Positions 1-64,000 of a stretch of DNA of 64,000 bases are shown piece after piece. The DNA is taken from the IMG/VR virus record IMGVR_UViG_3300022205_000001, positions 104,077 through 168,076 of that record; one strand, 5' to 3'. Under the pieces are notes generated by a model, which searched no databases, was not told the origin of the DNA, and worked only from the letters and a program-made list of their open reading frames with translations. Source of the DNA: a virus. The position numbers and the translations under genes were made by a program. The first letter of the stretch is position 1, and each line of letters opens with the position of its first letter.

Positions 1-2149
1 CACTTGCGGCTACTGTGTTTGCGGTATTGGCTTGATTGAACGCAGCATTCGCATGATCTCGCGCTGTTTGGGCAAGTGTTTGATCAACCGTGACATTGGA
101 TGCACTGGTAATATGCCCTCGTGCATCAATCGTTATCTGTGGAATTGAGGTTGTAGTACCATAGGTTGTAGCTGTGACGCCTGAAGTGGCATGACTAATG
201 ATACCGGTAATTGGATCATAATTAATCGGAGCGGTGTTGCTAATGTTGGCTCGGATTTGTGTTGCCGTATAGATTGCGGTGTTGGCATTGGCATACGCGG
301 CATTGGCTCGTGTAAACGCTGCATCCGCATTGATGGTTGCAATATTGGCTTGAGCATATGCTGAAGCGGCTACTGTGTTTGCAGTATTGGCTTGGTTGAA
401 GGCACCGTTGGCATGAGCATATGCTCCATTCGCCGTATCACGCGCAAATTGGTCAAGCGCCGAACCGCCAGTTGCCGCAATCGTAATAGTCCCTCGGTCA
501 TTTGTAATGGCAATTCCTGATCCTTGAGTTAAGGGACGAAGATCAAACCCACCTGAGACCGTATTACCGATGAGGACTGCCCCATTTGTTGTGACCCCAG
601 TATTTGCTACAGCGGTATTGGCTTGATTGAAGGCACCGTTGGCATGATCTCGTGCTGTTTGCGCCAATACAGTTCCAACATTCGCTTGTGTAAATGCACC
701 GTTGGCATGATCTCTAGCAGTTTGGGCTAATGTGGTCCCAGTGTTCGCTTGTGTAAACGCGCCATTCGCATGATCTCTAGCAGTTTGCGCCAATACAGTT
801 CCAACATTCGCTTGAACAAAGGCAGCATCCGCATTGGTGGTTGCGATATTGGCTTGATTGTATGCAGAGGCGGCTACTATATTAGCAGTGTTGGCTTGAT
901 TGAAGGCAGCATTCGCTTGATCTCGTGCAAATTGATCTGTGCCACTTCCCCCAGTAGAGGCAATAGTAATAGTATCATTTGGGGCATCGGTAGTAATGAC
1001 GATTCCCGATCCTGCAACAAGTGTTAATGTATCAACATTAGAGTCTGCTACGACATTGGCTTGTCCTGCAACATTGATTGTCACGAATGCATTTTGAGCA
1101 ACGGAATTGGCTTTTGTGTATGCCGCATTCGCTTGATCTCGTGCCCATGCATCAGTGGCTCCCGCCCCAGTTTCAATAGCTACATTACTGACTGATACAA
1201 TATGTCCTTTATCATCCACTACGAATACTGGTATGTGGGAGGAATCCCCATAGCCTGTTGCCGTGACTCCAGAGACGGCGTGACTGATTACTCCAGTAGT
1301 AGAGTCATATCGGATGGGGGTGGTATTGGAAATGTTGGCGCGGATTTGTGTTGCCGTATAAATGGCGGTATTGGCATTCGCATAGGCAGCATTCGCTCGT
1401 GTAAACGCAGCATCGGCATTGGTGGTTGCGATGTTTGCCTGAGCATAGGCAGACGCCGCTATAATGTTGGCAGTATTCGCCTGGTTGAAGGCAGCATTCG
1501 CTTGATCTCGTGCGAATTGATCCTGCCCGGAGGGTAGTGCAATTGCCGTATTCGTGATTGCGGTGACATGTCCCTTTGCGTCAACCGTAACAACTGGAAT
1601 ATGTGTAGTGTTACCATACGTAGTCGCTGCAATTCCAGAATTCGCATGGGAAATGACGCCAGTGGTCGAATCATAGTTGATTGGTGTTGTATTGGAAAGA
1701 TTTGCCCGAATTTGACTAGCAGTATAGATCGCCGTGTTCGCATTACTAAACGCAGCATCGGCATTGGTGGTTGCGATGTTCGCTTTACTGAATGCGGCAT
1801 TCGCTTGATCTCGCGCAAATTGATCGGTGGCTGATCCTCCGGTAGCTGCGATATCTATTAAATTATTTGCAGGATCGGTGGTGAGTACAATCCCCGTTCC
1901 TTGACGAAACCGAACAATATCTGAAGTCGTTGTGGCAACAACATTAGCTTGTCCAGCAATATTGACAACCCCAAATGCATTCGCACTTGATCCCCCTCCT
2001 CCACCTGTAGCCAAAAATACAATGGTCCCATTGGCGTGTTTATAGAATAACCGTCCATCGGCACGATTAATTGCCAATTCTCCATTGGCCAAAGTGGTTG
2101 GAGTATTTCCTGACGTGGCGCTATTTTTAATTTGTACGGTGACGTTCAT
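1..2149 (-). CDS. Long tail fibre protein, N-terminal part (runs off left edge)
   Basis: An uninterrupted minus-strand reading frame starts at ATG 2149 and is still open at base 1, so at least 716 residues are present and the C-terminus is missing. The N-terminus (MNVTVQIKNSATSG, then GELAINRADGRLFYKHANG) is the type found at the start of many phage fibres. The rest is built from two repeat types: Ala/Asn-rich segments (RDQANAAFNQANTA and variants), and three copies of a module with PINYDSTTGVISHA followed by VDAKGHVT, near 1565-1690, 1200-1325 and 100-235. This is typical of trimeric receptor-binding fibres. The start overlaps the stop of the preceding gene by one base (TAATG). The receptor-binding tip would lie outside the window. 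Confidence 0.85.
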   Translation of the reverse strand, partial: MNVTVQIKNSATSGNTPTTLANGELAINRADGRLFYKHANGTIVFLATGGGGGSSANAFGVVNIAGQANVVATTTSDIVRFRQGTGIVLTTDPANNLIDIAATGGSATDQFARDQANAAFSKANIATTNADAAFSNANTAIYTASQIRANLSNTTPINYDSTTGVISHANSGIAATTYGNTTHIPVVTVDAKGHVTAITNTAIALPSGQDQFARDQANAAFNQANTANIIAASAYAQANIATTNADAAFTRANAAYANANTAIYTATQIRANISNTTPIRYDSTTGVISHAVSGVTATGYGDSSHIPVFVVDDKGHIVSVSNVAIETGAGATDAWARDQANAAYTKANSVAQNAFVTINVAGQANVVADSNVDTLTLVAGSGIVITTDAPNDTITIASTGGSGTDQFARDQANAAFNQANTANIVAASAYNQANIATTNADAAFVQANVGTVLAQTARDHANGAFTQANTGTTLAQTARDHANGAFTQANVGTVLAQTARDHANGAFNQANTAVANTGVTTNGAVLIGNTVSGGFDLRPLTQGSGIAITNDRGTITIAATGGSALDQFARDTANGAYAHANGAFNQANTANTVAASAYAQANIATINADAAFTRANAAYANANTAIYTATQIRANISNTAPINYDPITGIISHATSGVTATTYGTTTSIPQITIDARGHITSASNVTVDQTLAQTARDHANAAFNQANTANTVAAS
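633..821 (-). repeat. Three tandem 63-bp repeats inside the fibre gene
   Basis: Three in-frame 63-bp units begin at 633, 696 and 759. Each encodes 21 residues of the form ARDHANGAFTQANVGTVLAQT. The first and third units are closest to each other over the cagttccaacattcgcttg part. In-frame units let fibre length change by recombination without frameshift. Confidence 0.8.
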
Positions 2150-2361
2150 TAGAATGTCCCCGCATCGATTTGGACAGTTTCAAACTGTCCGTTTGTGGAC
2201 GAGTACGCAAGAACAAACCCATCTTGCACCCCTTGGATACTCACATCTACCAAATCTGATAACCTGGTAACTGAAGTAGCCGGTTGGACGACGGCAGTAG
2301 ATTTTCCCCCCTTGACTTGAGCAACGATAGGAGCGGGAGATGTAACGATGACAGTAGACAT
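2149..2361 (-). CDS. Small virion-associated protein with fibre-type LSDLVDV motif
   Basis: A 70-residue protein. The central LSDLVDVSIQGVQDGFVL followed by YSSTNGQFE is a short motif seen repeatedly in phage fibre and baseplate-attached proteins. It lies between a 110-residue structural protein and the long fibre, with one-base overlaps on both sides, so it is co-translated with them. A role in fibre attachment or as a short fibre adaptor is inferred from position. No catalytic motif is visible. Confidence 0.65.
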   Translation of the reverse strand: MSTVIVTSPAPIVAQVKGGKSTAVVQPATSVTRLSDLVDVSIQGVQDGFVLAYSSTNGQFETVQIDAGTF

Positions 2362-2693
2362 TATCTCGTAACTCCTGGATTTACAACAATAATTCCTTCA
2401 ATAACTCGTTGAACAGTTCCGGTATTCCCTGTGAGAGTCACATCATAGACATAACGCCCCGGTGTCAAGTTTCCTGTGTTTGCAGCGGTCATAGAGAGAG
2501 ACAGAGTACCATTGGGACCATCAGTAATCGTAGTGGTAATGGTATTGGATCGTGTGGAATAGAAGGATTTCCGCATGACAGTGTTTGCGGTTGACCCAAC
2601 GAGGTTTTGAGGTGTGCCGGACGATCCTTTGACGGTAATCGTGCGGGAAAATGTAGCGTATTGTTCGATTTCTAATGGGACATAGCCTGCCAT
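2361..2693 (-). CDS. Small beta-rich structural protein
   Basis: A 110-residue protein (MAGYVPLEIEQYATFSRTITV...), predicted all-beta from its alternating pattern, with GRYVYDVTLT near residue 80. It resembles the small immunoglobulin-like N-terminal domains of phage baseplate upper proteins; this is a loose resemblance only. A strong ribosome binding site (gaggagag) lies just upstream and a late promoter box is 38 bases upstream, so it starts a late transcript that continues into the long fibre. Confidence 0.6.
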   Translation of the reverse strand: MAGYVPLEIEQYATFSRTITVKGSSGTPQNLVGSTANTVMRKSFYSTRSNTITTTITDGPNGTLSLSMTAANTGNLTPGRYVYDVTLTGNTGTVQRVIEGIIVVNPGVTR

Positions 2694-2730
2694 GATACTC
2701 TCCTCGTAGGTAGACGATAGAGAGTATTTA

Positions 2731-2738
2731 TATGATTA
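2731..2738 (-). promoter_or_regulatory. T4-type late promoter box
   Basis: TATAAATA on the minus strand followed by CTCTC, 38 bases before the start at 2693. It matches the T4 late consensus recognised by gp55/gp33-directed RNA polymerase. Confidence 0.75.
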
Positions 2739-4670
2739 GAATGTGATGGACGTTACATAGAGGTCGGTAGAGGTATCAGCTTGATAGGCAACAATTCGTT
2801 GTGTGTCCCCCAATTCTATTGGCGTCATTGGATAAATTTGACCATTTCTGGATTGGTTATGTATTACTCCCCTTGGAGTAAATGATGGGTTCGTAAAGTT
2901 GGTGACCGATGTAATTGCGGAGGTATATGTTCCTGATCCACCAAACGCACTAATGCGTTGTACCGCAAGAAATTGGGCTGTACATTTAATAGGAGGAACA
3001 ACATATGATAAGTCTACATATACCTCTCCTTGAGGAGAGGTATTGCTAGTCCATGCCCACCAATCAGAATCAGTCCCGATTATTATGGTTTTATCTACTT
3101 GTTTATAAGATTTGAACCGACTTTGTGCATTGGTGACGGCGTAACTGATTAATGCCTTTTGTGTGTATCCACTTGGAAGAGTTATCCCATCCCCATACTG
3201 ATCACAATAAATCTTAAAGAACAAATCTGCGGGTCCAGGTCCCCCACCACCTCCAATATTTGCCGTAACTGACCAATGTTGGGCAACCGCATTCCAACTA
3301 TGACATTGACCATACCCCAAATAAATACTTAGGTCTTGGGAGGCATTATACCCAACAGAGTCCATCCAGTTTCGTTGATTTGCATCAGTCAATGGGGCAG
3401 TATTTCCATAGATAAGAAATGCATTTGCATTGAGTGTAACTTCAGGCTGTCTATCAGTATTCACCACAAAATGATACCGTCCTCCTTGTGTTAGAGTGGC
3501 ACGGGTATCAAAAATAAACAACACATCCCCTGCACTAGAAGACCCTCCAATAATCCCTCGTTCAAGTGAAGCGAGGGTTCTACTTGTGGCAAGTACTGCC
3601 CCACTAGCATTTCCCGTTCCATCATCAGGTTCAAGGGTAATCCAACAATTCCCTGTTGGAATTAATTGTGTTCCAATTCGGAGTTGTACGCCATAGACTT
3701 TAGCTGTGAGTGAAGGGATAAAACTTTGTGATATTTTGGTGATATACCGAGTGAATGGATTGGTGCCACTTGTCGCATTAAATCCAAGAAAAGCAATTTC
3801 AGTATCCAATGCTTCATCCCAATGTTGGTCCAGAACCCGTTGCTTCATCCGATATAGAAGTAAAGCTTTATTTCCATTAGTAGGATTATAGATCGCGTAT
3901 ACGGCATACCAGGTATTTGCTGATAAGGCGCTGGAAGCGTCGATTCCTCCAGCCCCACTACTCATCAGATTCGCGGTAAGATTACTCCATCCAGAGATGT
4001 AATCCCCATTCTCCATGACAATAACATTCGCGTGTTTGAGGAGTAATGTCGTAGCCGATTTATAGGGGTGATAATGCGTCCCAATCACGAGCCCCGATGT
4101 TTCCTGTGGCGTTGGAGCATCTTCCCAGGACACCTTGATATTAGAAGATGTATTGACGGTCAACACTTGCCCATTGCTACCTCCCGCTAACCGATGAGCG
4201 GTGTTTGGACTAAATCCCACCAATAAATCCCCTTGTTGTAGGAACAAGTTTGCTGTCGTATCAAATCCACTTCCGCCAGAAATTGAAGTAATCGCATTAT
4301 CCACATATTCTTTTGTGACGACTCCGGAGTTAGAATCCGGGCTCCCCGTTATGATTCCATAGGTGACCGTTGCTAGATTGATCGTACCATTCCCAATCGT
4401 AGTGGTATTCGCGGTAAGAACATTTGCAATCAGATTATTGATCGTCGCCGTATCGCAAAACGCATTATCAATGTTCATGGTTGTTGCGTTCAATGAGGGG
4501 AATTCATAGACCACATCATATGATTGATTTGCGGTGTTATACCGAACTTCTCCACCCCAATCCACCATATTAGCCACTACGTCTACTTTATAGCTGACTT
4601 CAGATTCACCGATAGGTTCGGGTACATTGGGAGAAGGAAGCTGTGGTGTGGGAACCCAAGTAAATGGCAT
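2736..4670 (-). CDS. Tail fibre/tip protein, paralogue 1
   Basis: A 644-residue protein starting MPFTWVPTPQLPSPNVP. It shares a layout with the next three genes: a Pro-rich N-terminus, an Asn/Thr-rich beta stretch, a GDLLVGFSPNTAHRL segment followed by GQVLTV near residue 160, a globular middle, and a C-terminus ending in an aromatic residue (VTSITF). The GDLLVG...GQVLTV segment is a recurrent element of phage fibres. The C-terminal half contains LPSGYTQKALISYAV, conserved in all four paralogues. Role: probably receptor-binding or side-fibre tip. It is the last gene before a late promoter. Confidence 0.75.
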   Translation of the reverse strand: MPFTWVPTPQLPSPNVPEPIGESEVSYKVDVVANMVDWGGEVRYNTANQSYDVVYEFPSLNATTMNIDNAFCDTATINNLIANVLTANTTTIGNGTINLATVTYGIITGSPDSNSGVVTKEYVDNAITSISGGSGFDTTANLFLQQGDLLVGFSPNTAHRLAGGSNGQVLTVNTSSNIKVSWEDAPTPQETSGLVIGTHYHPYKSATTLLLKHANVIVMENGDYISGWSNLTANLMSSGAGGIDASSALSANTWYAVYAIYNPTNGNKALLLYRMKQRVLDQHWDEALDTEIAFLGFNATSGTNPFTRYITKISQSFIPSLTAKVYGVQLRIGTQLIPTGNCWITLEPDDGTGNASGAVLATSRTLASLERGIIGGSSSAGDVLFIFDTRATLTQGGRYHFVVNTDRQPEVTLNANAFLIYGNTAPLTDANQRNWMDSVGYNASQDLSIYLGYGQCHSWNAVAQHWSVTANIGGGGGPGPADLFFKIYCDQYGDGITLPSGYTQKALISYAVTNAQSRFKSYKQVDKTIIIGTDSDWWAWTSNTSPQGEVYVDLSYVVPPIKCTAQFLAVQRISAFGGSGTYTSAITSVTNFTNPSFTPRGVIHNQSRNGQIYPMTPIELGDTQRIVAYQADTSTDLYVTSITF

Positions 4671-4678
4671 ATTCTTAC

Positions 4679-6481
4679 CTAGAATTGAAAATCGGTGATG
4701 TATACATTAGACCCTGCGACATTGGAACGAATAAGAAGTACTTGATGTTCAAGTACTATGGGGGCATATAGCCGTACTCCATACCCTCCTGGCACTGATC
4801 CAATTCCATGTGTATTTGCTGTCGTGTACCCTTTCGTTGGGACAAAAGTGATGGGCATATCCGTACAGTCAAATCCCCCAATCGGAAGATGAAGACAGGA
4901 AGAATCAACATGACGCACTTCTATTTTTGCGACCCCATCACGAGGCGGAATACATCGTGACATGTCCACGGCTTCTATTCGTCCGGTTTCTGTGGAACCG
5001 GCTCTCCATTCTGATGCAATAGATGTGATAATATGACGATCTTTTTGAAGAAAATATTGAAGATTTCCCTCAGCATCCCGTCTCACATATCCAAGCAAAC
5101 AGTACTTATCATATCCTCCAGGCAGAACAAGATCCGTAGCTGAAATATTTTCTATAAACACTTTGAACCATAAATCATCAGGTCCGCCGACTGACGGAGG
5201 AAGTCTCCACGAACTGGTATTGACATAATACTCCACAGCATACCCACTCCCATATGTATTCGCTGTTATTCCACGAATGGTAATATAGTTTGAATCACTA
5301 TAGACATAATCTCCAGTGAGAACGATATGGTATAGTGTTTGTGCGGTGACTGATACGGAATCGGGAAATATGAATCGGATTCGTGATTGATCGGTTGCAA
5401 TTCTTCCCGCATCAAATGGGTAGGTGGTTGCTAGGGTTGACCCAGGAAATCCATTATCATCTGATCGGAGTTCCGCCCAAATAATTCCTGACGGTGAACC
5501 TGTTGCAAAAATTTCAAACTCCACGGAATGAATCGGTCCACTATTGGCAGAGACAAAGGATTGCCCGATATAATCAAGTGGGGTCGTTGCTCGTCGGAGT
5601 TGGCGATTCTGATCTGACGTGGTGGTACAGTTTGCTTCTTGAGTAATATTGGTAGACTGGTGAAAAATAAGATTGTCCAAATCATTCACTTCATCCCGAA
5701 TTGCATATAATTCATACCATTGAGAGTTTCGTGGGGTCCCGGTATCTAAGCCCCCGGCTCCTGATACCGTGATATCACAGACCATATTGCTCCACCCTCG
5801 TCCATGACTCCCATCATTAAAAAGAATATCATCACATCTGCGTAACCATACTTGGGTGTTTTGTTGATTCCGGTCCCGATGTGTTTGAAGCCACAATCCA
5901 CTAAAATACTCTGCCCCTGTTGTTGATCCAATAGTTTTCCATCGCAATCCTGTTGAGTCAGAATAATCTACTGTCAATACTTGTCCTGCTGATCCTATAG
6001 GCAACCGTGTCGCAGTATTAGCAGAAATTCCTACGAGAAGGTCTCCTGCGGCATCAATAATATTTTGCAAATCACTTCCACTGGCAGGCACATTTGCGAC
6101 CATGGTATCAAGATACTCTTTTGTCGCAATTTCACTATTTGAAGTGGGATTCCCGCCCATTGTGCCATATTCAATCGTGAGCGTATTACTAATCACATTT
6201 CCGATAGTTGCGGTGTTGATTGTTGCAACATTGACGTTTGCACTAATAGTGATCGTCAAATGACCTATCATAGCATTTGTCAATGTGATAGTGTTCACAT
6301 TCATTTCAGGAACAACATACACCACATTGTATTGGGTATTGGGGGTATAGTAAATGAGCGACCCACCAGCATTCACGGTATTCGCTACCTTGTCTACAAG
6401 CGTAGAGGTGGCGTCTTCCCCGTAGGATAGGGGAGGTGTTGGGGGAGGAGTTTGTGGTTCATTGACCCAGACAAATGGCAT
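4679..6481 (-). CDS. Tail fibre/tip protein, paralogue 2
   Basis: A 600-residue protein starting MPFVWVNEPQTPPPTPP, nearly identical at the N-terminus to paralogue 3. It contains GDLLVGISANTATRL followed by GQVLTV, then a divergent middle, then LPGGYDKYCLLGYV and a terminal YITDFQF. The conserved ends and divergent middle suggest a shared attachment site with different binding surfaces. It is separated from its neighbours by only a few bases. Confidence 0.75.
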   Translation of the reverse strand: MPFVWVNEPQTPPPTPPLSYGEDATSTLVDKVANTVNAGGSLIYYTPNTQYNVVYVVPEMNVNTITLTNAMIGHLTITISANVNVATINTATIGNVISNTLTIEYGTMGGNPTSNSEIATKEYLDTMVANVPASGSDLQNIIDAAGDLLVGISANTATRLPIGSAGQVLTVDYSDSTGLRWKTIGSTTGAEYFSGLWLQTHRDRNQQNTQVWLRRCDDILFNDGSHGRGWSNMVCDITVSGAGGLDTGTPRNSQWYELYAIRDEVNDLDNLIFHQSTNITQEANCTTTSDQNRQLRRATTPLDYIGQSFVSANSGPIHSVEFEIFATGSPSGIIWAELRSDDNGFPGSTLATTYPFDAGRIATDQSRIRFIFPDSVSVTAQTLYHIVLTGDYVYSDSNYITIRGITANTYGSGYAVEYYVNTSSWRLPPSVGGPDDLWFKVFIENISATDLVLPGGYDKYCLLGYVRRDAEGNLQYFLQKDRHIITSIASEWRAGSTETGRIEAVDMSRCIPPRDGVAKIEVRHVDSSCLHLPIGGFDCTDMPITFVPTKGYTTANTHGIGSVPGGYGVRLYAPIVLEHQVLLIRSNVAGSNVYITDFQF

Positions 6482-6484
6482 AGG

Positions 6485-8383
6485 CTAAAACTCTATGGTT
6501 GCAGGCATTAGTTGAATTAACGTCGTGGCTAGAACCGCTGAAACAGCTTGTTCCTCAGCAAGTATCGGATTGGTAAAATAAAATCCCGTTCCTGGAGGAT
6601 TGTTGGCGTAAATAACTCCATCAGTCTCTACTGTTCCGAGTGTGTCAGCCCCCGCCCCCTCATAGGTATTTGCCGTCAATGCTGGGGCATTTAATTCACC
6701 AAATATATTGAAGGGAGATCTTGCCCCCGTACATAGATAACTGATTTGCACGAGACAGGGAACTGGAGGTACCCCAATTCCTAGATGAAGGGTGAACATA
6801 CGAGTTACAGGGATACTATATGGTTGGTCAAATCTCACATATCCGCTCCCTGACACATAATCAATAAATCTCCAATCCCAATGATGTAAGGTGATAATTT
6901 TCCGATTACGTTGGGTGTATTCGCGGAATGTTCCAAAGTGCCCGGTGGACACATAACTAATCAGACACTTTTGGGTATACCCCGTTGGCATCACCACTGG
7001 AGTGTTGTTGGCTTCAATGAATACACGAAAACCAACATCAATCATACTTATTGTTGGCCTCCAGCTATTGGTATTTGCACTAAAACTTCTTGCGTTTCCT
7101 CCAGTGTATGCCTCAGTTGCAGTCCCATAGATTACCGTATGATGGGCAGCATTGGCTCCATTCGCAATTGGATAATCGGAGTGATACACAAGGCAGTAGT
7201 TACCGTTTGCGGTGACGGTATAGGGATCACGGAAAACAAATCGTAATCGTCCAGGTGCGGTAGATCTTGGTAATTCTCTCGTCATCCTATAATTAGTTGC
7301 AGAAAGAATGACTCCATCCGCATTTCCTGTCCCATCCTGAGCCTGAAGTGTTAGCCAACAATTTCCGGTGGGATCACCAGAACGAGCAATGGCCATTTCC
7401 GCACTGGTTACTTTTCCGGTAATGGGGGCAACAAATTGCTGTGCGACAAATAATGTGGTATCATCACCAAGAAATGCACGTCTTACTACTTCTGGTGTTG
7501 TTGAAGGAACTGAGTCAGTAATGTATACCCATGGGCGACGATCTAGTGCTTGATGAAATAATAGCCCTCGGCTTTTGGTAGTCGGATTCCGAATGGCATA
7601 GACTTCATACCAGGTATTCGCAGTAACCGTTCCGGTATCGAGCCCATTGACGCCATTGACGAGAATATCAGCCGTAGTGAGGTCCCAATTTCGTGTGACC
7701 TTGCCATCATCCATTACAATTTCATCGGCTTGGTGTAATTGTACTCGTGTGTTGCAGAGAGGGTAATCGGTATGCGTCCTGACAAATATATTTTTGAATG
7801 AGGATTTGTCTCCCGTCCCTCCCACAGACGACCATCGAACTTTTGTGTTGGGGGTTGGAGACATCACTAATATTTGTCCGTCGGTTCCTACGGCTACACG
7901 ATTTGCCGTATTATCGGATACCCCCAGTATCAAGTCCCCTGCGGCTTGAATGAGGAGTTGGAGGTTACCTCCTTCGGGAGTAGAATTTGCAATCAACGCA
8001 TCCACATACCCCTTCGTGACCATGTGCAGATTCGCCGTACTATTCCCGGTCATATACAGCATCACAGTATTGAGAGAGTTTATGGATGCATTTCCGATTG
8101 CTGCGGTATTGATAGTGAGAGAATTGGCGGTCACAAGATTGGCAGTAATATTTCCTCCCGTCAAATGATCGGTGTGAAGATTACTGACATTCAGAGGAGT
8201 ATACCGATAGAGTACATCATACCCTACATTCAGGGTATTGTAGGAGAGAACCCCCATTGGAGGGGGATGGACTTCAACCGTATTCGCTACGAGTCCAACT
8301 TGGTTTGAGACCGTGTTGGACCCGTAGAAGAGAGGATCTACTTGAGGTGGTGTTTGTGGTTCATTGACCCAGACAAATGGCAT
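6485..8383 (-). CDS. Tail fibre/tip protein, paralogue 3
   Basis: A 632-residue protein starting MPFVWVNEPQTPPQVDP. It has the shared layout: GDLILGVSDNTANRV with GQILVM, a PTGYTQKCLISYV segment, and a C-terminal aromatic residue (LMPATIEF). The WVNEPQTPP leader is shared with paralogue 2. No enzymatic domain is visible. Confidence 0.75.
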   Translation of the reverse strand: MPFVWVNEPQTPPQVDPLFYGSNTVSNQVGLVANTVEVHPPPMGVLSYNTLNVGYDVLYRYTPLNVSNLHTDHLTGGNITANLVTANSLTINTAAIGNASINSLNTVMLYMTGNSTANLHMVTKGYVDALIANSTPEGGNLQLLIQAAGDLILGVSDNTANRVAVGTDGQILVMSPTPNTKVRWSSVGGTGDKSSFKNIFVRTHTDYPLCNTRVQLHQADEIVMDDGKVTRNWDLTTADILVNGVNGLDTGTVTANTWYEVYAIRNPTTKSRGLLFHQALDRRPWVYITDSVPSTTPEVVRRAFLGDDTTLFVAQQFVAPITGKVTSAEMAIARSGDPTGNCWLTLQAQDGTGNADGVILSATNYRMTRELPRSTAPGRLRFVFRDPYTVTANGNYCLVYHSDYPIANGANAAHHTVIYGTATEAYTGGNARSFSANTNSWRPTISMIDVGFRVFIEANNTPVVMPTGYTQKCLISYVSTGHFGTFREYTQRNRKIITLHHWDWRFIDYVSGSGYVRFDQPYSIPVTRMFTLHLGIGVPPVPCLVQISYLCTGARSPFNIFGELNAPALTANTYEGAGADTLGTVETDGVIYANNPPGTGFYFTNPILAEEQAVSAVLATTLIQLMPATIEF

Positions 8384-8404
8384 AATGACATATTTAGAGT
8401 CACA

Positions 8405-10744
8405 TTAGAAACTAATCGCTATCGGATACAGTTTAAGGTTTTGTGCCGGTACTTTTACGACAACCGCTTGGTGTTCCACGAAAAGTGGGGCAATTGGAGT
8501 TGTAGTTGTGCCTCCACTGGTTGAGGCTTGAATACCTCCCCCAAGGTTTTCACTAAAAGTGGTGGTAAGATCCAGAGCATGAAATCGTCCAATAGCCATT
8601 TGCTGGATTGCCGTTGATCCTTCAATGAAGACCACACTGCAAGTAATGGGAGGAACGAAGGAATTCAATTCAACAATATCAATCCAACTTGGGGTTGTTC
8701 CATAGATAGAATGCATGGCCCCCCATTTTTGAGAAATAGAGGCATGGATGGTTCGCTCAAATTGACTACTCTCTTTCAATTTGGATACATCATCAGTAAA
8801 CACATACCCCAACAAGCATTTTTGATCGTATCCAGTCGGCATAGTCACCGTGACGTTGTTCGCTTCCATCTGTGTGCGATAAAAGAATGTATTCAGAGCG
8901 AGGGTTTGACCTGGTTGTGTGGTTCCCTGAATATTCACCCACGAAGCACCAGTATTTCCATATGGCACACCACGGTTGACGCCGTTTGCTCCAATATTCG
9001 TGTTTGCGCCAGAGTAAGCAACGTTAATAAATGCAGTGGTACTTCCCGCGTAATCTGAATTGAAAATCCAGAAGTATGACGTTCCTGCGGTAAGAGAAGT
9101 AGTATTGTCAAAGACGAACCGAACGTTTGCCCCCGTTGATGGACAACGAGATACATCCATTTTTCTACTGGTTACTAAAGTCGTTCCGGCTGGAACTTCT
9201 GCGGTATTTGCTTCAAGTGTTACCCACATATTTCCTGTTGGGGTTCCTGTCTTCATTAGCTTGAGATCAATGCTTGCAATGTTTCCTGTGACATTCGGGG
9301 TGAAACTCTGAGCAAGTTTGATATACAAGTTAGATGTATTGTTCGCTCCCAATGAATTTAATGCCGTAGTTGCGCTTGCCATAGGCCAGAACGTATTCAC
9401 AAAGGTATTCTGATCTGGTTTACGATCTAGGGCACGATGGAGAATGAACCCTTGTATTCCCGTTGACCGTTGACGAATAGCATAGACTTCATACACGGTG
9501 TTGGCATTCGCAGACCCACCATCTAATCCATTCACTCCAGAGGCAGTGATATCAATTGTTGAGGGAACTGTCCAGTTAGACACTATTTCTCCATCATCCA
9601 TCGTAACTTCATCTAGACGATAGACGATGAGTTGTGTACCATTTGCTGATTTATCTGCAAGAGAGGTGGTCATAGTAAAACCACGGAATCTTCCCGCTGC
9701 ACGATTTGCCCAACGTAACCCTGTGGTTTGATTGGTATCAACGATCAACGTCTGTCCGTTAGATCCTGTTGACAGCACCCCAAAAGTATTTGCCCCAGTA
9801 CCAGGAATCAAGTCACCTTTTGCGGCATAGGTGATCTTATTGACAAGATTCCCACCCGCCCCAGTATCCGCATAATTCTTGGTTGCAATACCCAAATTGG
9901 TTGTTGGATTTGCTGCCATGGTTCCTGTCGTCAAGTTTGCCGATGATGCATTCAACGTGGCTGCGGTCAAATTAGAAATATTAGCCGTGGAAGTATTCAA
10001 GGTAATAATATTCGCTAATACTGCATTAGCAAATGGGGTGTGCAATACCGATCCGACATTAAGAGTCGTGACATTGGACAACGAAAGATTCATCGCTCCA
10101 ACATTGAACGAGGTGACATTGGCATGGGACACATTGAGGGTTCCTACTGTCGCTCCAGTAATATTCGCAGTAGATGAATTCAATAATGTCACATTGGCAT
10201 TTGTTACGGTAGTAAGAGTTGCCGTCAAGCTAGTTGCTTGGAATGTTCCAGTCACCGTTGCGTCAGTGATATTTGCAAATGAGGTATTCAATACTGGAAC
10301 TGTGAGACTGGTTACTGATAAGGTTGTGATAGCCAGAGTTCCAATATTAGCAGACTGAGCATTCAATGAGTACACATTTGCTCGATCATCCACTTGGATG
10401 AAATTGACATTCGCATTTGTCGTGGTTACTCGTGTCGCAGAAATATTACCGATGGTAGCTCCACCGATGTTGGCGACGGTAAGGTTAGCGACTGACGCAT
10501 TAGCCGTGGCTATCGTGATATTGGATACATTACCCGTTGAGAGGTTCAACGTTCCAACATTCGCCGTGGTAATCAACGCCGTGTTCCCGACATTGATCCC
10601 TACATCAGGATTGGAGAATGTCCAATTCGCATTGGAGACAACCGCCGGTCCATCCGTAAAATTATTGGCAACCGCAACAAGACCGGAAACGGTAGTTACT
10701 AATTGTCCGAATGTATTAGCCAAAGAAATCTGTTCTATTGCCAT
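8405..10744 (-). CDS. Tail fibre/tip protein, paralogue 4 (longest)
   Basis: A 779-residue protein. The first ~290 residues are many short Asn/Thr/Ala-rich repeats (NVGTLNLSTGNVSNITIATAN type) that should form a long beta-helical or coiled shaft. The remainder matches the other three paralogues: GDLIPGTGANTFGVL with GQTLIV near residue 320, PTGYDQKCLLGYV, and an ending LYPIAISF. Its N-terminus (MAIEQISLANTFGQL) differs from the other three, so it may be the member that anchors to the baseplate. Confidence 0.75.
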   Translation of the reverse strand: MAIEQISLANTFGQLVTTVSGLVAVANNFTDGPAVVSNANWTFSNPDVGINVGNTALITTANVGTLNLSTGNVSNITIATANASVANLTVANIGGATIGNISATRVTTTNANVNFIQVDDRANVYSLNAQSANIGTLAITTLSVTSLTVPVLNTSFANITDATVTGTFQATSLTATLTTVTNANVTLLNSSTANITGATVGTLNVSHANVTSFNVGAMNLSLSNVTTLNVGSVLHTPFANAVLANIITLNTSTANISNLTAATLNASSANLTTGTMAANPTTNLGIATKNYADTGAGGNLVNKITYAAKGDLIPGTGANTFGVLSTGSNGQTLIVDTNQTTGLRWANRAAGRFRGFTMTTSLADKSANGTQLIVYRLDEVTMDDGEIVSNWTVPSTIDITASGVNGLDGGSANANTVYEVYAIRQRSTGIQGFILHRALDRKPDQNTFVNTFWPMASATTALNSLGANNTSNLYIKLAQSFTPNVTGNIASIDLKLMKTGTPTGNMWVTLEANTAEVPAGTTLVTSRKMDVSRCPSTGANVRFVFDNTTSLTAGTSYFWIFNSDYAGSTTAFINVAYSGANTNIGANGVNRGVPYGNTGASWVNIQGTTQPGQTLALNTFFYRTQMEANNVTVTMPTGYDQKCLLGYVFTDDVSKLKESSQFERTIHASISQKWGAMHSIYGTTPSWIDIVELNSFVPPITCSVVFIEGSTAIQQMAIGRFHALDLTTTFSENLGGGIQASTSGGTTTTPIAPLFVEHQAVVVKVPAQNLKLYPIAISF

Positions 10745-10983
10745 TAGTGTTTACCTTTAAGAGACGTAATCTCACCGATAAGTTTCTTGAGTGATTCAAT
10801 TTCACTTTCTAAAAAAGTGAGACGTGATTTTGTTTCTTGTGCTTCACGTTTAGCCTGGATAGTCCTACGCCGACCTTCTTTGTATTTTCGCAGTCCATCG
10901 GTATCCGTACTGAGGACTGCGTTGGTTCCCATATCACGCACTAAATCGGTATTTTTGATCTGAACTGTATTTATAGCACCCAT
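10744..10983 (-). CDS. Small coiled-coil structural protein
   Basis: 79 residues from ATG 10983, chosen because aagaggtaccc lies just upstream; a 91-residue form from 11019 is possible but has no such site. The second half is a Lys/Glu/Leu heptad region (SRLTFLESEIESLKKLIGEI), predicted coiled coil. The stop overlaps the start of fibre paralogue 4 (TAATG). A TATAAATA sequence at 10968-10975 lies inside the coding region and is probably coincidental. Confidence 0.6.
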   Translation of the reverse strand: MGAINTVQIKNTDLVRDMGTNAVLSTDTDGLRKYKEGRRRTIQAKREAQETKSRLTFLESEIESLKKLIGEITSLKGKH

Positions 10984-10993
10984 TGGGTACCTC

Positions 10994-13900
10994 TTATGAT
11001 AGGGACGGGATTGCGACAACCCGGAAGTCCCTAATTCGCGGTACGCGAGTTGTATCCGTGGTTGTCATGACGATCTTGATTGCAAAGTACTTGAACGAGG
11101 TGAACGATCCGTACTGCACCCGATCATCGGCCACATTGTCTGATCCAGGAGCATACACATATTCTTTGATATCTTCCTGGTTCAAGGAGACGTTGTTCTG
11201 CCCCTTCACGATTGTCATAAGCTGATAACCCTTGTTATCAAACGTATCAGAGTCATCGGCTGACAAGATCTTGTAGTATACGTAGATGTTTGCAACGGAT
11301 GGCTTGTATGCCCCGAAGTATACGCGGAAGTCTCCGGCATCCATTCCATCGGCTAACGTCACCATACGAGTGATGTATCGCGCTTCTGCCGGTCCCCCTG
11401 CTGGCTGATCTTCTCCCATCACCACGATGTTTGCGGAAAGCGCAGTGTTTCCACTCAAGGTGATCGTTGGAGTTGTTGTATATCCTGATCCCTCAACATC
11501 CACAACAACGTTTGCGAGAATGCTATTGTTGCTGTCGATCTGAGTGTTTGCAATGTAGGCATTTGCTCCACTTCCACCCCCACCACTAATGGTCAGTGTC
11601 AAGTTGGCAGCGGTTGCCCAGTTGGTGCTTGAGCTAATAACAACGGCGGAAGAGTTATCCAATCCCAAGTTGTTACACAAGTTCTCAATTGCCAATACAG
11701 AAAGACGATCCATGTCTACAATCGGAGATACGTCACGACTTTCGGAAGACAAGAAAATACGCAACTTGAATGACGATACATCGCTTGTAGCCACACGGCG
11801 ACCCAACGTATCATCGAAGTAGACGTTTTCCTGCAACGGAATTGATCTGTTTTCCTGTTTGACTCCTGTGGCCAACGTTGTAGCAGCTTCCGAGTCAATT
11901 GATGTGTTCGGTAGCAACAAGTTTCCAGCAGTCACATAGTAACAATCCAGTGGCACGTTTGCGCTGATTGGATTTGCTGACGACAACTGGAATTCCAAGT
12001 TAGCTTCAACAGTCGAATCAAAGGTTGCCTTGATCAAACGGAATGTCAAGTCTTCTTCCTGGATCGGGTTCCAGGTTGTCGAGTTCTGTGATTTGAAGAA
12101 GACTCCCAAGTATGGCTGTGACGAAATCAATCGGTCAGTTCCGAGGATCTTGTCTCCCATACGAGAGATATAGACTTCATACTTGACCGAATTGGCCATG
12201 AGGACGATGCAATATTCTGCCCCCTGCTGCAAGTATACTGGACCACTGAAACGAACTTCAGTATAGATTGTTGCGTCATCGAGTGGGTTGTTTCCTGCGG
12301 CATAGACGGCAGCCAATTCATCCTCAGAGACCACGTTGCAGTCTTCTGCATTGATTACGATGTCTGATCCAGGGATAACCTGTGAAGAGTGTGGGAATCC
12401 ATTCACAACAGGTCGCAATTGCAATCCCATTGGAATGTTCGGGTCCACGCTCTTGATCAACAAACGCACCCCGGTCAACATGATACCTGATGGATATTTT
12501 TCCTGGTCCACCAAGAAGGTTTGTGCGAGTGGGTCCCAGTATCCAATCAAACGCTTTCCAACCACCGTATCAGTGACCTTTGTGGTATGGACTGTACGAG
12601 TGTCTTCCAACAAGGTGCGCTGAATGGTTGGGACACGGGTTGAAATCAACGTGTTTTCTTGTGTCTGCATCATTCCCTGAGCCACATACTTCACGGTTCC
12701 GTTTGTACCTGAACCCTCCACACTTCCATTGAGAGAATCCACAAGTGTGAATGGACGTTCACCTGTACGGAAACTTAACGTATTGCTAGATGGGATGATG
12801 AATACGCCGACAGTTTCTCCACGATGATCGGTGCGGAATGCACCGATAGAGTATGTCGTTGCAGTATTCGGGGTCGTTGTGAGTGCTGGGCTAAATGTCA
12901 CATTGCGAGTGACATAATCGAATGCCGTGATTGTGGATTCTTGACCCAATCCAGCACCAGAGGTGAAGTAGATCTTCTCACCAACGAGGTTCGTATTTGC
13001 AATCCCGTTGTTAGCGTTTGCCATGTCATGCTGAAGAATGATGCTGCTCAAATTCGGGGCAGTCACGAATCCAGAGAAGTGGTAGTATCCAGAGATACGT
13101 GAGTTGGCTCCGCTAGTTTCTCCGATTAAGAATGTGGAGTTGGTTGAGTGAACAATGTAGGAGTTGGCCACATTGTCATCATCTCCACCTTGGACTGACA
13201 CAACTGTTACGTTGCTGTATCCATTTTCGTTACGGCTCAATACAACTTGAGCGAAGGCAGTGTTTGCGCCACGAGCCGGGTCGTATACACGAACCGTTTC
13301 AGAATCCTGATAATCGTCCTTATAACGGACTGTTGGGTTGTTGACTTTGATCACGTTTGGACGGTTGCAGTATGTGGTCACTGCTGTTTCATCGAAGAAT
13401 GCATAGAGTTGTGTATTCGGGGCGAACATCTTTCCAAGGAACAGGACGCCGCGTGAACGAATCGTTGGGATAATTGATACGTCAACGACACGGTTTCCGA
13501 TGGACTGAGTGATCGTCTGAGGAACGAATTGAGTTCTTACACCAGTACGCACCTGCTTCTGTGTCACTTCGTCAACTGAACGTTTGACAACGTTTCCGTA
13601 GACATTGACGCGGTGCCCCAAGTGTCCGAGATATCCTCTCCAGCCCGGATTAATGATCTGGTCACTCTTGTGAGTTACACCAGTCCATGTGGTCTGCCAT
13701 GAATTCCAGACTGTTCCAAATCCACTGTTCGGGTTCGATTCAACAGCTTTCGTGATAGCATCCCATGCGTCATTGTCCCCTTCCATGTTTACATGGACAT
13801 CAGGCAACTGGTTCGTGTCAATCCAGGTATCGGAAGATGGGTCCAACTTGATGTTTCCAATGAACGATACCGTGTTGAATGGGTTGACATTCACTGCGGC

Positions 13901-16900
13901 GGATGCAATAGATTGATCCAAGAATGTAGATTCAGTGAACGGTAGAGAGACAAATGCTCCTACACGATCATAGTTCTCTGATCCCGATGGATTGAATTCC
14001 AATGCAAGAGATTCAGTTCTGAATGGAGGACGTAATTCCTGGTTTTCCTGATCGATTGAGCACTTATAGTCAGTGTTCAATACGTCACCCACACCGTGAC
14101 CAGTGAATGCATCTACGAGGATACCGTTCTTGAAGCGGTTGGCACCAGTATCGTCAGTGATTTCCTGGTTCTTGGCCGCTTGTTCCAAAAGGGTCAAAGA
14201 GGTGTAGTATTCAAGTGTGCTGATACGCTGTTCCAATGTTCCGATATCGCGCATCGTGTAGCGGCGGTTATCAGTGTACTTCTGGCGGATATCACGTAAC
14301 GATGCTGTGTACGGAGGCAATACCAACGTATACAAGGTCATCGCATTGTCTTTATCCGAAGGAGCAATAGGATTCAATGATGGAAGACCGCGGAGTACTT
14401 CAAATACTCGATCACGAGTCAAGACAATCTTGTCAACACGAGCCAAGTAGTAGGAGAAGTCTGTTTCAAATGCTTGTCCTGGAATACCAAGGATACATTC
14501 GTCATAGATCCCCAAGAAATCTCCATCCTGGCGACGAGGACGAAAATCAATACAGTCACGCAACTGATATTCAAATCCTGTGGTCGGTGATGTGTAGGAT
14601 GGGATATTGGCATAGGTGATGTTGGCGGACTGGTACGAGTCCACTGTCAAATACCCTTGACCAGAGTGTGCGAGATAGTCTACGTAGACCACCACGTTTC
14701 CGGTTGGTCCCGCAACCCCAGGCTTCAAACGGATAGATGCATGATCGTAGACGTTATCCCTTTGTCCATTATCTAATACGTAGCTGCTGGTCATATCGGC
14801 AGCGATTGACACGTTTCCATCGGTGATGGCATTTCGCCCCGTATCATAGACCTTACGTAAACGAAGAACGTCAGACGTGAAGATGGACTGAGACTTAGAT
14901 GGATCTTTGAGATTCAACCAGGCTGCTGAGTTAGCGTAGAATGTGATCTGTGCACCGTTTGCTCCCGATGCCTGAGAGTACCACTGCACCAATCCGTTGT
15001 TCGCATCTGGAATCTGGATACCACCACTGTTCAATCCACTTGCTACGTTTGCGACTCGTTGGGTCTTGCTACGAATCAAATTGCCGAGCGAGTGTGAGTA
15101 TGGAAGCTTGACTTTTGCGTAGACATCCGCAGACGAAGCACTGAACATATTGGGAACAGTGATCTGCCATGTCGATGTGTTACTTGTCGTGGTAACGGAT
15201 ACTGAGTTTCCATCTGGATTACCGGACGAAAAGTTAATGACCTGGTTGTTGGCAATTGGAGATCCAGTGTTGTTACGAACAACGACAAGAAGATTATCCA
15301 TTGCGTCAGACCCAGACAACGGAGCACCGTTGACCGCAGAGGTAATACCTGCTGCGCTTGTGATTGTTGCTACGTTCTGAGTGAACTGTACACCAGTGTA
15401 GGCTTTGAATCCATAGTATTCACTATTCGTAAGAGGAGTTCCGCCAACCACATCTTGTGGTGCAATGAAGGCATACGGAAGTTCCAATATTGCTCGGTTG
15501 AATCCTGTATCAGAGAGATAGGCTCCACGGTATGCGTCTTCCGCCAATGAATACTTGCTGCTAGTTGCAACATCCATCTTTGTCGAAAAGACGTGCTGGT
15601 TTGTGGTCGTGTTTGCATAGACGATAGATTCTGCATCCTTGAATTCGTAGTCAAGGCGGAATCGAGTCATGGTACCAGGGATACCGAATGAGAATTCATC
15701 TCCTGCTTCCAACGTAGCTTTGTTGTTCGGTCCATCATAGGAACCGATAACGTGTGTTTCTGAAAGAGAGGAGCCAGCGTTTGTGGTGATAGTAAGTTTG
15801 ACACCAACATACGCATTAGACACAACGGAGAAGTTCGGTGCCAAGTATATGGTATTTGCTGTTCCTGTTGCAGAACAGTTGCAGACTAAACTTTCTCCAA
15901 TGTTCGCATCGATGGTATAGGCTCTCCAAACACCAGTCGAAATGGAGGTTGCATTTGCGCCAGTTTGATAATCCAATGCACGAATCTTGACAGTTCCAAT
16001 GACGGTATTCGTAGCTGCGGCCGCATTGGATACATTGATATCAGCGTGAGCCACACAATGGATTGTACCAACCTGGAGGGTCTTAAATGGGATTGGACCT
16101 GCCATGTTCGTGACTTCAAGCCAATTCTGATAATCGATAGTCGTATTGTAGTTCGTGACGTTTGCGACATCGCGGGCTCGTTCTGCCTTAATGTAATATG
16201 GAGCGAGCGTTTCAAATTCATATCCCTGGACATAGGCTTTTCCAGGCTCAACAACGATGTTGAATGCGTTAGCATACGTCTCGTGAGGTTCTGTAGCAAT
16301 CTTGAATGGACGAACCGTGAATGATCCAGATTGGTCATTCGTGCGACGAGCAAGAGTATCTTCCAAGACTGAATAGGTTGGATAGACAATCTTCTTTGTC
16401 AGGTTACCATCTTCAACCCGAAGCAATTCAATGAATTTGGCATCATCATCAGACGTGAGTGAACGTTTTGTAAGCGTGAGGGAGATCTTATAGCGATCTG
16501 CTCCAGGTGCCTGATAATTCGTAGCCCCCAATGCAGGGTCAAGGAGGGTTGTGTCGTCAATAGCGGTAACGATGGATTCTTCCTTTTCCAATCCGATACG
16601 ATAGGAAGGAGTGGTTCTGTATGCATCGAGGATTACCGTTTGTGGGGAAACTTGAACGAAGTATCCATCAACAAAGAAAACTCCAGTGTCAATACTGCAA
16701 ATAGAGGAGTTCCCAACAATCGTGTTACTGGTGACCCCAGTGAGCCCAGACAAACTACCAAGGATACTGACAGATGCCGTATTATCATCGGTAGAGATTG
16801 GGTTGACAGCAGCAATATTGAAGGTCTGTCCCGATGTGTACTTAATAACCAGGGTGACTGGTGTGGTCAACGTAGCTTCTTGGGCGGCGATAACATAAGC

Positions 16901-17221
16901 GCGGACACCTTCTCCATCACCGTCCACAATGAATTTTCCAATATAATCATTGATATCAACAGATTCGCCATTTGGGTCAGTGGATTCAACACAGACATAC
17001 TTGGTCTTGCTTGTTTCCAACATGGTCTGGCCACCAGTGACGATGGAACCATTCTGGAAAACGTTACGAGCGAATTTGGCGACTTGATCCTGAAGGATTG
17101 TCTGACTTTGCGTTAATTCACGAGCCTGAACAGGAAAACTTGGACGATACAGGATTTTGTGGAAGTTCTTTGATTCGTCAAAATCGTCGTAGTAAGGGCT
17201 CTGAGAGATATCGATTGCCAT
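10994..17221 (-). CDS. Giant baseplate/fibre-attachment structural protein (DUF4815-type N-terminus)
   Basis: A 2075-residue protein. The N-terminus (FRPSFPVQARELTQSQT-like: here YRPSFPVQARELTQSQT followed by ILQDQV) is the signature of the DUF4815 family found in T4-like cyanophages and relatives, where it is a virion protein. It occupies the place of T4 genes 9/10 downstream of gene 8. There are many beta-rich stretches and no enzymatic motif. It probably links the baseplate to the fibres encoded downstream. It is preceded by its own late promoter at 17254-17261, with ggagatgg before ATG 17221. Confidence 0.75.
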   Translation of the reverse strand: MAIDISQSPYYDDFDESKNFHKILYRPSFPVQARELTQSQTILQDQVAKFARNVFQNGSIVTGGQTMLETSKTKYVCVESTDPNGESVDINDYIGKFIVDGDGEGVRAYVIAAQEATLTTPVTLVIKYTSGQTFNIAAVNPISTDDNTASVSILGSLSGLTGVTSNTIVGNSSICSIDTGVFFVDGYFVQVSPQTVILDAYRTTPSYRIGLEKEESIVTAIDDTTLLDPALGATNYQAPGADRYKISLTLTKRSLTSDDDAKFIELLRVEDGNLTKKIVYPTYSVLEDTLARRTNDQSGSFTVRPFKIATEPHETYANAFNIVVEPGKAYVQGYEFETLAPYYIKAERARDVANVTNYNTTIDYQNWLEVTNMAGPIPFKTLQVGTIHCVAHADINVSNAAAATNTVIGTVKIRALDYQTGANATSISTGVWRAYTIDANIGESLVCNCSATGTANTIYLAPNFSVVSNAYVGVKLTITTNAGSSLSETHVIGSYDGPNNKATLEAGDEFSFGIPGTMTRFRLDYEFKDAESIVYANTTTNQHVFSTKMDVATSSKYSLAEDAYRGAYLSDTGFNRAILELPYAFIAPQDVVGGTPLTNSEYYGFKAYTGVQFTQNVATITSAAGITSAVNGAPLSGSDAMDNLLVVVRNNTGSPIANNQVINFSSGNPDGNSVSVTTTSNTSTWQITVPNMFSASSADVYAKVKLPYSHSLGNLIRSKTQRVANVASGLNSGGIQIPDANNGLVQWYSQASGANGAQITFYANSAAWLNLKDPSKSQSIFTSDVLRLRKVYDTGRNAITDGNVSIAADMTSSYVLDNGQRDNVYDHASIRLKPGVAGPTGNVVVYVDYLAHSGQGYLTVDSYQSANITYANIPSYTSPTTGFEYQLRDCIDFRPRRQDGDFLGIYDECILGIPGQAFETDFSYYLARVDKIVLTRDRVFEVLRGLPSLNPIAPSDKDNAMTLYTLVLPPYTASLRDIRQKYTDNRRYTMRDIGTLEQRISTLEYYTSLTLLEQAAKNQEITDDTGANRFKNGILVDAFTGHGVGDVLNTDYKCSIDQENQELRPPFRTESLALEFNPSGSENYDRVGAFVSLPFTESTFLDQSIASAAVNVNPFNTVSFIGNIKLDPSSDTWIDTNQLPDVHVNMEGDNDAWDAITKAVESNPNSGFGTVWNSWQTTWTGVTHKSDQIINPGWRGYLGHLGHRVNVYGNVVKRSVDEVTQKQVRTGVRTQFVPQTITQSIGNRVVDVSIIPTIRSRGVLFLGKMFAPNTQLYAFFDETAVTTYCNRPNVIKVNNPTVRYKDDYQDSETVRVYDPARGANTAFAQVVLSRNENGYSNVTVVSVQGGDDDNVANSYIVHSTNSTFLIGETSGANSRISGYYHFSGFVTAPNLSSIILQHDMANANNGIANTNLVGEKIYFTSGAGLGQESTITAFDYVTRNVTFSPALTTTPNTATTYSIGAFRTDHRGETVGVFIIPSSNTLSFRTGERPFTLVDSLNGSVEGSGTNGTVKYVAQGMMQTQENTLISTRVPTIQRTLLEDTRTVHTTKVTDTVVGKRLIGYWDPLAQTFLVDQEKYPSGIMLTGVRLLIKSVDPNIPMGLQLRPVVNGFPHSSQVIPGSDIVINAEDCNVVSEDELAAVYAAGNNPLDDATIYTEVRFSGPVYLQQGAEYCIVLMANSVKYEVYISRMGDKILGTDRLISSQPYLGVFFKSQNSTTWNPIQEEDLTFRLIKATFDSTVEANLEFQLSSANPISANVPLDCYYVTAGNLLLPNTSIDSEAATTLATGVKQENRSIPLQENVYFDDTLGRRVATSDVSSFKLRIFLSSESRDVSPIVDMDRLSVLAIENLCNNLGLDNSSAVVISSSTNWATAANLTLTISGGGGSGANAYIANTQIDSNNSILANVVVDVEGSGYTTTPTITLSGNTALSANIVVMGEDQPAGGPAEARYITRMVTLADGMDAGDFRVYFGAYKPSVANIYVYYKILSADDSDTFDNKGYQLMTIVKGQNNVSLNQEDIKEYVYAPGSDNVADDRVQYGSFTSFKYFAIKIVMTTTDTTRVPRIRDFRVVAIPSLS

Positions 17222-17253
17222 GTGTTAGTCCATCTCCTATAAAGTAATAAAAC

Positions 17254-17261
17254 TATTTATA
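17254..17261 (-). promoter_or_regulatory. T4-type late promoter box
   Basis: TATAAATA on the minus strand, 33 bases upstream of the start at 17221, leaving a leader of about 27 bases that includes the ribosome binding site taggag. Confidence 0.75.
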
Positions 17262-17265
17262 TGTG

Positions 17266-18612
17266 TTATTGAAATCCTATGACCAGCTTAACTGACTCTG
17301 CTTGTCCTGTTACTCGTATAACCGGGGCTCGATTTTCGACGTAAATGATATCTCCCGTTTCACATTCCAAATCTGGGTCAGTGTATGAAATTACTGTCCG
17401 TGAAATACCAGACGATGCTCCAATGAGCAATGCTCCCGTTACCGGAGTTCCCTGACGATTCACACATTCAACGGCATTTGTCATGATATCCAATACATTT
17501 GCGGAGAATGTGGAATTAGATGCCGCATTGCCCTGGTATATCAGTTCGTCTTTTGTATATGAGGGTCCAGACGTGAGAATAATCTGGGTTGACATCGAAA
17601 CTGCAATATTTGCGTTTGCGTGAGATACCGCACTGCTTTCCCCATATTTATGTGGTCTCAATAGGACTGCAACTTGACGGAAATCGTTGTTTGCATTGAT
17701 TTTCCCACCCTCTGTTGAGTCAGTTTCCCCAATCTTCACAGCAATCATAATTGTGTTTGCGCCCAATTCTCTTGCTGGATTGAATCCATGCCCACCATAC
17801 GGCGACAAGACCATGCGAACATTTGCGCCCGATCCCGATCCAGCAATTGTAGTACGTGCGTTCTGGCGGGTATACCCTGATCCACGGTTTGTCAATGAAA
17901 TAGAAGAAATGTTTCCATTAGCATGAACATTGACACTTGCATTGCCGCTTGACCCTGATCCTGTGATCGTAATTGTTGTATTGGTATTGGAATACCCCGA
18001 CCCTTCTGATACGAGCACTAAGCGCGAAATTGCCCCTGCGACTAAGTTATTTGCGTATCCAAAGTAAGATGCTGACTGTGAAAATGGAACTGGAATCCAG
18101 TCTGTTGTTAAAAATTTACTCGTTGCTGGAACCTTATAGAGATACTTCCAAGTGTATCCATCGCCCGTTGTGGTAAACCCATTAGCTACCGTGTAGTTAT
18201 TCGCAGGCTCGATAGTCGAGAGTGCACCATTCGCATTATCGATACACTTGTACACATTCCCACTTGACGTATACACATACAACGAATTGGCGGCGTACAG
18301 TTGCGACTGGGTATTCTGGGCATCATCATATTGGGTATAGACGATATTGGCTGCCCAGTTTCTTCGTGGAATAACAAGAAAAATATCGTTCCCTGTGATC
18401 TTTTTTCCACCGATAAAATCGTTATGAGTGACAAAACGTGATACTTCAGTATCATCGATAGCTATCGCATTGTCTCCGTTTGCCCATGCTTCAGGTTTAC
18501 CGAGCATGATGTACCCAACGGAAGCACCGTTTGCAGTGGTCACGAAACTATCGTAGAAAATGAAAGCTTTTTCGTATCCTAGTGTATATGACACATTTGA
18601 GTAATTCGGCAT
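17266..18612 (-). CDS. 8: Baseplate wedge protein gp8
   Basis: 448 residues, longer than T4 gp8 (334). Collinear matches to T4 gp8 include PRRNWA (T4 PRRDWG), GDGYTWKYLYKVP (T4 GDGYVWEYLFEIP), a VPF...GYANNL segment (T4 VPW...GYEDNL), and the C-terminus IYVENRAPVIRV (T4 IYMENRPPIIMA). In T4, gp8 dimers sit in the baseplate wedge bound to gp7 and gp10. The extra length lies in a Gly/Ser/Thr-rich central region (GSGYSNTNTTITITGSG). It lies just after the gene-7-position gene, as in T4. Confidence 0.87.
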   Translation of the reverse strand: MPNYSNVSYTLGYEKAFIFYDSFVTTANGASVGYIMLGKPEAWANGDNAIAIDDTEVSRFVTHNDFIGGKKITGNDIFLVIPRRNWAANIVYTQYDDAQNTQSQLYAANSLYVYTSSGNVYKCIDNANGALSTIEPANNYTVANGFTTTGDGYTWKYLYKVPATSKFLTTDWIPVPFSQSASYFGYANNLVAGAISRLVLVSEGSGYSNTNTTITITGSGSSGNASVNVHANGNISSISLTNRGSGYTRQNARTTIAGSGSGANVRMVLSPYGGHGFNPARELGANTIMIAVKIGETDSTEGGKINANNDFRQVAVLLRPHKYGESSAVSHANANIAVSMSTQIILTSGPSYTKDELIYQGNAASNSTFSANVLDIMTNAVECVNRQGTPVTGALLIGASSGISRTVISYTDPDLECETGDIIYVENRAPVIRVTGQAESVKLVIGFQ

Positions 18613-18632
18613 AGTTCCTCACCCGTTAAGGG

Positions 18633-18640
18633 TATTTATA
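18633..18640 (-). promoter_or_regulatory. T4-type late promoter box for gene 8
   Basis: TATAAATA on the minus strand, 21 bases upstream of ATG 18612. The short leader contains ggtgagg as ribosome binding site. Confidence 0.75.
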
Positions 18641-18645
18641 CGTGG

Positions 18646-20997
18646 TTAAGAAGAGGATTGATAGGTATTTGCTATGTTCACCTGTGGTGGAGTACCTGTA
18701 ACCGATATCTCTTCGTTGATCAGATATTCTCCGCGCAATTGCATACCAGCAGGGTGCAATAAGTCTTTCAAAATTGACTTATACTTACTGAGTTCTGTTT
18801 CAGATCGAATAATGTAGGAGTAGGTGCTGTAGTACCCACCACTCTCCAACCGCTGGTCTGAACTTAAAAATCCTTCTGTTGTTGAGAAACGTCCAGGAGC
18901 CGTAAATAGATTGCTCAACATGATCGCAACCGCAGTGGCTTTTCCGTTCCCCTTCGTTGAGAGATCGATTGTTGGAGCAGACTGATACCCATATCCATGA
19001 CTAGTGATACGGATGGAACGAATCTTCCCTACAGGTTCTTGCGTCTGTGATGATAATTCAAACTCAGCCCCACCGGACAACACCAATTCTGCTAAAATAT
19101 TTGCTCCTGAGGCAAATGGATTGTTCGATGTAACATGCACAGTCGGTAGCGCATTTTGACGGTAATTCATCCCTCCGATAAAGTATCGACCATACACTCC
19201 CATCTTTCGATTTGTGGAGGTTCGCGTGAGCGCCGTATTAACAATCAAATGGGTATCATTGGTGATCGATGTGACATAGCTCGATTCACTGTTGATTTCG
19301 ATTCGGTCATTCGCAAACAATTCTGTGGTAAAGTATGTTCCCGTACCAATAACTTCCGTGTTGGAGACAGAAGGAGTTACATTCACTGTTCCGGTGACAC
19401 GAGAGGGTCTAAAATTGACAGTCTTGATCCCACTATTCGCAACATGGAGGCTTGTAACTTCCGCAGCCGCACCAATCCCAATTCCTACACCAGGAATGTT
19501 CTCAAAGGAGACTTCATCCCCAACTTGATAGTTAACGCCCCCATTTGTTACATTCATCTTTCCAAGAATGCCGAACCAGTTTAATGTGACATTCGCAGTA
19601 GCAACGTTTCCGTTTGCAGTATTACCAGTCACCGTGACAACTAAAGGATCAACAGCTAAAGTTGGTGCAGTATTGAACACGGCGGTGCTGCTAGTGATGA
19701 TCAACTCTGTAATTGGACCCAAACGCTCAACTGAATATTTTCCGAGAATGAAATCAGTAAATGCGGTGCTCATAACAGTGTTCGCATTCTCAGACAGCCC
19801 AGGTGGGAAATAGTAATTGCTATCAGACATTGTGGTGTTCGCCCACAGCGATAACACATCCTGGACAATCGGATATGAATTTGGATGCACCGCTTCCGAG
19901 GTATCCACACTCAAGACGTAGGCATTCAATCCTGTATTTGGCAGTGATGTGATGTATGCGGGTTGACCAATTTGATATCCCACTCCACCAGTTACGACAC
20001 GAATATTTGAAATCAGTGCAGTGAATACGGAGTCAACAATAGCAGTCGCAGAATTCTGTGGAAATCCTCCGGTAATCGTGACCACATCACCGACGTTGTA
20101 GGATTGTCCCCCGTTCGTGATTTCAATGTCGATCAAATATGATATCAGTCGAGCGTAAATATCCACATATAGACCATTGTCTACATCATAGGTCCATCGC
20201 CCACGGAGCACTTCTGATTGTGAAAATGTGCCAAGGGGATTGCTAACCAAAAGGTCTAATTGAGTAACTTCATCAGCAATGATTTCCTGTAATGATTCTG
20301 TGACAGCAGATGCCCCTGATGTTTGTCCGTTGAAACGAACAATGATTTCGCGGTTTGCAAACAGATCAATGAGGTCCGATCCACTGTATGTGACTTTTAT
20401 AACCACATTGGAAGCAGGCGCACTATCGAAAATGATGTACGGTTCATTGGGGGAATGTCGATATCCTGATGATTGTAAGACTCCATCCAAATACACAGTC
20501 GCATCGGCACCACGCGAGTCATCTAATGCCCGAAAACGTGTTGTTGTGCCATCCCCCGTTTGAATCGTCCACATCGTCGGATCAAGACGAAGAGAAGTCA
20601 TATTGACCCATCCACTACTCGATGCACGAAGCACACTGGTGTGCGGGTAATACACTTCGATATTCTGCCCATACAAAAGACGGAACAAGAGTTTTATGGA
20701 TTTCTCCGTACCCTTTGACCGATAGAGTTCTTTTGCATGTTGAATGAAGAACGTTGGGTTACTGAGTTGAGCAGACGAGAACAATGGAAGGAACTGGTTG
20801 ATGAAATAACTTTCAAAGTCATCTAATGTTTCATCGAGGTCAATAGCATCAGGAAGAGACTTACTCAAGTTCATCACTTGCCCAGACGAATCCATCCATG
20901 CGTAGTAGGCTTCTACGAATGCAACAAAGGTGTCATAGTTGCTTCTGATAAATTCAGGAAGCTGTTGTCGAATGAGTAATGAGACTGTATTAGCCAT
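18646..20997 (-). CDS. Baseplate wedge structural protein (gene 7 position)
   Basis: 783 residues. The N-terminus (LIRQQLPEFIRSNYDTFVAF followed by VEAYYAWMD) is a recognisable start of T4-like baseplate proteins in which the polypeptide leads into the wedge core. Middle and C-terminal parts contain repeated beta modules of the form GGVNYQVGD and GYGYQSAPTIDL, also seen in gp6 and gp8 of this phage. It lies exactly between genes 6 and 8, the T4 gene 7 position; T4 gp7 is longer (1032). The gp7 assignment rests on synteny rather than on sequence I can align. Confidence 0.65.
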   Translation of the reverse strand: MANTVSLLIRQQLPEFIRSNYDTFVAFVEAYYAWMDSSGQVMNLSKSLPDAIDLDETLDDFESYFINQFLPLFSSAQLSNPTFFIQHAKELYRSKGTEKSIKLLFRLLYGQNIEVYYPHTSVLRASSSGWVNMTSLRLDPTMWTIQTGDGTTTRFRALDDSRGADATVYLDGVLQSSGYRHSPNEPYIIFDSAPASNVVIKVTYSGSDLIDLFANREIIVRFNGQTSGASAVTESLQEIIADEVTQLDLLVSNPLGTFSQSEVLRGRWTYDVDNGLYVDIYARLISYLIDIEITNGGQSYNVGDVVTITGGFPQNSATAIVDSVFTALISNIRVVTGGVGYQIGQPAYITSLPNTGLNAYVLSVDTSEAVHPNSYPIVQDVLSLWANTTMSDSNYYFPPGLSENANTVMSTAFTDFILGKYSVERLGPITELIITSSTAVFNTAPTLAVDPLVVTVTGNTANGNVATANVTLNWFGILGKMNVTNGGVNYQVGDEVSFENIPGVGIGIGAAAEVTSLHVANSGIKTVNFRPSRVTGTVNVTPSVSNTEVIGTGTYFTTELFANDRIEINSESSYVTSITNDTHLIVNTALTRTSTNRKMGVYGRYFIGGMNYRQNALPTVHVTSNNPFASGANILAELVLSGGAEFELSSQTQEPVGKIRSIRITSHGYGYQSAPTIDLSTKGNGKATAVAIMLSNLFTAPGRFSTTEGFLSSDQRLESGGYYSTYSYIIRSETELSKYKSILKDLLHPAGMQLRGEYLINEEISVTGTPPQVNIANTYQSSS

Positions 20998-20999
20998 AG

Positions 21000-23036
21000 T
21001 TATCGTATCGAGACTGAAATTCCGATAGCCGTTGGGTCATCAGAATCAAGAATGAGTAATTGGTTGCGTTGCGTTTCAATAATTGATGAATCTGGCTGCA
21101 CACTGATACGAACATCCCCTTCATCAGTGAGGGATTCAAGCACTGCAAGGTTATTGATAATTACTTCCCCCGTATGATAATCAATCGTTCCGATTTCTGG
21201 ATCGATATCAATTTTCTCCGAGAATGTGTTGTAGTAGAACAGCCGGATTGTTCCATACTTTGACTGCAAGACTGCCGATGCGGCTCCCTCTGATCCATCT
21301 CCAGTAATGGTCACAATGGCAGAAGTATATCCACTTCCACGTTTTGTGACGGTGATTGACTCAATCTTGCCGTTTACAATCTTCGCTTCTGCGGTCGCTC
21401 CTGATCCATCACCTGTGATCATGACCGTTGGAGCCACGGTATAATTGTAGCCTGGATTTGTGACGGTGATTGAATCGATACCAGTTGACGAATTGAACAC
21501 TTCTTCAAGGTATGCTGTTCTTTGAGTACCGGTATTGTCGTTGACCACAAATGCTGTAGACTTCAAGGCATGTTGAATTGGTGCGTATCGCAATGCGGTT
21601 CCGAAGTTTATCGCATAGGTAACACGAGTGTTTAGTGTTGGAGTAAAACGCTTCTCCAATCGAACCGTCGTGTCTGATCCAATAATCGCGGTAAGAGAAT
21701 CGTCAACGGCCCGTCCAAATTTAGAAATAACAAAACTTGCTCCGAACTGATTGAACGTATCATCACAATATGTAATGATAGCATCACGCACAGTCGAAGC
21801 GATTTGTGTTGATGTGAGAAGAGTTTCTTTTCCATCCACTTCAACATTCGTTTCAAACTTTAGATACACATAGTCTGGATCAACTAACACTGGGGTAATC
21901 GTCAAGATGGTGAGCGGGGAGAGAGTTGTTTCGATGATACGGGACTTCTCCGCATTATTCAATACCACCCCTTCCTTCGGAGCAATGGAGATATACACTT
22001 TTCCGTATACTGGAGGAATGTTATCTTCTCCACCCCACACGAACACACTCTGGATGTATGGATATCGTGCCTTTAGAAGGACTTCATAATCTTTCTGTGT
22101 GACTGCACGGTTCTGTGCGGTATATGCTAATGGGGCATTTGCACGAATATCATCATCTGTTTCCCGATCTGCTCCACCTGATGCCGCAGAGACGGATGAA
22201 ACAATAACGTTAGAGAAACCGCCGATTGCGCCTGTAGCAAACGAATTCGCTTTGTTTGCGAGTTCCCCGACCGTTGTCAAATACGAAACAAGAACAATGT
22301 TTCCGTTCGATAATGCTTTCGAGATTGCCCCGTCACCGAACGTGACTTTGTATTTGTTGTCTGCGGTTGGAGACAAATAATACACAGCAGAATTGGCAGT
22401 CGTCTCGGTAATATCAGTTGACAGGGTATACACTTCAGATGAAGTATTCACGTCAGACACCTGGACGGTCACGAGCATGGTATCCGTATCAATATCGTCA
22501 TTTGGAAGATCAAACTGTGATTTTGGATTTGTCAATGCATTATATGTGAACGTAGCAAGTTGCGGGGTACCTGCTTTGAGTTCAAGATCTGAAAAGGTAA
22601 AGACTCCAGCTTCCTTATAGACGGTTTGTGCGCCAGCGTTCACGAATGTGTAGTTGACGCCATCGATAGATTCAGATTGAAATTCCGTGAATCGTTCTAA
22701 TGTCAACACTGATTGTGTATTCCCACCAGGAGGAGTGACTACGACATCTACGATAGCAGTAGGCGCTCGTCTCGATACTGGCAGATAGTTGAGTGATTTA
22801 GCATGAGAGAGGATAGAATTTCTCAACTGTGCGGAATCCATAAACAACTCATTTGCCATCATGTTATAGTACACAGAGTTGTAGTATGTGTTATACGCAA
22901 GGAGATTGATAAGAATAGAAAGGGCTGAACCTTCAAAGTTGTAATCAGTGAATGTGGATTGCGAATTCAAATAGTTTTTGAGGTTCGTCTTGATATTCTC
23001 AAACTCAAGTTCTGAGATAATCAGCTTTTCTGGCAT
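21000..23036 (-). CDS. 6: Baseplate wedge protein gp6 (baseplate J-like)
   Basis: 678 residues, close to T4 gp6 (660). The N-terminus (FENIKTNLKNYLNSQSTFTDYNFEGSAL... with NLLAYNTYYNSVYYNMMANE near residue 50) is diagnostic of the gp6/Baseplate_J family, whose members form the dodecameric ring at the inner baseplate. A DDDIRANAPLAYTAQNRAVT segment near residue 300 is the typical J-family core. It is coupled to gene 25 immediately upstream (one base between the genes). Confidence 0.92.
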   Translation of the reverse strand: MPEKLIISELEFENIKTNLKNYLNSQSTFTDYNFEGSALSILINLLAYNTYYNSVYYNMMANELFMDSAQLRNSILSHAKSLNYLPVSRRAPTAIVDVVVTPPGGNTQSVLTLERFTEFQSESIDGVNYTFVNAGAQTVYKEAGVFTFSDLELKAGTPQLATFTYNALTNPKSQFDLPNDDIDTDTMLVTVQVSDVNTSSEVYTLSTDITETTANSAVYYLSPTADNKYKVTFGDGAISKALSNGNIVLVSYLTTVGELANKANSFATGAIGGFSNVIVSSVSAASGGADRETDDDIRANAPLAYTAQNRAVTQKDYEVLLKARYPYIQSVFVWGGEDNIPPVYGKVYISIAPKEGVVLNNAEKSRIIETTLSPLTILTITPVLVDPDYVYLKFETNVEVDGKETLLTSTQIASTVRDAIITYCDDTFNQFGASFVISKFGRAVDDSLTAIIGSDTTVRLEKRFTPTLNTRVTYAINFGTALRYAPIQHALKSTAFVVNDNTGTQRTAYLEEVFNSSTGIDSITVTNPGYNYTVAPTVMITGDGSGATAEAKIVNGKIESITVTKRGSGYTSAIVTITGDGSEGAASAVLQSKYGTIRLFYYNTFSEKIDIDPEIGTIDYHTGEVIINNLAVLESLTDEGDVRISVQPDSSIIETQRNQLLILDSDDPTAIGISVSIR

Positions 23037-23037
23037 G

Positions 23038-23427
23038 TTACCTTACCTTTTGGAGAATGAAGTCCACTTTGAATGGATCTGGAAACGTTGAAATGAATAC
23101 ACGAAGCATGACATTATACTGATTTTCGTCTTCATCAGGAGTCACGATCAAAGACTGAATGGTTGCTCTCGGTTCAAAGTTTTCAATTGTTTCTTGAATG
23201 AAACGAGAAATGTCACGGGCCGTGAATTCTGACACATTCTCAAACAATAATCGCCGCAAATTGCTTCCTACATCAGGTTGAAAGGGTGACTCGTAGTGAT
23301 TCATTTGAAGCAGGTGCATAATTGATTGCACAACAGCATTTGCATCCGTCTTTAGGACAAGATCCTTTCTGACAGGATGTATTCCGAAATCCAATGAAAA
23401 ATCTTGGTAAATGATCGTGTTTGCCAT
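23038..23427 (-). CDS. 25: Baseplate wedge protein gp25
   Basis: 129 residues, the family's usual length (T4 gp25 is 132). Conserved features are KTDANAVVQSIMHLL, the SPFQPDVGSNLRRLLFE segment (the gp25 EPR-like core region) and EPRA near residue 90. It forms the wedge core bundle with gp6 and the gp53/gp7 helices and nucleates the sheath. A late promoter box lies 7-14 bases upstream, so the transcript would be essentially leaderless unless it starts further upstream. Confidence 0.93.
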   Translation of the reverse strand: MANTIIYQDFSLDFGIHPVRKDLVLKTDANAVVQSIMHLLQMNHYESPFQPDVGSNLRRLLFENVSEFTARDISRFIQETIENFEPRATIQSLIVTPDEDENQYNVMLRVFISTFPDPFKVDFILQKVR

Positions 23428-23433
23428 AATGGT

Positions 23434-23441
23434 TATTTATA
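23434..23441 (-). promoter_or_regulatory. T4-type late promoter box close to gene 25
   Basis: TATAAATA on the minus strand overlapping the stop codon of the upstream gene and only 7 bases from the gp25 start codon. The predicted start site would fall at or next to the ATG. Confidence 0.5.
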
Positions 23442-24213
23442 TGGTCTTCTTTCCTAGAAGATTCAAAAATCCTCCAGGATTGGTATTGCTGATTGTATCA
23501 AAAACAAAGTGGGCGCAAGCATTTTCGTTCAAGGCTTCCAGTGCTAACCCTAATGCGGCATTCTGTAGCTGATTGACGCAGTTATGAAGAAATTGGGAGT
23601 CTTTATTCATGATCCCGCGCACCCCATTCGCTATCTGTGACATAAGATCGGCAATATCTGTCACAGTCGCCGCTCCACGCTCAAGCCTCTGTAGCAAACT
23701 GGCAACTGACGCTGAATAGGAGTTGAATGTATCCTGGGAGAATAATCCAGTAGCACCCCCGATTACGGCGAGACAATCGGAACCTGCATTCATGATTGTC
23801 ATCATATTCTGCATCTGTAGTCCAATGGACAAAATTTGTTGCAGACCAGGTGCCTCGATCCCCTGACTTTTCAGGATGCCGGATAGCCGTCCGGTGTGCA
23901 TAAGAAAGTTTCCAAGAGAAGTCCGAACATCTTGAAATGGATCAGATGAAAGATATGTAAGGGCCTCACTTTGGGTCATGGCTGGATTGGTGACCGTTCC
24001 TGTTGATACGTCAGTGACATGGGTTTCAATTCTCTGGATAGCATCTCCCAAAAAGTTTGTGGATTGAACCATCGGATTGGTGAAGAGTGATCCAGGGTCA
24101 CTAGTCATCTTATTGATAATCGTCTTGGACACATCCGACACCCCTGACGAAGAGGTAGGGAGCCTCGGTATGTCTAAACTTGGGATATGGGAAAAGTCTA
24201 AATTGAATGGCAT
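23437..24213 (-). CDS. Baseplate-region structural protein of unknown function
   Basis: 258 residues from ATG 24213 (MPFNLDFSHIPSLDIPRLP). That start follows the PAAR gene's stop directly; an upstream extension would overlap it. Mostly helical, with hydrophobic heptads around residues 120-200. It lies between the PAAR tip gene and gene 25, so a hub, spike or chaperone role is likely. I do not recognise a T4 orthologue. Confidence 0.6.
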   Translation of the reverse strand: MPFNLDFSHIPSLDIPRLPTSSSGVSDVSKTIINKMTSDPGSLFTNPMVQSTNFLGDAIQRIETHVTDVSTGTVTNPAMTQSEALTYLSSDPFQDVRTSLGNFLMHTGRLSGILKSQGIEAPGLQQILSIGLQMQNMMTIMNAGSDCLAVIGGATGLFSQDTFNSYSASVASLLQRLERGAATVTDIADLMSQIANGVRGIMNKDSQFLHNCVNQLQNAALGLALEALNENACAHFVFDTISNTNPGGFLNLLGKKTI

Positions 24214-24215
24214 AG

Positions 24216-24527
24216 TTATCCTGCAAAAGTAGTAGTTGATCCTGTGAGTGCAATCGAGCCACAATTGATAACATCAGTCATTCTCATGAGTGGCATTCCA
24301 TTACAAAATACTGTGGGGGAACCTGTTACTCCGATTCCACTATGAACACTTATAATGTTTGTATGTGGTGCCCAGGTATCTAGTCCAGCCCGCACAGCAG
24401 GGAGACCGTCCACGAAGACATCAGGAGAACCAGTCATTGCTGGTCTCGGTGGAAAGAACGTCGGGCCCGCCGGATGGCCACTACACATATCCACACCCAT
24501 GCGAACAATCCCAAGAGGTATTCCCAT
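24216..24527 (-). CDS. PAAR-domain spike tip protein (gp5.4-like)
   Basis: 103 residues, the normal size of a PAAR protein. The PAAR repeats VFVDGLPAVRAGLDTW and VFCNGMPLMRMTD are clear, with His/Cys residues (GHPAG, CNGMP, NCGS) placed to hold the metal ion at the tip. PAAR proteins cap the central membrane-piercing spike. It lies directly after the gp5-like spike gene, as expected for a T4 gp5.4 counterpart. Confidence 0.9.
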   Translation of the reverse strand: MGIPLGIVRMGVDMCSGHPAGPTFFPPRPAMTGSPDVFVDGLPAVRAGLDTWAPHTNIISVHSGIGVTGSPTVFCNGMPLMRMTDVINCGSIALTGSTTTFAG

Positions 24528-24528
24528 G

Positions 24529-25551
24529 TTACTCCAATGTAATCGATCCAGCCGTAACCACGGTTACTGGAGTTGGTGGTGTACCTGAGACTACTCCCGG
24601 TCCGTTTAGATTCATGGGAATTCCACTCAAATCCATCGGCCCACTCGCAACATGACTCTGTGTTGTGCCCTGAGTTTTTATCTGACCAAGTGCTGAAATA
24701 TTCACATCCCCGGCTGCCTCTAACACAAGATCTCCGCCGGCTTTCAAGTTGATCGCCCCACTTGCTGTAATATTGACATCTCCATGAACAACGATATTCT
24801 TGTCTCCAAGAACAATTTCATAATGTGTGGCATGGACTCGTGACACTTTTGTTCCATCTGGATGCACTTCATCAAATGTTCCTGACCGATGATAAATGTG
24901 CAAGCGTTCTGCTCCAGGTGTATCATCCAATTCGATAAGGTGACCTGCTTCTGTTTCAATGACATGATTATACGGATACTGGGCAGCGTATGGTGTGGTT
25001 GGTTCGGACCATGATCCTCCGCCAGCAGTAGGTACCCCTGACGTGATAGTATTTTTCTTGAATTGGATCGGAGTCAACGATGTTTTTTCATTTCTCGCCA
25101 TCCGTGAAACGGTGGATTCGTTCAATGGGTGTGGATTGCGCTGCCCCGTTCCTTCTGTAATACTAACCGGTCCACTCGATACACGTAACGATTTCGGAGG
25201 CTTAGGTGCTGCCTTCAATTGTGCCGCAGTTCTTGGATCTGAAAATCCTTTTGACGCTGGGCGCAGTTCTGCGGGAACCCCATGCAATGACCCCATGATA
25301 ACAGGCACCTGAGCGTCATGCCCATCGACATAGAACCCCATAACAAAATCGCCCTCTTTCAGAGCGACATTTACGGATACCAATGTCTGAGCCCATGGTA
25401 ATTGTTCACTTGGAAGATCGGATTTGTTTTCAGTGTGCGCTCCAATAATTCGCACACGATATCGACCTGCTTTTTGGGGGTCCTGTCGATCTTCAACAAC
25501 TCCCATCCACCACACAAATTCCATACCGAGATTCTGATCATGTTCTTGCAT
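24529..25551 (-). CDS. Baseplate central spike protein, gp5-like without lysozyme domain
   Basis: 340 residues against 575 for T4 gp5. Residues ~10-105 form an OB-fold domain (WWMGVVEDRQDPQKAGRYRV ... VIMGSLHG). A linker follows to about 200. Residues ~205-340 form a repeat beta-helix (YEIVLGDKNIVVHGDVNITA, GGDLVLEAAGDVNISALG). The lysozyme domain that lies between these two parts in T4 gp5 is absent. It trimerises to form the needle under the hub and carries the PAAR tip. It is coupled by overlap to the hub gene. Confidence 0.85.
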   Translation of the reverse strand: MQEHDQNLGMEFVWWMGVVEDRQDPQKAGRYRVRIIGAHTENKSDLPSEQLPWAQTLVSVNVALKEGDFVMGFYVDGHDAQVPVIMGSLHGVPAELRPASKGFSDPRTAAQLKAAPKPPKSLRVSSGPVSITEGTGQRNPHPLNESTVSRMARNEKTSLTPIQFKKNTITSGVPTAGGGSWSEPTTPYAAQYPYNHVIETEAGHLIELDDTPGAERLHIYHRSGTFDEVHPDGTKVSRVHATHYEIVLGDKNIVVHGDVNITASGAINLKAGGDLVLEAAGDVNISALGQIKTQGTTQSHVASGPMDLSGIPMNLNGPGVVSGTPPTPVTVVTAGSITLE

Positions 25552-26852
25552 TATCGAGACCTTATAGCATTCATCGCTGGTGAGCCAAATGACTCAGCAG
25601 GCAATGAAGACGTGAGACTATCTTTTGATATTTCAAGGATACAAACATAGTGTGTGCGTTGTATTTTGTGACGCACCGCAGTGATCAAATAATTCCCACT
25701 GTAGAGTTCATCAATTAACTTTGATTCTCGTGAAGGGGTTCCCCCTACAGCAAAGTTTGCTTGCACTACTTGCCCAGCACGAAGAATGATGTTACCAGGC
25801 AATGCGACTTTCATTTGAAATCCGTGTAACCCCGCGAGATACGAGTTTCGTTGTAGTAACCATGTATCGGGTTTGAGTTTGTTGCTCGCCACGCGAAAGA
25901 ATGATTCGTGATGTTCAGTGACGGATTTATTCGTACGGTCTTCATTCAACTGCAAATGTGGAAAATTATTCAAATGCTTTGTCTGTTTGAATAATGTAGA
26001 AGAGTCTGTCGAACTCAGTGTGATCTTCTGTGCGAATGGATCAACCATCGTCAGCTTGCCTGCATAGGTACCTATTCCAAATCCCCGAAGCATATCAGGA
26101 GAATTGTGCATTTCATACTCAAACGCAGATTCGTGCTTGATCGTCGTATCGGATTTCTCCTCTTTTTCCCCTGCAAAGTTTACTGGCATAAAATTGATTG
26201 CCTGCAAAGGCTCTTGTTGCGTCAATGTTTCAATCGGCTTGAAATGATATCCCTGTGAATCCTCGAAAAAGACAAATGACGCACTTGCTGCCTGGGCAGT
26301 CTTTCCCATTCGTGCAAGCCAATTGATTGCATAGAATGGTCTCCAATACGGAATAACGATATCAAATGTTCCTTGTGTGTCGAGTATATCTGTTGATTGT
26401 AATTTCTTGGGATTGATCTTTAGATACGTCATGCAGATATCGCGCACCATGGCGCTGATAGTTTGTCCCTTGTAAGACTTAGAAATCTTGACGGACTCAC
26501 TCACGATGGCTTCTTCTGAACAAAAATGGAGTATGTACCGTTCTGTGGTGGTGTCTTTCTGTCTATCGGAAATTTTATAAACACGGAATACTTTCTTGAT
26601 CTTCCACGGACTAGACGGTTTGGAGACCGTGATCATCAAAAATTCCATACCAATGATCGGAAGTTGATTGATCAAGTTGTTTGTATCCTGAACGAGAAGT
26701 GATCCATTCATAGTGTTGCCAAATAGATCCTCGTGAAGGTTCAACTCGACCATAATTTCTCGTAAATCTACAGAACGACCAGATGTGCCTACCAGAAGCA
26801 ATTCTTCGATGCTACAATCAGTCGCTTTCGCTACACCATCAAGAATCGGCAT
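25551..26852 (-). CDS. Baseplate hub protein (gp27-like)
   Basis: 433 residues, near T4 gp27 (391). N-terminal LNLHEDLFGNTMNGSLLVQD followed by LINQLPIIG, then a PYWRPFYAINWLARMGKTAQ segment near residue 180, are typical of the T4/P2 gpD hub fold. Partners are the spike encoded next to it and the tail tube. Function is inferred from family pattern and position. Confidence 0.75.
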   Translation of the reverse strand: MPILDGVAKATDCSIEELLLVGTSGRSVDLREIMVELNLHEDLFGNTMNGSLLVQDTNNLINQLPIIGMEFLMITVSKPSSPWKIKKVFRVYKISDRQKDTTTERYILHFCSEEAIVSESVKISKSYKGQTISAMVRDICMTYLKINPKKLQSTDILDTQGTFDIVIPYWRPFYAINWLARMGKTAQAASASFVFFEDSQGYHFKPIETLTQQEPLQAINFMPVNFAGEKEEKSDTTIKHESAFEYEMHNSPDMLRGFGIGTYAGKLTMVDPFAQKITLSSTDSSTLFKQTKHLNNFPHLQLNEDRTNKSVTEHHESFFRVASNKLKPDTWLLQRNSYLAGLHGFQMKVALPGNIILRAGQVVQANFAVGGTPSRESKLIDELYSGNYLITAVRHKIQRTHYVCILEISKDSLTSSLPAESFGSPAMNAIRSR

Positions 26853-26857
26853 ATGTA

Positions 26858-27487
26858 TTACTCTTGTGTATTGAGAAGGGTTTCAAGTTCAGCGACTACC
26901 TGAGGAATGAATGTATCTTTGAGCAATTTGATTGATCGCTTCTGCTCATTGAGATCAATTTCATAGGTATAGCAGTCCACCGATGAACGGGAAATTGTTT
27001 TTGTCACCGTGTTTCCATCAGAGAAGGTGAAGACTTCAGGAACAAGGCTTACAAGACTATCATACTTAGTTTGATCGATAACTGTCGTTTCTTCGCTTGC
27101 ATTCCCTAACGAATCAGTTTTTGTGATTGTCATGGTGTAATGATGAATCGTGGAGGATGCCAGTGCAAGCGAACCATATTTGTCTGTGACATATGCAACA
27201 AGATCCCCATAGTTCTTTGGCCAATCCAACAAGGGATCACGAATATTGTTCAGAAGAGTAATTACCCAGAAGTACTTGGGTGACCCGTATTCCTTATCCG
27301 CAACGATTTCAGGAGATTCCCCTTCAATAACCTGATACGTGTAGTAGGCCTCTCGGTTTTGGAGGATGTTCTTGATCGGTGCCGCACGATGAAAGATATC
27401 CGTTACCCACTCATACTCTCCAGGAGCCGTCTGTGGGTTTAAGGAGTATCTGTGAAATGGAAAATTGGAAAAATATGCCGCAGGCAT
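26858..27487 (-). CDS. 53: Baseplate wedge protein gp53
   Basis: 209 residues, similar to T4 gp53 (196). The N-terminal motif YFSNFPFHRYSLN and the LysM-like segment ESPEIVADKEYGSPKYFWVI with NNIRDP are hallmarks of the gp53 family. It clamps wedges together in the inner baseplate ring. The start overlaps nothing; the stop is five bases before the hub gene. Confidence 0.9.
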   Translation of the reverse strand: MPAAYFSNFPFHRYSLNPQTAPGEYEWVTDIFHRAAPIKNILQNREAYYTYQVIEGESPEIVADKEYGSPKYFWVITLLNNIRDPLLDWPKNYGDLVAYVTDKYGSLALASSTIHHYTMTITKTDSLGNASEETTVIDQTKYDSLVSLVPEVFTFSDGNTVTKTISRSSVDCYTYEIDLNEQKRSIKLLKDTFIPQVVAELETLLNTQE

Positions 27488-28563
27488 TAGTACCCCTTCT
27501 CATGAATGAGTTCTTTGGTGATGTATTCCAGTTCTTTGAAACGTAGCGTCAAGCGAGTATGCACAGGCATATCATCACGATAAAATGCAGAACCAGTTGC
27601 GCCATAGTCTACAGTAATATCTTCCAAAACACAGGAAGAAATTTTTCCCATTTTCTGATTGGAAAATTCAATATCAAAGTCCGATGGTGGAACAAAGTAT
27701 CGTCCGAAGACTCCCCCTCCCTTGAGGATTTCAGGAGCCGCATGGAACTTAAATGCTTGAATGATATCGTAGACGGCTTTCCCCTCTTCTTGTGAACGAG
27801 GGGCAAATATAAACTCAAAATTGAAAGAACGGAGAACTGGGGTTTCGTAAATGACATCGATTTGGGGATTGAGAGCCATCCCAAACGTGTTCAATGCGAA
27901 ATTCACATCCCCCGTTGCCCGACCGACAGCTTCAGCCCCCAATGCTTTAAATTCGTTGCCTTTTTTTGATAGACTGGCGAGTTTAGCAGGATCACCACCT
28001 GAATCAATCAATTCCTTAATTGATTTGATCGCACTATCAGAGGCGCCAGCCACCCCCAATGCCATTCCAGGAAGGGTTGAAGAAAGTGCGGATTCACTGA
28101 ATTGATTCTGGAAACTCCAAGAGAGTGTATCCGGCATATACAAACGGATACCAACTGTGGTGCGAGAAGTTTTTCGATTGAATCCGAATGTTCCACCGAA
28201 CATTGATCGACCAGTGATACCAGGCCGGCTTCGTTGATTGATAGCGACTGTTGATTCAATAAAATTCCCCTTTTCGTCCTTAGCCCTTTTTCCTAATGGA
28301 GACGAATCAGCATACTTTGAGAGATTGCGAATATTGACAAAGAATGTGATATAATGGGGATGGCGAGTATTATCCCCAAGTATCAATGGATATTTGAGAT
28401 AGGTGTATCCATACTTCTGTTGTGCAGCAATTTTTTCATTTGTTTGTTTCCGATTTTCAGGTTGGACTTCAGCTTGTATTGCTCCATACAGTTCTTTCCC
28501 CTTCCTCTGAACGGTGTCAATACTTTCCGAAACCATATTTCCAACGTAATCGACCAGTCCCAT
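27487..28563 (-). CDS. 48: Baseplate tail-tube cap/initiator (gp48/gp54-like)
   Basis: 358 residues (T4 gp48 is 364). The C-terminal part FEFIFAPRSQEEGKAVYDII with FKFHAAPE and FGRYFVPPSDFDIEF is the tube-type fold of the gp48/gp54 family, which sits on the hub and starts tail-tube polymerisation. The one-base overlap with gene 53 implies coupling. Choice of 48 over 54 rests on length and on usage in T4-like cyanophages, so the symbol is tentative. Confidence 0.72.
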   Translation of the reverse strand: MGLVDYVGNMVSESIDTVQRKGKELYGAIQAEVQPENRKQTNEKIAAQQKYGYTYLKYPLILGDNTRHPHYITFFVNIRNLSKYADSSPLGKRAKDEKGNFIESTVAINQRSRPGITGRSMFGGTFGFNRKTSRTTVGIRLYMPDTLSWSFQNQFSESALSSTLPGMALGVAGASDSAIKSIKELIDSGGDPAKLASLSKKGNEFKALGAEAVGRATGDVNFALNTFGMALNPQIDVIYETPVLRSFNFEFIFAPRSQEEGKAVYDIIQAFKFHAAPEILKGGGVFGRYFVPPSDFDIEFSNQKMGKISSCVLEDITVDYGATGSAFYRDDMPVHTRLTLRFKELEYITKELIHEKGY

Positions 28564-28568
28564 AAATA
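28561..28568 (+). promoter_or_regulatory. Late promoter-like box for the rightward gene 4 operon
   Basis: CATAAATA followed by CCCCC on the plus strand, 46 bases before ATG 28614. One mismatch to the T4 late consensus. It overlaps the start codon of the leftward gene. Confidence 0.55.
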
Positions 28569-28588
28569 CCCCCTTAGTGGTTATAGTA

Positions 28589-28596
28589 TATTTATG
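28589..28596 (-). promoter_or_regulatory. Late promoter-like box for the leftward baseplate operon
   Basis: CATAAATA on the minus strand, 26 bases before ATG 28563, with aaggggg as ribosome binding site. It lies 20 bases from the rightward box, so the two late promoters fire across each other. Confidence 0.55.
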
Positions 28597-28613
28597 CGTT
28601 ATTTGGGAGGGTT

Positions 28614-29054
28614 ATGGCCAGGGAATATGTTCAAGGGAAATATACTCCAGAGAACCCCAAAAAGTATGCCGGGGACATCCGCAATATTGTCTACCGATCT
28701 GGTTGGGAACGCCAATTCATGATTCGGTTAGATCGATCCCCCTCTGTCATTCTTTGGAATTCGGAAGGACTAGTCATACCATATCTCTCTCCGGTGGATG
28801 GAAGAAAACATCGATACTTCCCCGACTTCCTCGTAAAAGTGCAAACGAAGGCGGTTCAAAAGACATTTTTATTGGAAATCAAACCCCACGCTCAAACACA
28901 ACTACGCACACCAAAACGGCAGACACGCAAGTTTCTGAATGAAGTAGCGACCTACGCAATCAACCGGGCAAAATGGGAAGCTGCGGAAGAATTTTGTAAG
29001 GACCAGGGATGGCAATTTCAAGTCATCACTGAGAAAGATACTGTATTTTTCTAG
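28614..29054 (+). CDS. 4: Head completion protein gp4
   Basis: 146 residues (T4 gp4/gp50 is 150). Conserved motifs are VYRSGWERQFMIRLD, YLSPVDGRKHRYFPDFLVKV and FLLEIKP. The spacing of Glu, Asp and Glu-x-Lys matches the restriction-endonuclease-like (TnsA-type) fold of the gp4 family. In T4 it completes filled heads before tail joining. It starts a rightward late operon, with gggaggg just upstream of the ATG. Confidence 0.93.
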   Translation: MAREYVQGKYTPENPKKYAGDIRNIVYRSGWERQFMIRLDRSPSVILWNSEGLVIPYLSPVDGRKHRYFPDFLVKVQTKAVQKTFLLEIKPHAQTQLRTPKRQTRKFLNEVATYAINRAKWEAAEEFCKDQGWQFQVITEKDTVFF

Positions 29055-29068
29055 CATAAATACTCATT

Positions 29069-29665
29069 ATGGCAACAATTATTCAACGTATACAAGAACA
29101 ACTCGGAGAGAAATCATTAGTCCCAGGTACGAGCCTGGCACATAAATGGTTGCTCCAAAAAGTCAAGCAACTCAATCCGACAGGGCAAGATCGGATGCAA
29201 TTGCTCAAGCAGCGTGATGCACAACGAAATAAGGCAATCATCGGACGGTTCTATTTCTTTCACTACGAACCCAAGCTTAAAGAAGTGCTTCCGTATTGGG
29301 ATCGCTTTCCACTTGTCATTCCAATCAAGCAATATACCGATGGGTTCCTGGGGCTCAACTTACACTATATTTCCCCAAAGGATCGTTTGATTCTATTGAA
29401 GCAACTCAGCCGTTTTGCGACCGGGTCATTGCAGGATGAGCGAACACGATTGAAACCCTCATATCCATTGTTGTCCGCTACGCATCAGGCATATCGAGCG
29501 ACCCCATGCGTAAAACGATATTTGCTTCAACATATCAGGACACGAGTGATTGAGATTCCTACTCCCGAATGGGATATTGCTGCTGCATTGCCATTACAAC
29601 AGTTCACCAGTAAGACAAGTATACGACCACAAGAAGTGTGGGAAGAATCGAAGGAGAAGTTCTAA
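29069..29665 (+). CDS. Conserved T4-like phage protein of unknown function
   Basis: 198 residues. The core GRFYFFHYEPKLKEVLPYWD followed by FPLVIPIK and DGFLGLNLHYI is a pattern I know from uncharacterised proteins of T4-like cyanophages. Basic and helical; no catalytic motif. It lies between gene 4 and the tube-like gene, which suggests a virion or assembly role. A CATAAATA sequence at 29055-29062 is too close to the ATG to give a leader. Confidence 0.6.
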   Translation: MATIIQRIQEQLGEKSLVPGTSLAHKWLLQKVKQLNPTGQDRMQLLKQRDAQRNKAIIGRFYFFHYEPKLKEVLPYWDRFPLVIPIKQYTDGFLGLNLHYISPKDRLILLKQLSRFATGSLQDERTRLKPSYPLLSATHQAYRATPCVKRYLLQHIRTRVIEIPTPEWDIAAALPLQQFTSKTSIRPQEVWEESKEKF

Positions 29666-30291
29666 TGGCCGGCATATTTCATGAATTTCTATCACATCTT
29701 AAGGGAACAGGATTAGCGAAGTCCTCACACTTCCAGGTGTTTATTCCTCTTGCGCCTCGTGATTTGGACAAAACCGTTCTCAACGGTCGCACTCTGTCGT
29801 TCCGTTGCGAATCCGCAGAACTACCAGGTCGTCAATTGGTCACGCAGGATAGCCGAATTTATGGACCCGTCTACAAGACCCCTTATCAATCGGTGTATCA
29901 AGATATCACATTGACGTTCTTAGAAACTGGGGATTTCTTTGTCCGTCGGTTCTTTGAAACATGGATGAACATCATTTTCAACTCAGTGACCAATACGATG
30001 GCATATCCAAACGAGTATCGTTCTGATATCCTTATCACACAGTATGATATGTCGTTACCAAGCGAAGGGGCAGATTCGTTAGCAACAATTGCCACATGGC
30101 AACTCGTGTCTGCATTTCCGACCGCGGTCAACCAGATGCCAGTCGCATGGACTGAGGATGGTTTTCATCGTGTATCGGTCACGCTCGCATACGAATTCTA
30201 TGTGATCACTCGACCACAGAAACCAGCAGAGAACATCAATGAAAAGGCTCCAACATCCCCGAAGCAAACGCAGGGGTCGGCTCGTAACTAA
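29665..30291 (+). CDS. Tail tube-like protein (gp19/gp54 fold)
   Basis: 208 residues from ATG 29665, which overlaps the previous stop (TAATG) and follows aaggagaag. Typical tube-fold segments are LSFRCESAELPGRQLVTQD, DITLTFLETGDFFVRRFFETW and VSVTLAYEFYV at the C-terminus. Position directly before the tail chaperone (26) and tape measure supports a tube or tube-initiator role. T4 gp19 is shorter (163), so it may instead be the second tube-initiator paralogue. Confidence 0.72.
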   Translation: MAGIFHEFLSHLKGTGLAKSSHFQVFIPLAPRDLDKTVLNGRTLSFRCESAELPGRQLVTQDSRIYGPVYKTPYQSVYQDITLTFLETGDFFVRRFFETWMNIIFNSVTNTMAYPNEYRSDILITQYDMSLPSEGADSLATIATWQLVSAFPTAVNQMPVAWTEDGFHRVSVTLAYEFYVITRPQKPAENINEKAPTSPKQTQGSARN

Positions 30292-30311
30292 CACATGAAA
30301 GGTGATTGACC

Positions 30312-31058
30312 ATGGCATTGAAGGATATTTTGAGTGTTCCGTTGTATGATGTAACATGCCCATCAGGAAAGAAACTTTCGTTTCGTCCGTTCCTGGGGAA
30401 AGAAGAGAAACTTTTATTGATCGCTATGGAATCTGAGGATGCTAAGGTAGTGTTTGATACCGTGATAAAGATCCTCCAGAATTGTGTCGGCGATATTTCA
30501 AACGTCAAGGTCGATACACTACCTTTGTTTGATATTGAGTATCTATTCTTGAATCTTCGCGCAAGAAGCATAGGGGAAACTGTACCCTTGAAGTATAGAT
30601 GCCGATCAACCGTCCAGAACACGGCGACTCAGCAGGCGGAGACGTGTGGTACCATTTCGGAGTATAAGGTCGACCTTTTGTCCATCAAACCAGCCTTTGG
30701 TGAGGGCCATACTAAATACATTGCTCTAACGGACACCGTTGGGGTAACACTCAAGTATCCTGCATTCAAATCCTTCTCAAAACTAGCTCGGAAGGATCTT
30801 CCAGCAGAGGAAGCATTTGAGTTTGTCCTCAACTGCATCGAATCTGTCAGTGACGCAAACACGATCACATATGCAAAAGATGTCTCTCGTGAAGAGTTGA
30901 TTGATTTTGTCGAATCACTTTCGCATCAACAAATCGCCAAGTTGGATAAATTTTTCCAGACGATGCCGAAGATTGAGAGTACGGTTCATTTCAATTGCCC
31001 TAAGTGCGGTGCAAAAGAAGATATTGTGGTTTCGGGGCTCGACAATTTTTTCGTCTAA
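30312..31058 (+). CDS. 26: Baseplate hub/tail assembly protein gp26
   Basis: 248 residues from ATG 30312 (MALKDILSVPLYDVTCPSGK), preferred over an upstream TTG. It matches the T4 gp26 family (T4 baseplate protein domain) through FRPFLGKEEKLLLIAMESED and LPLFDIEYLFLNLRARSIGE. A C-terminal zinc-binding pair (CPKCGAKE) and an earlier Cys pair may form a zinc ribbon. Its last codons contain a perfect slippery heptamer, and the overlapping -1 frame continues for 64 residues, as in lambda G-GT tail chaperones. Confidence 0.88.
   Translation: MALKDILSVPLYDVTCPSGKKLSFRPFLGKEEKLLLIAMESEDAKVVFDTVIKILQNCVGDISNVKVDTLPLFDIEYLFLNLRARSIGETVPLKYRCRSTVQNTATQQAETCGTISEYKVDLLSIKPAFGEGHTKYIALTDTVGVTLKYPAFKSFSKLARKDLPAEEAFEFVLNCIESVSDANTITYAKDVSREELIDFVESLSHQQIAKLDKFFQTMPKIESTVHFNCPKCGAKEDIVVSGLDNFFV
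31046..31052 (+). promoter_or_regulatory. Probable -1 ribosomal frameshift site
   Basis: The heptamer T TTT TTC lies in gp26 codon register (AAT TTT TTC GTC TAA), two codons before the gp26 stop. It is a classical -1 slippery sequence. Slipping puts ribosomes into the -1 frame that is open to 31246. Confidence 0.65.
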
Positions 31059-31246
31059 CTTTTCAGCATGATACACTCCAGAACTATTTCGTGACGAATT
31101 TTGCATTAGTTCAGGATCATAAGTTTTCCATCACCGAGCTTGAGGAAATGCTTCCTTGGGAACGGCTGGTGTATATTACACTTGTGCAGCAACGGGTAGA
31201 AAAAGAAAACGCTCGCATCCGCGAGGCACAACTAAGGAAGAAGTAA
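31052..31246 (+). CDS. C-terminal extension of gp26 made by -1 frameshift
   Basis: The -1 frame after the slippery site reads RLTFQHDTLQNYFVTNFALV ... ITELEEMLPWERLVYITLVQ, 64 residues ending at 31246. It is helical and charged like the T-domain of tail chaperones. The only start codon before it is a GTG at 31004 inside gp26 with no ribosome binding site, so independent translation is unlikely. It ends directly before the tape measure start (stop TAA then ATG). Confidence 0.65.
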   Translation, partial: RLTFQHDTLQNYFVTNFALVQDHKFSITELEEMLPWERLVYITLVQQRVEKENARIREAQLRKK

Positions 31247-33022
31247 ATGGCGGACATCAAGGGACAGAAAATCGAATTAGGAAAAGAGACTCGCAAAGAA
31301 ATCCTCGATGCTCTGAAGAATATCAAAGCACAGATCGCCCAGGCACGTCATCGTGAGTCAACGCCGTCAGGAGTTGCCGCGGATGTGTTGGCATCAGGAG
31401 GCGGTCCATTCTCTGCAATCAAAGAGGCGCTTGCATTTCGAGCGTCCCAGTCGAAAGCACGATTCAAGCAAAAGTTCGATCCTCTCAACATTGTCCAGCG
31501 TACTACTGGGTCAAAGATTGCAACCGTCCTCGCCGGCAAACTTATGCGTCGGTCAGAAGAGTCCATTCGTGCGGCCGCAGGATTGCAGCAACGACCCACT
31601 GCGATTTCTCCCATTGCTGAACCTATTGCGGAGGCACCTCCAGCAACACGAGGCGCTGAACAATTATCACAGCCTCTACTCAACGCTATTGCAAAGACAT
31701 CCACCATCACTGCGAAGAATGTAGTGGCCATTGCCAAAAAATTAGGGGCAACACGCACATCCACTCCTACCGGGGATGGTCGTTTCCGCGATGTCCTCAC
31801 AGGACAATTTCTCTCAAAGGAGTTCGTCAAGCAGGAGCATGAGCAAACAGAATACCTTGAGAATATTTGGGGTGGCATCGACAAGATTGCAGAATTGGTA
31901 GAAAGTGATCAAGATGAACGAAGAGATGCCCTTGCTGTGACGCAGAGAGAACGAGGAACCGCAACACAAGAATCAAAGCCTACTGCGAAAGAAAAGAAGA
32001 AAGAAGACGGAGGATTTCTCGGTTCTATTGGTGGATGGGCAAAGAGTCTCATGGGGATGTTATCGACAACACTATTCAGCCCCCTTGGATTAGCATTTGC
32101 GGGGCTTGTCACAGCAGGAGTGATGCTCTATCGTCAATGGGATAAAATCAAGCTGTCGTTTTCATTGTTGGGTGATTCAATCAATGAAGTGTGGGAATCT
32201 GTCAAAGCTGGATTTGTTGCAGTCAAAGATTGGATATCGAACACGCTCACGTCTATTGGTGATAGCGTTATTGACATGGGGGAAACTATCGCCGAGAAAG
32301 TGAAGAGTATTCTTCCTGGATACACAGCACCAACAGAAGAAGAAAAGATCCAAGCACTCCAGAAACGGGCGGACGCCGGAGAAGGATACGCACAACGTAA
32401 ACTTGCGAAGATCAATACCCAAAACCTAGGTGGCGATAAAGAAATATCTGACGCAGTTGAAAAACGTGCTTCCATGTTTGCTGCTAGGGTACCTGCCGGC
32501 ACCACAGAAAAAATGCAACGTGGAGACTATGAACAAGCAGCAATTGATAATCTCATGGGGAGAGCACAGCCTAAGGGTACCCCTGAAGACAAAGCGGCGA
32601 TTGCATCCATTACACAATTGGCCGGACAATCTTATGGGGAAGTCTTTAAAGATGAAAATGGGCAACCACTTTCTCCAGGAAAAGATAAGTCTCCCCATCG
32701 TGAAGAACGAATTGCTAAAATGGTCAGACAGGCTACCCAGACACTTGGTCAGGTTGCAACGGTTGCACCAGCCTCTACCCAAACAGTACCAGAAGCAATT
32801 GCTCCAGCACCACCGACTACTGGTCAATCACTCAACGATGCCGCAGAATTGAAAGCATCTGCTTCGGCAGCCTATGCGCCAGCAACCAATGTCAATACTG
32901 TGGCACCTGTAAACAATGTCACCAATGTGAATAATAACACCATCCACCAAAAACTGCCAGGACTGCGCGGCGGCGAATCCTCATTTCTACGGTCCTCTAC
33001 CAGGGATTATGTGCCTTCATAA
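31247..33022 (+). CDS. 29: Tape measure / baseplate hub protein (gp29 position)
   Basis: 591 residues, the same length as T4 gp29 (590). Lys/Gln/Ala-rich helices fill the first 260 residues. One hydrophobic segment (LFSPLGLAFAGLVTAGVMLY) lies around residues 272-292. The C-terminus is Asn/Thr-rich (NNVTNVNNNTIHQ). It follows the frameshifting chaperone, the standard tape measure position. Sequence-level match to gp29 is not visible to me, so the symbol rests on position, length and composition. Confidence 0.68.
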   Translation: MADIKGQKIELGKETRKEILDALKNIKAQIAQARHRESTPSGVAADVLASGGGPFSAIKEALAFRASQSKARFKQKFDPLNIVQRTTGSKIATVLAGKLMRRSEESIRAAAGLQQRPTAISPIAEPIAEAPPATRGAEQLSQPLLNAIAKTSTITAKNVVAIAKKLGATRTSTPTGDGRFRDVLTGQFLSKEFVKQEHEQTEYLENIWGGIDKIAELVESDQDERRDALAVTQRERGTATQESKPTAKEKKKEDGGFLGSIGGWAKSLMGMLSTTLFSPLGLAFAGLVTAGVMLYRQWDKIKLSFSLLGDSINEVWESVKAGFVAVKDWISNTLTSIGDSVIDMGETIAEKVKSILPGYTAPTEEEKIQALQKRADAGEGYAQRKLAKINTQNLGGDKEISDAVEKRASMFAARVPAGTTEKMQRGDYEQAAIDNLMGRAQPKGTPEDKAAIASITQLAGQSYGEVFKDENGQPLSPGKDKSPHREERIAKMVRQATQTLGQVATVAPASTQTVPEAIAPAPPTTGQSLNDAAELKASASAAYAPATNVNTVAPVNNVTNVNNNTIHQKLPGLRGGESSFLRSSTRDYVPS

Positions 33023-33200
33023 AGCACGGTAAACGAGTCAAATCCGGCTTATGGGGGCACTTCTCCCCTATATGTGAGTCATCATTCATCCAACCAGAAA
33101 AAGACCGCCTATAAACCGTTTAAAAGCGTCTCTAAGTTATTGATTTTATTGAGGAATTTTCGAGTGTTTTTAGGAAGGTAAGTGTTTGAAATATAAGGGA

Positions 33201-33243
33201 AATGGACATGCTCAGTCTATGAAACCAAGCATGTCCATTTTTG
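33201..33243 (+). terminator. Rho-independent terminator after the tape measure gene
   Basis: A perfect 12-bp stem (aatggacatgct at 33201-33212 with agcatgtccatt at 33228-33239) is followed by a T run on the plus strand. It separates the rightward late operon from the leftward gene 32 operon. Between 33023 and 33200 I see only a small ggggc/gcccc-type hairpin and A/T-rich sequence, no gene. Confidence 0.8.
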
Positions 33244-33252
33244 AACAACTGG

Positions 33253-34176
33253 CTATTCGTCGTCTGCCAGGTTCTTGAAGAAACTCAAGTCTTCATCCTC
33301 TTCGTCGGCAACTTGACCGACTGGAGCCGGATTTGCCGCTTTGGGGGCGAATGACTGAGGAGGTGTGTCCTCATGTTCTTGTTCCGGCTCAAGTGGGGTA
33401 GATTCTGCGGTTGACGATTGCACCGCCGTTCCCAACACCTTTACACGGCGAGCTTCTAGTTGAGCATAACTCTTGAAGTTCTTTGGTTCAACAAATTCCT
33501 TCAAGGCATGTTCCTGCTTCCAAATTGCTTCCAATTTTGCATCATCGTCTGCAACCGGAGACTGAACATCGAAACCAGACTTGTCATAGTTTCGATACCC
33601 TTCTACCTTACGGATCTTGAGGGAGAAATTTGCACCTTCCCACAAGTCAAAAGGACTGAATACCTTTTCGTCAGGAAATTCTGGGTGCATCTTTTCATAG
33701 ATCTTGTCAAAAATCTTCTTCCCAAACTTGAAGAGTCTGACCGTACCATTGTTTGCCGGTGCCGCAGGATCATTGACCACCAAGATATTTGCTGTGTACG
33801 ACAACTTGCGCTTCCGTTCACTAACGATTTTCTTGTTGGATTCAATGCCCGTATTCCAGAGAATATTGTTCCCCTCACACACCGGACATTTCTGTTCGAT
33901 GGTCGTCGGGCAGTTATCAATAAACCATCCGCCCGGTCCCTGGAATCCATGTGTAAACTGACGAACCCATGGCAATCCATCTTCCCCATCTTGGGGTGGG
34001 GCTGGAAGAAAACGAATGATGGCATACCCGTTTCCCGACTTATCGACGGTGGGTTCCCAAAATCGCGTATCTTCTTTCTTTCCGTTGGAAGATGCTGCTT
34101 TGATCGCCGCTTCTAGTTTTTCAACTGAACCGCGGGAACGTTTGAGGGCAGAAAAACTGACTGGTGTGTTTGACAT
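33253..34176 (-). CDS. 32: Single-stranded DNA-binding protein gp32
   Basis: 307 residues from ATG 34176 (MSNTPVSFSALKRSRGSVEK), chosen for the ggagg just upstream; T4 gp32 is 301. The zinc-binding part (FTHGFQGPGG ... CPTTIEQKCPVCEGN), the WFIDNCP motif and the acidic C-terminus (DEEDEDLSFFKNLADDE) are all characteristic. It binds ssDNA cooperatively and contacts helicase loader gp59, encoded next to it. First gene of the T4-ordered group 32-59-33-dsbA. Confidence 0.95.
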   Translation of the reverse strand: MSNTPVSFSALKRSRGSVEKLEAAIKAASSNGKKEDTRFWEPTVDKSGNGYAIIRFLPAPPQDGEDGLPWVRQFTHGFQGPGGWFIDNCPTTIEQKCPVCEGNNILWNTGIESNKKIVSERKRKLSYTANILVVNDPAAPANNGTVRLFKFGKKIFDKIYEKMHPEFPDEKVFSPFDLWEGANFSLKIRKVEGYRNYDKSGFDVQSPVADDDAKLEAIWKQEHALKEFVEPKNFKSYAQLEARRVKVLGTAVQSSTAESTPLEPEQEHEDTPPQSFAPKAANPAPVGQVADEEDEDLSFFKNLADDE

Positions 34177-34239
34177 ATAAAACCTCCGTATATGTTGTAT
34201 GGTTGTGTAAATGTATCCACGCACTACATTATGATAACT

Positions 34240-34845
34240 CTATTTAGCCTCACCGAAGAGTGTCCTCAACGAGTGTGCCAGGGTTTTTCGATCAACATGA
34301 AGAAACGGCGTATACCTTCGTAACCGTAACTTCAATGATGGATAGATGATCGTGTCACTGAGTTTATTGCTCCACGCATCTAAGCAATTGGTCAATAGAT
34401 CTACGGCAATCAATGTTTCAGGTTGTAGTCTATGCTGCATCACACCGAGCAACAATGTGGGATAGTTCCCATCCTGCACCTGCATCTCTAACCGTAGATC
34501 GTCCAAACTCTGTATCTGATGGTTGTAAAGGTCCTCTCGTACAGAGTACTCAAATGACTCCTTGATCTTTTTCCGTTCCATGTAGGAAGTCACTGCCTCT
34601 TCAGTGAAGAGGGTACCCACCCACAATTTCGGAACCATGAAAAAGGATGCCGCAAGAAAATATTCTACTTCCTCAGGCGTAGGATATTTCTTCGCCAACT
34701 TATGAAACATGTATTTGTCGCGCCGCTTATCAAACGTATCCACCGAACACCTCGTTTTCTTATTGTACTTGAAGTAGTCATAAGAATCTGAGGTGAAATG
34801 CAGCTTTAACGCTTGATATGTCGCATAGGCATCAAATCCAGTCAT
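34240..34845 (-). CDS. 59: Helicase loader gp59
   Basis: 201 residues (T4 gp59 is 217). DAYATYQALKLHFTSDSYDY with FKYNKKTR, then KRRDKYMFHKLAKKYPTPEE, matches the gp59 family (T4: KYDVIKYN and KRRDKYFFQKLSEKY). It loads the gp41 helicase on gp32-coated forks. The start overlaps the gp33 stop (ATGA). Confidence 0.92.
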   Translation of the reverse strand: MTGFDAYATYQALKLHFTSDSYDYFKYNKKTRCSVDTFDKRRDKYMFHKLAKKYPTPEEVEYFLAASFFMVPKLWVGTLFTEEAVTSYMERKKIKESFEYSVREDLYNHQIQSLDDLRLEMQVQDGNYPTLLLGVMQHRLQPETLIAVDLLTNCLDAWSNKLSDTIIYPSLKLRLRRYTPFLHVDRKTLAHSLRTLFGEAK

Positions 34846-35075
34846 AACGGCAACTTGACAGATTTCTTCCCGCGGTCCCTAAGCAAATTCAGATCATCAC
34901 ATTCGCACATGATATCTGCTTTGAGTGATTTGCTCAAGAGTGACGCGACGATTTGAGGTTCCATTTCTGATTCGCTGACATAATCGGTCAAAGCTTCCCA
35001 CAAAGGGATGTTTTTAAGCGCCGACCGCACACGAATCATTTTACTAAACACTTCAATTTCATCGGTGGTAGGCAT
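34842..35075 (-). CDS. 33: Late transcription coactivator gp33
   Basis: 77 residues (T4 gp33 is 112). Helical and acidic, ending in a basic-hydrophobic tail (RGKKSVKLPL). It lies between 59 and dsbA exactly as T4 gene 33, and it resembles the short gp33 versions of T4-like cyanophages. gp33 bridges the sliding clamp and RNA polymerase at late promoters of the TATAAATA type present in this window. Confidence 0.72.
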   Translation of the reverse strand: MPTTDEIEVFSKMIRVRSALKNIPLWEALTDYVSESEMEPQIVASLLSKSLKADIMCECDDLNLLRDRGKKSVKLPL

Positions 35076-35077
35076 GA

Positions 35078-35365
35078 CTACCCTTTCGTGGTCAGCTTCG
35101 TATACAGCTTTTCAAACTGCTCATGTTCTGCCACTTCCTGATCGAAGTTCTGCCGATGATAGACACGAGCCAACTTGGCGACCATCTTTCCAGGTAACTT
35201 CAAATCGGCCGAAAGCTTCTTCTTGGTTTCCTTGATCAACTCTTTCTCGCCTTCCGTTCGTGCGAGCGCATTTGAGATTTCCTTCAATGCGGCAAGCAAC
35301 TGAGAACGTTCCTCGGCCGAAAGATTTTCCACATTGACAACTTTCAACGCATCACCCTTTGCCAT
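35078..35365 (-). CDS. dsbA: Double-stranded DNA-binding protein DsbA
   Basis: 95 residues from ATG 35365 (MAKGDALKVVNVENL) with ggaggaatt upstream; T4 DsbA is 89. The LKLPGKMVAKLARVYHRQNF segment followed by LYTKL matches T4 (LGVDGKMFNRLLALYHKDN). It is a helix-turn-helix-like protein that binds late promoter regions in T4. This is not the disulfide oxidoreductase of the same name. Confidence 0.82.
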   Translation of the reverse strand: MAKGDALKVVNVENLSAEERSQLLAALKEISNALARTEGEKELIKETKKKLSADLKLPGKMVAKLARVYHRQNFDQEVAEHEQFEKLYTKLTTKG

Positions 35366-35963
35366 AACAAATTCCTCCAATGTTAATGTTAGTACATGTA
35401 CCTGGTTTCTCTGCATAGAACAAATGATTTCCGATCTTCCCTAGAAATTGCTTCTCCTTTCTCCATTGAGGGTTAACATAATCTGCATGGAAATACATGG
35501 CGGAATTCAATCTCACCAGAATCTCATGCTTCCAGTGATTCTTGAGAACACGTCTAGCAATCTCCAAAGACTCCGACCATATTTCTCTCTTCGGACTTTT
35601 GACCACTTCACACCAAAACGAGAATTGACAAATCCGTCTCTCTTGGATAAGGTGGGATTGACGAACTACCCCACAAATCGTTCGTGGATAGCGGCGATCA
35701 TTGACGCGGTTGACAATAACCAATGCTACCGCTTCTTTCCCCAACGCATCCTGGTTTCCTGCTTCGTAGTAGATTGCTTGAGCAAGGCACTGTATTTGCT
35801 TTAGGCTTTTGGTTTGTACAGGAGGTGCAAAATATCGTTCAACAAACTCTGTCTCGTACTTGTAGTTTCCGGTTGGTTCATTCGCATCGACCACATTAAT
35901 GATCAACCCGAAAATCAATAGACATAGCATCGTCTTCATAATTGAAACAAGAACATTTTTCAT
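35352..35963 (-). CDS. Cell wall hydrolase, SleB-type, with N-terminal membrane segment (probable endolysin)
   Basis: 203 residues from ATG 35963 (MKNVLVSIMKTMLCLLIFGL). Residues 5-27 form a signal or signal-anchor helix, and the rest is a Hydrolase_2 (SleB) domain: CLAQAIYYEAGNQ with the catalytic Glu, EAVALVIVNRVND, CQFSFWC, FHADYVNPQW. These are muramidase/transglycosylase-like peptidoglycan enzymes. A signal-anchored endolysin is the likely role in lysis. The gene end overlaps dsbA by 14 bases. Confidence 0.85.
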   Translation of the reverse strand: MKNVLVSIMKTMLCLLIFGLIINVVDANEPTGNYKYETEFVERYFAPPVQTKSLKQIQCLAQAIYYEAGNQDALGKEAVALVIVNRVNDRRYPRTICGVVRQSHLIQERRICQFSFWCEVVKSPKREIWSESLEIARRVLKNHWKHEILVRLNSAMYFHADYVNPQWRKEKQFLGKIGNHLFYAEKPGTCTNINIGGICYGKG

Positions 35964-35976
35964 AATATACTCCCTG

Positions 35977-36669
35977 TTAGGGATGCTCTGATCGATACGT
36001 CTCAATGCACTTCTGCAAGACTGGCAGATAAGCGTCCTTCTCTTTGATATACACGGTGGGGATAGTTTCAGTTTCGGTCGCCATGGCTACAACAATTTTA
36101 CGGATTGGACGGCCCGTTCTCTCTTCAAACATTTCTGCATATGCCGCACATTGGACGAAATAATTGAGAATCCATTCATCCGGCTTCGGCTTCTCACTCG
36201 TTTTGAAATCCAATATCGCAATTTCACCATCCCACAATACAATAGCATCTGTTCGCCCAGCAATCTGCAAACGGTCCGAATATAGAGCTTGTTCTATAGC
36301 ATACACGACTTCGACGTGGTTGTCAAGCTTCTTTTTTAACTGCAAAAATAACTCTTTCGTGGTAGGCATCATTCCCAAACGCTCTTGGAGGCTCAATGTG
36401 CCCAAGAGGTATTTTTCGCAGATCAAATGGACATGGGAACCTCTATCGGCTCCCCGTTTTGTTTTCTTATCGGCAGCTTCGGTACCGACACGCTTTCTCC
36501 ATGCAGCAATCACATCACGAGTAAGGACTTTGGTAATGGTGGAGGCAGAAGGATAAATTTTCCCTTCTGGTGTGGTGTAGACACGGCCCTCATCTGTGGT
36601 GACAGCAGTGAGGGCGATGTCCAATCCTGGGATGGTTTCTCGTTTGAAATTATATGACGTGTCCTGCAT
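35977..36669 (-). CDS. PD-(D/E)XK family nuclease
   Basis: 230 residues from ATG 36669 (a GTG at 36687 would add six). Motifs are RGSHVHLICEKYL, IAGRTDAIVLWDGEIAILDF with KTS (the D...(E)xK core, here GRTDAIV and ILDFKTSEK) and YFVQCAAYAEMFEERTG. This is the Cas4/RecB-like exonuclease layout common in T4-like phages of marine bacteria. It may act in host DNA degradation or recombination. It overlaps phoH by 20 bases. Confidence 0.8.
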   Translation of the reverse strand: MQDTSYNFKRETIPGLDIALTAVTTDEGRVYTTPEGKIYPSASTITKVLTRDVIAAWRKRVGTEAADKKTKRGADRGSHVHLICEKYLLGTLSLQERLGMMPTTKELFLQLKKKLDNHVEVVYAIEQALYSDRLQIAGRTDAIVLWDGEIAILDFKTSEKPKPDEWILNYFVQCAAYAEMFEERTGRPIRKIVVAMATETETIPTVYIKEKDAYLPVLQKCIETYRSEHP

Positions 36670-37354
36670 CTTGATATTGACTCTCACGAATAATAAAGTC
36701 TTTCACAAGTCCATTTCGCACAATGTCGTTATGATCGAACTCAATTTTTGCAAATGACTCCATCGTATCGATGATGTTTAAGAAATGACCGAGACCTTCA
36801 CGATCCTTGTACCGTTCAAAATCACTTTGGCGATAGTCTCCCGAAAAGATCAACCGAGAGTTATCGCCGACTCGTGTAATCACCGTTCTCAACTCCTCAT
36901 AGTTGAGGTTTTGCATTTCATCAACGATGATAATCGAATCCTTGAATGTAACACCTCGGAGATACGAGGTTGTCGCAAACACTAACTGCTTTCGTGCTTT
37001 CAATTCTTCATACGCGGTACCCTTCTCAAAGAGGTCAGTACAGATATCCCGATAAGGATCTTCGTATGCGGAAATCTTTTCCTTCAATGAACCTGGGAGA
37101 TACCCAATCTCACGGCTCGGCACGGCAGATCGAATAATCACGACCTGTTGCTGCTTCGGTTCCTCTGCAAGGACAACGGTAAGTGCCATGTGCATGGAAA
37201 TGAACGTCTTCCCCGTTCCTGGGACACCATGCAATATGAGATTGTATCCTTTGTGAAATTCCTTGTATGCCTTATGTTGATTGATCGTCTTTGCTTTTAC
37301 ATGAACACATGATAAAGGGGAAGGCATCACTGAAACCGCCTTCTTGCGTCCCAT
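36650..37354 (-). CDS. phoH: PhoH-like P-loop ATPase
   Basis: 234 residues. Walker A HGVPGTGKTF, Walker B IIIVDEMQN, and a sensor-like LIFSGDYRQSD are all present, with the single-domain PhoH length. PhoH-like ATPases are widespread in phages of marine and environmental bacteria; their cellular role is unsettled (RNA helicase or nuclease-associated ATPase). It sits in a run of nucleic-acid genes. Confidence 0.92.
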   Translation of the reverse strand: MGRKKAVSVMPSPLSCVHVKAKTINQHKAYKEFHKGYNLILHGVPGTGKTFISMHMALTVVLAEEPKQQQVVIIRSAVPSREIGYLPGSLKEKISAYEDPYRDICTDLFEKGTAYEELKARKQLVFATTSYLRGVTFKDSIIIVDEMQNLNYEELRTVITRVGDNSRLIFSGDYRQSDFERYKDREGLGHFLNIIDTMESFAKIEFDHNDIVRNGLVKDFIIRESQYQDAGHVI

Positions 37355-37374
37355 GCTTATTCCTTTGTTGAATG

Positions 37375-37632
37375 TTATACTTCCTTTGGTGCCTTGAATC
37401 GTGACTCCCTCGGCTTTCCAAACAAGCGTTTCTCGATAGGTTGGATAACATGTTTGATAAAATCTGAAGGAGGCTGCGTTATGCCAAGTGCCACAGGATC
37501 ACCCACATTCATTTGACGGAATGTAATTTCGTAATCAGGGTTTTCCTTGAGAAATATTTCCATTGCAGCAATGGTCATGCGTTTCTCAACTACTTCACCT
37601 GTTGGCTTGTGTAAGAAATCGTAGGTAGGCAT
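37375..37632 (-). CDS. Small FmdB-like protein lacking zinc cysteines
   Basis: 85 residues starting MPTYDFLHKPTGEVVEK, followed by FLKENPDYE. The start resembles FmdB-type regulatory small proteins, but the Cys-x-x-Cys zinc ribbon is missing. A shorter neighbour (37634-37783) shares the FL..NPxYE element and looks like a paralogue. Function unknown. Confidence 0.6.
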   Translation of the reverse strand: MPTYDFLHKPTGEVVEKRMTIAAMEIFLKENPDYEITFRQMNVGDPVALGITQPPSDFIKHVIQPIEKRLFGKPRESRFKAPKEV

Positions 37633-37633
37633 A

Positions 37634-37783
37634 TTACCACTTCACCTTTACAGCAGCAGGCGCTTCAATCACCTGTTCATATTGAGGGTTATCGGATAAA
37701 AATTTCTGCAACTCAGCAAATGACATTTGTGGCAAAGGTTGCACGATCTCAGTTCCCTTCTCGCGCACAGAATAAAATGGCAT
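37634..37783 (-). CDS. 49-residue paralogue of the FmdB-like protein
   Basis: ATG 37783 follows aagaggtaac. The product MPFYSVREKGTEIVQ ... SFAELQKFLSDNPQYEQVIE resembles the preceding protein over its FLxxNPxYE part. It is tightly packed between the phosphoesterase and that gene. Confidence 0.6.
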   Translation of the reverse strand: MPFYSVREKGTEIVQPLPQMSFAELQKFLSDNPQYEQVIEAPAAVKVKW

Positions 37784-37798
37784 GATGTTACCTCTTAT

Positions 37799-38458
37799 TT
37801 AGTCAAGGTCAACTATTGTGACCGGGTTCGTGGGTTGATATTCAACTGTGCATACAGAAACATTATAGAACCGCGTAGAACAATCCTGAATTGTGTATGA
37901 ACCATATCCCTCATGAATGTGCCCAAAAATGTGCACCTTGGGTTGGATATCTTTCACCACTCGCAACAGTGCTCCATCGCCGTCGTGCGGATCTTCTCGA
38001 TCATGTTGTGAAATGACACGGTCACCTATTGTTCGTGGTGGACCATGGGTAATGAGAACATCCACCGGATAATCACGAATGGCACTCCAAAGGCGCGGAC
38101 CGAATTCGCCATATCGAGGGTAATCATAGCACCACTCTGACGGCTCAAAAATGGATGAAGAGTATGCGGACCCAAAAATACGTAGTCCGCCCACATAATG
38201 ATAATCATGGCGAAAGAAGACCGCAGGCGCAAATTCTTCTTGAGCCCAGAGTTCGTTCCCTTCACAGGCCATGTCATGATTTCCAGGCACGACAATTTTA
38301 TATTTGTGGGGAAGTGAATCAACCCAACGGGCAAATTCGACTACATGCGACATCTTCGCTCGCATCGAGAAGTCACCGGCGCAGATAAACATGTCACCGT
38401 CGGGAATGGTGAGCTTCTTATGGAAGCCGTGGGTGTCGCTCATGCAGACTAGTCTCAT
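37799..38458 (-). CDS. Calcineurin-like metallophosphoesterase
   Basis: 219 residues. All five metal-binding motifs are present: SDTHG, ICAGDFS, VPGNHDMA, ITHGPP and FGHIHEG. Short members of this family act on cyclic nucleotides, nucleotides or phospho-ends of nucleic acids; the substrate cannot be told. The start overlaps the WGR protein's stop (ATGA). A second, different phosphoesterase lies at 56273-56782. Confidence 0.92.
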   Translation of the reverse strand: MRLVCMSDTHGFHKKLTIPDGDMFICAGDFSMRAKMSHVVEFARWVDSLPHKYKIVVPGNHDMACEGNELWAQEEFAPAVFFRHDYHYVGGLRIFGSAYSSSIFEPSEWCYDYPRYGEFGPRLWSAIRDYPVDVLITHGPPRTIGDRVISQHDREDPHDGDGALLRVVKDIQPKVHIFGHIHEGYGSYTIQDCSTRFYNVSVCTVEYQPTNPVTIVDLD

Positions 38459-38805
38459 ACCGATACCTTATATCCCTTGTTGATCTTTTCTTGAATGATT
38501 GTCGAATAGACGTTTCGCGCAATTGCCCATGAGACATCGCTGGCCTTCCTCATACTCTGCAATGTGCCACCGCGGCGCCCCCACTTCACATCGACGTTAT
38601 AACGGTTCGGCCCGCAATGTGGGGAATCGTCGTCACATGTAATGCGAACAAAGTATACTTTATCGGACGATCCAACATTACAGTAGAGTGACGTTTCTTT
38701 GTCCGAATCCTTAGGTTTTGAAAGACCTGAAGTTTGCGCCTCTCGCGGAGATTGTATTTCCGCCAAGGACTTCTCTAACATATACCCTAACAAACTCAAA
38801 CTCAT
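38455..38805 (-). CDS. Stand-alone WGR-domain protein
   Basis: 116 residues. The C-terminal ~75 residues (KVYFVRITCDD ... YNVDVKWGRRGGTLQS ... KINKGYKV) form a WGR domain, named for its Trp-Gly-Arg motif, which in PARPs and some ligases contacts DNA ends. The first ~40 residues are low complexity. It may be a DNA-end-binding accessory. The gene is linked by four-base overlaps to a 35-residue membrane peptide upstream and the phosphoesterase downstream. Confidence 0.8.
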   Translation of the reverse strand: MSLSLLGYMLEKSLAEIQSPREAQTSGLSKPKDSDKETSLYCNVGSSDKVYFVRITCDDDSPHCGPNRYNVDVKWGRRGGTLQSMRKASDVSWAIARNVYSTIIQEKINKGYKVSV

Positions 38806-38909
38806 TTTCGGTCTCGCTTTTCGTCAAGGTAATAGTCCACCAGAGTGAGCCCAAATACCAACATCCCAAATACAAGAACGACAAAAATCAACGTGTCCAC
38901 AAATGCCAT
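38802..38909 (-). CDS. 35-residue single-span membrane peptide
   Basis: ATG 38909 follows gagaggcac. The product is MAFVDTLIFVVLVFGMLVFG, then LTLVDYYLDEKRDRK: one transmembrane helix and a charged tail. The stop overlaps the WGR gene start (ATGA), arguing that it is translated. Confidence 0.65.
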   Translation of the reverse strand: MAFVDTLIFVVLVFGMLVFGLTLVDYYLDEKRDRK

Positions 38910-39004
38910 GACGTGCCTCTCAAAATCGAGAGCCTTGTGAATGATGATCGACCACTCACAAGACCCTTTGTCAGCCACCCTCGATTAAAGGTCTTGGCTG
39001 GCTG

Positions 39005-39325
39005 TTATTTCGTGACCATCATATCTTCCGCCCTCAACTCTACCGGAGGCGGAGCAATCAACTTGCGGTCTTGAGCATACGCAAGCATGGCATCCCGATT
39101 CAAGAGCTTGAACGCCACAAGATTGCGACCATTTTTCTTCTTTTCGATTTCTGCGCCGTTCTTTTTCAGATCATACAGGTAGGTAGGGAGACGGTACAAC
39201 TGGATCTCATTGGAGAGTGTTTGCTTGATTTCGTCCAACGAAACAAACTCACCTTCCTTCGCATTAATGAGAATCACGAGAATCTTTTCTGCCTGATGGG
39301 TTTTCTTTCCTTTACCGCGTGACAT
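39005..39325 (-). CDS. Small helix-turn-helix-like protein, function unknown
   Basis: 106 residues with a basic N-terminus (MSRGKGKKTHQAEK). Residues 25-75 look like a winged helix (SLDEIKQTL ... YRLPTYLYDLKKNGAEIEKK). It is the first gene behind a strong promoter at 39356-39384, so it is probably an early gene and possibly a regulator. Between 38910 and 39004 I see only weak hairpins. Confidence 0.55.
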   Translation of the reverse strand: MSRGKGKKTHQAEKILVILINAKEGEFVSLDEIKQTLSNEIQLYRLPTYLYDLKKNGAEIEKKKNGRNLVAFKLLNRDAMLAYAQDRKLIAPPPVELRAEDMMVTK

Positions 39326-39355
39326 AGTAACATCCTTTCATAACAAAGTGAATTG

Positions 39356-39384
39356 AGTATAACACAACTTCACAAAAAAGTCAA
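39356..39384 (-). promoter_or_regulatory. Strong sigma70-type early promoter
   Basis: Minus strand TTGACT, 17 bases, TATACT, with TGT before the -10 and an AT-rich stretch upstream. It matches the shared TGTTATACTC core of several promoters in this window and leads into the gene starting at 39325. Confidence 0.8.
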
Positions 39385-39385
39385 T

Positions 39386-39586
39386 CTACTTCTTCGATAT
39401 TTTCTTCCGAAACGCCCGAACCTGTTTCTTATCCGATATCTCCTCTGTCATCATCGCTGAACGAAAATTCAACGCAACGCCTGGTGGACATTCTGTAATT
39501 TTTCCACCCCTCTGAAGGTATTCATCCACCAATACTTTCAGTTCGGCCGAAGACATTTCTCGCGGAGCAATCAAATCCTTATTCAT
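39386..39586 (-). CDS. Small phage protein of unknown function
   Basis: 66 residues (MNKDLIAPREMSSAELKVLV ... GKITECPPGVALNF). The ITECPPG motif recurs in small T4-like phage proteins. agagg precedes the ATG, and the start overlaps the previous gene's stop. Confidence 0.55.
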   Translation of the reverse strand: MNKDLIAPREMSSAELKVLVDEYLQRGGKITECPPGVALNFRSAMMTEEISDKKQVRAFRKKISKK

Positions 39587-39761
39587 CCTCTAATCTCCCT
39601 CGTTCGTTTGCAGAGTCTTTTGCTTTCAACTCTTGAAATTTGCGATTACGCTCACACCATGGGCAACTCCCATGATTGCGGCAACTCGTATCGATGGACT
39701 TTGCTTTACGATACGGTTTCCGATACTCCTTCTTGTGCAAGATCGCTTTGTCCAGGCTCAC
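39579..39761 (-). CDS. Small Cys-rich phage protein
   Basis: 60 residues with a GTG start at 39761 (a TTG at about 39740 is an alternative). The core SIDTSCRNHGSCPWCERNR resembles a small zinc-binding family found in many phages (CxxxxxCxxC). The first 56 bases overlap the end of the next gene in another frame, so the true start may be internal. Confidence 0.55.
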   Translation of the reverse strand: MSLDKAILHKKEYRKPYRKAKSIDTSCRNHGSCPWCERNRKFQELKAKDSANERGRLEDE

Positions 39762-39909
39762 GTTTCACCTTCGCTTTCTTTCCACGGTACTCTGCTTGGA
39801 TTTCCTGCTTGAGGGCAGGCGTCAATGTCGTATACTTAGTATACGTCATACGCTTTGTAGTTTGTAGCCATGAACCGAATTGTGCTTTTGTTCCTGTCTG
39901 TCCCATCAT
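39706..39909 (-). CDS. Small basic phage protein
   Basis: 67 residues (MMGQTGTKAQFGSWLQTTKR ... LKQEIQAEYRGKKAKVKREP), basic and probably helical. It overlaps the following Cys-rich gene by 56 bases. Function unknown. Confidence 0.45.
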   Translation of the reverse strand: MMGQTGTKAQFGSWLQTTKRMTYTKYTTLTPALKQEIQAEYRGKKAKVKREPGQSDLAQEGVSETVS

Positions 39910-39915
39910 ACCTCC

Positions 39916-40116
39916 TCAATACCCATCATGTGAAATGTGACCGTCAATAATGTCCTGTACTTCGTCGTTGTCACTGACGCCGAAGATATCGTAGATTTTC
40001 TGCATTTCGCTGCCATCAAAGTCTACGACGGCGTTGCGGCTATACTTTTCATCCGTCTCTACTTGAGTCGGCTTACCCCGTTTGATCCCTGCTTTCGGTC
40101 GCTTTTGCTTCGCCAT
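39916..40116 (-). CDS. Small phage protein of unknown function
   Basis: 66 residues (MAKQKRPKAGIKRGKPTQVE ... EVQDIIDGHISHDGY), with a basic start and an acidic end. ggggg lies before the ATG. No motif recognised. Confidence 0.5.
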   Translation of the reverse strand: MAKQKRPKAGIKRGKPTQVETDEKYSRNAVVDFDGSEMQKIYDIFGVSDNDEVQDIIDGHISHDGY

Positions 40117-40126
40117 GGTTCCCCCA

Positions 40127-40642
40127 TTATAAAAGTGACTCTTCCACCGCTACCACCAAATCATACGCATCATTCCAAAGGTACTTGTCCGCCTTCTGGA
40201 GAACATCAAGCAAGGCTCGCTTCTCCTTCACATACACGGCCGCGAACTTCTTATCATTCGCTGCAATGCTTTGTGTATTGGAAATCAAATCAGCCAGCTT
40301 GACCGTCTGGGCCTCGGCAGGTGCCTTGGCGATATGCGCCCTATCCAAAGCCTTGCGGGCCGCACGGTTCCCGTCGGCTGGGGTGCTTACGTCAGTCAGC
40401 CACTTTACCAGTGACGTGATTTCATCCCCAAATTCCTCACGCAATAAGGATTCGGTAACCTTCGTATCTTCCAGCGTATCATGTAACAACGCCGCGCACA
40501 ATTGTGCCTCAGTGTGTTCCACCTTCCGCAAGATCTTCGCCACCTCGATTGGGTGCGTGATATACGGTACCCCTGTATACTTTCGGACCTGCCCCGCATG
40601 GGCTGCCGTCGCAAACACTCGTGCCTTCTCAACCAACGTCAT
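40127..40642 (-). CDS. HD-domain (p)ppGpp hydrolase-like protein (Mesh1/SpoT type)
   Basis: 171 residues. The signature HAGQVRKYTGVPYITHPIEV, then LLHDTLEDT (HD motif with following ED), EFGDEITSLVKWLTDVS and VKLADLISN are those of the RelA/SpoT hydrolase domain and of stand-alone Mesh1 enzymes. No synthetase domain is present. The expected reaction removes pyrophosphate from (p)ppGpp, using Mn2+. A role in blocking the host stringent response during infection is inference. Confidence 0.88.
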   Translation of the reverse strand: MTLVEKARVFATAAHAGQVRKYTGVPYITHPIEVAKILRKVEHTEAQLCAALLHDTLEDTKVTESLLREEFGDEITSLVKWLTDVSTPADGNRAARKALDRAHIAKAPAEAQTVKLADLISNTQSIAANDKKFAAVYVKEKRALLDVLQKADKYLWNDAYDLVVAVEESLL

Positions 40643-40803
40643 TATGCAACCTCCAACAGTTCTGCCAACTTTGCTTCTGCTTCATCCCGGTAAGAGGATT
40701 CATACAGGGCGGATGGCTGATCCAGTGCATAAACCTTATAGCGGTACAACGGACAGCATTCACAATCCGAAACGTTGTCTTCTTCCATCCAATACTTTTC
40801 CAT
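40642..40803 (-). CDS. 53-residue protein with Cys cluster
   Basis: ATG 40803 follows gagggaag and lies just behind a promoter. The product is MEKYWMEEDNVSDCECCPLY, then RYKVYALDQPS ..., with a CECC cluster. The stop overlaps the HD gene start (TAATG), indicating coupling. Function unknown. Confidence 0.6.
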   Translation of the reverse strand: MEKYWMEEDNVSDCECCPLYRYKVYALDQPSALYESSYRDEAEAKLAELLEVA

Positions 40804-40824
40804 ATCTTCCCTCACTCTATTATA

Positions 40825-40853
40825 AGTCTATCATAATAAGGCAGGGATGTCAA
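40825..40853 (-). promoter_or_regulatory. Sigma70-type promoter with TAGACTTATA -10
   Basis: Minus strand TTGACA, 17 bases, TAGACT. The stretch TGATAGACTTATA is identical to that of the rtcB promoter at 47283-47311. Upstream, six bases before the -35, lies a 19-base box shared with the promoter at 50576-50604. Confidence 0.75.
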
Positions 40854-40859
40854 GTCCTT

Positions 40860-40878
40860 GTAAGTGCTTGATTTTATT
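40860..40878 (-). repeat. 19-bp box upstream of -35, copy 1
   Basis: AATAAAATCAAGCACTTAC on the minus strand, identical to 50611-50629 and at the same six-base distance from TTGACA. It overlaps the end of the tusA gene. A shorter version (AATTCCTCAATAAAATCAA) shared with the second copy is found near 33140-33160. Confidence 0.7.
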
Positions 40879-41119
40879 TGAGAAGTTCCACAAGATATGT
40901 TTCAAATTCGGGGGTTCCATCTATATGATTATGCTGGGCTTTTGTCTTCGCAAGTAGCTTAATATCTGCAAGTTGACAGAATCGAGCGAACTCTTCCGAA
41001 AAGGTAGGATCATCCGCAAAAATGACCAATCGGTCACCTTTCTTGAGGGGGTTCAGTGCCAATCTGGTTTTGAGAATTGGCATGGGGCACTGAAGCCCCC
41101 GACAGTCTACCACATCCAT
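40874..41119 (-). CDS. tusA: TusA-like sulfur carrier protein
   Basis: 81 residues, the normal TusA/SirA length. The motif CRGLQCPMPILKTRLALN contains the sulfur-accepting Cys followed by the CPMP signature. TusA passes sulfur from IscS towards TusBCD/TusE and MnmA, which put 2-thiouridine at position 34 of tRNAs for Glu, Gln and Lys. This phage encodes those tRNAs (UUC, UUG and UUU anticodons), which suggests that it supports modification of its own tRNAs; that link is inference. Confidence 0.9.
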   Translation of the reverse strand: MDVVDCRGLQCPMPILKTRLALNPLKKGDRLVIFADDPTFSEEFARFCQLADIKLLAKTKAQHNHIDGTPEFETYLVELLK

Positions 41120-41121
41120 CG

Positions 41122-41277
41122 TTATCCTTGCAGTAAGGAACGACCGTCTTTTTTAGTGGCGGCTTCTGACGCAACCATCGCTCGCTCTCGTTCCAACCTC
41201 GACAATTCTAGGGACAATAACGCCACTTGCTTCCGCACATCTGCAATTCGTTCATCGAGCCAGTTAATGTCGTTCAT
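41122..41277 (-). CDS. Small coiled-coil protein
   Basis: 51 residues from ATG 41277, chosen for ggaggaaac upstream (MNDINWLDERIADVRKQVAL, then LSLELSRLERERAMV). A heptad pattern runs through most of it. Function unknown. It overlaps the preceding small gene by 14 bases. Confidence 0.6.
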   Translation of the reverse strand: MNDINWLDERIADVRKQVALLSLELSRLERERAMVASEAATKKDGRSLLQG

Positions 41278-41437
41278 CGGGAGTTTCCTCCTCCCACATA
41301 TCAAATGTCTGGCGAGTAGACATTTGCTTTCTGTGGTTCTGTTTGTTCACTTTCCCTGGTTTCTTTGAAACCTGTTCTTCTCGCCCGCCCCGAAACTTCG
41401 TCCGCTTCGTCTCTTCTAAATGCCGACTCCCCTGCAT
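41264..41437 (-). CDS. Small basic protein
   Basis: 57 residues from ATG 41437 with aggagagggg upstream (MQGSRHLEETKRTKFRGGRE). Strongly basic, ending in an acidic MWEEETPDERH. Possibly nucleic-acid binding. Not recognised. Confidence 0.5.
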   Translation of the reverse strand: MQGSRHLEETKRTKFRGGREEQVSKKPGKVNKQNHRKQMSTRQTFDMWEEETPDERH

Positions 41438-41447
41438 AACCCCTCTC

Positions 41448-42104
41448 CTAAAAATGGGTGAATATTTTGTCTGCAAGTTTCAGTTTCACAGCCTCTTCCG
41501 CGGTCACCCATGCATCGGATGGCTGCAACAACTGCTTTGTCACAACACGCTCACTAATCTTGCAGTAATTGGTGAGCAAACTATGAATGCGTTTACGACA
41601 GAATTCCAATTCCTTCATTCCTGCCCGAAGTTCATGCTCCTTCCCCTCCAACCCGGAGGAAAATTGGTGCATCATAATACCGGTATGTTTCCCGATATAC
41701 CGTTCTCCTCGTTGTCCACACGCAAGAATCAATGTCGCCGCCGACATCACATTTCCTATTCCAATTGTGCGAATAGGGTATTTCGATATATGCATCAAGT
41801 CAACTAAAGCAAATGTTTGATAGAGGTCACCACCGACAGAATTGATATACAGCGTCAATACCCGTTTCTCGTTAGGTAATAGTGGTCTCAAATTTTCTGC
41901 AATGATCCATTGGGTCGCTCGTGCGATATTTTCATCCCCAATTTCCCCATTTAGCAAATGCGTATGTTGAGAAATCAATTCATTCTGAAGAGGATCTTCT
42001 AAGTTCTCATTCAGAACGAGAAACTGTTTTAACTCGTTCGGTATATCAAGGTGTTCTTCTGTTGGGGACCCGTTGCTGGCGCGGCGGCGTTTTCGGTTGA
42101 CCAT
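41448..42104 (-). CDS. clpP: ClpP-like serine protease
   Basis: 218 residues from ATG 42104 (aaggag upstream). ClpP core: LYINSVGGDLYQTFALVDLM, the active-site Ser in IGNVMSAATLILACG, the active-site His in GIMMHQFSSG, and the Asp in QPSDAWVTAEEAVKL. A basic N-terminal extension (MVNRKRRRASNG) replaces the usual propeptide. Phage ClpP homologues may work with host ClpX or in head maturation; which one cannot be told. The N-terminal 76 bases overlap the glycosyltransferase gene. Confidence 0.87.
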   Translation of the reverse strand: MVNRKRRRASNGSPTEEHLDIPNELKQFLVLNENLEDPLQNELISQHTHLLNGEIGDENIARATQWIIAENLRPLLPNEKRVLTLYINSVGGDLYQTFALVDLMHISKYPIRTIGIGNVMSAATLILACGQRGERYIGKHTGIMMHQFSSGLEGKEHELRAGMKELEFCRKRIHSLLTNYCKISERVVTKQLLQPSDAWVTAEEAVKLKLADKIFTHF

Positions 42105-42799
42105 GGGAATACTCCTTGGTAAATTTGATTGGCAACTGTGTTGCCTTGCAAAAACATTTCCTTCGTCGCCATGTTCGTTGCGCCACCCAATCTGTAATTG
42201 AGGGTATACTTCCCTGTGCATCCAAATTGAGGCGCAACGCCCCTCAGAGCATCAAAAAACTGCCGATCTGCGCCCCATTGACCATACCACGCATGACTTA
42301 CCTTTACGGCAATATTTCGAGGTACAGCGAAACAACTAGTATCCACATGATGTCTTCCGGTCCGATCACCTATGACTGGCCACAGTCCTAAATTTTCGCA
42401 GTTATCTTGGCAGATAAATGATCCATCTGCATCGACTATGTTCCGAAGGGTAAAGGCCCACTGACGAGTATTTAGAACTTTCTTGAATGATTCAATGTAG
42501 TTCGGCTCGACCCAGTTATCTTCATCAAGATAACAGATTACCTCCTCATTGACGAGAAAGGGACTTGCAGCATAGACCCTATGTCCATACCACCCCTTAC
42601 CAATGTTTTCATCCAACCAAATCATCTTTTCTTGCTGAGTCAATCCAGTCCGATTGACTAGAATCTCATTGACTTTTCTATTGTGTTCGCGTCCATCCAC
42701 TACAATGTAATGGACACAATCCTGCCCTCGGAGGGACATGATGCACCGCTCCAAATCATCCGTACCAGTGGTGGGGGTAATAACAGCAAAGGACGGCAT
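42029..42799 (-). CDS. Family 2-like glycosyltransferase (GT-A fold)
   Basis: 256 residues from ATG 42799 (gaggagaag upstream). FAVITPTTGTDDLERCIMSL at the start and ICYLDEDNWVEPNYI (DxD metal/sugar-nucleotide site) are typical. The C-terminal part contains SHAWYGQWGADRQFFDAL. It may modify phage DNA, virion proteins or a host surface sugar; nothing here decides which. Confidence 0.82.
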   Translation of the reverse strand: MPSFAVITPTTGTDDLERCIMSLRGQDCVHYIVVDGREHNRKVNEILVNRTGLTQQEKMIWLDENIGKGWYGHRVYAASPFLVNEEVICYLDEDNWVEPNYIESFKKVLNTRQWAFTLRNIVDADGSFICQDNCENLGLWPVIGDRTGRHHVDTSCFAVPRNIAVKVSHAWYGQWGADRQFFDALRGVAPQFGCTGKYTLNYRLGGATNMATKEMFLQGNTVANQIYQGVFPWSTENAAAPATGPQQKNTLIYRTS

Positions 42800-42800
42800 A

Positions 42801-43259
42801 CTACTTCTCCTCAACCTCGAATGGCATGGTGGGGAACGCATCCTTCACAAGGCGAGCCGTCAAATACTTGACACCCAATTTCTTACGGAGCAATCCACAC
42901 AGAAGGGCTGCTTCATCCTTATGTAAGGAGATAAGTAGGGTATACAGCAACCGATGCTCTTTCTTAGGGTCCAACTTTGCGGCTCTCTTTGGGTGTCCCT
43001 TGATAAAAATGTAGAGTCGGCGCAACTCATTATTGAGAGTGGTAATCGTCAAGCCAGCAGGGTCAGGAGAAGGTTTATAATCAGGAATCTCTGAGATCTC
43101 AAACTGAATTCGTGGGTTGAATGCATAGTTCAAAAATTCCTTGAACCACACATTCTCGTTCCCGTACTTTTGGAGTACAGCAATTCGCTGTTCTCGGTTA
43201 TACTTCGTATCAAACTCCGCAAAAATCTCACTGAACAACACATTGCTATACTTCGCCAT
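42801..43259 (-). CDS. Conserved T4-like phage protein (DUF6433-like)
   Basis: 152 residues. AVLQKYGNENVWFKEFLNYA, ... ELRRLYIFIKG, ... LISLHKDEAALLCGLLRKKL and VKDAFPTMPF fit a conserved T4-like family of unknown function (DUF6433 from memory). All-helical. One base separates it from the glycosyltransferase start. Confidence 0.6.
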   Translation of the reverse strand: MAKYSNVLFSEIFAEFDTKYNREQRIAVLQKYGNENVWFKEFLNYAFNPRIQFEISEIPDYKPSPDPAGLTITTLNNELRRLYIFIKGHPKRAAKLDPKKEHRLLYTLLISLHKDEAALLCGLLRKKLGVKYLTARLVKDAFPTMPFEVEEK

Positions 43260-43268
43260 ACATCCTCC

Positions 43269-44126
43269 CTAAAAATCACTGATCGCACTGGTTAGTTCGC
43301 GCAACCCAGATGCCGCGAGGTAATTCAAAAATTCAGGTCTCGTGCCATGGGTCGTCTTGTCATAAGTATCTAGGATGGCAGTTTTGATCGATGCAGGAAT
43401 ACACCGCAGGTCAATCAATTCCTGGTTGCGTTTGTAATTCCTGAGCATATCCCCCACCGTACAAAACTCTTCGGGCGTCTTCGTCAACCACTCAACAACC
43501 TTCTTCTCATGGAGTGGCTTTTGTCTTCCACCGCTCACGAATACATCATCCGGTGAGAGGATGTTCGGAATACCATCCCCCGAATCTCCCCGAATGATAT
43601 GATGCATCAACACGGTTACTGGAGCAACTTTCTCCTCCATTGTGCCCTTTTGGAATGGGGAGAATTGACGAACATCCGCAGGCGCCATCAATAACTGATT
43701 GAAGTCTTTGTCACCAGAAATAATCGTGACGGGTGCACCCAATCCCTGTTCATAGGTCAACACGCCGATAATATCATCCGCTTCGGCTCCTGTCACTTCC
43801 AGAACTTTATAGGGAAGGTATTGCTTGAATTCTTCCCTCAATGTATCCATACAGGTGAAGATGGATTGCCAGTTGAACGGGGAGTTGTCGCGTGACTTCT
43901 TACGATTTGCTTTATAGTGCGGGAATCGTTCCTTACGCCAATACTCTTTCGAGTCATACGCAATGACTACTTCATCCCCTTGTGTCCGGTGCTTTTTCAC
44001 CTGCGACCGGATCGTGTTCAGGATCATATGACGAACCAGCTTGATATCAGCATCCTTCTGCTTTGTCATGAGCAAGAATTCGATGGTACAGGCGTATGCT
44101 ATCTGTGAAAAGTCAATAAGTAACAT
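43269..44126 (-). CDS. rnh: RNase H / 5'-3' flap exonuclease
   Basis: 285 residues (T4 RNase H is 305). Acidic metal-site motifs appear in FEN order: LLIDFSQIAY, IAYDSKEYWRKERFPHYKAN, VTGAEADDIIGVLTY, IISGDKDFNQLL, and GDSGDGIPNI. It removes RNA primers and flaps during replication and works with gp32 and the polymerase. The start overlaps the preceding gene's stop. Confidence 0.93.
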   Translation of the reverse strand: MLLIDFSQIAYACTIEFLLMTKQKDADIKLVRHMILNTIRSQVKKHRTQGDEVVIAYDSKEYWRKERFPHYKANRKKSRDNSPFNWQSIFTCMDTLREEFKQYLPYKVLEVTGAEADDIIGVLTYEQGLGAPVTIISGDKDFNQLLMAPADVRQFSPFQKGTMEEKVAPVTVLMHHIIRGDSGDGIPNILSPDDVFVSGGRQKPLHEKKVVEWLTKTPEEFCTVGDMLRNYKRNQELIDLRCIPASIKTAILDTYDKTTHGTRPEFLNYLAASGLRELTSAISDF

Positions 44127-45235
44127 TAGATCAATGCCCTCAGTATGATGGTTTTAGAATTCACTCTCCCTGTTACTTTCGCATCCTTGGTGGTCAAATC
44201 ATCGAGGATATGCCGCAGGGCGACCTTTCCCCCATTCAACACTTGCGGCAACACCTTCTCCGGCTTCCGCAGTTTCTTCGATTGGGACTTTTCTTTACAG
44301 TAGTTGAGGATTGCACAACCCTTAACTTCAAATCCGGCATCGGTGTTAGACACATATTGGGTCAATATTCGGCTAGGAACATGATATACCCACAACGCTG
44401 ACGCACCAACCACTTTCGTCGGCTCAATGGATTTCACTCGCAAGGTCTTGTCTTCCTCCATAAACTTCATCCGCTTGACTTGCATTGCAGGAGTCTTGAC
44501 CTTCTTTTTCCGCGGCTTACGAGCGACAGAGGGAATCGCCGTTTTCTTCTGCAACACATCAATGATCTGACCGTAGAAAGCTTCCATCTTTCGCAATTCA
44601 ACAATCGTATAGTTCTGGTACGCTTCAGATGCTTCATTCTCTTTTCTCTGCAACTTTGCATCCAATGCTGCACGATGTTCGTCTCGTTGTTTCTCGAAAA
44701 ACTTCACAAGATCATGACGGTGGGTTTCGTGAAGAGGGTACAGTGACACAATTCCCTCAACATTGGGGGTGTGTTTGAAACTATCTCCAATGAACTGGTC
44801 AACCGCTGCTTCCAGGTCAGAGAAACACTTTTCATATTCGTGCCTGGAAATGGAATCTTTCGGGGTCTTTGATACCGGTACCTCTTTGGGCTTCGGCTTT
44901 TCGGCTGGCACATACTTCAACATTTGATCGACGTGAGCATTGAACCACTGCATTGATCGATCATCAAGCTTCGCGTTTCGCGTCAAGAGCCGAGCGACAA
45001 ATCCCATTGTGGCTACTTGATTATCAATCTGTTCCCTTGTCGCAGGAATACCGTTCTCCCGGCAATACTGTTCCAGGTAATCATGAGAATCATCACTCTC
45101 CCGATTCTGATTGTACCAATTCAGTAAATGGCACAACTCCATCTTATCTAGATCCACAAGAATCTGAAGGGATGGTTCATCTTTTGCAATGATTCGCTGG
45201 ATTCGACGGGCTTCTGTGAGTTTTTTCTTACGCAC
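44126..45235 (-). CDS. Conserved phage protein of unknown function
   Basis: 369 residues from GTG 45235, chosen because aagagg is seven bases upstream; a TTG at 45241 has no room for it. Helical and charged; a central coiled region (residues ~190-230), a basic segment ARKPRKKKVKTP, then a beta-rich C-terminal domain with WVYHVPSRILTQYVSN. Coupled to rnh. Possibly a replication accessory by position. Not recognised. Confidence 0.6.
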   Translation of the reverse strand: MRKKKLTEARRIQRIIAKDEPSLQILVDLDKMELCHLLNWYNQNRESDDSHDYLEQYCRENGIPATREQIDNQVATMGFVARLLTRNAKLDDRSMQWFNAHVDQMLKYVPAEKPKPKEVPVSKTPKDSISRHEYEKCFSDLEAAVDQFIGDSFKHTPNVEGIVSLYPLHETHRHDLVKFFEKQRDEHRAALDAKLQRKENEASEAYQNYTIVELRKMEAFYGQIIDVLQKKTAIPSVARKPRKKKVKTPAMQVKRMKFMEEDKTLRVKSIEPTKVVGASALWVYHVPSRILTQYVSNTDAGFEVKGCAILNYCKEKSQSKKLRKPEKVLPQVLNGGKVALRHILDDLTTKDAKVTGRVNSKTIILRALI

Positions 45236-45506
45236 GATCAAACCTCTTATCCCAAATCACATGTTCAATTTTCGCACGAGTCGGCTTGATACCTTCATCT
45301 TCAAGGATCATCAAGGCCTGACCCACTTCAAATTTCGCGTCTCTGAGGGAAGGAAAATGGTTCGTCGCATAGCAGAACACACCGTACCCCAAAACTGGAT
45401 CTCCATCAATACATGAAAACGACCAACCGTGCTTGAGAGTCTTCACAATTCGCTCAAGGAAGAATCGATCCCCCTTCATGGTGATATGACATTCAAAATC
45501 AGCCAT
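45228..45506 (-). CDS. Small alpha/beta phage protein
   Basis: 92 residues (MADFECHITMKGDRFFLERI ... VIWDKRFDRA). The start FECHITM and the end IEHVIWDKR resemble a family of small phage proteins of unknown function. It overlaps both neighbours by eight bases. Confidence 0.55.
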   Translation of the reverse strand: MADFECHITMKGDRFFLERIVKTLKHGWSFSCIDGDPVLGYGVFCYATNHFPSLRDAKFEVGQALMILEDEGIKPTRAKIEHVIWDKRFDRA

Positions 45507-45996
45507 GCTTCCCTCTCCATCCCCCCACCAATGAATCTACATTGAACGTCATGCAATGAACCCCCGTATCATGATCCTGAAATGTCCGGTTCTTAACGAC
45601 ATCATCAAACAAAAAATTTGTCGTAAGAAACTTAACATTACACCAATCAAGAAATGCCCCCTCTTTCCCTCGGAGACAGATAAACTCTGTTACATCATCA
45701 AACCGCAGTGAGTGTGCAATTTCACTCACTGCCATCATTTCGGGCACCGTAATGACCCCATCAATCGTCACACCTAATACCTGTTCAATATTAGGGCGCA
45801 AGATCTTATTGAAATGATCTAATTCTTCTTGTGTATGGATGGCAAAACTAAAAATGAATGTTTTGATTGGAGCCGTTTCAAACTCACGAATGGAGTCTAT
45901 AGACTGACGGATGGCGGCACATTTCTTGTGCAAAATCATACCAGAATTAAACGAGTCAATCACGGTGTCTTCAAGATCAAGGAATATGTTTGGCAT
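45499..45996 (-). CDS. HAD-like hydrolase with altered motif I
   Basis: 165 residues. Motif I reads FLDLEDTVIDS, so the second Asp of the usual DxDxT is Glu. IFSFAIHT matches motif II and DDVVKNRTF motif IV. Short HAD proteins in phages are often nucleotide phosphatases. The Glu substitution may change or weaken activity. A promoter and palindrome lie directly upstream. Confidence 0.7.
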   Translation of the reverse strand: MPNIFLDLEDTVIDSFNSGMILHKKCAAIRQSIDSIREFETAPIKTFIFSFAIHTQEELDHFNKILRPNIEQVLGVTIDGVITVPEMMAVSEIAHSLRFDDVTEFICLRGKEGAFLDWCNVKFLTTNFLFDDVVKNRTFQDHDTGVHCMTFNVDSLVGGWRGKHG

Positions 45997-46003
45997 AATA
46001 AAT

Positions 46004-46036
46004 CTCCCACTATGCTAGAGTATAACATAGTGGGAG
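46004..46036. promoter_or_regulatory. 11-bp perfect palindrome across the -10 of a promoter
   Basis: ctcccactatg at 46004-46014 is the exact inverted complement of catagtgggag at 46026-46036, with an 11-base spacer containing most of the -10 box (46019-46024). No T-run follows, so it looks like an operator rather than a terminator. Confidence 0.6.
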
Positions 46037-46047
46037 CCTCCTGTCAA
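46019..46047 (-). promoter_or_regulatory. Strong sigma70-type promoter for the HAD gene
   Basis: Minus strand TTGACA, 17 bases, TATACT with TGT before the -10. Start codon of the HAD gene is about 16 bases past the expected start site. Confidence 0.82.
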
Positions 46048-46053
46048 GCCGTA

Positions 46054-47250
46054 TTATCCTTTCACGCATAACACCTGCCTCAACACGGCAACAACTTTGA
46101 CCAGATCCTTCTGATCTTCCATCACGGCATCAATGTCCTTGTATGCCGCAGGGATTTCATCCACCACACCTGCATCCTTACGACAGACAATTCCCGCGGT
46201 CTGCTTCTCAACATCCTCCGCGGTATACAGTTCCTTTGCCTTTCCTCGTGACAACTGGCGTCCGGCACCATGCGAACAAGAGCAAAACGAATCAGAGTTT
46301 CCTAATCCCTGCACAATGTAGGACCGGGTCCCCATTGAACCAGGAATGATCCCCATATCGCCCACGCGAGCCCGTACCGCACCCTTACGAGTGACAATCA
46401 CGTTCTCCCCGAAATGGTTCTCCCGTTCCGCATAGTTATGGTGACAGTTTATCATGACTTCTGGGTCAATGATACCATACTTATCACCAAAGATTACTTC
46501 TGCAATCGCCTGAAGCGTCAACTTCATCATGATCTCACGGTTCTTCATGGCGTAGGACTGTGCCCACTGCAAATCGCGCCAGTACGCATCAAACAGAGGA
46601 GTACCCTCCGGCAGATACGCCAAGTCTGGGTTTTCCAGCTTGATCATGAATTGCTGCATCAACTCCTTGGCACAGTCAATGTAATAGTTCCCGATCTTGT
46701 TTCCAATTCCACGAGAACCTGAATGCAGCATGACCCATACGTTGTTCTTTTCGTCTAAGCACACTTCGATGAAGTGGTTTCCACCACCGAGCGTACCTAA
46801 CTGAGCCAGAGTCTTATCAAGCAAACCCTTCGTAACAACTTCTGGAAGTTTGCAGTACCCAGGCATCATACCATTCCAAACAACCGCATCGTCGGTTGCC
46901 GTCTTATGCTGCCCCTGCCCAACAGGAATTGCCTTTGACAAGGCAGAAAACAAGGCATCCAATGAATCCGGTAAACGATCTGCTGAGAACGGCATCTGAG
47001 CCGCCATCATTCCGCACCCAATATCCACACCAACCGCAGCCGGAACCAACGCACCCTTCGTCGCCACTACAGACCCAACGGTTGCACCCTTTCCATAGTG
47101 AACATCCGGCATAGCCGCTACATGCTTGAAGATGAATGGTAACGCAGCCGTCTGGCGCAATTGCACCTCAGACTGTAGATCTACATTCTTCGTCCAAATC
47201 TTGACCGGAACCGTTTGCTTCTCGCCCGTCAATACCTTTGAAATTCCCAT
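46054..47250 (-). CDS. rtcB: RtcB RNA ligase
   Basis: 398 residues. RtcB hallmarks: DIGCGMMA (Cys metal ligand), GTLGGGNHFIEV, HSGSRGIGN, NCHHNYAERE, and SHGAGRQLSRGKAKE containing the guanylated His. RtcB joins 2',3'-cyclic phosphate (or 3'-phosphate) ends to 5'-OH ends using Mn2+ and GTP. In this phage it could repair tRNAs cut by host anticodon nucleases or seal tRNA-processing products. It has its own promoter and a gggggag ribosome binding site. Confidence 0.95.
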   Translation of the reverse strand: MGISKVLTGEKQTVPVKIWTKNVDLQSEVQLRQTAALPFIFKHVAAMPDVHYGKGATVGSVVATKGALVPAAVGVDIGCGMMAAQMPFSADRLPDSLDALFSALSKAIPVGQGQHKTATDDAVVWNGMMPGYCKLPEVVTKGLLDKTLAQLGTLGGGNHFIEVCLDEKNNVWVMLHSGSRGIGNKIGNYYIDCAKELMQQFMIKLENPDLAYLPEGTPLFDAYWRDLQWAQSYAMKNREIMMKLTLQAIAEVIFGDKYGIIDPEVMINCHHNYAERENHFGENVIVTRKGAVRARVGDMGIIPGSMGTRSYIVQGLGNSDSFCSCSHGAGRQLSRGKAKELYTAEDVEKQTAGIVCRKDAGVVDEIPAAYKDIDAVMEDQKDLVKVVAVLRQVLCVKG

Positions 47251-47282
47251 AACTCCCCCTTGTTGATTCTCAATGTCCTATA

Positions 47283-47311
47283 AGTCTATCAAATTTCGCA
47301 GTATTTGTCAA
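47283..47311 (-). promoter_or_regulatory. Promoter for rtcB
   Basis: Minus strand TTGACA, 17 bases, TAGACT, with the same TGATAGACTTATA core as the promoter at 40825-40853. Confidence 0.75.
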
Positions 47312-47330
47312 GACCTATAACTCATTGTTT

Positions 47331-47636
47331 TCAAAGGGTTTTCATGAATTTTCGATAGTCTTTGAATTTTCGAGCATCATGAACCACCTGCTCGTGGTAC
47401 ATATCCTCGGCATAGACTTGAAATGACTTCTCAGTTGGCCATTCTCCCTCGCCACCGCACTCCTCACAATCATGTTCATGATCGAAGTTGCACCTGACGT
47501 ACCCCTTACCGTCACATTCAGTGCATTGTTCGATAACCTCGGTATCAACTTCCCCTTCAAACTCACCACGCAAGTCTTCCTGATTCAGGTCAAACCACAT
47601 TCCAAATGGGATTTTCCCATAAGCACTAGAAGACAT
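47331..47636 (-). CDS. Small DnaJ-type zinc-finger protein
   Basis: 101 residues. CTECDGKGYVRCNFD and HDCEECGGEGEW carry two CxxC(x)GxG motifs like the DnaJ cysteine-rich domain. No J domain is present. aaggaaaaa precedes the ATG. Possibly a zinc-binding adaptor; function unknown. Confidence 0.65.
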   Translation of the reverse strand: MSSSAYGKIPFGMWFDLNQEDLRGEFEGEVDTEVIEQCTECDGKGYVRCNFDHEHDCEECGGEGEWPTEKSFQVYAEDMYHEQVVHDARKFKDYRKFMKTL

Positions 47637-47817
47637 AATTTTTCCTTGTCTTCTGATAGTGTTCAGAAATCCACTTCACCTGAGATTGAGTCAATTTCGG
47701 AGACACGAAACTGGTCACACTATTGAACAGCAATTCTTTACCTGTTCCATACACCTTCAAGTGTTGTCCAAATGATACCCAATCAAGCCCCAAATCTTTA
47801 TCTGCTATCGCAGCCAT
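47626..47817 (-). CDS. Small phage protein
   Basis: 63 residues from ATG 47817 (ggaggtagg upstream): MAAIADKDLGLDWVSFGQHL ... SQVKWISEHYQKT. The end overlaps the DnaJ-zinc gene by 11 bases. Not recognised. Confidence 0.5.
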   Translation of the reverse strand: MAAIADKDLGLDWVSFGQHLKVYGTGKELLFNSVTSFVSPKLTQSQVKWISEHYQKTRKNYVF

Positions 47818-47822
47818 TGATC

Positions 47823-48248
47823 CTACCTCCATTTATGTTTCATCACTTGCAGTTCGCGTTCAGCCCACTCCAATAATTTACGACCTTCTGGCATATCAAA
47901 GAATGCATAGTTTTTTTGGCGAATGGTCTCCGCCATACACAGAATATTGAGGTAATTCTGATCGCGTGTCATCAACTGGTTTGTAATTTTTGTTACATTC
48001 TCTTCAAGATCTTTCTTTTGGAGAGTGAGTGCCTGAATCTTCTCTGTCAAATTCTCGACCTGTGCAATACGCACCTTTTCGCAAGCGTCCTCGATAGTAT
48101 CGAGTTTGTTCTCCAATTTCTCTATCGTGTTCTCCAATTGATCAATCGTCTTATATGAATCCTGAAGATCAATCCGTAGATCATGCACCATGTCTTCAAG
48201 ATCATCAATTTGTTCCTCATATTGTTCAGGTGTGCAATCATCACTCAT
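47823..48248 (-). CDS. Coiled-coil protein
   Basis: 141 residues from ATG 48248 (MSDDCTPEQYEEQIDDLEDM). Residues 10-100 are a continuous coiled coil with Leu/Ile heptads (TIDQLENTIEKLENKLDTIE). The end (EGRKLLEWAERELQVMKHKW) is helical. The start overlaps the ligase stop. Function unknown. Confidence 0.6.
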   Translation of the reverse strand: MSDDCTPEQYEEQIDDLEDMVHDLRIDLQDSYKTIDQLENTIEKLENKLDTIEDACEKVRIAQVENLTEKIQALTLQKKDLEENVTKITNQLMTRDQNYLNILCMAETIRQKNYAFFDMPEGRKLLEWAERELQVMKHKWR

Positions 48249-49437
48249 AATCTCGCACCGCAATACCAACAGGGAAAATAGGAATCCCTTCATCGCTCAA
48301 AGTCTGGTAACGCACAGTCAATGGCTCACCAACAAAGTGTTTCCAGTCCTGCCATTGCTTCCGGCGCTTTGTATAGGTACCCTTACAGCGAACATCGAAT
48401 GTGCCGTCTTCATATGACCCACCAGTCCGACTCTTTGATTGACACCGGAAAATCGCAGTTCCTTCGTCCTTTCCCTTCCCTTCCTTGCATCCTACAATCG
48501 GGAATTCTGCATCGATGAAGTCCTTATACTTTTGTAACTGATTGTCCCGATACTGGAAATTATACGGTTCATCCCCACCAGAACGAACAATGGTTCCCTC
48601 ATACCCATCGGCCATGAAGATGCGGTGTTTTCGCAACAACATATCTTCATTGTCAACCAGGTATGTATCCACTAACTTAATATAGGTTGAATCGACCGGG
48701 CGGTTTTCCAATCTCCATTTCAAATATCGATCCTTGAATCCTCCCTTTCCACTTGGTCGATCATAGTGCCAAAACTTCACATACTTCTTCAAAGAATCGA
48801 GGTCTGGATTTTTCTCGTCCTTGATCAGGGAAATCAATTCCTGAAAGGTGATATCCCCATGGTTATACATTTCCCCATCGAGGATTTCCCCATCCTCCAT
48901 GAACGACAAAAATTCTGGGTCCATGTAGAGATTGAAATTCTTGTATTGCTTGGCTTTGCGGGACCAATAGAAAATCTTGTTACCCTTACGCTCAACTAAG
49001 CAGCGGACACCATTCAATTTTGACTGAACAAACACAGGCCACACCAAATACTTCTTACGCTCATTATACTTTTGAGCAAGCATCGGAAGAAGCTTGGTGC
49101 CTCCAACGGAAGAGTCTACCGGTTCTGTAGTCCCTTCAACAAGTTCAGGCGCTTTTTCAGAATAGTTCTTATCGTGCTGTTTCTTCCATTTCGATTCAGC
49201 TTGCAAACAGGCCTGTTCAAATGGAGTCGTCTCGTTTGCTTTTCCGATATTCTTACCCTTATGCACCTTCTCCGTAGCAGTTTGAATCTTCCCACCCAAT
49301 TGACCATGTTCAATTATAATTGTAGAATGGTCAATGAATTCCTGAACGAAAACGGACCACTGCTTCACCGTTCCCTTTGAGGAAAGACCATAAAGGATAG
49401 GAAACTTTTTTGATTTTAGATTGATCGACATTGACAT
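48241..49437 (-). CDS. ATP-dependent DNA ligase with WGR-like N-terminus
   Basis: 398 residues. Residues ~10-60 (KFPILYGLSSKGTVKQWSVF ... IIIEHGQLGGKIQ) look like a WGR-type domain. Ligase motif I is VFVQSKLNGVRC with the adenylated Lys (KxNG instead of KxDG). Other core pieces are DGEILDGEMYN, a GYEGTIVRS segment and QLQKYKDF. A C-terminal OB fold follows. It seals nicks in replication and repair. The stand-alone WGR protein at 38455 is a second occurrence of this domain. Confidence 0.88.
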   Translation of the reverse strand: MSMSINLKSKKFPILYGLSSKGTVKQWSVFVQEFIDHSTIIIEHGQLGGKIQTATEKVHKGKNIGKANETTPFEQACLQAESKWKKQHDKNYSEKAPELVEGTTEPVDSSVGGTKLLPMLAQKYNERKKYLVWPVFVQSKLNGVRCLVERKGNKIFYWSRKAKQYKNFNLYMDPEFLSFMEDGEILDGEMYNHGDITFQELISLIKDEKNPDLDSLKKYVKFWHYDRPSGKGGFKDRYLKWRLENRPVDSTYIKLVDTYLVDNEDMLLRKHRIFMADGYEGTIVRSGGDEPYNFQYRDNQLQKYKDFIDAEFPIVGCKEGKGKDEGTAIFRCQSKSRTGGSYEDGTFDVRCKGTYTKRRKQWQDWKHFVGEPLTVRYQTLSDEGIPIFPVGIAVRDYE

Positions 49438-49446
49438 TATAACCTC

Positions 49447-49623
49447 TTAGAAAAATGTAATCAATTTCAACAGTATCGTGACCAATGCCAGCCCCAGGAA
49501 AAAGGGAATGACTTTAAATACAAGGGCTGAACCAAAATTTGACGTATGCATGATCAAACTCATTGTGAGATTGTATAATGCAGTCAATGTAATCACCACT
49601 AGGGTAAACGTATAAAATTCCAT
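49447..49623 (-). CDS. 58-residue membrane protein with two helices
   Basis: ATG 49623 with aagggg upstream. The product (MEFYTFTLVVITLTALYNLT, ... FFLGLALVTILLKLITFF) has two hydrophobic segments separated by a short loop, the layout of small holin-like or superinfection-type membrane proteins. Role unknown. Confidence 0.6.
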   Translation of the reverse strand: MEFYTFTLVVITLTALYNLTMSLIMHTSNFGSALVFKVIPFFLGLALVTILLKLITFF

Positions 49624-49624
49624 A

Positions 49625-50569
49625 TTATCCCCTTCCGTAACGATGAACAGAAATCAGCAACTCCAACAACAACTGGTCCGCGGCTTCAGTGTCCACCTTC
49701 TCAGGAAGTGTAGACTTCGCCGACAAGCCTTCCAGTTCATCCATCAAGTTCTCCAACACCGGAGACACCTCCTTGAAATGCAGTGAACCAGACTTCACCG
49801 CCTTCAAAAATTCAGTCTCCTTCAACGGGTAGGTGAAATCACCCTCAGTGAGGATAGCTTTCACCTGAAAACCTGCACGAAACGCATGAGAGATAGCTTT
49901 CCAATCCACCCCCTGGTTCGTTTCCGCCTGCTTCGCCCGTTCGCCAAACTCCCTGATAAAATTCTCCAACATTGGAACATAGTGGTCGGTCGTCGCCGTC
50001 AAGGTCAACTTCTTTCCACATACACCGTAGAATGCACGTCCTTCCGCCTCTTGCTGACCACAATGTTCGGTCGTCGGAAATGCCCATAGCACTTCCCCCA
50101 CCTTCTTTTTCGGGAAAGTCTTAAGAACATCCAACACTACCCGGGCATCCGCCAAACGGCTACCCTTGATCCCATACTTCGCCGCTTGGGTTCTCGCATA
50201 GCCCACAAAAGACGAGAGTGTTCTAGTATGGAACATATGCCGCTTAGAATGCAGCAATTCCCACTCATTCGCCGCCGTGAGCCAGGCAGACTTGGGGGCA
50301 TGAAGCATGTCAAGAGCCACCGTTTCCCCCTTCTTTGCTAATTCAAAGAAGTATTGCAGAGAATACAGTTCCTTGTCCACGTCTTCAGCCGTGTTTTTCT
50401 CGTTTGAATTTTGTTTTGTATTGAAAGACAAACTCTTGGGAACCTTCCCCAAAAACATATCTCTCATACTGGGCGCAAACACTCCCTTGAAATCCATGTC
50501 GGACGTAGGGGAGTTTAGCCCGTAGAGGTGTGAGCCGAACTTCATTTCTACAATCGTTGTTCTCATCAT
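49625..50569 (-). CDS. RlaP-type nucleotidyltransferase (RNA-repair-associated)
   Basis: 314 residues. The N-terminus KFGSHLYGLNSPTSDMDFKG has the GS...DxD nucleotidyltransferase core of the DNA polymerase beta superfamily family that is often found beside RNA ligases (RlaP). A helical C-terminal half follows. The nearby rtcB supports a role in RNA end repair. The promoter directly upstream places the transcription start at or beside the start codon. Confidence 0.75.
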   Translation of the reverse strand: MMRTTIVEMKFGSHLYGLNSPTSDMDFKGVFAPSMRDMFLGKVPKSLSFNTKQNSNEKNTAEDVDKELYSLQYFFELAKKGETVALDMLHAPKSAWLTAANEWELLHSKRHMFHTRTLSSFVGYARTQAAKYGIKGSRLADARVVLDVLKTFPKKKVGEVLWAFPTTEHCGQQEAEGRAFYGVCGKKLTLTATTDHYVPMLENFIREFGERAKQAETNQGVDWKAISHAFRAGFQVKAILTEGDFTYPLKETEFLKAVKSGSLHFKEVSPVLENLMDELEGLSAKSTLPEKVDTEAADQLLLELLISVHRYGRG

Positions 50570-50575
50570 GTTATA

Positions 50576-50604
50576 ATTATAGCAAGTTTAGATGGGATTG
50601 TCAA
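50576..50604 (-). promoter_or_regulatory. Consensus sigma70 promoter
   Basis: Minus strand TTGACA, 17 bases, TATAAT: a perfect consensus. The -10 ends seven bases before ATG 50569, so the transcript should be leaderless or nearly so. Confidence 0.85.
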
Positions 50605-50610
50605 GTAGAG

Positions 50611-50629
50611 GTAAGTGCTTGATTTTATT
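50611..50629 (-). repeat. 19-bp box upstream of -35, copy 2
   Basis: Identical to the box at 40860-40878 and placed six bases before TTGACA in both cases. It may be an UP element or an activator site. Confidence 0.7.
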
Positions 50630-50714
50630 GAGGAATTGGTAGACCCTGAAGGTAACGCCCCGTCGTCTTCGCCATGTCATAGCGAGATTCTACTCTTGAA
50701 CTAAGGGTCCAATT

Positions 50715-50793
50715 TGGTCCGCCTGACAGGACTCGAACCTGCATAATCCGTGGGTCGAAACCACGGTGGCTTCCAGTTGCCGTCACAGGCGGA
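50715..50793 (-). tRNA. tRNA-Arg (UCG)
   Basis: Acceptor TCCGCCT/AGGCGGA, anticodon loop TTTCGAC on a CCGTGG stem, T-arm GCAGG-TTCGAGT-CCTGT, encoded CCA. It starts the array on the left and abuts the stop of the macro-domain gene. Confidence 0.9.
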
Positions 50794-51192
50794 TTAGATC
50801 AGATAGTCTTTCCACGATTGCTCAAACATACAGTTATCAGGTGCACCACGAAACAAGGGGGCAATCTGTTCGTTTGTATATCCAGCCAATCCACAGCCGA
50901 TACGAGTTACGAAAAACTTTTCATGAGGATGCTTTTTCGCGTATTCGATAAACTCACACACATAACCGAGAATTCTATCAAGACGTAGTGTGTTCAAAGA
51001 TTCATCCTTTGTAGGGATTGCGTAGGACTGTCCTGTTCGTCCTTCCCCCACACCATACTGAGCCCCATACCAATACTTAGCAAATGCCGCCGCACCCGCC
51101 CCATGTCTCCCGGCTAAATTAGACCCAAATACGAAAATGATCTGTTGGTGTTCTCGTGGGTCTCTGCGGTCATGCTCATTATAAAATTCCAT
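50794..51192 (-). CDS. Macro-like (ADP-ribose-binding-type) phage protein
   Basis: 132 residues. IFVFGSNLAGRHGAGAAAFA and FFVTRIGCGLAGYTNEQIAP fit a phage-associated macro-like family (A1S_2505-type) found in many large phages. Macro domains bind or hydrolyse ADP-ribose groups; activity here is not known. gagggac precedes the ATG. The stop lies one base before the tRNA-Arg. Confidence 0.75.
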   Translation of the reverse strand: MEFYNEHDRRDPREHQQIIFVFGSNLAGRHGAGAAAFAKYWYGAQYGVGEGRTGQSYAIPTKDESLNTLRLDRILGYVCEFIEYAKKHPHEKFFVTRIGCGLAGYTNEQIAPLFRGAPDNCMFEQSWKDYLI

Positions 51193-51207
51193 TACCGTCC
51201 CTCAAAT

Positions 51208-51282
51208 TGGTACCCCCGGCAGGAATCGAACCTGCGTACATCACGTTAGGACCGTGAGACCTGTCCTCTAGGATACGGAGGT
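51208..51282 (-). tRNA. tRNA-Arg (CCU)
   Basis: Acceptor ACCTCCG/CGGGGGT, anticodon loop GTCCTAA on TCACG/CGTGA, T-arm GCAGG-TTCGATT-CCTGC, encoded CCA. Its first 15 bases overlap the end of the 67-residue gene. Confidence 0.9.
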
Positions 51283-51471
51283 GTGTAGTTCTTCGCCAAC
51301 AATCAACTCAACCACATCAGTATTCTGGGCAAACTTCCCATGTTTCTTACAGATAGCTTTTACAATAGTCGCCGGATTACGAGATTTAGACTTTCGTATC
51401 TGTTCCTGTACAGTCTCACGAAGTTCTCTTAGGTGCTTGGCTTCTGTTGCGGCATCTCCGAATACTAGCAT
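51268..51471 (-). CDS. Small phage protein ending inside a tRNA
   Basis: 67 residues (MLVFGDAATEAKHLRELRET ... VVELIVGEELHTSVS), helical. aaggat precedes the ATG. The last five codons and the stop lie in the 5' end of tRNA-Arg(CCU). Not recognised. Confidence 0.5.
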   Translation of the reverse strand: MLVFGDAATEAKHLRELRETVQEQIRKSKSRNPATIVKAICKKHGKFAQNTDVVELIVGEELHTSVS

Positions 51472-51475
51472 GTTG

Positions 51476-51679
51476 TCAATCCTTCATCATCGGTTTGAAC
51501 CACATCAATGCTTCGGTACATTCCTCAAACATATCTGAGGTAATCTCACCTTGCAATAACTGAATATGAAACACATTCATCAAGAATGACCACTTCTGCC
51601 AAGCAAGATCGTCACGAATTTCTTCATCCGTAAAATCCCCAGGCCCTCGCAGTTGACGCTTGATTTCAGTAAGTCTCAT
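51476..51679 (-). CDS. Small phage protein
   Basis: 67 residues (MRLTEIKRQLRGPGDFTDEE ... ALMWFKPMMKD) with ggag before the ATG. Helical, acidic. Not recognised. Confidence 0.5.
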   Translation of the reverse strand: MRLTEIKRQLRGPGDFTDEEIRDDLAWQKWSFLMNVFHIQLLQGEITSDMFEECTEALMWFKPMMKD

Positions 51680-51695
51680 ACATAAACTCCGGTGA

Positions 51696-51764
51696 CTCGC
51701 AAAGGGGTATCGATCCCCGACCTCTCAGTCCCATACTTTGAGTGTGCTCTCCTGCACTTGCGAA
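51696..51764 (-). tRNA. tRNA-like element, anticodon not assignable
   Basis: Acceptor-like TTCGCAA/TTGCGAG, a small GTGC/GCAC hairpin in D-arm position, and a T-arm-like GGGG-ATCGATA-CCCC (same loop as tRNA-Glu here). The anticodon arm is only CTCA/TGAG around an 11-base loop, and there is no CCA. It may be degenerate or non-standard. Confidence 0.35.
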
Positions 51765-51769
51765 TCAAT

Positions 51770-51847
51770 TGGTGCCCCCAACAGGATTTGAACCTGTGTT
51801 GTTCCGCTTAGAAGGCGGATGCCTCTCCAGACTAGACTATAGGGGCA
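51770..51847 (-). tRNA. tRNA-Arg (UCU)
   Basis: Acceptor TGCCCCT/GGGGGCA, anticodon loop CTTCTAA on TCCGC/GCGGA, T-arm ACAGG-TTCAAAT-CCTGT, encoded CCA. Confidence 0.9.
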
Positions 51848-51931
51848 TTATCCTGTCACTGCAAAATACATGATTATGATTGCTACAATGAACAAAAACC
51901 CATATACCCAAACTTCCAAATAGTCAATCAT
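51848..51931 (-). CDS. 27-residue membrane peptide
   Basis: ATG 51931 follows aaaggaat. The product MIDYLEVWVYGFLFIVAIII, then MYFAVTG, is one transmembrane helix. The stop directly precedes tRNA-Arg(UCU). Confidence 0.45.
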   Translation of the reverse strand: MIDYLEVWVYGFLFIVAIIIMYFAVTG

Positions 51932-51943
51932 AATATTCCTTTA

Positions 51944-52036
51944 TGGAGGAGAGAGGTGGACTTGCACCACTGCCGACAATATGTCGGCCGATCCGTTTTC
52001 GAGACGGCCCCAGTTCGCTTGCCTGGTTCACTCTCC
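51944..52036 (-). tRNA. tRNA-Ser (CGA)
   Basis: Class II tRNA with long variable arm (GCCGACATATTGTCGGC). Acceptor GGAGAG paired with CTCTCC, anticodon loop CTCGAAA, encoded CCA. Confidence 0.88.
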
Positions 52037-52108
52037 ATTAGACGGATTCAATGAATAAAATATCACAATCAACATAAACAATGCCACAAGAAATATTCCG
52101 GTACCCAT
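52028..52108 (-). CDS. 26-residue membrane peptide ending inside tRNA-Ser
   Basis: ATG 52108 with a strong aaggag site. The product MGTGIFLVALFMLIVIFYSL, then NPSNGE, is one transmembrane helix. Its stop TGA lies in the 5' end of tRNA-Ser(CGA). Confidence 0.5.
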   Translation of the reverse strand: MGTGIFLVALFMLIVIFYSLNPSNGE

Positions 52109-52120
52109 GATTCTCCTTTT

Positions 52121-52431
52121 TGGTGGAGGTGCGGGGCATTGCAGCCCCGGTCCAAAGAAACATTTGAAATAGGAACTCCATGCTACTCAATCTGAATACG
52201 CACTAAGCTGACGGATTGAGACCTCAGCTTACGGAAGGAACCACCCTGACCAGCCTGTTATTACGCTGTTTCCATACACAGGCATCTATGGAACAACGAG
52301 CAACACTTAAGCTGCCAACGCGAATTCAGATTCGACGTTTAGTTTTTGCTAATGAGATTAACGTGAGCACCAGCACTCACGGCATGACCTAGATTTCTCT
52401 TGTTTTCTCTGTCGAACTCCTTATCACCCCC
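52121..52431 (-). ncRNA. ssrA: Transfer-messenger RNA (tmRNA)
   Basis: 311 nt. The 5' end GGGGGTGATAAGGAGTTCGAC, ending with the conserved GTTCGAC, and the 3' end with CCGGGGCTGCAATGCCCC and CACCTCCACCA, form the tRNA-like domain (GGGGGTG pairs with CACCTCC). A pseudoknot (CGTGAG/CTCACG with TGCTGG/TTAGCA) precedes the tag region. The tag frame reads NVESEFALAA then TAA; the resume codon is probably GUC in TAAAC-GTC, by comparison with E. coli TAGTC-GCA. It rescues stalled ribosomes with host SmpB. The upstream HNH gene stops inside its 5' end. Confidence 0.93.
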
Positions 52432-52948
52432 GTATTTGATGTGTTCTACCCACTTCTTCTATCAATGAATATCCTTTATGACTTCGTTTTCTCTCCACTA
52501 CGCCTTTATGAAATGAATTGTAGTTGAGCCCATTCTGAACACAAAATGTAGTCAAACATGGAACTTCTACAACCTCTCCACTTGGTGTTTTGAGCCGATA
52601 AGTTTTAGCGTATAGGTTATCCACTCCATTTTTCCATACACAACTTGGATTGGGATTCCTATTTGGGTTACCGCATCCCCAACTTGATCTTGTTCCTTTT
52701 GGAAATCTTATTCCTGTTACAGAACCACCCTTTTTCGATCCAGCCATTATTGCCGCTTGCAAACACTCATCGCTACTTTTTATTCCACTCAACCCTTGCC
52801 ATGCGACATAATCCTGCCAATTCCCATGTTGTTCCCACAACTTCTTATGAGCAAGAGCATGTTCTTCGGGAGACAACTCCACTAAATTAGCAGGGGCATC
52901 TGTTCCACCAGCATATTTTGGAATAATGTGATGTTTATGTTTTACCAT
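52424..52948 (-). CDS. HNH homing endonuclease
   Basis: 174 residues. HNH core KHHIIPKYAGGTDAPANLVE, then LSPEEHALAHKKLWEQHG. The C-terminal DNA-binding part LYAKTYRLKTPSGEVVEVP ... FCVQNGLNYNSFHKGV resembles NUMOD repeats of intron-encoded nucleases. It is a free-standing mobile gene inserted next to tmRNA; its stop is eight bases inside the tmRNA. Confidence 0.88.
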   Translation of the reverse strand: MVKHKHHIIPKYAGGTDAPANLVELSPEEHALAHKKLWEQHGNWQDYVAWQGLSGIKSSDECLQAAIMAGSKKGGSVTGIRFPKGTRSSWGCGNPNRNPNPSCVWKNGVDNLYAKTYRLKTPSGEVVEVPCLTTFCVQNGLNYNSFHKGVVERKRSHKGYSLIEEVGRTHQIRG

Positions 52949-53187
52949 GAATCGTAATCTGTTACATCTAACTCAGTCAATGTCACCGTGTCTTCAATCT
53001 TTACCACAACCCCAATTGACGTTGGAGTGATATGATACGTGAATGCTCCACCAATCGCTCCCGTCCTCGCAAGACCATTGTTCTCTAAGCGTTGAATAAT
53101 CTTGGTTTGCTTCTTGATAAAACGATCAACCTGTTTAGATTGTTTGGTGGTCAATATAATCAACGGCGCATTTTCTTTCATCATCAT
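52942..53187 (-). CDS. Small phage protein
   Basis: 81 residues from the first of three consecutive ATGs at 53187 (MMMKENAPLIILTTKQSKQV ... GVVVKIEDTVTLTELDV). Not recognised. It overlaps the HNH gene start by seven bases. Confidence 0.45.
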   Translation of the reverse strand: MMMKENAPLIILTTKQSKQVDRFIKKQTKIIQRLENNGLARTGAIGGAFTYHITPTSIGVVVKIEDTVTLTELDVTDYDSW

Positions 53188-53191
53188 CCTA

Positions 53192-53287
53192 TGGCGGAAG
53201 AGGGAGGTCTTGATCCCCAATGCCAGGAATTAGCTGGCATCCCATCGCCTTCCAAGCGAGTCTGGCGTCCTCACCAGTTCCTCTTCC
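53192..53287 (-). tRNA. tRNA-Ser (GGA)
   Basis: Class II, variable arm around ATGCCAGCTAATTCCTGGCAT. Acceptor GGAAGAGG with CCTCTTCC region, anticodon loop TTGGAAG on CTCGC/GCGAT, encoded CCA. Confidence 0.88.
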
Positions 53288-53294
53288 AGTTCTA

Positions 53295-53387
53295 TGGCGG
53301 AGAGCGGAGGGCTTGCACCCCAACGGGTTTTTACGCCGTCAATCCGCTTTCAAGGCGGTTCCGGTACGCTTGTCCGGTTCACTCTCC
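53295..53387 (-). tRNA. tRNA-Ser (UGA)
   Basis: Class II. Anticodon loop CTTGAAA on CCGC/GCGG, long variable arm, T-loop GCAAGCC type, encoded CCA. Its first 49 bases overlap the end of the next protein gene. Confidence 0.88.
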
Positions 53388-53863
53388 ATATTTTTCATGA
53401 AATCAAAATCTTGTATTTCTTCGTTTGTCCATTCATCATGGTGGAGGTCATAAGACTTAAGAGGTTCCACCAGGTTGAGCTTCTTCATCTTTCGTGCAGT
53501 CCGCCACACTTTCCAAGTCTCAAGAATAAACTGACACTTCCGCTTCACTCCATATCGTATCCAATATTTTATCGCATGATAAAATCTACTACAAAAATCC
53601 CGTAAAATACGGTTCCATAACATCCATTTTGGTAGTGAAGGAATATCAACGAATTCTGGATGCTTGATAGACCCAATTAACAACCATGTGTTATCACTCT
53701 GCTGTATCAGCAAACAATGACCATCAAGGGCATACTTCTTCGCTTTCCATTTCGTAATCAACCTATGAGACAATAATTCTTCGGTAGTATTGAATTCAAA
53801 TTCCTTCCGTAACGAGGGCAAATCTATAAAATATGGCATATACACATAGAATTTATTTCTCAT
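53339..53863 (-). CDS. Phage protein of unknown function overlapping tRNA-Ser
   Basis: 174 residues from ATG 53863 (ggagatg upstream): MRNKFYVYMPYFIDLPSLRK ... QQSDNTWLLIGSIKHPEF. Many Trp/Tyr/Phe and basic residues. The last 16 codons are read from the 5' half of tRNA-Ser(UGA). Not recognised. Confidence 0.5.
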   Translation of the reverse strand: MRNKFYVYMPYFIDLPSLRKEFEFNTTEELLSHRLITKWKAKKYALDGHCLLIQQSDNTWLLIGSIKHPEFVDIPSLPKWMLWNRILRDFCSRFYHAIKYWIRYGVKRKCQFILETWKVWRTARKMKKLNLVEPLKSYDLHHDEWTNEEIQDFDFMKNMESEPDKRTGTALKAD

Positions 53864-53878
53864 CACATCTCCATATAT

Positions 53879-53953
53879 TGGTGCTCCCACCGGGTATCGA
53901 TCCCGGTCCTCTAGATTGAGAATCTAGCGACCTAGCCAGTAGTCGATGGGAGC
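53879..53953 (-). tRNA. tRNA-Glu (CUC)
   Basis: Acceptor GCTCCCA/TGGGAGC, anticodon loop TTCTCAA on CTAGA/TCTAG, T-arm CCGGG-ATCGATA-CCCGG with unusual A54, encoded CCA. Confidence 0.9.
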
Positions 53954-54318
53954 AAATTCAAATTCATATCAAATACAGTTGTGAGCCACAGTGGTTTAGG
54001 CTCAACTCCCCGATAAAACAAGACCACTGCCGACATGGGGTATTCTTTATTCACCAATTTCATTAAACTTCCACCGGTTGTCCACACATCATCTGCATAC
54101 AAAATACAAGAAGATTCTTCAGATCGATACTGATACAAGGCTTCAGCAAACTTCCATCCGCCACGAGGAATTCCGATCACGGTTCTGAATCGTAACTTGG
54201 GGGCAACCAATGCAGCGATTGCAGCCCAATCGTCAGAAGTCAATGCGTCACAATCAATCTTGAAATTTGATTTCTTCCCTGATGCTAATGTAAAATCCCC
54301 ATGATTGAAAAGATTCAT
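53932..54318 (-). CDS. Phosphoribosyltransferase (orotate PRTase-like)
   Basis: 128 residues, short for the family (~200). FTLASGKKSNFKIDCDALTS is like the N-terminus of orotate PRTases. RTVIGIPRGG is the PPi loop, and ILYADDVWTTGGSLMKL is the PRPP-binding motif. A pyrimidine salvage/synthesis role is possible. The last codons lie in tRNA-Glu. Confidence 0.78.
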   Translation of the reverse strand: MNLFNHGDFTLASGKKSNFKIDCDALTSDDWAAIAALVAPKLRFRTVIGIPRGGWKFAEALYQYRSEESSCILYADDVWTTGGSLMKLVNKEYPMSAVVLFYRGVEPKPLWLTTVFDMNLNLLPSTTG

Positions 54319-54334
54319 TACATCCTCATAATAT

Positions 54335-54411
54335 TGGTGGAACGGGTGGGAGTCGAACCCACGTATTCTTGGTTAAGAGCCAAGACTGAATGCCTCTCCA
54401 GTCACCGTTCC
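54335..54411 (-). tRNA. tRNA-Lys (CUU)
   Basis: Acceptor GGAACGG/CCGTTCC, anticodon loop CTCTTAA on CTTGG/CCAAG, T-arm GTGGG-TTCGACT-CCCAC, encoded CCA. Confidence 0.9.
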
Positions 54412-54415
54412 GTTA

Positions 54416-54493
54416 TGGTGTCCCTGGTTGGATTTAAACCAACGTTCTCCGGTTTCGCAAACCGGCGTGTTATTCAGGCTTCACTACAGGGAC
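54416..54493 (-). tRNA. tRNA-Arg (GCG)
   Basis: Acceptor GTCCCTG/CAGGGAC, anticodon loop TTGCGAA on CCGGT/ACCGG, T-arm GTTGG-TTTAAAT-CCAAC, encoded CCA. Confidence 0.9.
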
Positions 54494-54498
54494 GTAAT

Positions 54499-54573
54499 TG
54501 GTGCACGGTGTTGGTACTGCCCCAACTTAGTCCACTTTGTAGGAGTGGTGCATATCTTTCCTGCCCACCGTGC
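54499..54573 (-). tRNA. tRNA-Val (UAC) with C33
   Basis: Acceptor GCACGGT/ACCGTGC region, anticodon loop CCTACAA on CCACT/AGTGG, encoded CCA. Position 33 is C instead of the near-universal U. Confidence 0.82.
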
Positions 54574-54582
54574 GTTCTATTC

Positions 54583-54659
54583 TGGAGCCCCTTGTTGGAC
54601 TTGCACCAACCGTTTCCACTTTACCAAAGTGGCGTGTCAACTACCTCTACTTAAGGGGC
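54583..54659 (-). tRNA. tRNA-Thr (GGU)
   Basis: Acceptor GCCCCTT/AAGGGGC with U73, anticodon loop TTGGTAA on CCACT/AGTGG, T-loop TGCAAGT, encoded CCA. Confidence 0.9.
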
Positions 54660-54667
54660 ATATTGTA

Positions 54668-54995
54668 GTAGGAAGAACCATAGCCGGGGTTCTGTTCTAT
54701 TCCATCATTTCTCTAGGAATATCATTACTGATACCCTCAAGCCACCTACCCGTCAACATCATGAGAGCGTCACTTGTTCGTTGACCTATTTGGTGTTGCA
54801 CCACGTAGAGATTGTTCGTATCACCTCCCCATACTCTGAGCCTGATATGAGCAGTCTCGTATTATGAGTATGGTTCCTCGTCTCTTTAACTCTAATCCTC
54901 AGGTTACCCTGGGTGGCCGTTAGCCACTACGCTGCTCTTGGTGCCCCGAACTTCCTCTAGTGCATCAGTCACTAGCGATGGATCGTTCTTCCTAC
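54668..54995 (-). ncRNA. rnpB: RNase P RNA
   Basis: 328 nt closed by a perfect 11-bp P1 (gtaggaagaac/gttcttcctac). All hallmark segments occur in order: GAGGAAGTTCGGGGCACC (CR-I; E. coli GAGGAAAGTCCGGGCTCC), GGGTAACCTGAGG, AAAGAGACGAG in the CR-II/III area, a P12 hairpin CCATACTC/GAGTATGG, ACACCAAATAGG (E. coli GGCCAAATAGG), GGGTAGGTGGCTTGAG, CCTAGAGAAATGATGGA and ACAGAACCCCGGCTAT (CR-V). P2 (TCCATC/GATGGA) and P3 (CTAGTG/CACTAG) are intact. The P15-P17 area is reduced, without the GGU that usually binds CCA. It would process tRNA 5' ends with host or phage protein. Confidence 0.92.
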
Positions 54996-55011
54996 ATTCT
55001 CCTTTCTATCT

Positions 55012-55087
55012 TGGTACCATCGGTGGGATTTGAACCCACACTTGACTACTTTTGAGGTAGCTGACTCTGCCGTTGGTCTACGATGGC
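55012..55087 (-). tRNA. tRNA-Leu (CAA), class I-sized
   Basis: Anticodon loop CTCAAAA on GCTAC/GTAGT, A73, acceptor GCCATCG/CGATGGT with G1-U72, encoded CCA. The variable loop is five bases, not the long arm normal for Leu. Confidence 0.85.
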
Positions 55088-55097
55088 ATTAGTATCT

Positions 55098-55173
55098 TGG
55101 TACCGCTGGTGGGATTTGAACCCACACTACACAGGGTTTAAGCCTGGTGACTCTGCCGTTGGTCTACAGCGGC
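55098..55173 (-). tRNA. tRNA-Leu (UAA), class I-sized
   Basis: Anticodon loop CTTAAAC, acceptor GCCGCTG/CAGCGGT, A73, short variable loop, D-arm GTAGACCAACGGCAGAGTC shared with the other Leu tRNAs here, encoded CCA. Confidence 0.85.
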
Positions 55174-55176
55174 ATA

Positions 55177-55251
55177 TGGAGCCCAACACCGGACTTGCGC
55201 CGGTCTCTTCCGCTTACGAAACGGATGCATCGCTCTCAATGCTTGTCGGGC
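55177..55251 (-). tRNA. tRNA-Thr (CGU)
   Basis: Acceptor GCCCGAC/GTTGGGC with U73, anticodon loop TTCGTAA on TCCGT/GCGGA, T-loop GCAAGTC type, encoded CCA. A promoter -10 touches its 5' end. Confidence 0.88.
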
Positions 55252-55281
55252 ATTATAACATATCTCAGATACAAAAGTCAA
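55252..55281 (-). promoter_or_regulatory. Sigma70-type promoter inside the tRNA array
   Basis: Minus strand TTGACT, 18 bases, TATAAT with TGT before it. The start site would fall inside tRNA-Thr(CGU), so it would drive the two tRNA-Leu genes and RNase P RNA rather than that tRNA. Confidence 0.6.
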
Positions 55282-55289
55282 CAACTATT

Positions 55290-55364
55290 TGGTGCCGCCG
55301 GTAGGAATCGAACCCACCTGAATCCGGTTAAAAGCCGGGAGCATAGCCACTCTGCCACGACGGC
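55290..55364 (-). tRNA. tRNA-Lys (UUU)
   Basis: Acceptor GCCGTCG/CGGCGGC, anticodon loop CTTTTAA on CCCGG/CCGGA, T-loop TTCGATT, encoded CCA. A target for s2U34, hence TusA. Confidence 0.9.
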
Positions 55365-55371
55365 GCTATAT

Positions 55372-55449
55372 TGGTCTGGATGGTGGGATTTGAACCCACA
55401 ATTTCTCCGATCCGAACGGAGAGGAGTAGCCAGGTTCTCCTACATCCAG
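55372..55449 (-). tRNA. tRNA-Pro (CGG)
   Basis: Acceptor CTGGATG/CATCCAG, anticodon loop TTCGGAT on CTCCG/CGGAG, T-arm GTGGG-TTCAAAT-CCCAC, encoded CCA. Confidence 0.9.
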
Positions 55450-55453
55450 GTTC

Positions 55454-55777
55454 TTAGTTTTCAATAACAGTATGCTTTTTCAGTTCAATATAAAACGATC
55501 TCTCAAGTCTAAACACTTTTCCTGCTGGTGCTGTCATTGGTTGCACAGAACATAATTCTTTAGCGATCACTGCCGGGTACGCTGTTCGCACGATATCAAT
55601 AATACGATTCCGATTTTCCTGAGTATTCGGTTTTCCAATAAACTGAGATAAACTATCTGCCAGGTATTCTGGTGCTGGTTCTGGTGCTGGTGCCTGGTCA
55701 CTAAGAACTTTTACAGGGTTCAGTATGACCGCGCCAACTGTGCCGATCAACACTTTCAGAAATGTTCGTCTATTCAT
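55454..55777 (-). CDS. Tat-type signal fused to a gp23 (major capsid)-like fragment
   Basis: 107 residues from ATG 55777 (MNRRTFLKVLIGTVGAVILN). The start fits a twin-arginine signal (RRTFLK plus hydrophobic stretch). After a Pro/Ala/Glu linker, residues ~55-95 (IIDIVRTAYPAVIAKELCSV, then QPMTAPAGKVF) closely follow the T4 gp23 segment VRRAIPNLIAFDICGVQPMN, then SPTGQVFALR. The rest of gp23 is absent. This gp23 stretch lies in the region that contains the Gol peptide. Function unknown. Confidence 0.6.
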   Translation of the reverse strand: MNRRTFLKVLIGTVGAVILNPVKVLSDQAPAPEPAPEYLADSLSQFIGKPNTQENRNRIIDIVRTAYPAVIAKELCSVQPMTAPAGKVFRLERSFYIELKKHTVIEN

Positions 55778-55794
55778 ACATGCCTCATAATAAT

Positions 55795-55868
55795 TGGAGC
55801 GACCACCGGATTCTGCCACCGGGACTACGGGTTGGAAGCCCATCGTTTTGCTTCTAAACTATGGTCGC
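55795..55868 (-). tRNA. tRNA-Gly (UCC)
   Basis: Acceptor GCGACCA/TGGTCGC, anticodon loop CTTCCAA on ATGGG/CCCGT, U73, encoded CCA. T-loop GCAGAAT is unusual. Confidence 0.85.
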
Positions 55869-55880
55869 ATATTCAATTTT

Positions 55881-55955
55881 TGGAGCGGATGGCGGGAGTC
55901 GAACCCGCGTGATCTTCGTTGGCAACGAAGCACATAACCGTTCTGTCACATCCGC
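55881..55955 (-). tRNA. tRNA-Gly (GCC)
   Basis: Acceptor GCGGATG/CATCCGC, anticodon loop TTGCCAA on CTTCG/CGAAG, T-arm GCGGG-TTCGACT-CCCGC, encoded CCA. Confidence 0.9.
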
Positions 55956-55964
55956 ATATGCAAT

Positions 55965-56039
55965 TGGCGCGGTCTCGGAGAATCGAACTCCGGTGTCTCC
56001 CTCTTCAGGGGAGTGCTTTACCAACTAAGCTAAGACCGC
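55965..56039 (-). tRNA. tRNA-Phe (GAA)
   Basis: Acceptor GCGGTCT/AGACCGC, anticodon loop CTGAAGA on CTCCC/GGGAG, T-loop TTCGATT, encoded CCA. Confidence 0.9.
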
Positions 56040-56044
56040 ATAAA

Positions 56045-56118
56045 TGGCTGGAGATGAAGGAGTCGAACCTTCCTAGCCGGTTTCAGAGACCGGTGCATTG
56101 CCGCTTTGCTAATCTCCA
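56045..56118 (-). tRNA. tRNA-Gln (CUG)
   Basis: U1-A72 acceptor TGGAGAT/ATCTCCA with G73, as in bacterial tRNA-Gln; anticodon loop CTCTGAA on CCGGT/ACCGG; encoded CCA. Confidence 0.9.
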
Positions 56119-56270
56119 TCTTTTCTAAGTGGTATCACAAATGGATTATCATTGACCTTTCTTAATCTTTTCTTCAGTCTCAATAAATGCCGCGTAGCAA
56201 TTTGTTCTGTAACAATATCACTGAATTTCTCGATATCAGCTTCTAGTATTATCCTGGTCCTGGTTTCCAT
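56109..56270 (-). CDS. Small basic protein ending inside tRNA-Gln
   Basis: 53 residues from ATG 56270 (METRTRIILEADIEKFSDIV ... RLKKRLRKVNDNPFVIPL) with cggaag upstream. Directly follows the phosphoesterase. The stop lies in tRNA-Gln(CUG). Not recognised. Confidence 0.5.
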   Translation of the reverse strand: METRTRIILEADIEKFSDIVTEQIATRHLLRLKKRLRKVNDNPFVIPLRKDGD

Positions 56271-56272
56271 AA

Positions 56273-56782
56273 TCAACTTCCGTTATACCACCAAATTCTC
56301 TTTCGTACTTCTTCCAACGAAATCGGTGCCCAATCCGTATGCTCGACACAGACACATTGATACCAAGGATCAGGTATCACATTCGCGTGTGTGTGCCCAT
56401 GCACATTCGCTTTGAATCGTCCTTTACTCTCAGGATGCACTGGAATATGTGAGAGTAGCATATGATCTAACACATGGTACGCTCTGATATCCCGAAAATG
56501 CTTCAGATAATCTTTCAAACTGAAGATGTCATGGTTCCCTTTGATTAGAACCTTGTCACCATTCAATCGGCTGAGTGTCGCCAGGTTCTTGCGAGCGATA
56601 ACAACATCACCTAGATGATAGACTTTATCGTTCGGTCGCACGACCTTGTTCCAACGCTCAACCATCACCTCATCCATTTCTTCGGGAGTTTCCCAAGGTC
56701 TCAGCTTGGTGCCATCATTCCGAAGAAACTTGCACATTCCAGCATGACCGAAATGCGTGTCTGCTGTCAGAAAAATATTCAT
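56273..56782 (-). CDS. Calcineurin-like phosphoesterase 2
   Basis: 169 residues. TADTHFGHAG, YHLGDVV, IKGNHDIF, LSHIPVH and NVHGHTHAN supply the metal-binding motifs of the short phage/bacterial metallophosphatase family. It differs from the phosphoesterase at 37799-38458. In an RNA-rich locus it could act on 2',3'-cyclic or 3'-phosphate ends, which is speculation. Confidence 0.9.
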   Translation of the reverse strand: MNIFLTADTHFGHAGMCKFLRNDGTKLRPWETPEEMDEVMVERWNKVVRPNDKVYHLGDVVIARKNLATLSRLNGDKVLIKGNHDIFSLKDYLKHFRDIRAYHVLDHMLLSHIPVHPESKGRFKANVHGHTHANVIPDPWYQCVCVEHTDWAPISLEEVRKRIWWYNGS

Positions 56783-56964
56783 TTCGGATGCAACCCAAAC
56801 ACTTTCATTTCACGATATTCATCTTCCGTTCCATCAAAAAGAGAAACAGGACGATGATTACAAAATTGGCATCGTGAATTCACATGAACCGCACCGACTA
56901 CATTCAATTCACTAATCCACCCACATCCACGACAACCAAACCAATGCATAATATTACTTTGCAT
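56779..56964 (-). CDS. Small zinc-ribbon protein
   Basis: 61 residues from ATG 56964 (aaggaat upstream): MQSNIMHWFGCRGCGWISEL ... SRCQFCNHRP. Two CxxC pairs form a probable zinc ribbon. Overlaps the phosphoesterase start by four bases. Confidence 0.6.
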   Translation of the reverse strand: MQSNIMHWFGCRGCGWISELNVVGAVHVNSRCQFCNHRPVSLFDGTEDEYREMKVFGLHPK

Positions 56965-56973
56965 ATTATTCCT

Positions 56974-57048
56974 TGGAAGCCCCACAGGGATTTGAACCCC
57001 GACCAATTGATTCAAAGTCAATTGTGCTGCCAGTTACACCATAGGGCT
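56974..57048 (-). tRNA. tRNA-Gln (UUG)
   Basis: Acceptor AGCCCTA/TGGGGCT, anticodon loop CTTTGAA on ATTGA/TCAAT, T-loop TTCAAAT, encoded CCA. Discriminator is U rather than the G usual for Gln. Confidence 0.88.
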
Positions 57049-57177
57049 ATGTATCTTTGCAATAATCTGTGCATCGATCTCCCGGCGAATCTCATTTGCA
57101 GCAAACCAATACAATTGGTGTTCTGCTGTGAGGAGATGCAACTTATATCGATATTTTCCACGGTTCTTCTTTCTCAT
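57034..57177 (-). CDS. 47-residue basic protein ending inside tRNA-Gln
   Basis: ATG 57177 (aggat upstream): MRKKNRGKYRYKLHLLTAEH ... REIDAQIIAKIHSPMV. The stop is in the 5' end of tRNA-Gln(UUG). Not recognised. Confidence 0.45.
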   Translation of the reverse strand: MRKKNRGKYRYKLHLLTAEHQLYWFAANEIRREIDAQIIAKIHSPMV

Positions 57178-57190
57178 AATAATATCCTAA

Positions 57191-57278
57191 TGGCGGAAGG
57201 TGAAGGATTTGAACCTTCGTGGGTGTTACCCCGCATCCCTTAGCAGGGGAGCCGAATTAGCCTCTCTCGCAACCTTCC
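57191..57278 (-). tRNA. tRNA-Ser (GCU)
   Basis: Class II with variable arm GCGGGGTAACACCC. Acceptor GGAAGGT region, anticodon loop CTGCTAA on CTCCC/GGGAT, encoded CCA. Confidence 0.88.
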
Positions 57279-57289
57279 AAAAATCTTTT

Positions 57290-57390
57290 TTGTGGTGCTT
57301 CGCCCCGTTCACAACTGGACTAACGGGGGTGTGCATTATCCAGCTTCCCTCTCTTCCACAACACCACTGAAGAGACTGTGCCTCTTGGAG
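57290..57390 (-). ncRNA. Small structured RNA, unassigned
   Basis: Two hairpins (TCTCTTC/GAAGAGA and CCCCGTT/AACGGGG) and a GTGGTG in the first loop that can pair with CACCAC downstream, giving a pseudoknot. No T-arm or CCA, so it is not a standard tRNA. The right boundary touches tRNA-Cys and is approximate. Confidence 0.35.
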
Positions 57391-57460
57391 TCGCCGGAGG
57401 GATTTGCACCCCCGTCATGCCGCTTTGCAGGCGGCTGCCTCGCTACTCGGCCACGGCGAC
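57386..57460 (-). tRNA. tRNA-Cys (GCA)
   Basis: Acceptor GTCGCCG/CGGCGAC with U73, anticodon loop CTGCAAA on GCCGC/GCGGC, T-loop TGCAAAT, encoded CCA. Confidence 0.9.
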
Positions 57461-57461
57461 A

Positions 57462-57563
57462 TTAAAACAATATACTCCAACCAACAACAAAGTAGACTTT
57501 ATGTGACGCGAAAGTGTTTCCGGCATTGAACCACACTTCGCCATGCTCAAGTAACCACAACAT
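57462..57563 (-). CDS. Possible 33-residue peptide
   Basis: ATG 57563 to TAA 57462: MLWLLEHGEVWFNAGNTFAS ... VVGWSILF. No ribosome binding site is apparent, so this is only a candidate in the gap between tRNA-Cys and the next tRNA-like element. Confidence 0.2.
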   Translation of the reverse strand: MLWLLEHGEVWFNAGNTFASHKVYFVVGWSILF

Positions 57564-57566
57564 AAT

Positions 57567-57653
57567 GGGCTGGAGGAGGCTGGATTTGCACCAGTCCATA
57601 CGAATGTATGCATCACCCTCGTATGTCTAGATTTCCCTTCTAGCCGTCCTCCA
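57567..57653 (-). tRNA. tRNA-like element with expanded anticodon arm
   Basis: Acceptor TGGAGGA/TCCTCCA with G73, D-arm-like CTAGA/TCTAG, T-arm CTGG-TGCAAAT-CCAG. In place of a normal anticodon arm there is a 7-bp stem CATACGA/TCGTATG with a 15-base loop. The 3' end is CCC, not CCA. Anticodon not assignable. Confidence 0.4.
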
Positions 57654-57660
57654 CTCTATT

Positions 57661-57738
57661 TGGCGCCCATGATGGGATTTGAACCCACGATCTTTTGCGT
57701 GACAAGCAAACGGGGACTCCAGGCTCCCCTACACAGGC
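57661..57738 (-). tRNA. tRNA-Asp (GUC)
   Basis: Acceptor GCCTGTG/CATGGGC with G73, anticodon loop TTGTCAC on TTTGC/GCAAA, T-loop TTCAAAT, encoded CCA. Confidence 0.88.
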
Positions 57739-57744
57739 ATAAAT

Positions 57745-58034
57745 CTTTTTTACGCTGGAACCGCATAACGGTTCCGTATGCTCCACTAGCACATGGCTAG
57801 CAAGTTTCTTCAATCCCAAGAGAAGAGTAGAAGGCTTTCACTTCGTTCGCAAAGTATCCGTATACTCACCTTCCACTATTCTTTGGATGCCGGCCACACG
57901 GGCTGTTGCCTGTTGCCGGCTCTATCTCACAGATTTGCGGCCGCCCCCATGAGACAGCGTAATATGGTGGTGAGAGACTTTCTACTTTCGTTTTACCTCA
58001 TGCAACGAGGTGTCCGTAGCTCGCCCCTCACCAA
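57745..58034 (-). ncRNA. Structured non-coding RNA, ~290 nt, unassigned
   Basis: No convincing ORF on the minus strand. Successive stems: TGGTGAG/CTCACCA enclosing ACCTC/GAGGT; GCCGGC/GCCGGC; GAAGG/CCTTC enclosing AGTAT-ACGG-ATACT; TCTTC/GAAGA; and two mutually exclusive stems at the 3' end (GCATA/TATGC and GGAACCG/CGGTTCC). It lies on the other side of tRNA-Tyr from the 830-nt RNA and may be one unit with it. Confidence 0.5.
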
Positions 58035-58036
58035 AC

Positions 58037-58120
58037 TGGTGGATAGCCAGAGAGTCGAACTCTGCGAGAATTAACGACGGTGTTACAGACCGCCCCGCCT
58101 CCGTAACGGTTTAGCTACCC
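58037..58120 (-). tRNA. tRNA-Tyr (GUA)
   Basis: Acceptor GGGTAGC/GCTATCC, anticodon loop CTGTAAC on GCGGT/ACCGT, variable arm CGTTAATTCTCG, T-arm CAGAG-TTCGACT-CTCTG, encoded CCA. It is embedded between two structured non-coding RNAs. Confidence 0.88.
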
Positions 58121-58134
58121 CTATATCAAAAATT

Positions 58135-58968
58135 GGTGGGGTCTCTTATAGAGCGATCACAACCCCCTCTCGCTTTAGCTGAAACTTTTAGAGCGTCAGT
58201 CAGCCATCTTCGCTATCAGGTGCCTAGGTCCTCAGTTATTCCCCGGCAGGGAGGACTCCACGATAATTGCCGGGCCAGATGTTCCCATGTCTGCACCTGT
58301 TGGGGAACCCACGAATCGATCCGGTCCTCTTGGGAGCGGAAAATCTAGGGGTCAGTGATTTTAGTGGTCCCACCCCCAAGCCCCACCCTGCACTCCGTTC
58401 TCCGTCGCAAGGACCATGAACTTGCACAGGTCAGAGAATCTTAAGCTTCTCCGATAGGAAACCTTTGTTATGGCAGTGTTTCGTCTGCCTTAGTGCAGTC
58501 TTCCCTTTTACAAGAATGGAATCAACCCAGTGGTCAGCTTCCCTGCACATTCTATTTCTTTGAGTGCGAAAGGTGAACTAGAGGTTCCTCGTTCAGCTTC
58601 CTGAAAGATTAGCCAACCTTGCTGGCATCTCTTTCCTTCAGCACCGGACCGTATTTCTTCCCTCGGTGCCTGTGTCGCTTTGGGCGCGGTTATCACTCTA
58701 TAGTGGCCGCAGCAAGTTACCCGCCGTTCTTGTCGCATTGGGGCGCTTGCCTCACCCCGCCGATTTTATTGTAGGATCGCCCGTGCTGCGCGGGTTCTGA
58801 TCAGTGTTTTCCCCATGAATCGTATACTATTCATGGGCACTATTGGGTGCTACCCCAATTACATCCTACAATATTTACTCAAACTCTTTTGTCTATCAAG
58901 CGACAGATTCGCCTCTAGGCGCTTTATTGATCCGATTGGGATCGCTTATTCTGTCGCTCATTCATCAT
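58135..58968 (-). ncRNA. Large structured non-coding RNA, ~830 nt (GOLLD/ROOL-like candidate)
   Basis: An 830-base stretch with no credible gene but dense helices. Near the 5' end gcgacag (58900) pairs with ctgtcgc (58951). A perfect 11-bp helix (58767-58777 with 58863-58873) encloses CCCATGAAT/ATTCATGGG and CCCG/CGGG hairpins. Further stems include CACT/AGTG, GCACCG/CGGTGC, GCCA/TGGC, GGAGAA/TTCTC, AGGTGC/GCACCT and CCGGCA/TGCCGG. It follows directly after a strong promoter. Size, structure and location in a phage tRNA array match GOLLD or ROOL RNAs; I cannot confirm a family. Confidence 0.6.
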
Positions 58969-58974
58969 ATTAAG

Positions 58975-59003
58975 AGTATAACAGACTCATTCTATCCTGT
59001 CAA
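58975..59003 (-). promoter_or_regulatory. Strong sigma70 promoter for the large ncRNA and downstream tRNAs
   Basis: Minus strand TTGACA, 17 bases, TATACT with TGT before the -10 and an A/T-tract-rich region upstream (UP-element-like). The start site falls at about 58968, just before the first helix of the large RNA. Confidence 0.85.
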
Positions 59004-59147
59004 GGGTCTTTTTGCACTTTTTTCAAAAATATTTTTCTCAATACTTTCAAGCACTTAGAAATCGTCCCTTTTCGCTATAGGGGATTATCCTCTTATCCAA
59101 AAACACCGCCTATAAGCCGGTTTTGACCGTTTTTCGAGCATCCTATA

Positions 59148-59236
59148 TGGTACACCCGTATGGAATCGAACCATATCAAGCCGGTAATCTGCCGGGAAGG
59201 ACTTATAAGGTCCTCTTGCCTCCAAGGCGCGGGTGC
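59148..59236 (-). tRNA. tRNA with UAU (Ile) anticodon and long variable arm
   Basis: Acceptor GCACCCG/CGGGTGT, A73, anticodon loop CTTATAA on AGGAC/GTCCT, T-arm TATGG-TTCGATT-CCATA, encoded CCA. A ~20-base variable arm (CCGG...CCGG) makes it class II, unusual for Ile. The D-arm is very short. Confidence 0.75.
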
Positions 59237-59243
59237 ATCTATT

Positions 59244-59319
59244 TGGTGCCTGTGAGAGGATTTGAACCTCTACTTCACGGCTTCTAAGACCGTTGACTCT
59301 GCCGTTGGTCTACACAGGC
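59244..59319 (-). tRNA. tRNA-Leu (UAG), class I-sized
   Basis: Acceptor GCCTGTG/CACAGGC, A73, anticodon loop CTTAGAA on ACGGT/GCCGT, short variable loop, D-arm shared with the other Leu tRNAs, encoded CCA. Confidence 0.85.
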
Positions 59320-59324
59320 ATAGT

Positions 59325-59398
59325 TGGTGCCGGTAGAAGGAATTGCACCTTCTCAGAATGACTTATGAAATCATCTGGCTTCGCTTGTGCTTACCGGC
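59325..59398 (-). tRNA. tRNA (CAU), Met or Ile2
   Basis: Acceptor GCCGGTA/TACCGGC, anticodon loop TTCATAA on ATGAT/GTCAT, T-loop TGCAATT type, A73, encoded CCA. No three-GC initiator stem, so elongator Met or, if lysidine-modified, Ile. Confidence 0.87.
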
Positions 59399-59969
59399 TA
59401 TTGTTATACCGCTTTAGCCCTTCACTTATCTTTTGTTTATAATCATCAGAAAGTGTTTTACCTTTATTCCAAGGAATGCGGCCTTTCTGTGATTCACTCA
59501 TCTTTCTCTTCGTTTCTTCAGAATGACGTTTGCCTATGAATCCATTCTTCATCAAACCATTTCGCCATGCTTCTATTGACTTTTCAGAACATATTCGTTT
59601 TGTTTTTTCCGTGTGGGTCTTACCTAAAAAAGGTCGTGCTTTCTTGCCGCCTGCCGACTGAAGGGCTTTCCATTGTTCAGGTGTTTTTACATTATTCGCA
59701 TAATCCCACCCACCAAACCCACCTTGCTTGAGATTATAGGTATGTGGTCCCAAAACTACTAACTCTTTTTCCTTCTGAAACATTTCCTCAGAAGTATTTG
59801 CTTCAAACAGGATTTCCCTAATGAAGTTATTAGCACCATACTTCTCAATGGCTCGTTTGAGAAGAGTTCCTGACCCCAGGTACCCATCATCACGATCTTG
59901 TGTTTGGTGAGAGCCAATGTAAAACTTTCCATTCACTAAGTTTGTTGTTTTATAGACCAAATAGAGCAT
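59391..59969 (-). CDS. GIY-YIG homing endonuclease
   Basis: 192 residues. VYKTTNLVNGKFYIGSHQTQ is the GIY-YIG start; the catalytic domain runs to ~90. The C-terminal half has NUMOD3-like repeats (FLGKTHTEKTKR, FIGKRHSEETKRKMSESQ, PWNKGKTLSDDYKQKISEG). SegA-type free-standing mobile gene in the tRNA array; its stop lies inside the tRNA(CAU) end. Confidence 0.93.
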   Translation of the reverse strand: MLYLVYKTTNLVNGKFYIGSHQTQDRDDGYLGSGTLLKRAIEKYGANNFIREILFEANTSEEMFQKEKELVVLGPHTYNLKQGGFGGWDYANNVKTPEQWKALQSAGGKKARPFLGKTHTEKTKRICSEKSIEAWRNGLMKNGFIGKRHSEETKRKMSESQKGRIPWNKGKTLSDDYKQKISEGLKRYNNSR

Positions 59970-60000
59970 ATTAGTACCTCCTATGCGCTATTTAGTCTTA

Positions 60001-60075
60001 TGTAGCGGGCCACCGGAGTTGCACCGGGAACATAAGGTTATGGGCCTTATCGGGTCACTGTCCCCTGCCACCCGC
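60001..60075 (-). tRNA. tRNA (CAU) with C33 and no encoded CCA
   Basis: Acceptor GCGGGTG/GGCCCGC (one imperfect pair), anticodon loop CCCATAA on TAAGG/CCTTA, T-loop TGCAACT. The 3' end reads TACA instead of CCA. Met, initiator or Ile2 identity is open. Confidence 0.7.
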
Positions 60076-60080
60076 AAACT

Positions 60081-60157
60081 TGGTGCCTCTGGTAGGATTT
60101 GAACCTTCACTAAACAGGCTCTCGACCTGCCGACTCTGCCAATTGGTCTACAGAGGC
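60081..60157 (-). tRNA. tRNA-Leu (GAG), class I-sized, C33
   Basis: Acceptor GCCTCTG/CAGAGGC, A73, anticodon loop TCGAGAG on GCAGG/CCTGT, short variable loop, encoded CCA. Confidence 0.8.
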
Positions 60158-60161
60158 AATA

Positions 60162-60246
60162 TCATGGACAGAGTATTCTACCACTTGAACTACTAGCAGT
60201 GTGTAGCTGCTAACCAGGGCATTGAAACCTGGATCTCTCCGCTTAT
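60162..60246 (-). tRNA. Probable circularly permuted tRNA (anticodon probably CAU)
   Basis: In transcription order the 3' half comes first: anticodon 3' stem CGGAG, a T-arm-like CCAGG-TTTCAATGC-CCTGG, acceptor 3' strand TTAGCAG. After a 7-base linker comes the 5' half: acceptor 5' strand CTGCTAG, TA, D-arm GTTC-AAGTGGTA-GAAT, A, anticodon 5' stem CTCTG, then TCCATGA. The halves fit each other: acceptor 7/7 pairs, anticodon stem 5/5 (one G-U each). No CCA is encoded. The anticodon lies near the break; TCCATGA suggests CAU. Confidence 0.6.
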
Positions 60247-60321
60247 TGGTCTAGGCGACAGGATTCGCACCTGCATGGTCCCCGCCCCAAACGGGGTGGT
60301 CCACTCTTGACCCACGCCTAG
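60247..60321 (-). tRNA. tRNA-Pro (UGG)
   Basis: Acceptor CTAGGCG/CGCCTAG, anticodon loop TTTGGGG on CCCCG/CGGGG, T-arm GCAGG-TGCGAAT-CCTGT, encoded CCA. Confidence 0.9.
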
Positions 60322-60326
60322 ATATT

Positions 60327-60401
60327 TGGCGCTCCCTACGGGTATCGATCCCGTTCCTGAAGCTTGAAAGGCTTCCGACCTAGCCAGTAGTCGAAGGGAG
60401 C
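60327..60401 (-). tRNA. tRNA-Glu (UUC)
   Basis: Acceptor GCTCCCT/AGGGAGC with G73, anticodon loop CTTTCAA on GAAGC/GCTTC, T-loop ATCGATA as in tRNA-Glu(CUC), encoded CCA. A target for s2U34. Confidence 0.9.
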
Positions 60402-60412
60402 ATATTCAATTT

Positions 60413-60487
60413 TGGTGGACCGACCGGGCTTCGCTCCCGGCTCTCAACATTGCAAGTGTTGTGTTTTCCTGAATAAACTATCAGCCC
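60413..60487 (-). tRNA. tRNA-Ala (UGC), copy 1
   Basis: Acceptor GGGCTGA/TCGGTCC, A73, anticodon loop CTTGCAA on CAACA/TGTTG, encoded CCA. Confidence 0.87.
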
Positions 60488-60492
60488 ATATT

Positions 60493-60567
60493 TGGTGGAG
60501 GTTGGCGGTTCTGCCCCGCCGACTTCTCGGTGCAAGCGAGATGGTTTCCTAATTAGCCTAAACCCCC
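60493..60567 (-). tRNA. tRNA-Ala (UGC), copy 2
   Basis: Acceptor GGGGGTT/AACCTCC, A73, anticodon loop CTTGCAC on TCTCG/CGAGA, encoded CCA. The body differs from copy 1, so it is not a recent duplicate. Confidence 0.87.
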
Positions 60568-60576
60568 ATATTTTCT

Positions 60577-60706
60577 TTTAGCCCGTTCATTACTTCCACC
60601 TAAGCTTGGAAGACTGCCCTCACGGCAGCGAACGGAGCCTGCTTACCGGCTTGGGGTGATTGTGAGTAGCACTAGCCCTTTATCGGCTACGGTACATCTC
60701 ACGCCC
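60577..60706. ncRNA. Structured non-coding element, ~130 nt
   Basis: Plus-strand reading: CCGTTC/GAACGG enclosing CTTCCA/TGGAAG and CTGCC-CTCAC-GGCAG; then TTGGGG/CCCCAA enclosing TAGCC-CTTTATC-GGCTA. Strand unknown, presumably minus like its neighbours. No tRNA features or ORF. Confidence 0.4.
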
Positions 60707-60723
60707 CAAACCTACATATTTTT

Positions 60724-60783
60724 GTTATCCTTTTACCCCGCCGTGTATAACGGGAACCGTATTAGGAGTTAGGAAAGGATAAC
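60724..60783. ncRNA. 60-nt element closed by a 10-bp stem
   Basis: gttatccttt (60724-60733) pairs perfectly with aaaggataac (60774-60783); an inner CCGT-TATAC-ACGG hairpin is present on the minus strand. Not recognisable as tRNA or terminator. Confidence 0.35.
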
Positions 60784-60788
60784 TCTCT

Positions 60789-60863
60789 TGGGGTGTCTGG
60801 TGGGCCAACGCACCCACATACCCAGGGCCACAACCTGGTACCTTACTCTTAGGTTACAGACAC
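60789..60863 (-). tRNA. tRNA-His (GUG)
   Basis: Acceptor GTGTCTG/CAGACAC with C73, anticodon loop TTGTGGC on CCAGG/CCTGG, T-arm GTGGG...CCCAC, encoded CCA. The -1 base in the DNA is T rather than the usual G. Confidence 0.87.
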
Positions 60864-60924
60864 AATCGATCTGGGTCCACGTAGGAGCCAGAAACTTTGG
60901 GATTCTTGTAAGGATGCATCAAGC

Positions 60925-60999
60925 TGGAGCCCATTGAGGGAATCGAACCCCCTTATCCGAGGTACAAACTCGGCGCATCACCATTTATGCTTAACGGGC
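60925..60999 (-). tRNA. tRNA-Thr (UGU)
   Basis: Acceptor GCCCGTT/AATGGGC with U73, anticodon loop TTTGTAC on CCGAG/CTCGG, T-loop TTCGATT, encoded CCA. Confidence 0.9.
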
Positions 61000-61322
61000 T
61001 AAAAACTCTTTCCTTCTTTGTACCTAACTCTACGAAAATGCCTACCCTTACCAATGTTCCTAGTCTTGTATGTTGGTGTCAACCCGTGACAATTGAGGCA
61101 CAGCAATCTAGTATTTTTCACAGAATCATTATCACTGTTACCGTCATCATGCTCAACATCTAAGGGAATAGGAACTCCATTCCATTCTTTCAATCCACAC
61201 TGTTGACATTGATACCCTCGCTCCTCTATCAGGTATTTGCGAAGAGTCTGAGGATTAAGGGATACGCATGTTCCCGCTAACCAAGATTTACGCATCTCCA
61301 CAAAATCTTTTCTATACGCCAT
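60999..61322 (-). CDS. HNH endonuclease (small, homing-type)
   Basis: 107 residues. QCQQCGLKEWNGVPIPLDVE, HDDGNSDNDSVKNTRLLCLN and CHGLTPTYKTRN give the zinc-finger-HNH layout. Basic C-terminus. Stop shares one base with tRNA-Thr(UGU). A free-standing mobile nuclease is likely. Confidence 0.85.
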   Translation of the reverse strand: MAYRKDFVEMRKSWLAGTCVSLNPQTLRKYLIEERGYQCQQCGLKEWNGVPIPLDVEHDDGNSDNDSVKNTRLLCLNCHGLTPTYKTRNIGKGRHFRRVRYKEGKSF

Positions 61323-61342
61323 ATTGATCTTACCAACAAGTT

Positions 61343-61460
61343 TCTGTTGACAACGGATGCAGGATTTCTGCGTGTCCTCCCCTTACAGGCGACTGGGCTA
61401 CCTGCACAACCCCTGGTACCTTGGAGTCTGCTTGGTGTTTACATCAATCCGTTATGTCAA
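61343..61460. ncRNA. Structured element with long terminal stem
   Basis: ttgacaacggat near 61346 pairs with atccgttatgtcaa near 61448 (12 bp, two-base bulge). Inside, GTGCAGG pairs with CCTGCAT around a short core with a tRNA-like TAGCCC. Too short for a tRNA. The right part overlaps the end of the HNH gene. Confidence 0.3.
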
Positions 61461-61976
61461 TTCTGCCGTCCAATACAAATAATCACGCCAGGTCTCTGGC
61501 ATTGTTCGCAATCCAATCGTGACCGTCACGACCTGCGCCCACTGAGGCTGCTTCGGCTTGCGAATCAACTTCATCCTCGCCTGTTCCGGTGTGCGTCCCG
61601 CCTTGCGGGAATTACAATCCACACACGCCGTCACAATGTTGTCCCAGGACTTCACGCCACCCTGAGTCACTGGCTTGACGTGATCGAACGTCAACTCTTC
61701 TGATTTAAACTTCTCTCCGCAATACTGACATGACCAGTTATCCCTAGTGAAGATATTCAATCGCGTAAACTTCACCGGAATTTTACGCTTCAATCTCACC
61801 GGCATCAACATACGGATAACCGATGGGATCTTCATCGTGAAAGAGATCGAATGAATTTCTTCGTTATGTTCCTCAATCACTTCTACCTTACCACTCCATA
61901 AAAGAGTAATGGCTCGTTGCCAGGTTACAATTTGTAGTGGTTCATAATGTGCATTAAGAACTAGCGTATGATTCAT
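61452..61976 (-). CDS. HNH endonuclease of the widespread NHTLVLNAHYEPL family
   Basis: 174 residues from ATG 61976 (gggatg upstream): MNHTLVLNAHYEPLQIVTWQ ... SCQYCGEKFKSEELTFDHVK, then PVTQGGVKSWDNIVTACVDC. The first ~90 residues and the CxxC-HNH-CxxC core match a family common in bacteria and phages. Probably mobile or defensive; target unknown. Confidence 0.88.
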   Translation of the reverse strand: MNHTLVLNAHYEPLQIVTWQRAITLLWSGKVEVIEEHNEEIHSISFTMKIPSVIRMLMPVRLKRKIPVKFTRLNIFTRDNWSCQYCGEKFKSEELTFDHVKPVTQGGVKSWDNIVTACVDCNSRKAGRTPEQARMKLIRKPKQPQWAQVVTVTIGLRTMPETWRDYLYWTAELT

Positions 61977-62526
61977 GATGCATCCCTTTTTTACAATTGT
62001 CAAAATGGTACCGCTTCATCCCAGGTATCCCACCAACTTTATGACAATTTGGGCATTCTATTCGCTTTTGTGCTTTGCCCCTCATTCGTTCAGATTTCCT
62101 CAAATTTCTCTCTAACGAATGCTTTACTCCCCTCAATGTATCAGAAATCTTTTTTCTCGATTCTTCCGAAAATGTCTTTCCTAATCGATATGAATTTCCC
62201 TGGATTCTTTCTGCTTGAGCTTGCCTCCGTTCCGGTGTATGAGGAGGCATTTTCTTTCCTTTAGCATGTTGGTTGCCCTTCATATACTCAGAAGCAACCA
62301 TTCTCTGAACATCGCCTTTACTTATCTTACCTGACATCATCAATGCTGCTAAACGATCATACTCACTTCCATTCAATTCATAGAGTAGTTCATGTGCCTG
62401 TATATGTTGTTCCAGGGTCAACCAAACCACATTATCTGACGCATTGTAATCCCTATCGTATCTAGTCACATTCGGATTGATTCTACTTTTCCATTCATGA
62501 AATGGAATTACATGATGTTTATACAT
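61954..62526 (-). CDS. HNH homing endonuclease with NUMOD3 repeats
   Basis: 190 residues. YKHHVIPFHEWK ... NASDNVVWLTLEQHIQAHEL is the HNH core; GNSYRLGKTFSEESRKKISD, then TLRGVKHS, is a NUMOD3-type DNA-binding segment; ECPNCHKVG ... HFDNC is a C-terminal zinc finger. It overlaps the previous HNH gene start by 23 bases. Confidence 0.87.
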   Translation of the reverse strand: MYKHHVIPFHEWKSRINPNVTRYDRDYNASDNVVWLTLEQHIQAHELLYELNGSEYDRLAALMMSGKISKGDVQRMVASEYMKGNQHAKGKKMPPHTPERRQAQAERIQGNSYRLGKTFSEESRKKISDTLRGVKHSLERNLRKSERMRGKAQKRIECPNCHKVGGIPGMKRYHFDNCKKGMHHESYASS

Positions 62527-62541
62527 TCACACTCTTATAAA

Positions 62542-62615
62542 TGGCATGCCAGCGAGGAATCGAACCCCGGTCTTCTAGTTTGGAGCTAGAAATGTTCCCA
62601 CTACACCACCAGCAT
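62542..62615 (-). tRNA. tRNA-Trp (CCA)
   Basis: Acceptor ATGCTGG/CTGGCAT with G73, anticodon loop CTCCAAA on TCTAG/CTAGA, T-loop TTCGATT, encoded CCA. Confidence 0.9.
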
Positions 62616-62620
62616 ATTAA

Positions 62621-62698
62621 TGGCTCCGGTCCCAGGGATCGAACCTGGCTCGTTCTCCGTTAACAGCGGAGCGCACTCACCCTGAATGCTAGACCGGA
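62621..62698 (-). tRNA. tRNA-Asn (GUU)
   Basis: Acceptor TCCGGTC/GACCGGA with G73, anticodon loop CTGTTAA on CTCCG/CGGAG, T-loop TTCGATC, encoded CCA. Confidence 0.9.
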
Positions 62699-62716
62699 AT
62701 ACACTCTATTCAATTT

Positions 62717-62790
62717 TGGTACGCCCTCATGGTACTGCCCCATGTACTCCCGCTAATCAGGCGAGCGCCTCACTTTTTGGCCTAGAGCGT
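62717..62790 (-). tRNA. tRNA-Ile (GAU)
   Basis: Acceptor ACGCTCT/AGGGCGT, A73, anticodon loop CTGATTA on CTCGC/GCGGG, encoded CCA. Confidence 0.87.
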
Positions 62791-62798
62791 ATAATCTT

Positions 62799-62872
62799 TG
62801 GTGGAGCCATACGGAATCGCACCGTAATTTCCACGTTGCCGACGTGGTATAATCCTTTTATATCATGGCCCC
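62799..62872 (-). tRNA. tRNA-Ala (GGC) with C33
   Basis: Acceptor GGGGCCA/TGGCTCC, A73, anticodon loop TCGGCAA on CCACG/CGTGG, T-loop TGCGATT, encoded CCA. First tRNA of the array in transcription order. Confidence 0.85.
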
Positions 62873-62877
62873 TTATA

Positions 62878-62912
62878 AACAAAAAGCCGAAGGGTTTGTC
62901 TCCCCTTCGGCT
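62878..62912 (-). terminator. Rho-independent terminator ahead of the tRNA array
   Basis: A 10-bp perfect stem agccgaaggg/cccttcggct (62885-62894 with 62903-62912) followed on the minus strand by TTTTTG. It sits between the promoter at 63110 and the first tRNA. Confidence 0.82.
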
Positions 62913-62963
62913 CTACTTTCTCTCTTCTCCCCTTGTAACATCGGGGAGTGATGCTACAAGTTC

Positions 62964-63077
62964 TTATGTATTTGCCTGTTCAATATTACCGAGAAACAAA
63001 TGCCATGCCGCTGGATACACGGGTGACATACTATCTAGTGTCCCTTTAGTTTCTTGATAACGGCTTCGTGAATCCAT
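62964..63077 (-). CDS. 37-residue peptide between promoter and terminator
   Basis: ATG 63077 with ggggag-like gggag seven bases upstream: MDSRSRYQETKGTLDSMSPV, then YPAAWHLFLGNIEQANT. It is the only ORF on the short transcript bounded by the 63110 promoter and 62878 terminator. An 11-bp hairpin (CTTGTAGCATC/GATGTTACAAG) follows it. It could be a leader peptide or a tiny early protein. Confidence 0.55.
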   Translation of the reverse strand: MDSRSRYQETKGTLDSMSPVYPAAWHLFLGNIEQANT

Positions 63078-63109
63078 AACTCCCTACTACTTGCTCGATG
63101 ATGTTTAAG

Positions 63110-63138
63110 AGTATAACACAGTTTCTTGTCCCTGTCAA
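63110..63138 (-). promoter_or_regulatory. Strong sigma70 promoter heading the tRNA array
   Basis: Minus strand TTGACA, 17 bases, TATACT with TGT before the -10 and A-tracts upstream. Same TGTTATACTC core as the promoters at 39356, 46019 and 58975. Confidence 0.87.
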
Positions 63139-63141
63139 GAG

Positions 63142-63149
63142 TATTTATA
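63142..63149 (-). promoter_or_regulatory. Late promoter box next to the early promoter
   Basis: TATAAATA followed by CTC on the minus strand, three bases upstream of the TTGACA of the early promoter. The same leader could be transcribed early and late. Confidence 0.5.
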
Positions 63150-63204
63150 CAACTTTTTTCTCAAAACCAGGTTTTTTGAAAATTTTTTTATCCTGGTATA
63201 CTTC

Positions 63205-63450
63205 CTACTTCCGTTCCTCAGGTCCTCCACAATAGATACACGTATCATGGGGAGGATCATCTAGATCATTATAAAGACAAATCCCCACAGGTGACGTAGG
63301 ACATTTCCAATTGTAATAGTCTGCAATACTCTTCATCCCCAAATGGTTATTCACTGAACAATGCTCACGCAAATGGGCAAAAATATCACGTTCAATCTGG
63401 CGCCTGGCTCTCAGTAGATCTTGCATTTTTTCCTGAGGTGTCATATGCAC
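63205..63450 (-). CDS. Small zinc-binding-type phage protein
   Basis: 81 residues (MHMTPQEKMQDLLRARRQIE ...). WKCPTSPVGIC and DTCIYCGGPEE hold four Cys, a probable zinc site. An alternative start is ATG 63444. Overlaps the next gene by ten bases. Function unknown. Confidence 0.6.
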   Translation of the reverse strand: MHMTPQEKMQDLLRARRQIERDIFAHLREHCSVNNHLGMKSIADYYNWKCPTSPVGICLYNDLDDPPHDTCIYCGGPEERK

Positions 63451-63680
63451 TCCCTAAAATGCTCATTCAACAATGCCGAATCCTCTTTCGGTCTAGACTT
63501 CAAATTCAACGACACACTCCGACCAAAAGCCTCCCATTTGCCATCCCTAACCAATGCAAACCCGGCACTCACCGATTCATGATCCCGACCAAACTTCTGG
63601 ACCGTACTATGATTGATCGTCTCGCGGAACAACAGCGGTACCTCTTCACCCAATTCATTTCTAACGACCACATATTTCAT
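63441..63680 (-). CDS. Conserved small phage protein
   Basis: 79 residues. MKYVVVRNELGEEVPLLFRE ... VSAGFALV ... SVSLNLKSRPKED fits a family of small beta proteins found in many phages. No enzyme motif. Confidence 0.6.
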   Translation of the reverse strand: MKYVVVRNELGEEVPLLFRETINHSTVQKFGRDHESVSAGFALVRDGKWEAFGRSVSLNLKSRPKEDSALLNEHFRECI

Positions 63681-63732
63681 GATGCCCTCTTGATTTCATT
63701 GAGGAGTGATTTTGCTTCTGACAACTTCCTCT

Positions 63733-63969
63733 TTATTTGAACAATAGTCGCAACAGAATCTTTTGACGAACCATCCAACCCTTTTTTAGATTCTCCCGAT
63801 ATTCTTCATCCATCACTTTGCCGTTGACCAGGACTTTATAGAAGTCCACTTGCTTAGGCGACGGCGCATTCGGTCCAACCATCACAAAAGAAAACCCATC
63901 TGTTTTTCCCTGCGCCTGGTCCTGAACCGTCTCAAGATTTCGTCCTAGTGCTTCGCTCAACATCCCCAT
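63733..63969 (-). CDS. Small phage protein
   Basis: 78 residues from ATG 63969, chosen because aaagggg lies seven bases upstream (MGMLSEALGRNLETVQDQAQ ... VGPNAPSPKQVDFYKVLVNG). An ATG at 63993 near the window edge is possible. Not recognised. Confidence 0.5.
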   Translation of the reverse strand: MGMLSEALGRNLETVQDQAQGKTDGFSFVMVGPNAPSPKQVDFYKVLVNGKVMDEEYRENLKKGWMVRQKILLRLLFK

Positions 63970-64000
63970 GTTGTTATCCCCTTTCTTCATCATATTAAGA

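What the first reader, a model, noticed from the sequence alone, without database searches (positions are those of the whole stretch)
60162..60246. Circularly permuted tRNA gene in a phage
Between tRNA-Leu(GAG) and tRNA-Pro(UGG), a 3' tRNA half precedes its 5' half with a 7-base linker. Acceptor strands CTGCTAG/TTAGCAG pair 7/7, anticodon stem CTCTG/CGGAG 5/5, D-stem 4/4 and T-stem 5/5. Both stems joining across the break are hard to explain by two unrelated fragments. Permuted tRNAs are known from a few algae and archaea and need ligation. This phage encodes RtcB, the ligase that could close the circle.
Basis: partly seen in the sequence, partly recalled or inferred. Interest (0 to 1): 0.85.

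Follow-up and report, generated by a model that had tools for sequence, protein, structure and literature searches.

The report
Permuted tRNA-shaped RNA gene in phages
A T4-like phage carries, in its tRNA gene cluster, a small RNA gene whose two tRNA halves are in swapped order; relatives conserve its shape but not the parts a working tRNA needs, so it is probably a tRNA look-alike with a sealed acceptor end rather than a tRNA used in translation.

Summary
On the minus strand, 60169-60241, a 3' tRNA half precedes a 5' half; acceptor 7/7, anticodon stem 5/5, T and D arms intact. It is conserved. A covariance model built only from three relatives finds it at 46.3 bits (E 2e-13; next 15.5). In three syntenic orthologues 12 of 22 pairs changed on both sides and still pair. 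Similar elements recur, mostly just after tRNA-Pro(UGG), in uncultivated T4-like phages that also encode RtcB and RNase P RNA.

The tRNA core is kept (U8, A14, T-loop T54/C56/A58), but decoding features are not: U33 is absent in the window (C33) and in about half the elements, no anticodon is conserved, and none of 12 encodes CCA, against 134/143 U33 and 141/143 CCA in ordinary tRNAs of these phages. Linkers are often short caps, some GNRA-like. This is the architecture of the tRNA-mimic domain of bacterial Y RNA (YrlA), though without its long basal stem or a detectable Ro60. Best reading: a stand-alone tRNA-mimic RNA with a sealed acceptor stem. A true permuted tRNA is possible but less likely. 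By-product: unannotated YrlA-like genes in other phage tRNA arrays.

The parts
60169..60241 (-). permuted tRNA-shaped element, anticodon-stem end to anticodon-stem end (73 nt)
   Evidence: leave-window-out covariance model 46.3 bits, E 2.1e-13
60237..60241 (-). CGGAG, 3' strand of the anticodon-like outer stem (first in the gene)
   Evidence: pairs with 60169-60173; 3 of 5 pairs changed on both sides among three orthologues
60214..60232 (-). T-arm, CCAGG TTTCAATGC CCTGG
   Evidence: T54, C56 and A58 kept in the orthologues
60207..60213 (-). TTAGCAG, 3' strand of the acceptor-like stem
   Evidence: pairs 7/7 with 60193-60199; 5 of 7 pairs changed on both sides among orthologues
60200..60206 (-). 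CTACACA, 7-nt linker capping the acceptor-like stem; no CCA
   Evidence: linkers of 4-86 nt in other elements, none with NCCA after the acceptor strand
60193..60199 (-). CTGCTAG, 5' strand of the acceptor-like stem
60175..60192 (-). TA (U8, A9) plus D-arm GTTC AAGTGGTA GAAT (A14, G18G19)
   Evidence: U8 and A14 present in the elements compared by eye
60169..60173 (-). CTCTG, 5' strand of the anticodon-like outer stem; followed by TC, so no U33
60247..60321 (-). tRNA-Pro(UGG), immediately upstream; its CCA lies 5 nt before the element
60081..60157 (-). tRNA-Leu(GAG), immediately downstream; C33 by ARAGORN
46054..47250 (-). RtcB RNA ligase
   Evidence: PF01139, 431.5 bits
54665..54994 (-). class A RNase P RNA
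   Evidence: RF00010, 191.1 bits
49625..50569 (-). RlaP-type nucleotidyltransferase (RNA repair associated)
   Evidence: PF10127, E 3.7e-17

Best explanation
The element encodes a stand-alone tRNA-mimic RNA. It is co-transcribed with the tRNA array and released when the flanking tRNA-Pro 3' end and tRNA-Leu 5' end are matured (inferred). It folds into a four-way tRNA core with a D-loop/T-loop elbow, but is closed where a tRNA carries its amino acid (acceptor stem capped by the linker) and open where a tRNA carries its anticodon (shown by conserved pairing). It therefore cannot be charged as encoded, and in most family members could not decode. Its likely job is to engage proteins or RNPs that recognise the tRNA elbow and acceptor/T stack (RNase P, tRNA-modifying enzymes, exonuclease complexes or tRNA-targeting host factors) as a decoy or scaffold, as YrlA's tRNA-like domain does with PNPase. 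The partner is unknown; this last step is inference.
For: Structure: in three syntenic orthologues 95.5% of pair cells pair and 12 of 22 pairs show double compensatory changes, 0/500 shuffles; RNAalifold finds nearly the same fold unaided, with a 5-pair T-stem; six elements, 17 of 22 pairs compensated (alignment fitted to the model). Leave-window-out model E 2.1e-13. Core kept: U8, A14, and T-loop T54/C56/A58 in the four orthologue-type elements and most others; the 15-48 pair is A-U or G-C in several elements (by eye). Decoding features not kept: the nucleotide at position 33 is C, U, A, U in the window, L257_2, L096_1, L259, and U in 5 of 11 overall, versus 134/143 in ordinary tRNAs; CCA in 0 of 12 versus 141/143. 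Caps GTAA (L159), GAAA after an extra G-C pair (L257_3) and GACG (L254) look like stable hairpin ends. YrlA, a proven tRNA mimic (PMC8394870), has the same order: RF02553 aligns T-arm, capped stem, UA, D-arm over the L159 element.
Against: No expression or partner data. The window element does not match RF02553, lacks a long basal stem, and no TROVE/Ro60 gene is found. The outer stem is exactly 5 bp, the length of a tRNA anticodon stem, which fits a permuted tRNA better than YrlA. Some elements do have U33. Ordinary tRNAs here sometimes have C33 (9/143), the same letter as the window element. D-loop GG is lost in L096_1. The site is empty in G003, L252 and L256, so the element is dispensable. 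The elements come from a search that demanded pairing, so the set is biased towards paired ones.
Confidence: 0.55

Rival explanations
1. True circularly permuted tRNA gene: ends trimmed in the anticodon loop, sealed by phage RtcB into a circle, acceptor opened by RNase P (phage-encoded RNA) and a 3' nuclease, CCA added by the host.
For: Complete tRNA geometry with an exactly 5-bp anticodon stem, 7-bp acceptor and conserved core; linker lengths close to the known algal range of 5-85 nt (PMC3218864); RtcB and RNase P RNA in the phage group; joined halves are called tRNA by ARAGORN for some joins.
Against: No U33 in the window and no consistent anticodon across orthologues; no CCA in any element; no BHB motif seen by eye; RNase P and 3' processing leave 5'-P and 3'-OH ends, not RtcB substrates; the orthologues' acceptor 5' strands share only 0-5 of 7 bases, against means of 3.8-5.2 in ordinary tRNAs (a weak contrast). 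Some caps are tetraloop-like.
Confidence: 0.2
2. YrlA-type Y RNA proper, reduced by loss of the basal stem, working with a host Ro60/Rsr and PNPase.
For: Same permuted order as RF02553; YrlA-like genes with a basal stem occur in tRNA arrays of other phages; rsr and Y RNA genes sit with rtcA-rtcB in some bacteria (PMC8394870).
Against: No basal stem: only 5 nt separate the element from the upstream tRNA CCA; no RF02553 match in the window; no TROVE gene in the phage or relatives. The host is unknown.
Confidence: 0.1
3. Remnants: decayed halves of one duplicated tRNA or of two tRNAs.
For: Arrays contain other partial tRNA duplications (for example L104 1081-1320); the site is empty in some relatives.
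Against: Compensatory changes in all four stems among orthologues, 0/500 shuffles; recurrence in six records of this group (window, G001, G003, G037, G039, G040); the best-matching source tRNAs of the two halves generally differ, so pairing was probably not inherited from one tRNA.
Confidence: 0.06
4. An ordinary linear tRNA-like gene read the other way round: outer stem as acceptor with CCA (CTCTG-T-CCA), 7-nt loop CTACACA as anticodon loop.
For: In the window the outer stem is followed by TCCA and the 7-nt linker has U at the second position; L096_1 also has CCA beside its stem.
Against: CCA is absent after the outer stem in the other elements; T-loop and D-loop motifs would sit in each other's places; linker length varies from 4 to 86 nt; ARAGORN and Rfam do not call it.
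Confidence: 0.04

Closest known systems
YrlA (bacterial Y RNA-like A), Rfam RF02553
   Same: Gene order T-arm, capped acceptor-like stem, UA, D-arm inside an outer stem; tRNA elbow motifs; no anticodon; rtcB is a genomic neighbour of Y RNA genes in some bacteria (PMC8394870).
   Different: The window element has only a 5-bp outer stem, no Ro60-binding basal stem, no Ro60 gene found, and no RF02553 match.
Circularly permuted tRNA genes of red and green algae and Thermofilum pendens (PMC3978253, PMC3218864)
   Same: 3' half, intervening sequence, 5' half; full cloverleaf after re-joining; comparable linker lengths.
   Different: Those keep U33 and a readable anticodon, have a BHB motif at the junction processed by tRNA-splicing endonuclease, and (in the alga studied) give aminoacylated tRNAs; here U33 and CCA are missing and no BHB was seen.
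Phage tRNA arrays that counter tRNA-cleaving defences (PMC10264068, PMC11555353; titles and abstracts only)
   Same: Location in a large phage tRNA array beside RNA-repair genes.
   Different: Those are ordinary-order tRNAs that replace or resist cleaved host tRNAs.

Membership tests
circularly permuted tRNA gene | 3' half upstream of 5' half, all four stems formed | tested here: met
circularly permuted tRNA gene | U33 and a readable, conserved anticodon after joining | tested here: not met
   C33 in the window; C, U, A, U in four orthologue-type elements; 5/11 U overall versus 134/143 in ordinary tRNAs
circularly permuted tRNA gene | acceptor end able to become NCCA (encoded, or added) | tested here: inconclusive
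   not encoded in 12/12 elements versus 141/143 ordinary tRNAs; post-transcriptional addition cannot be excluded
circularly permuted tRNA gene | BHB motif at the junction | not tested
   none seen by eye in the flanks; no systematic search
circularly permuted tRNA gene | circular intermediate and mature charged tRNA | not testable with these tools
   needs RNA
YrlA Y RNA (RF02553) | tRNA-like domain in T-arm, capped stem, D-arm order | tested here: met
   same order in the window and in the RF02553 alignment of L159
YrlA Y RNA (RF02553) | score over the Rfam gathering threshold | tested here: not met
   no RF02553 match at the element; best 12.4 bits anywhere in the record; threshold 69
YrlA Y RNA (RF02553) | long basal stem for Ro60/Rsr | tested here: not met
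   outer stem 5 bp, upstream tRNA CCA 5 nt away
YrlA Y RNA (RF02553) | Ro60/Rsr (TROVE) partner | tested here: not met
   no PF05731 match over the cut-off in the own record or in 33 other phage records, several of them fragments; a host partner cannot be tested

The most novel reading that the evidence does not exclude
A phage clade carries genuine circularly permuted tRNA genes, the first in bacteria or their viruses as far as the searched papers show, matured without BHB splicing through a circle closed by phage RtcB and opened by an RNase P whose RNA the phage also encodes.
Probability: 0.15. Interest if true: 0.92.

Novelty: new variant of a known kind. Interest (0 to 1): 0.68.

Why it matters
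It shows a conserved, structure-selected RNA with permuted tRNA topology in phages, a topology otherwise described from algae, one archaeon and bacterial Y RNAs. Either reading is useful. A tRNA mimic carried next to RtcB, RNase P RNA and about 35 tRNAs would be a new viral way to act on the host's tRNA machinery. A real permuted tRNA would extend that phenomenon to bacteria and their viruses with a different maturation route. Standard tRNA finders and Rfam miss it, so such elements may be common in phage tRNA arrays.

Tried and rejected
A pattern scan of viral contigs for the exact element gave nothing, as expected from its divergence. DNA similarity to isolated phages found no relative of the element. 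RF02553 hits over 30 phage records were first taken as Y RNAs, but many proved to be junctions of adjacent ordinary tRNAs, which also ring in 11 of 14 control genomes; only those outside called tRNAs and with an outer stem were kept. A weak TROVE hit in G012 (12.7 bits) fell on an ORF that reads as a methyltransferase (by eye). The PF09511 RNA-ligase search was uninformative because the control did not ring either. MAFFT misaligned the wider element set (A4), so covariation was counted on three orthologues and on a model-fitted set. The evolutionary-rate argument (element identity 0.49-0.60 versus tRNA medians 0.63-0.73) overlaps the range of ordinary tRNAs and was not used as decisive. Single-sequence fold energy is uninformative for the window element. 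No terminator-like site was found near the element.

Full report
What is there. The window is the last 64 kb of a 168-kb linear virus record. Baseplate and gp32 genes mark it as T4-like. The stretch from about 50.6 to 62.9 kb on the minus strand is a tRNA array: ARAGORN tRNAs and a tmRNA, and Rfam adds further tRNAs and a class A RNase P RNA. RtcB, a DNA-ligase-type protein and an RlaP-type protein lie just downstream. Between tRNA-Pro(UGG) and tRNA-Leu(GAG) sits the reported element, exactly as described, on the minus strand.

Is it more than chance? Halves taken from different ordinary tRNAs of this phage group give acceptor 7/7 plus anticodon 5/5 in 0.17% of pairings, and 0.03% when the amino acid differs. 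A descriptor for permuted order scored the element 28.5; shuffles of the same 86 loci reached at most 23.2.

Relatives. RtcB, RlaP and HNH proteins led to uncultivated relatives with syntenic arrays. G001 has an element at the same place, after tRNA-Pro(UGG). L257 has two elements there, the second (6580-6652) closest to the window's; L259 (6498-6569) and L254 (6425-6489) have one each. Other permuted-order elements lie elsewhere in arrays: L227 2802-2917 and its counterpart in L096 about 2012-2125, L098 2613-2743, L257 9515-9587 and L104 3638-3791. G003, L252 and L256 have an empty site with the flanking tRNAs 4 nt apart.

Conservation of structure. On the window, L257_2 and L096_1, 95.5% of pair cells are standard pairs, 12 of 22 pairs have changes on both sides, and no shuffle of 500 reaches any measure; sliding the partners destroys it. 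RNAalifold, given no structure, predicts nearly the same fold. With six elements aligned to the model, 17 of 22 pairs are compensated, with the caveat that the alignment was fitted to the structure. A model built from L257_2, L096_1 and L259 only finds the window element at 46.3 bits, E 2.1e-13, with the next hit at 15.5. Junctions of ordinary adjacent tRNAs score up to about 28 bits with this model in other arrays, so 46 is well clear of that background. These searches required pairing, so the set is selected; the leave-out test and the synteny are the answers to that.

What kind of RNA? tRNA core features are kept: U8 and A14 in the elements compared, the T-loop T54/C56/A58 in most, G18G19 in most (lost in L096_1), and the 15-48 pair as A-U or G-C in several (by eye). 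Features needed for decoding are not kept. The base at position 33 is C in the window, U, A and U in three other elements of the same site, and U in 5 of 11 overall, against 134 of 143 in ordinary tRNAs of the group, the other nine being C. Placing the break elsewhere in the loop does not restore U33 consistently (by eye). None of 12 elements has CCA after the acceptor strand, against 141 of 143 ordinary tRNAs. Linkers range from 4 to 86 nt, and some are tetraloop-like caps (GTAA in L159, GAAA in L257_3, GACG in L254).

The known RNA with this order is YrlA. Its Rfam model aligns across the L159 element as T-arm, capped stem, UA, D-arm. YrlA's tRNA-like domain is modified by DusA and TruB and binds PNPase, its basal stem binds Rsr, and in some bacteria its gene lies with rtcA-rtcB (PMC8394870); Hughes et al. 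suggested that its tRNA-like domain might inhibit an anticodon nuclease (PMC7790460). L159 and eight phage loci found with RF02553 carry YrlA-like genes with an outer stem, in most GGATRC...GYATCC. The window-type elements differ: a 5-bp outer stem, an upstream tRNA CCA only 4-6 nt away in several, no RF02553 match, and no TROVE gene in the phage or relatives. So they share YrlA's tRNA-mimic architecture but are not members of YrlA on the features tested.

Conclusion. Shown: a conserved, covarying, permuted tRNA-shaped RNA gene. Inferred: release by processing of the flanking tRNAs, and function as a sealed-acceptor tRNA mimic. RtcB joins 5'-OH to 3'-phosphate or cyclic phosphate ends, which normal tRNA end processing does not leave (established enzymology; RtcB's substrates also in PMC7790460).

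Limits. All relatives are metagenomic contigs without hosts or RNA data. Among papers held, none describing permuted tRNA genes in phages was found, but many papers are not held, and novelty rests on that search.

Noticed in passing
window 54665-54994 (-): Class A RNase P RNA gene in the phage tRNA array (191 bits); also in five of the ten relatives searched.
   Followed up: partly
L228 1501-1616, L229 1501-1600, L230 1501-1614, L231 1501-1611 (-), L232 1501-1611, L233 1501-1564 (-), L234 1501-1561 (-), L239 1501-1616 (-), L159 3265-3385: Unannotated YrlA-like genes in tRNA arrays of other phages, most with a basal stem GGATRCNTNCAGCAA...GYATCCTG; 25-39 bits with RF02553, below its threshold of 69; no convincing TROVE gene found in those records.
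   Followed up: partly
window 58225-58335 (-); L227 about 1850-1925 (-); L257 about 9430-9510: Similar non-coding stretch upstream of tRNA-Tyr (GTTCCCCA..GACATGGGAACATCTGG..GGAATAACTGAGGACCTAGGCACC) in related phages, without an Rfam match in the window; possibly another structured RNA.
   Followed up: no
L104 1770-1841; L254 6356-6415: Similar two-hairpin element (ACTCGGC...GAG.GCCGG) after tRNA-Pro(UGG) in two relatives; seen by eye.
   Followed up: no
window 60081-60157 (-): tRNA-Leu(GAG) is read by ARAGORN with C33 in this phage and in five relatives.
   Followed up: no
window 54510-54585 (-); L006 about 4038-4112: tRNA-Val(UAC)-like gene with T-loop GGCAGTA, missed by ARAGORN; the window copy has C33. 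Similar T-loops occur in several tRNAs of the group.
   Followed up: no
L104 1081-1320: Near-identical tandem copies containing the 3' end of tRNA-Thr, evidence of recent duplication within the array.
   Followed up: no
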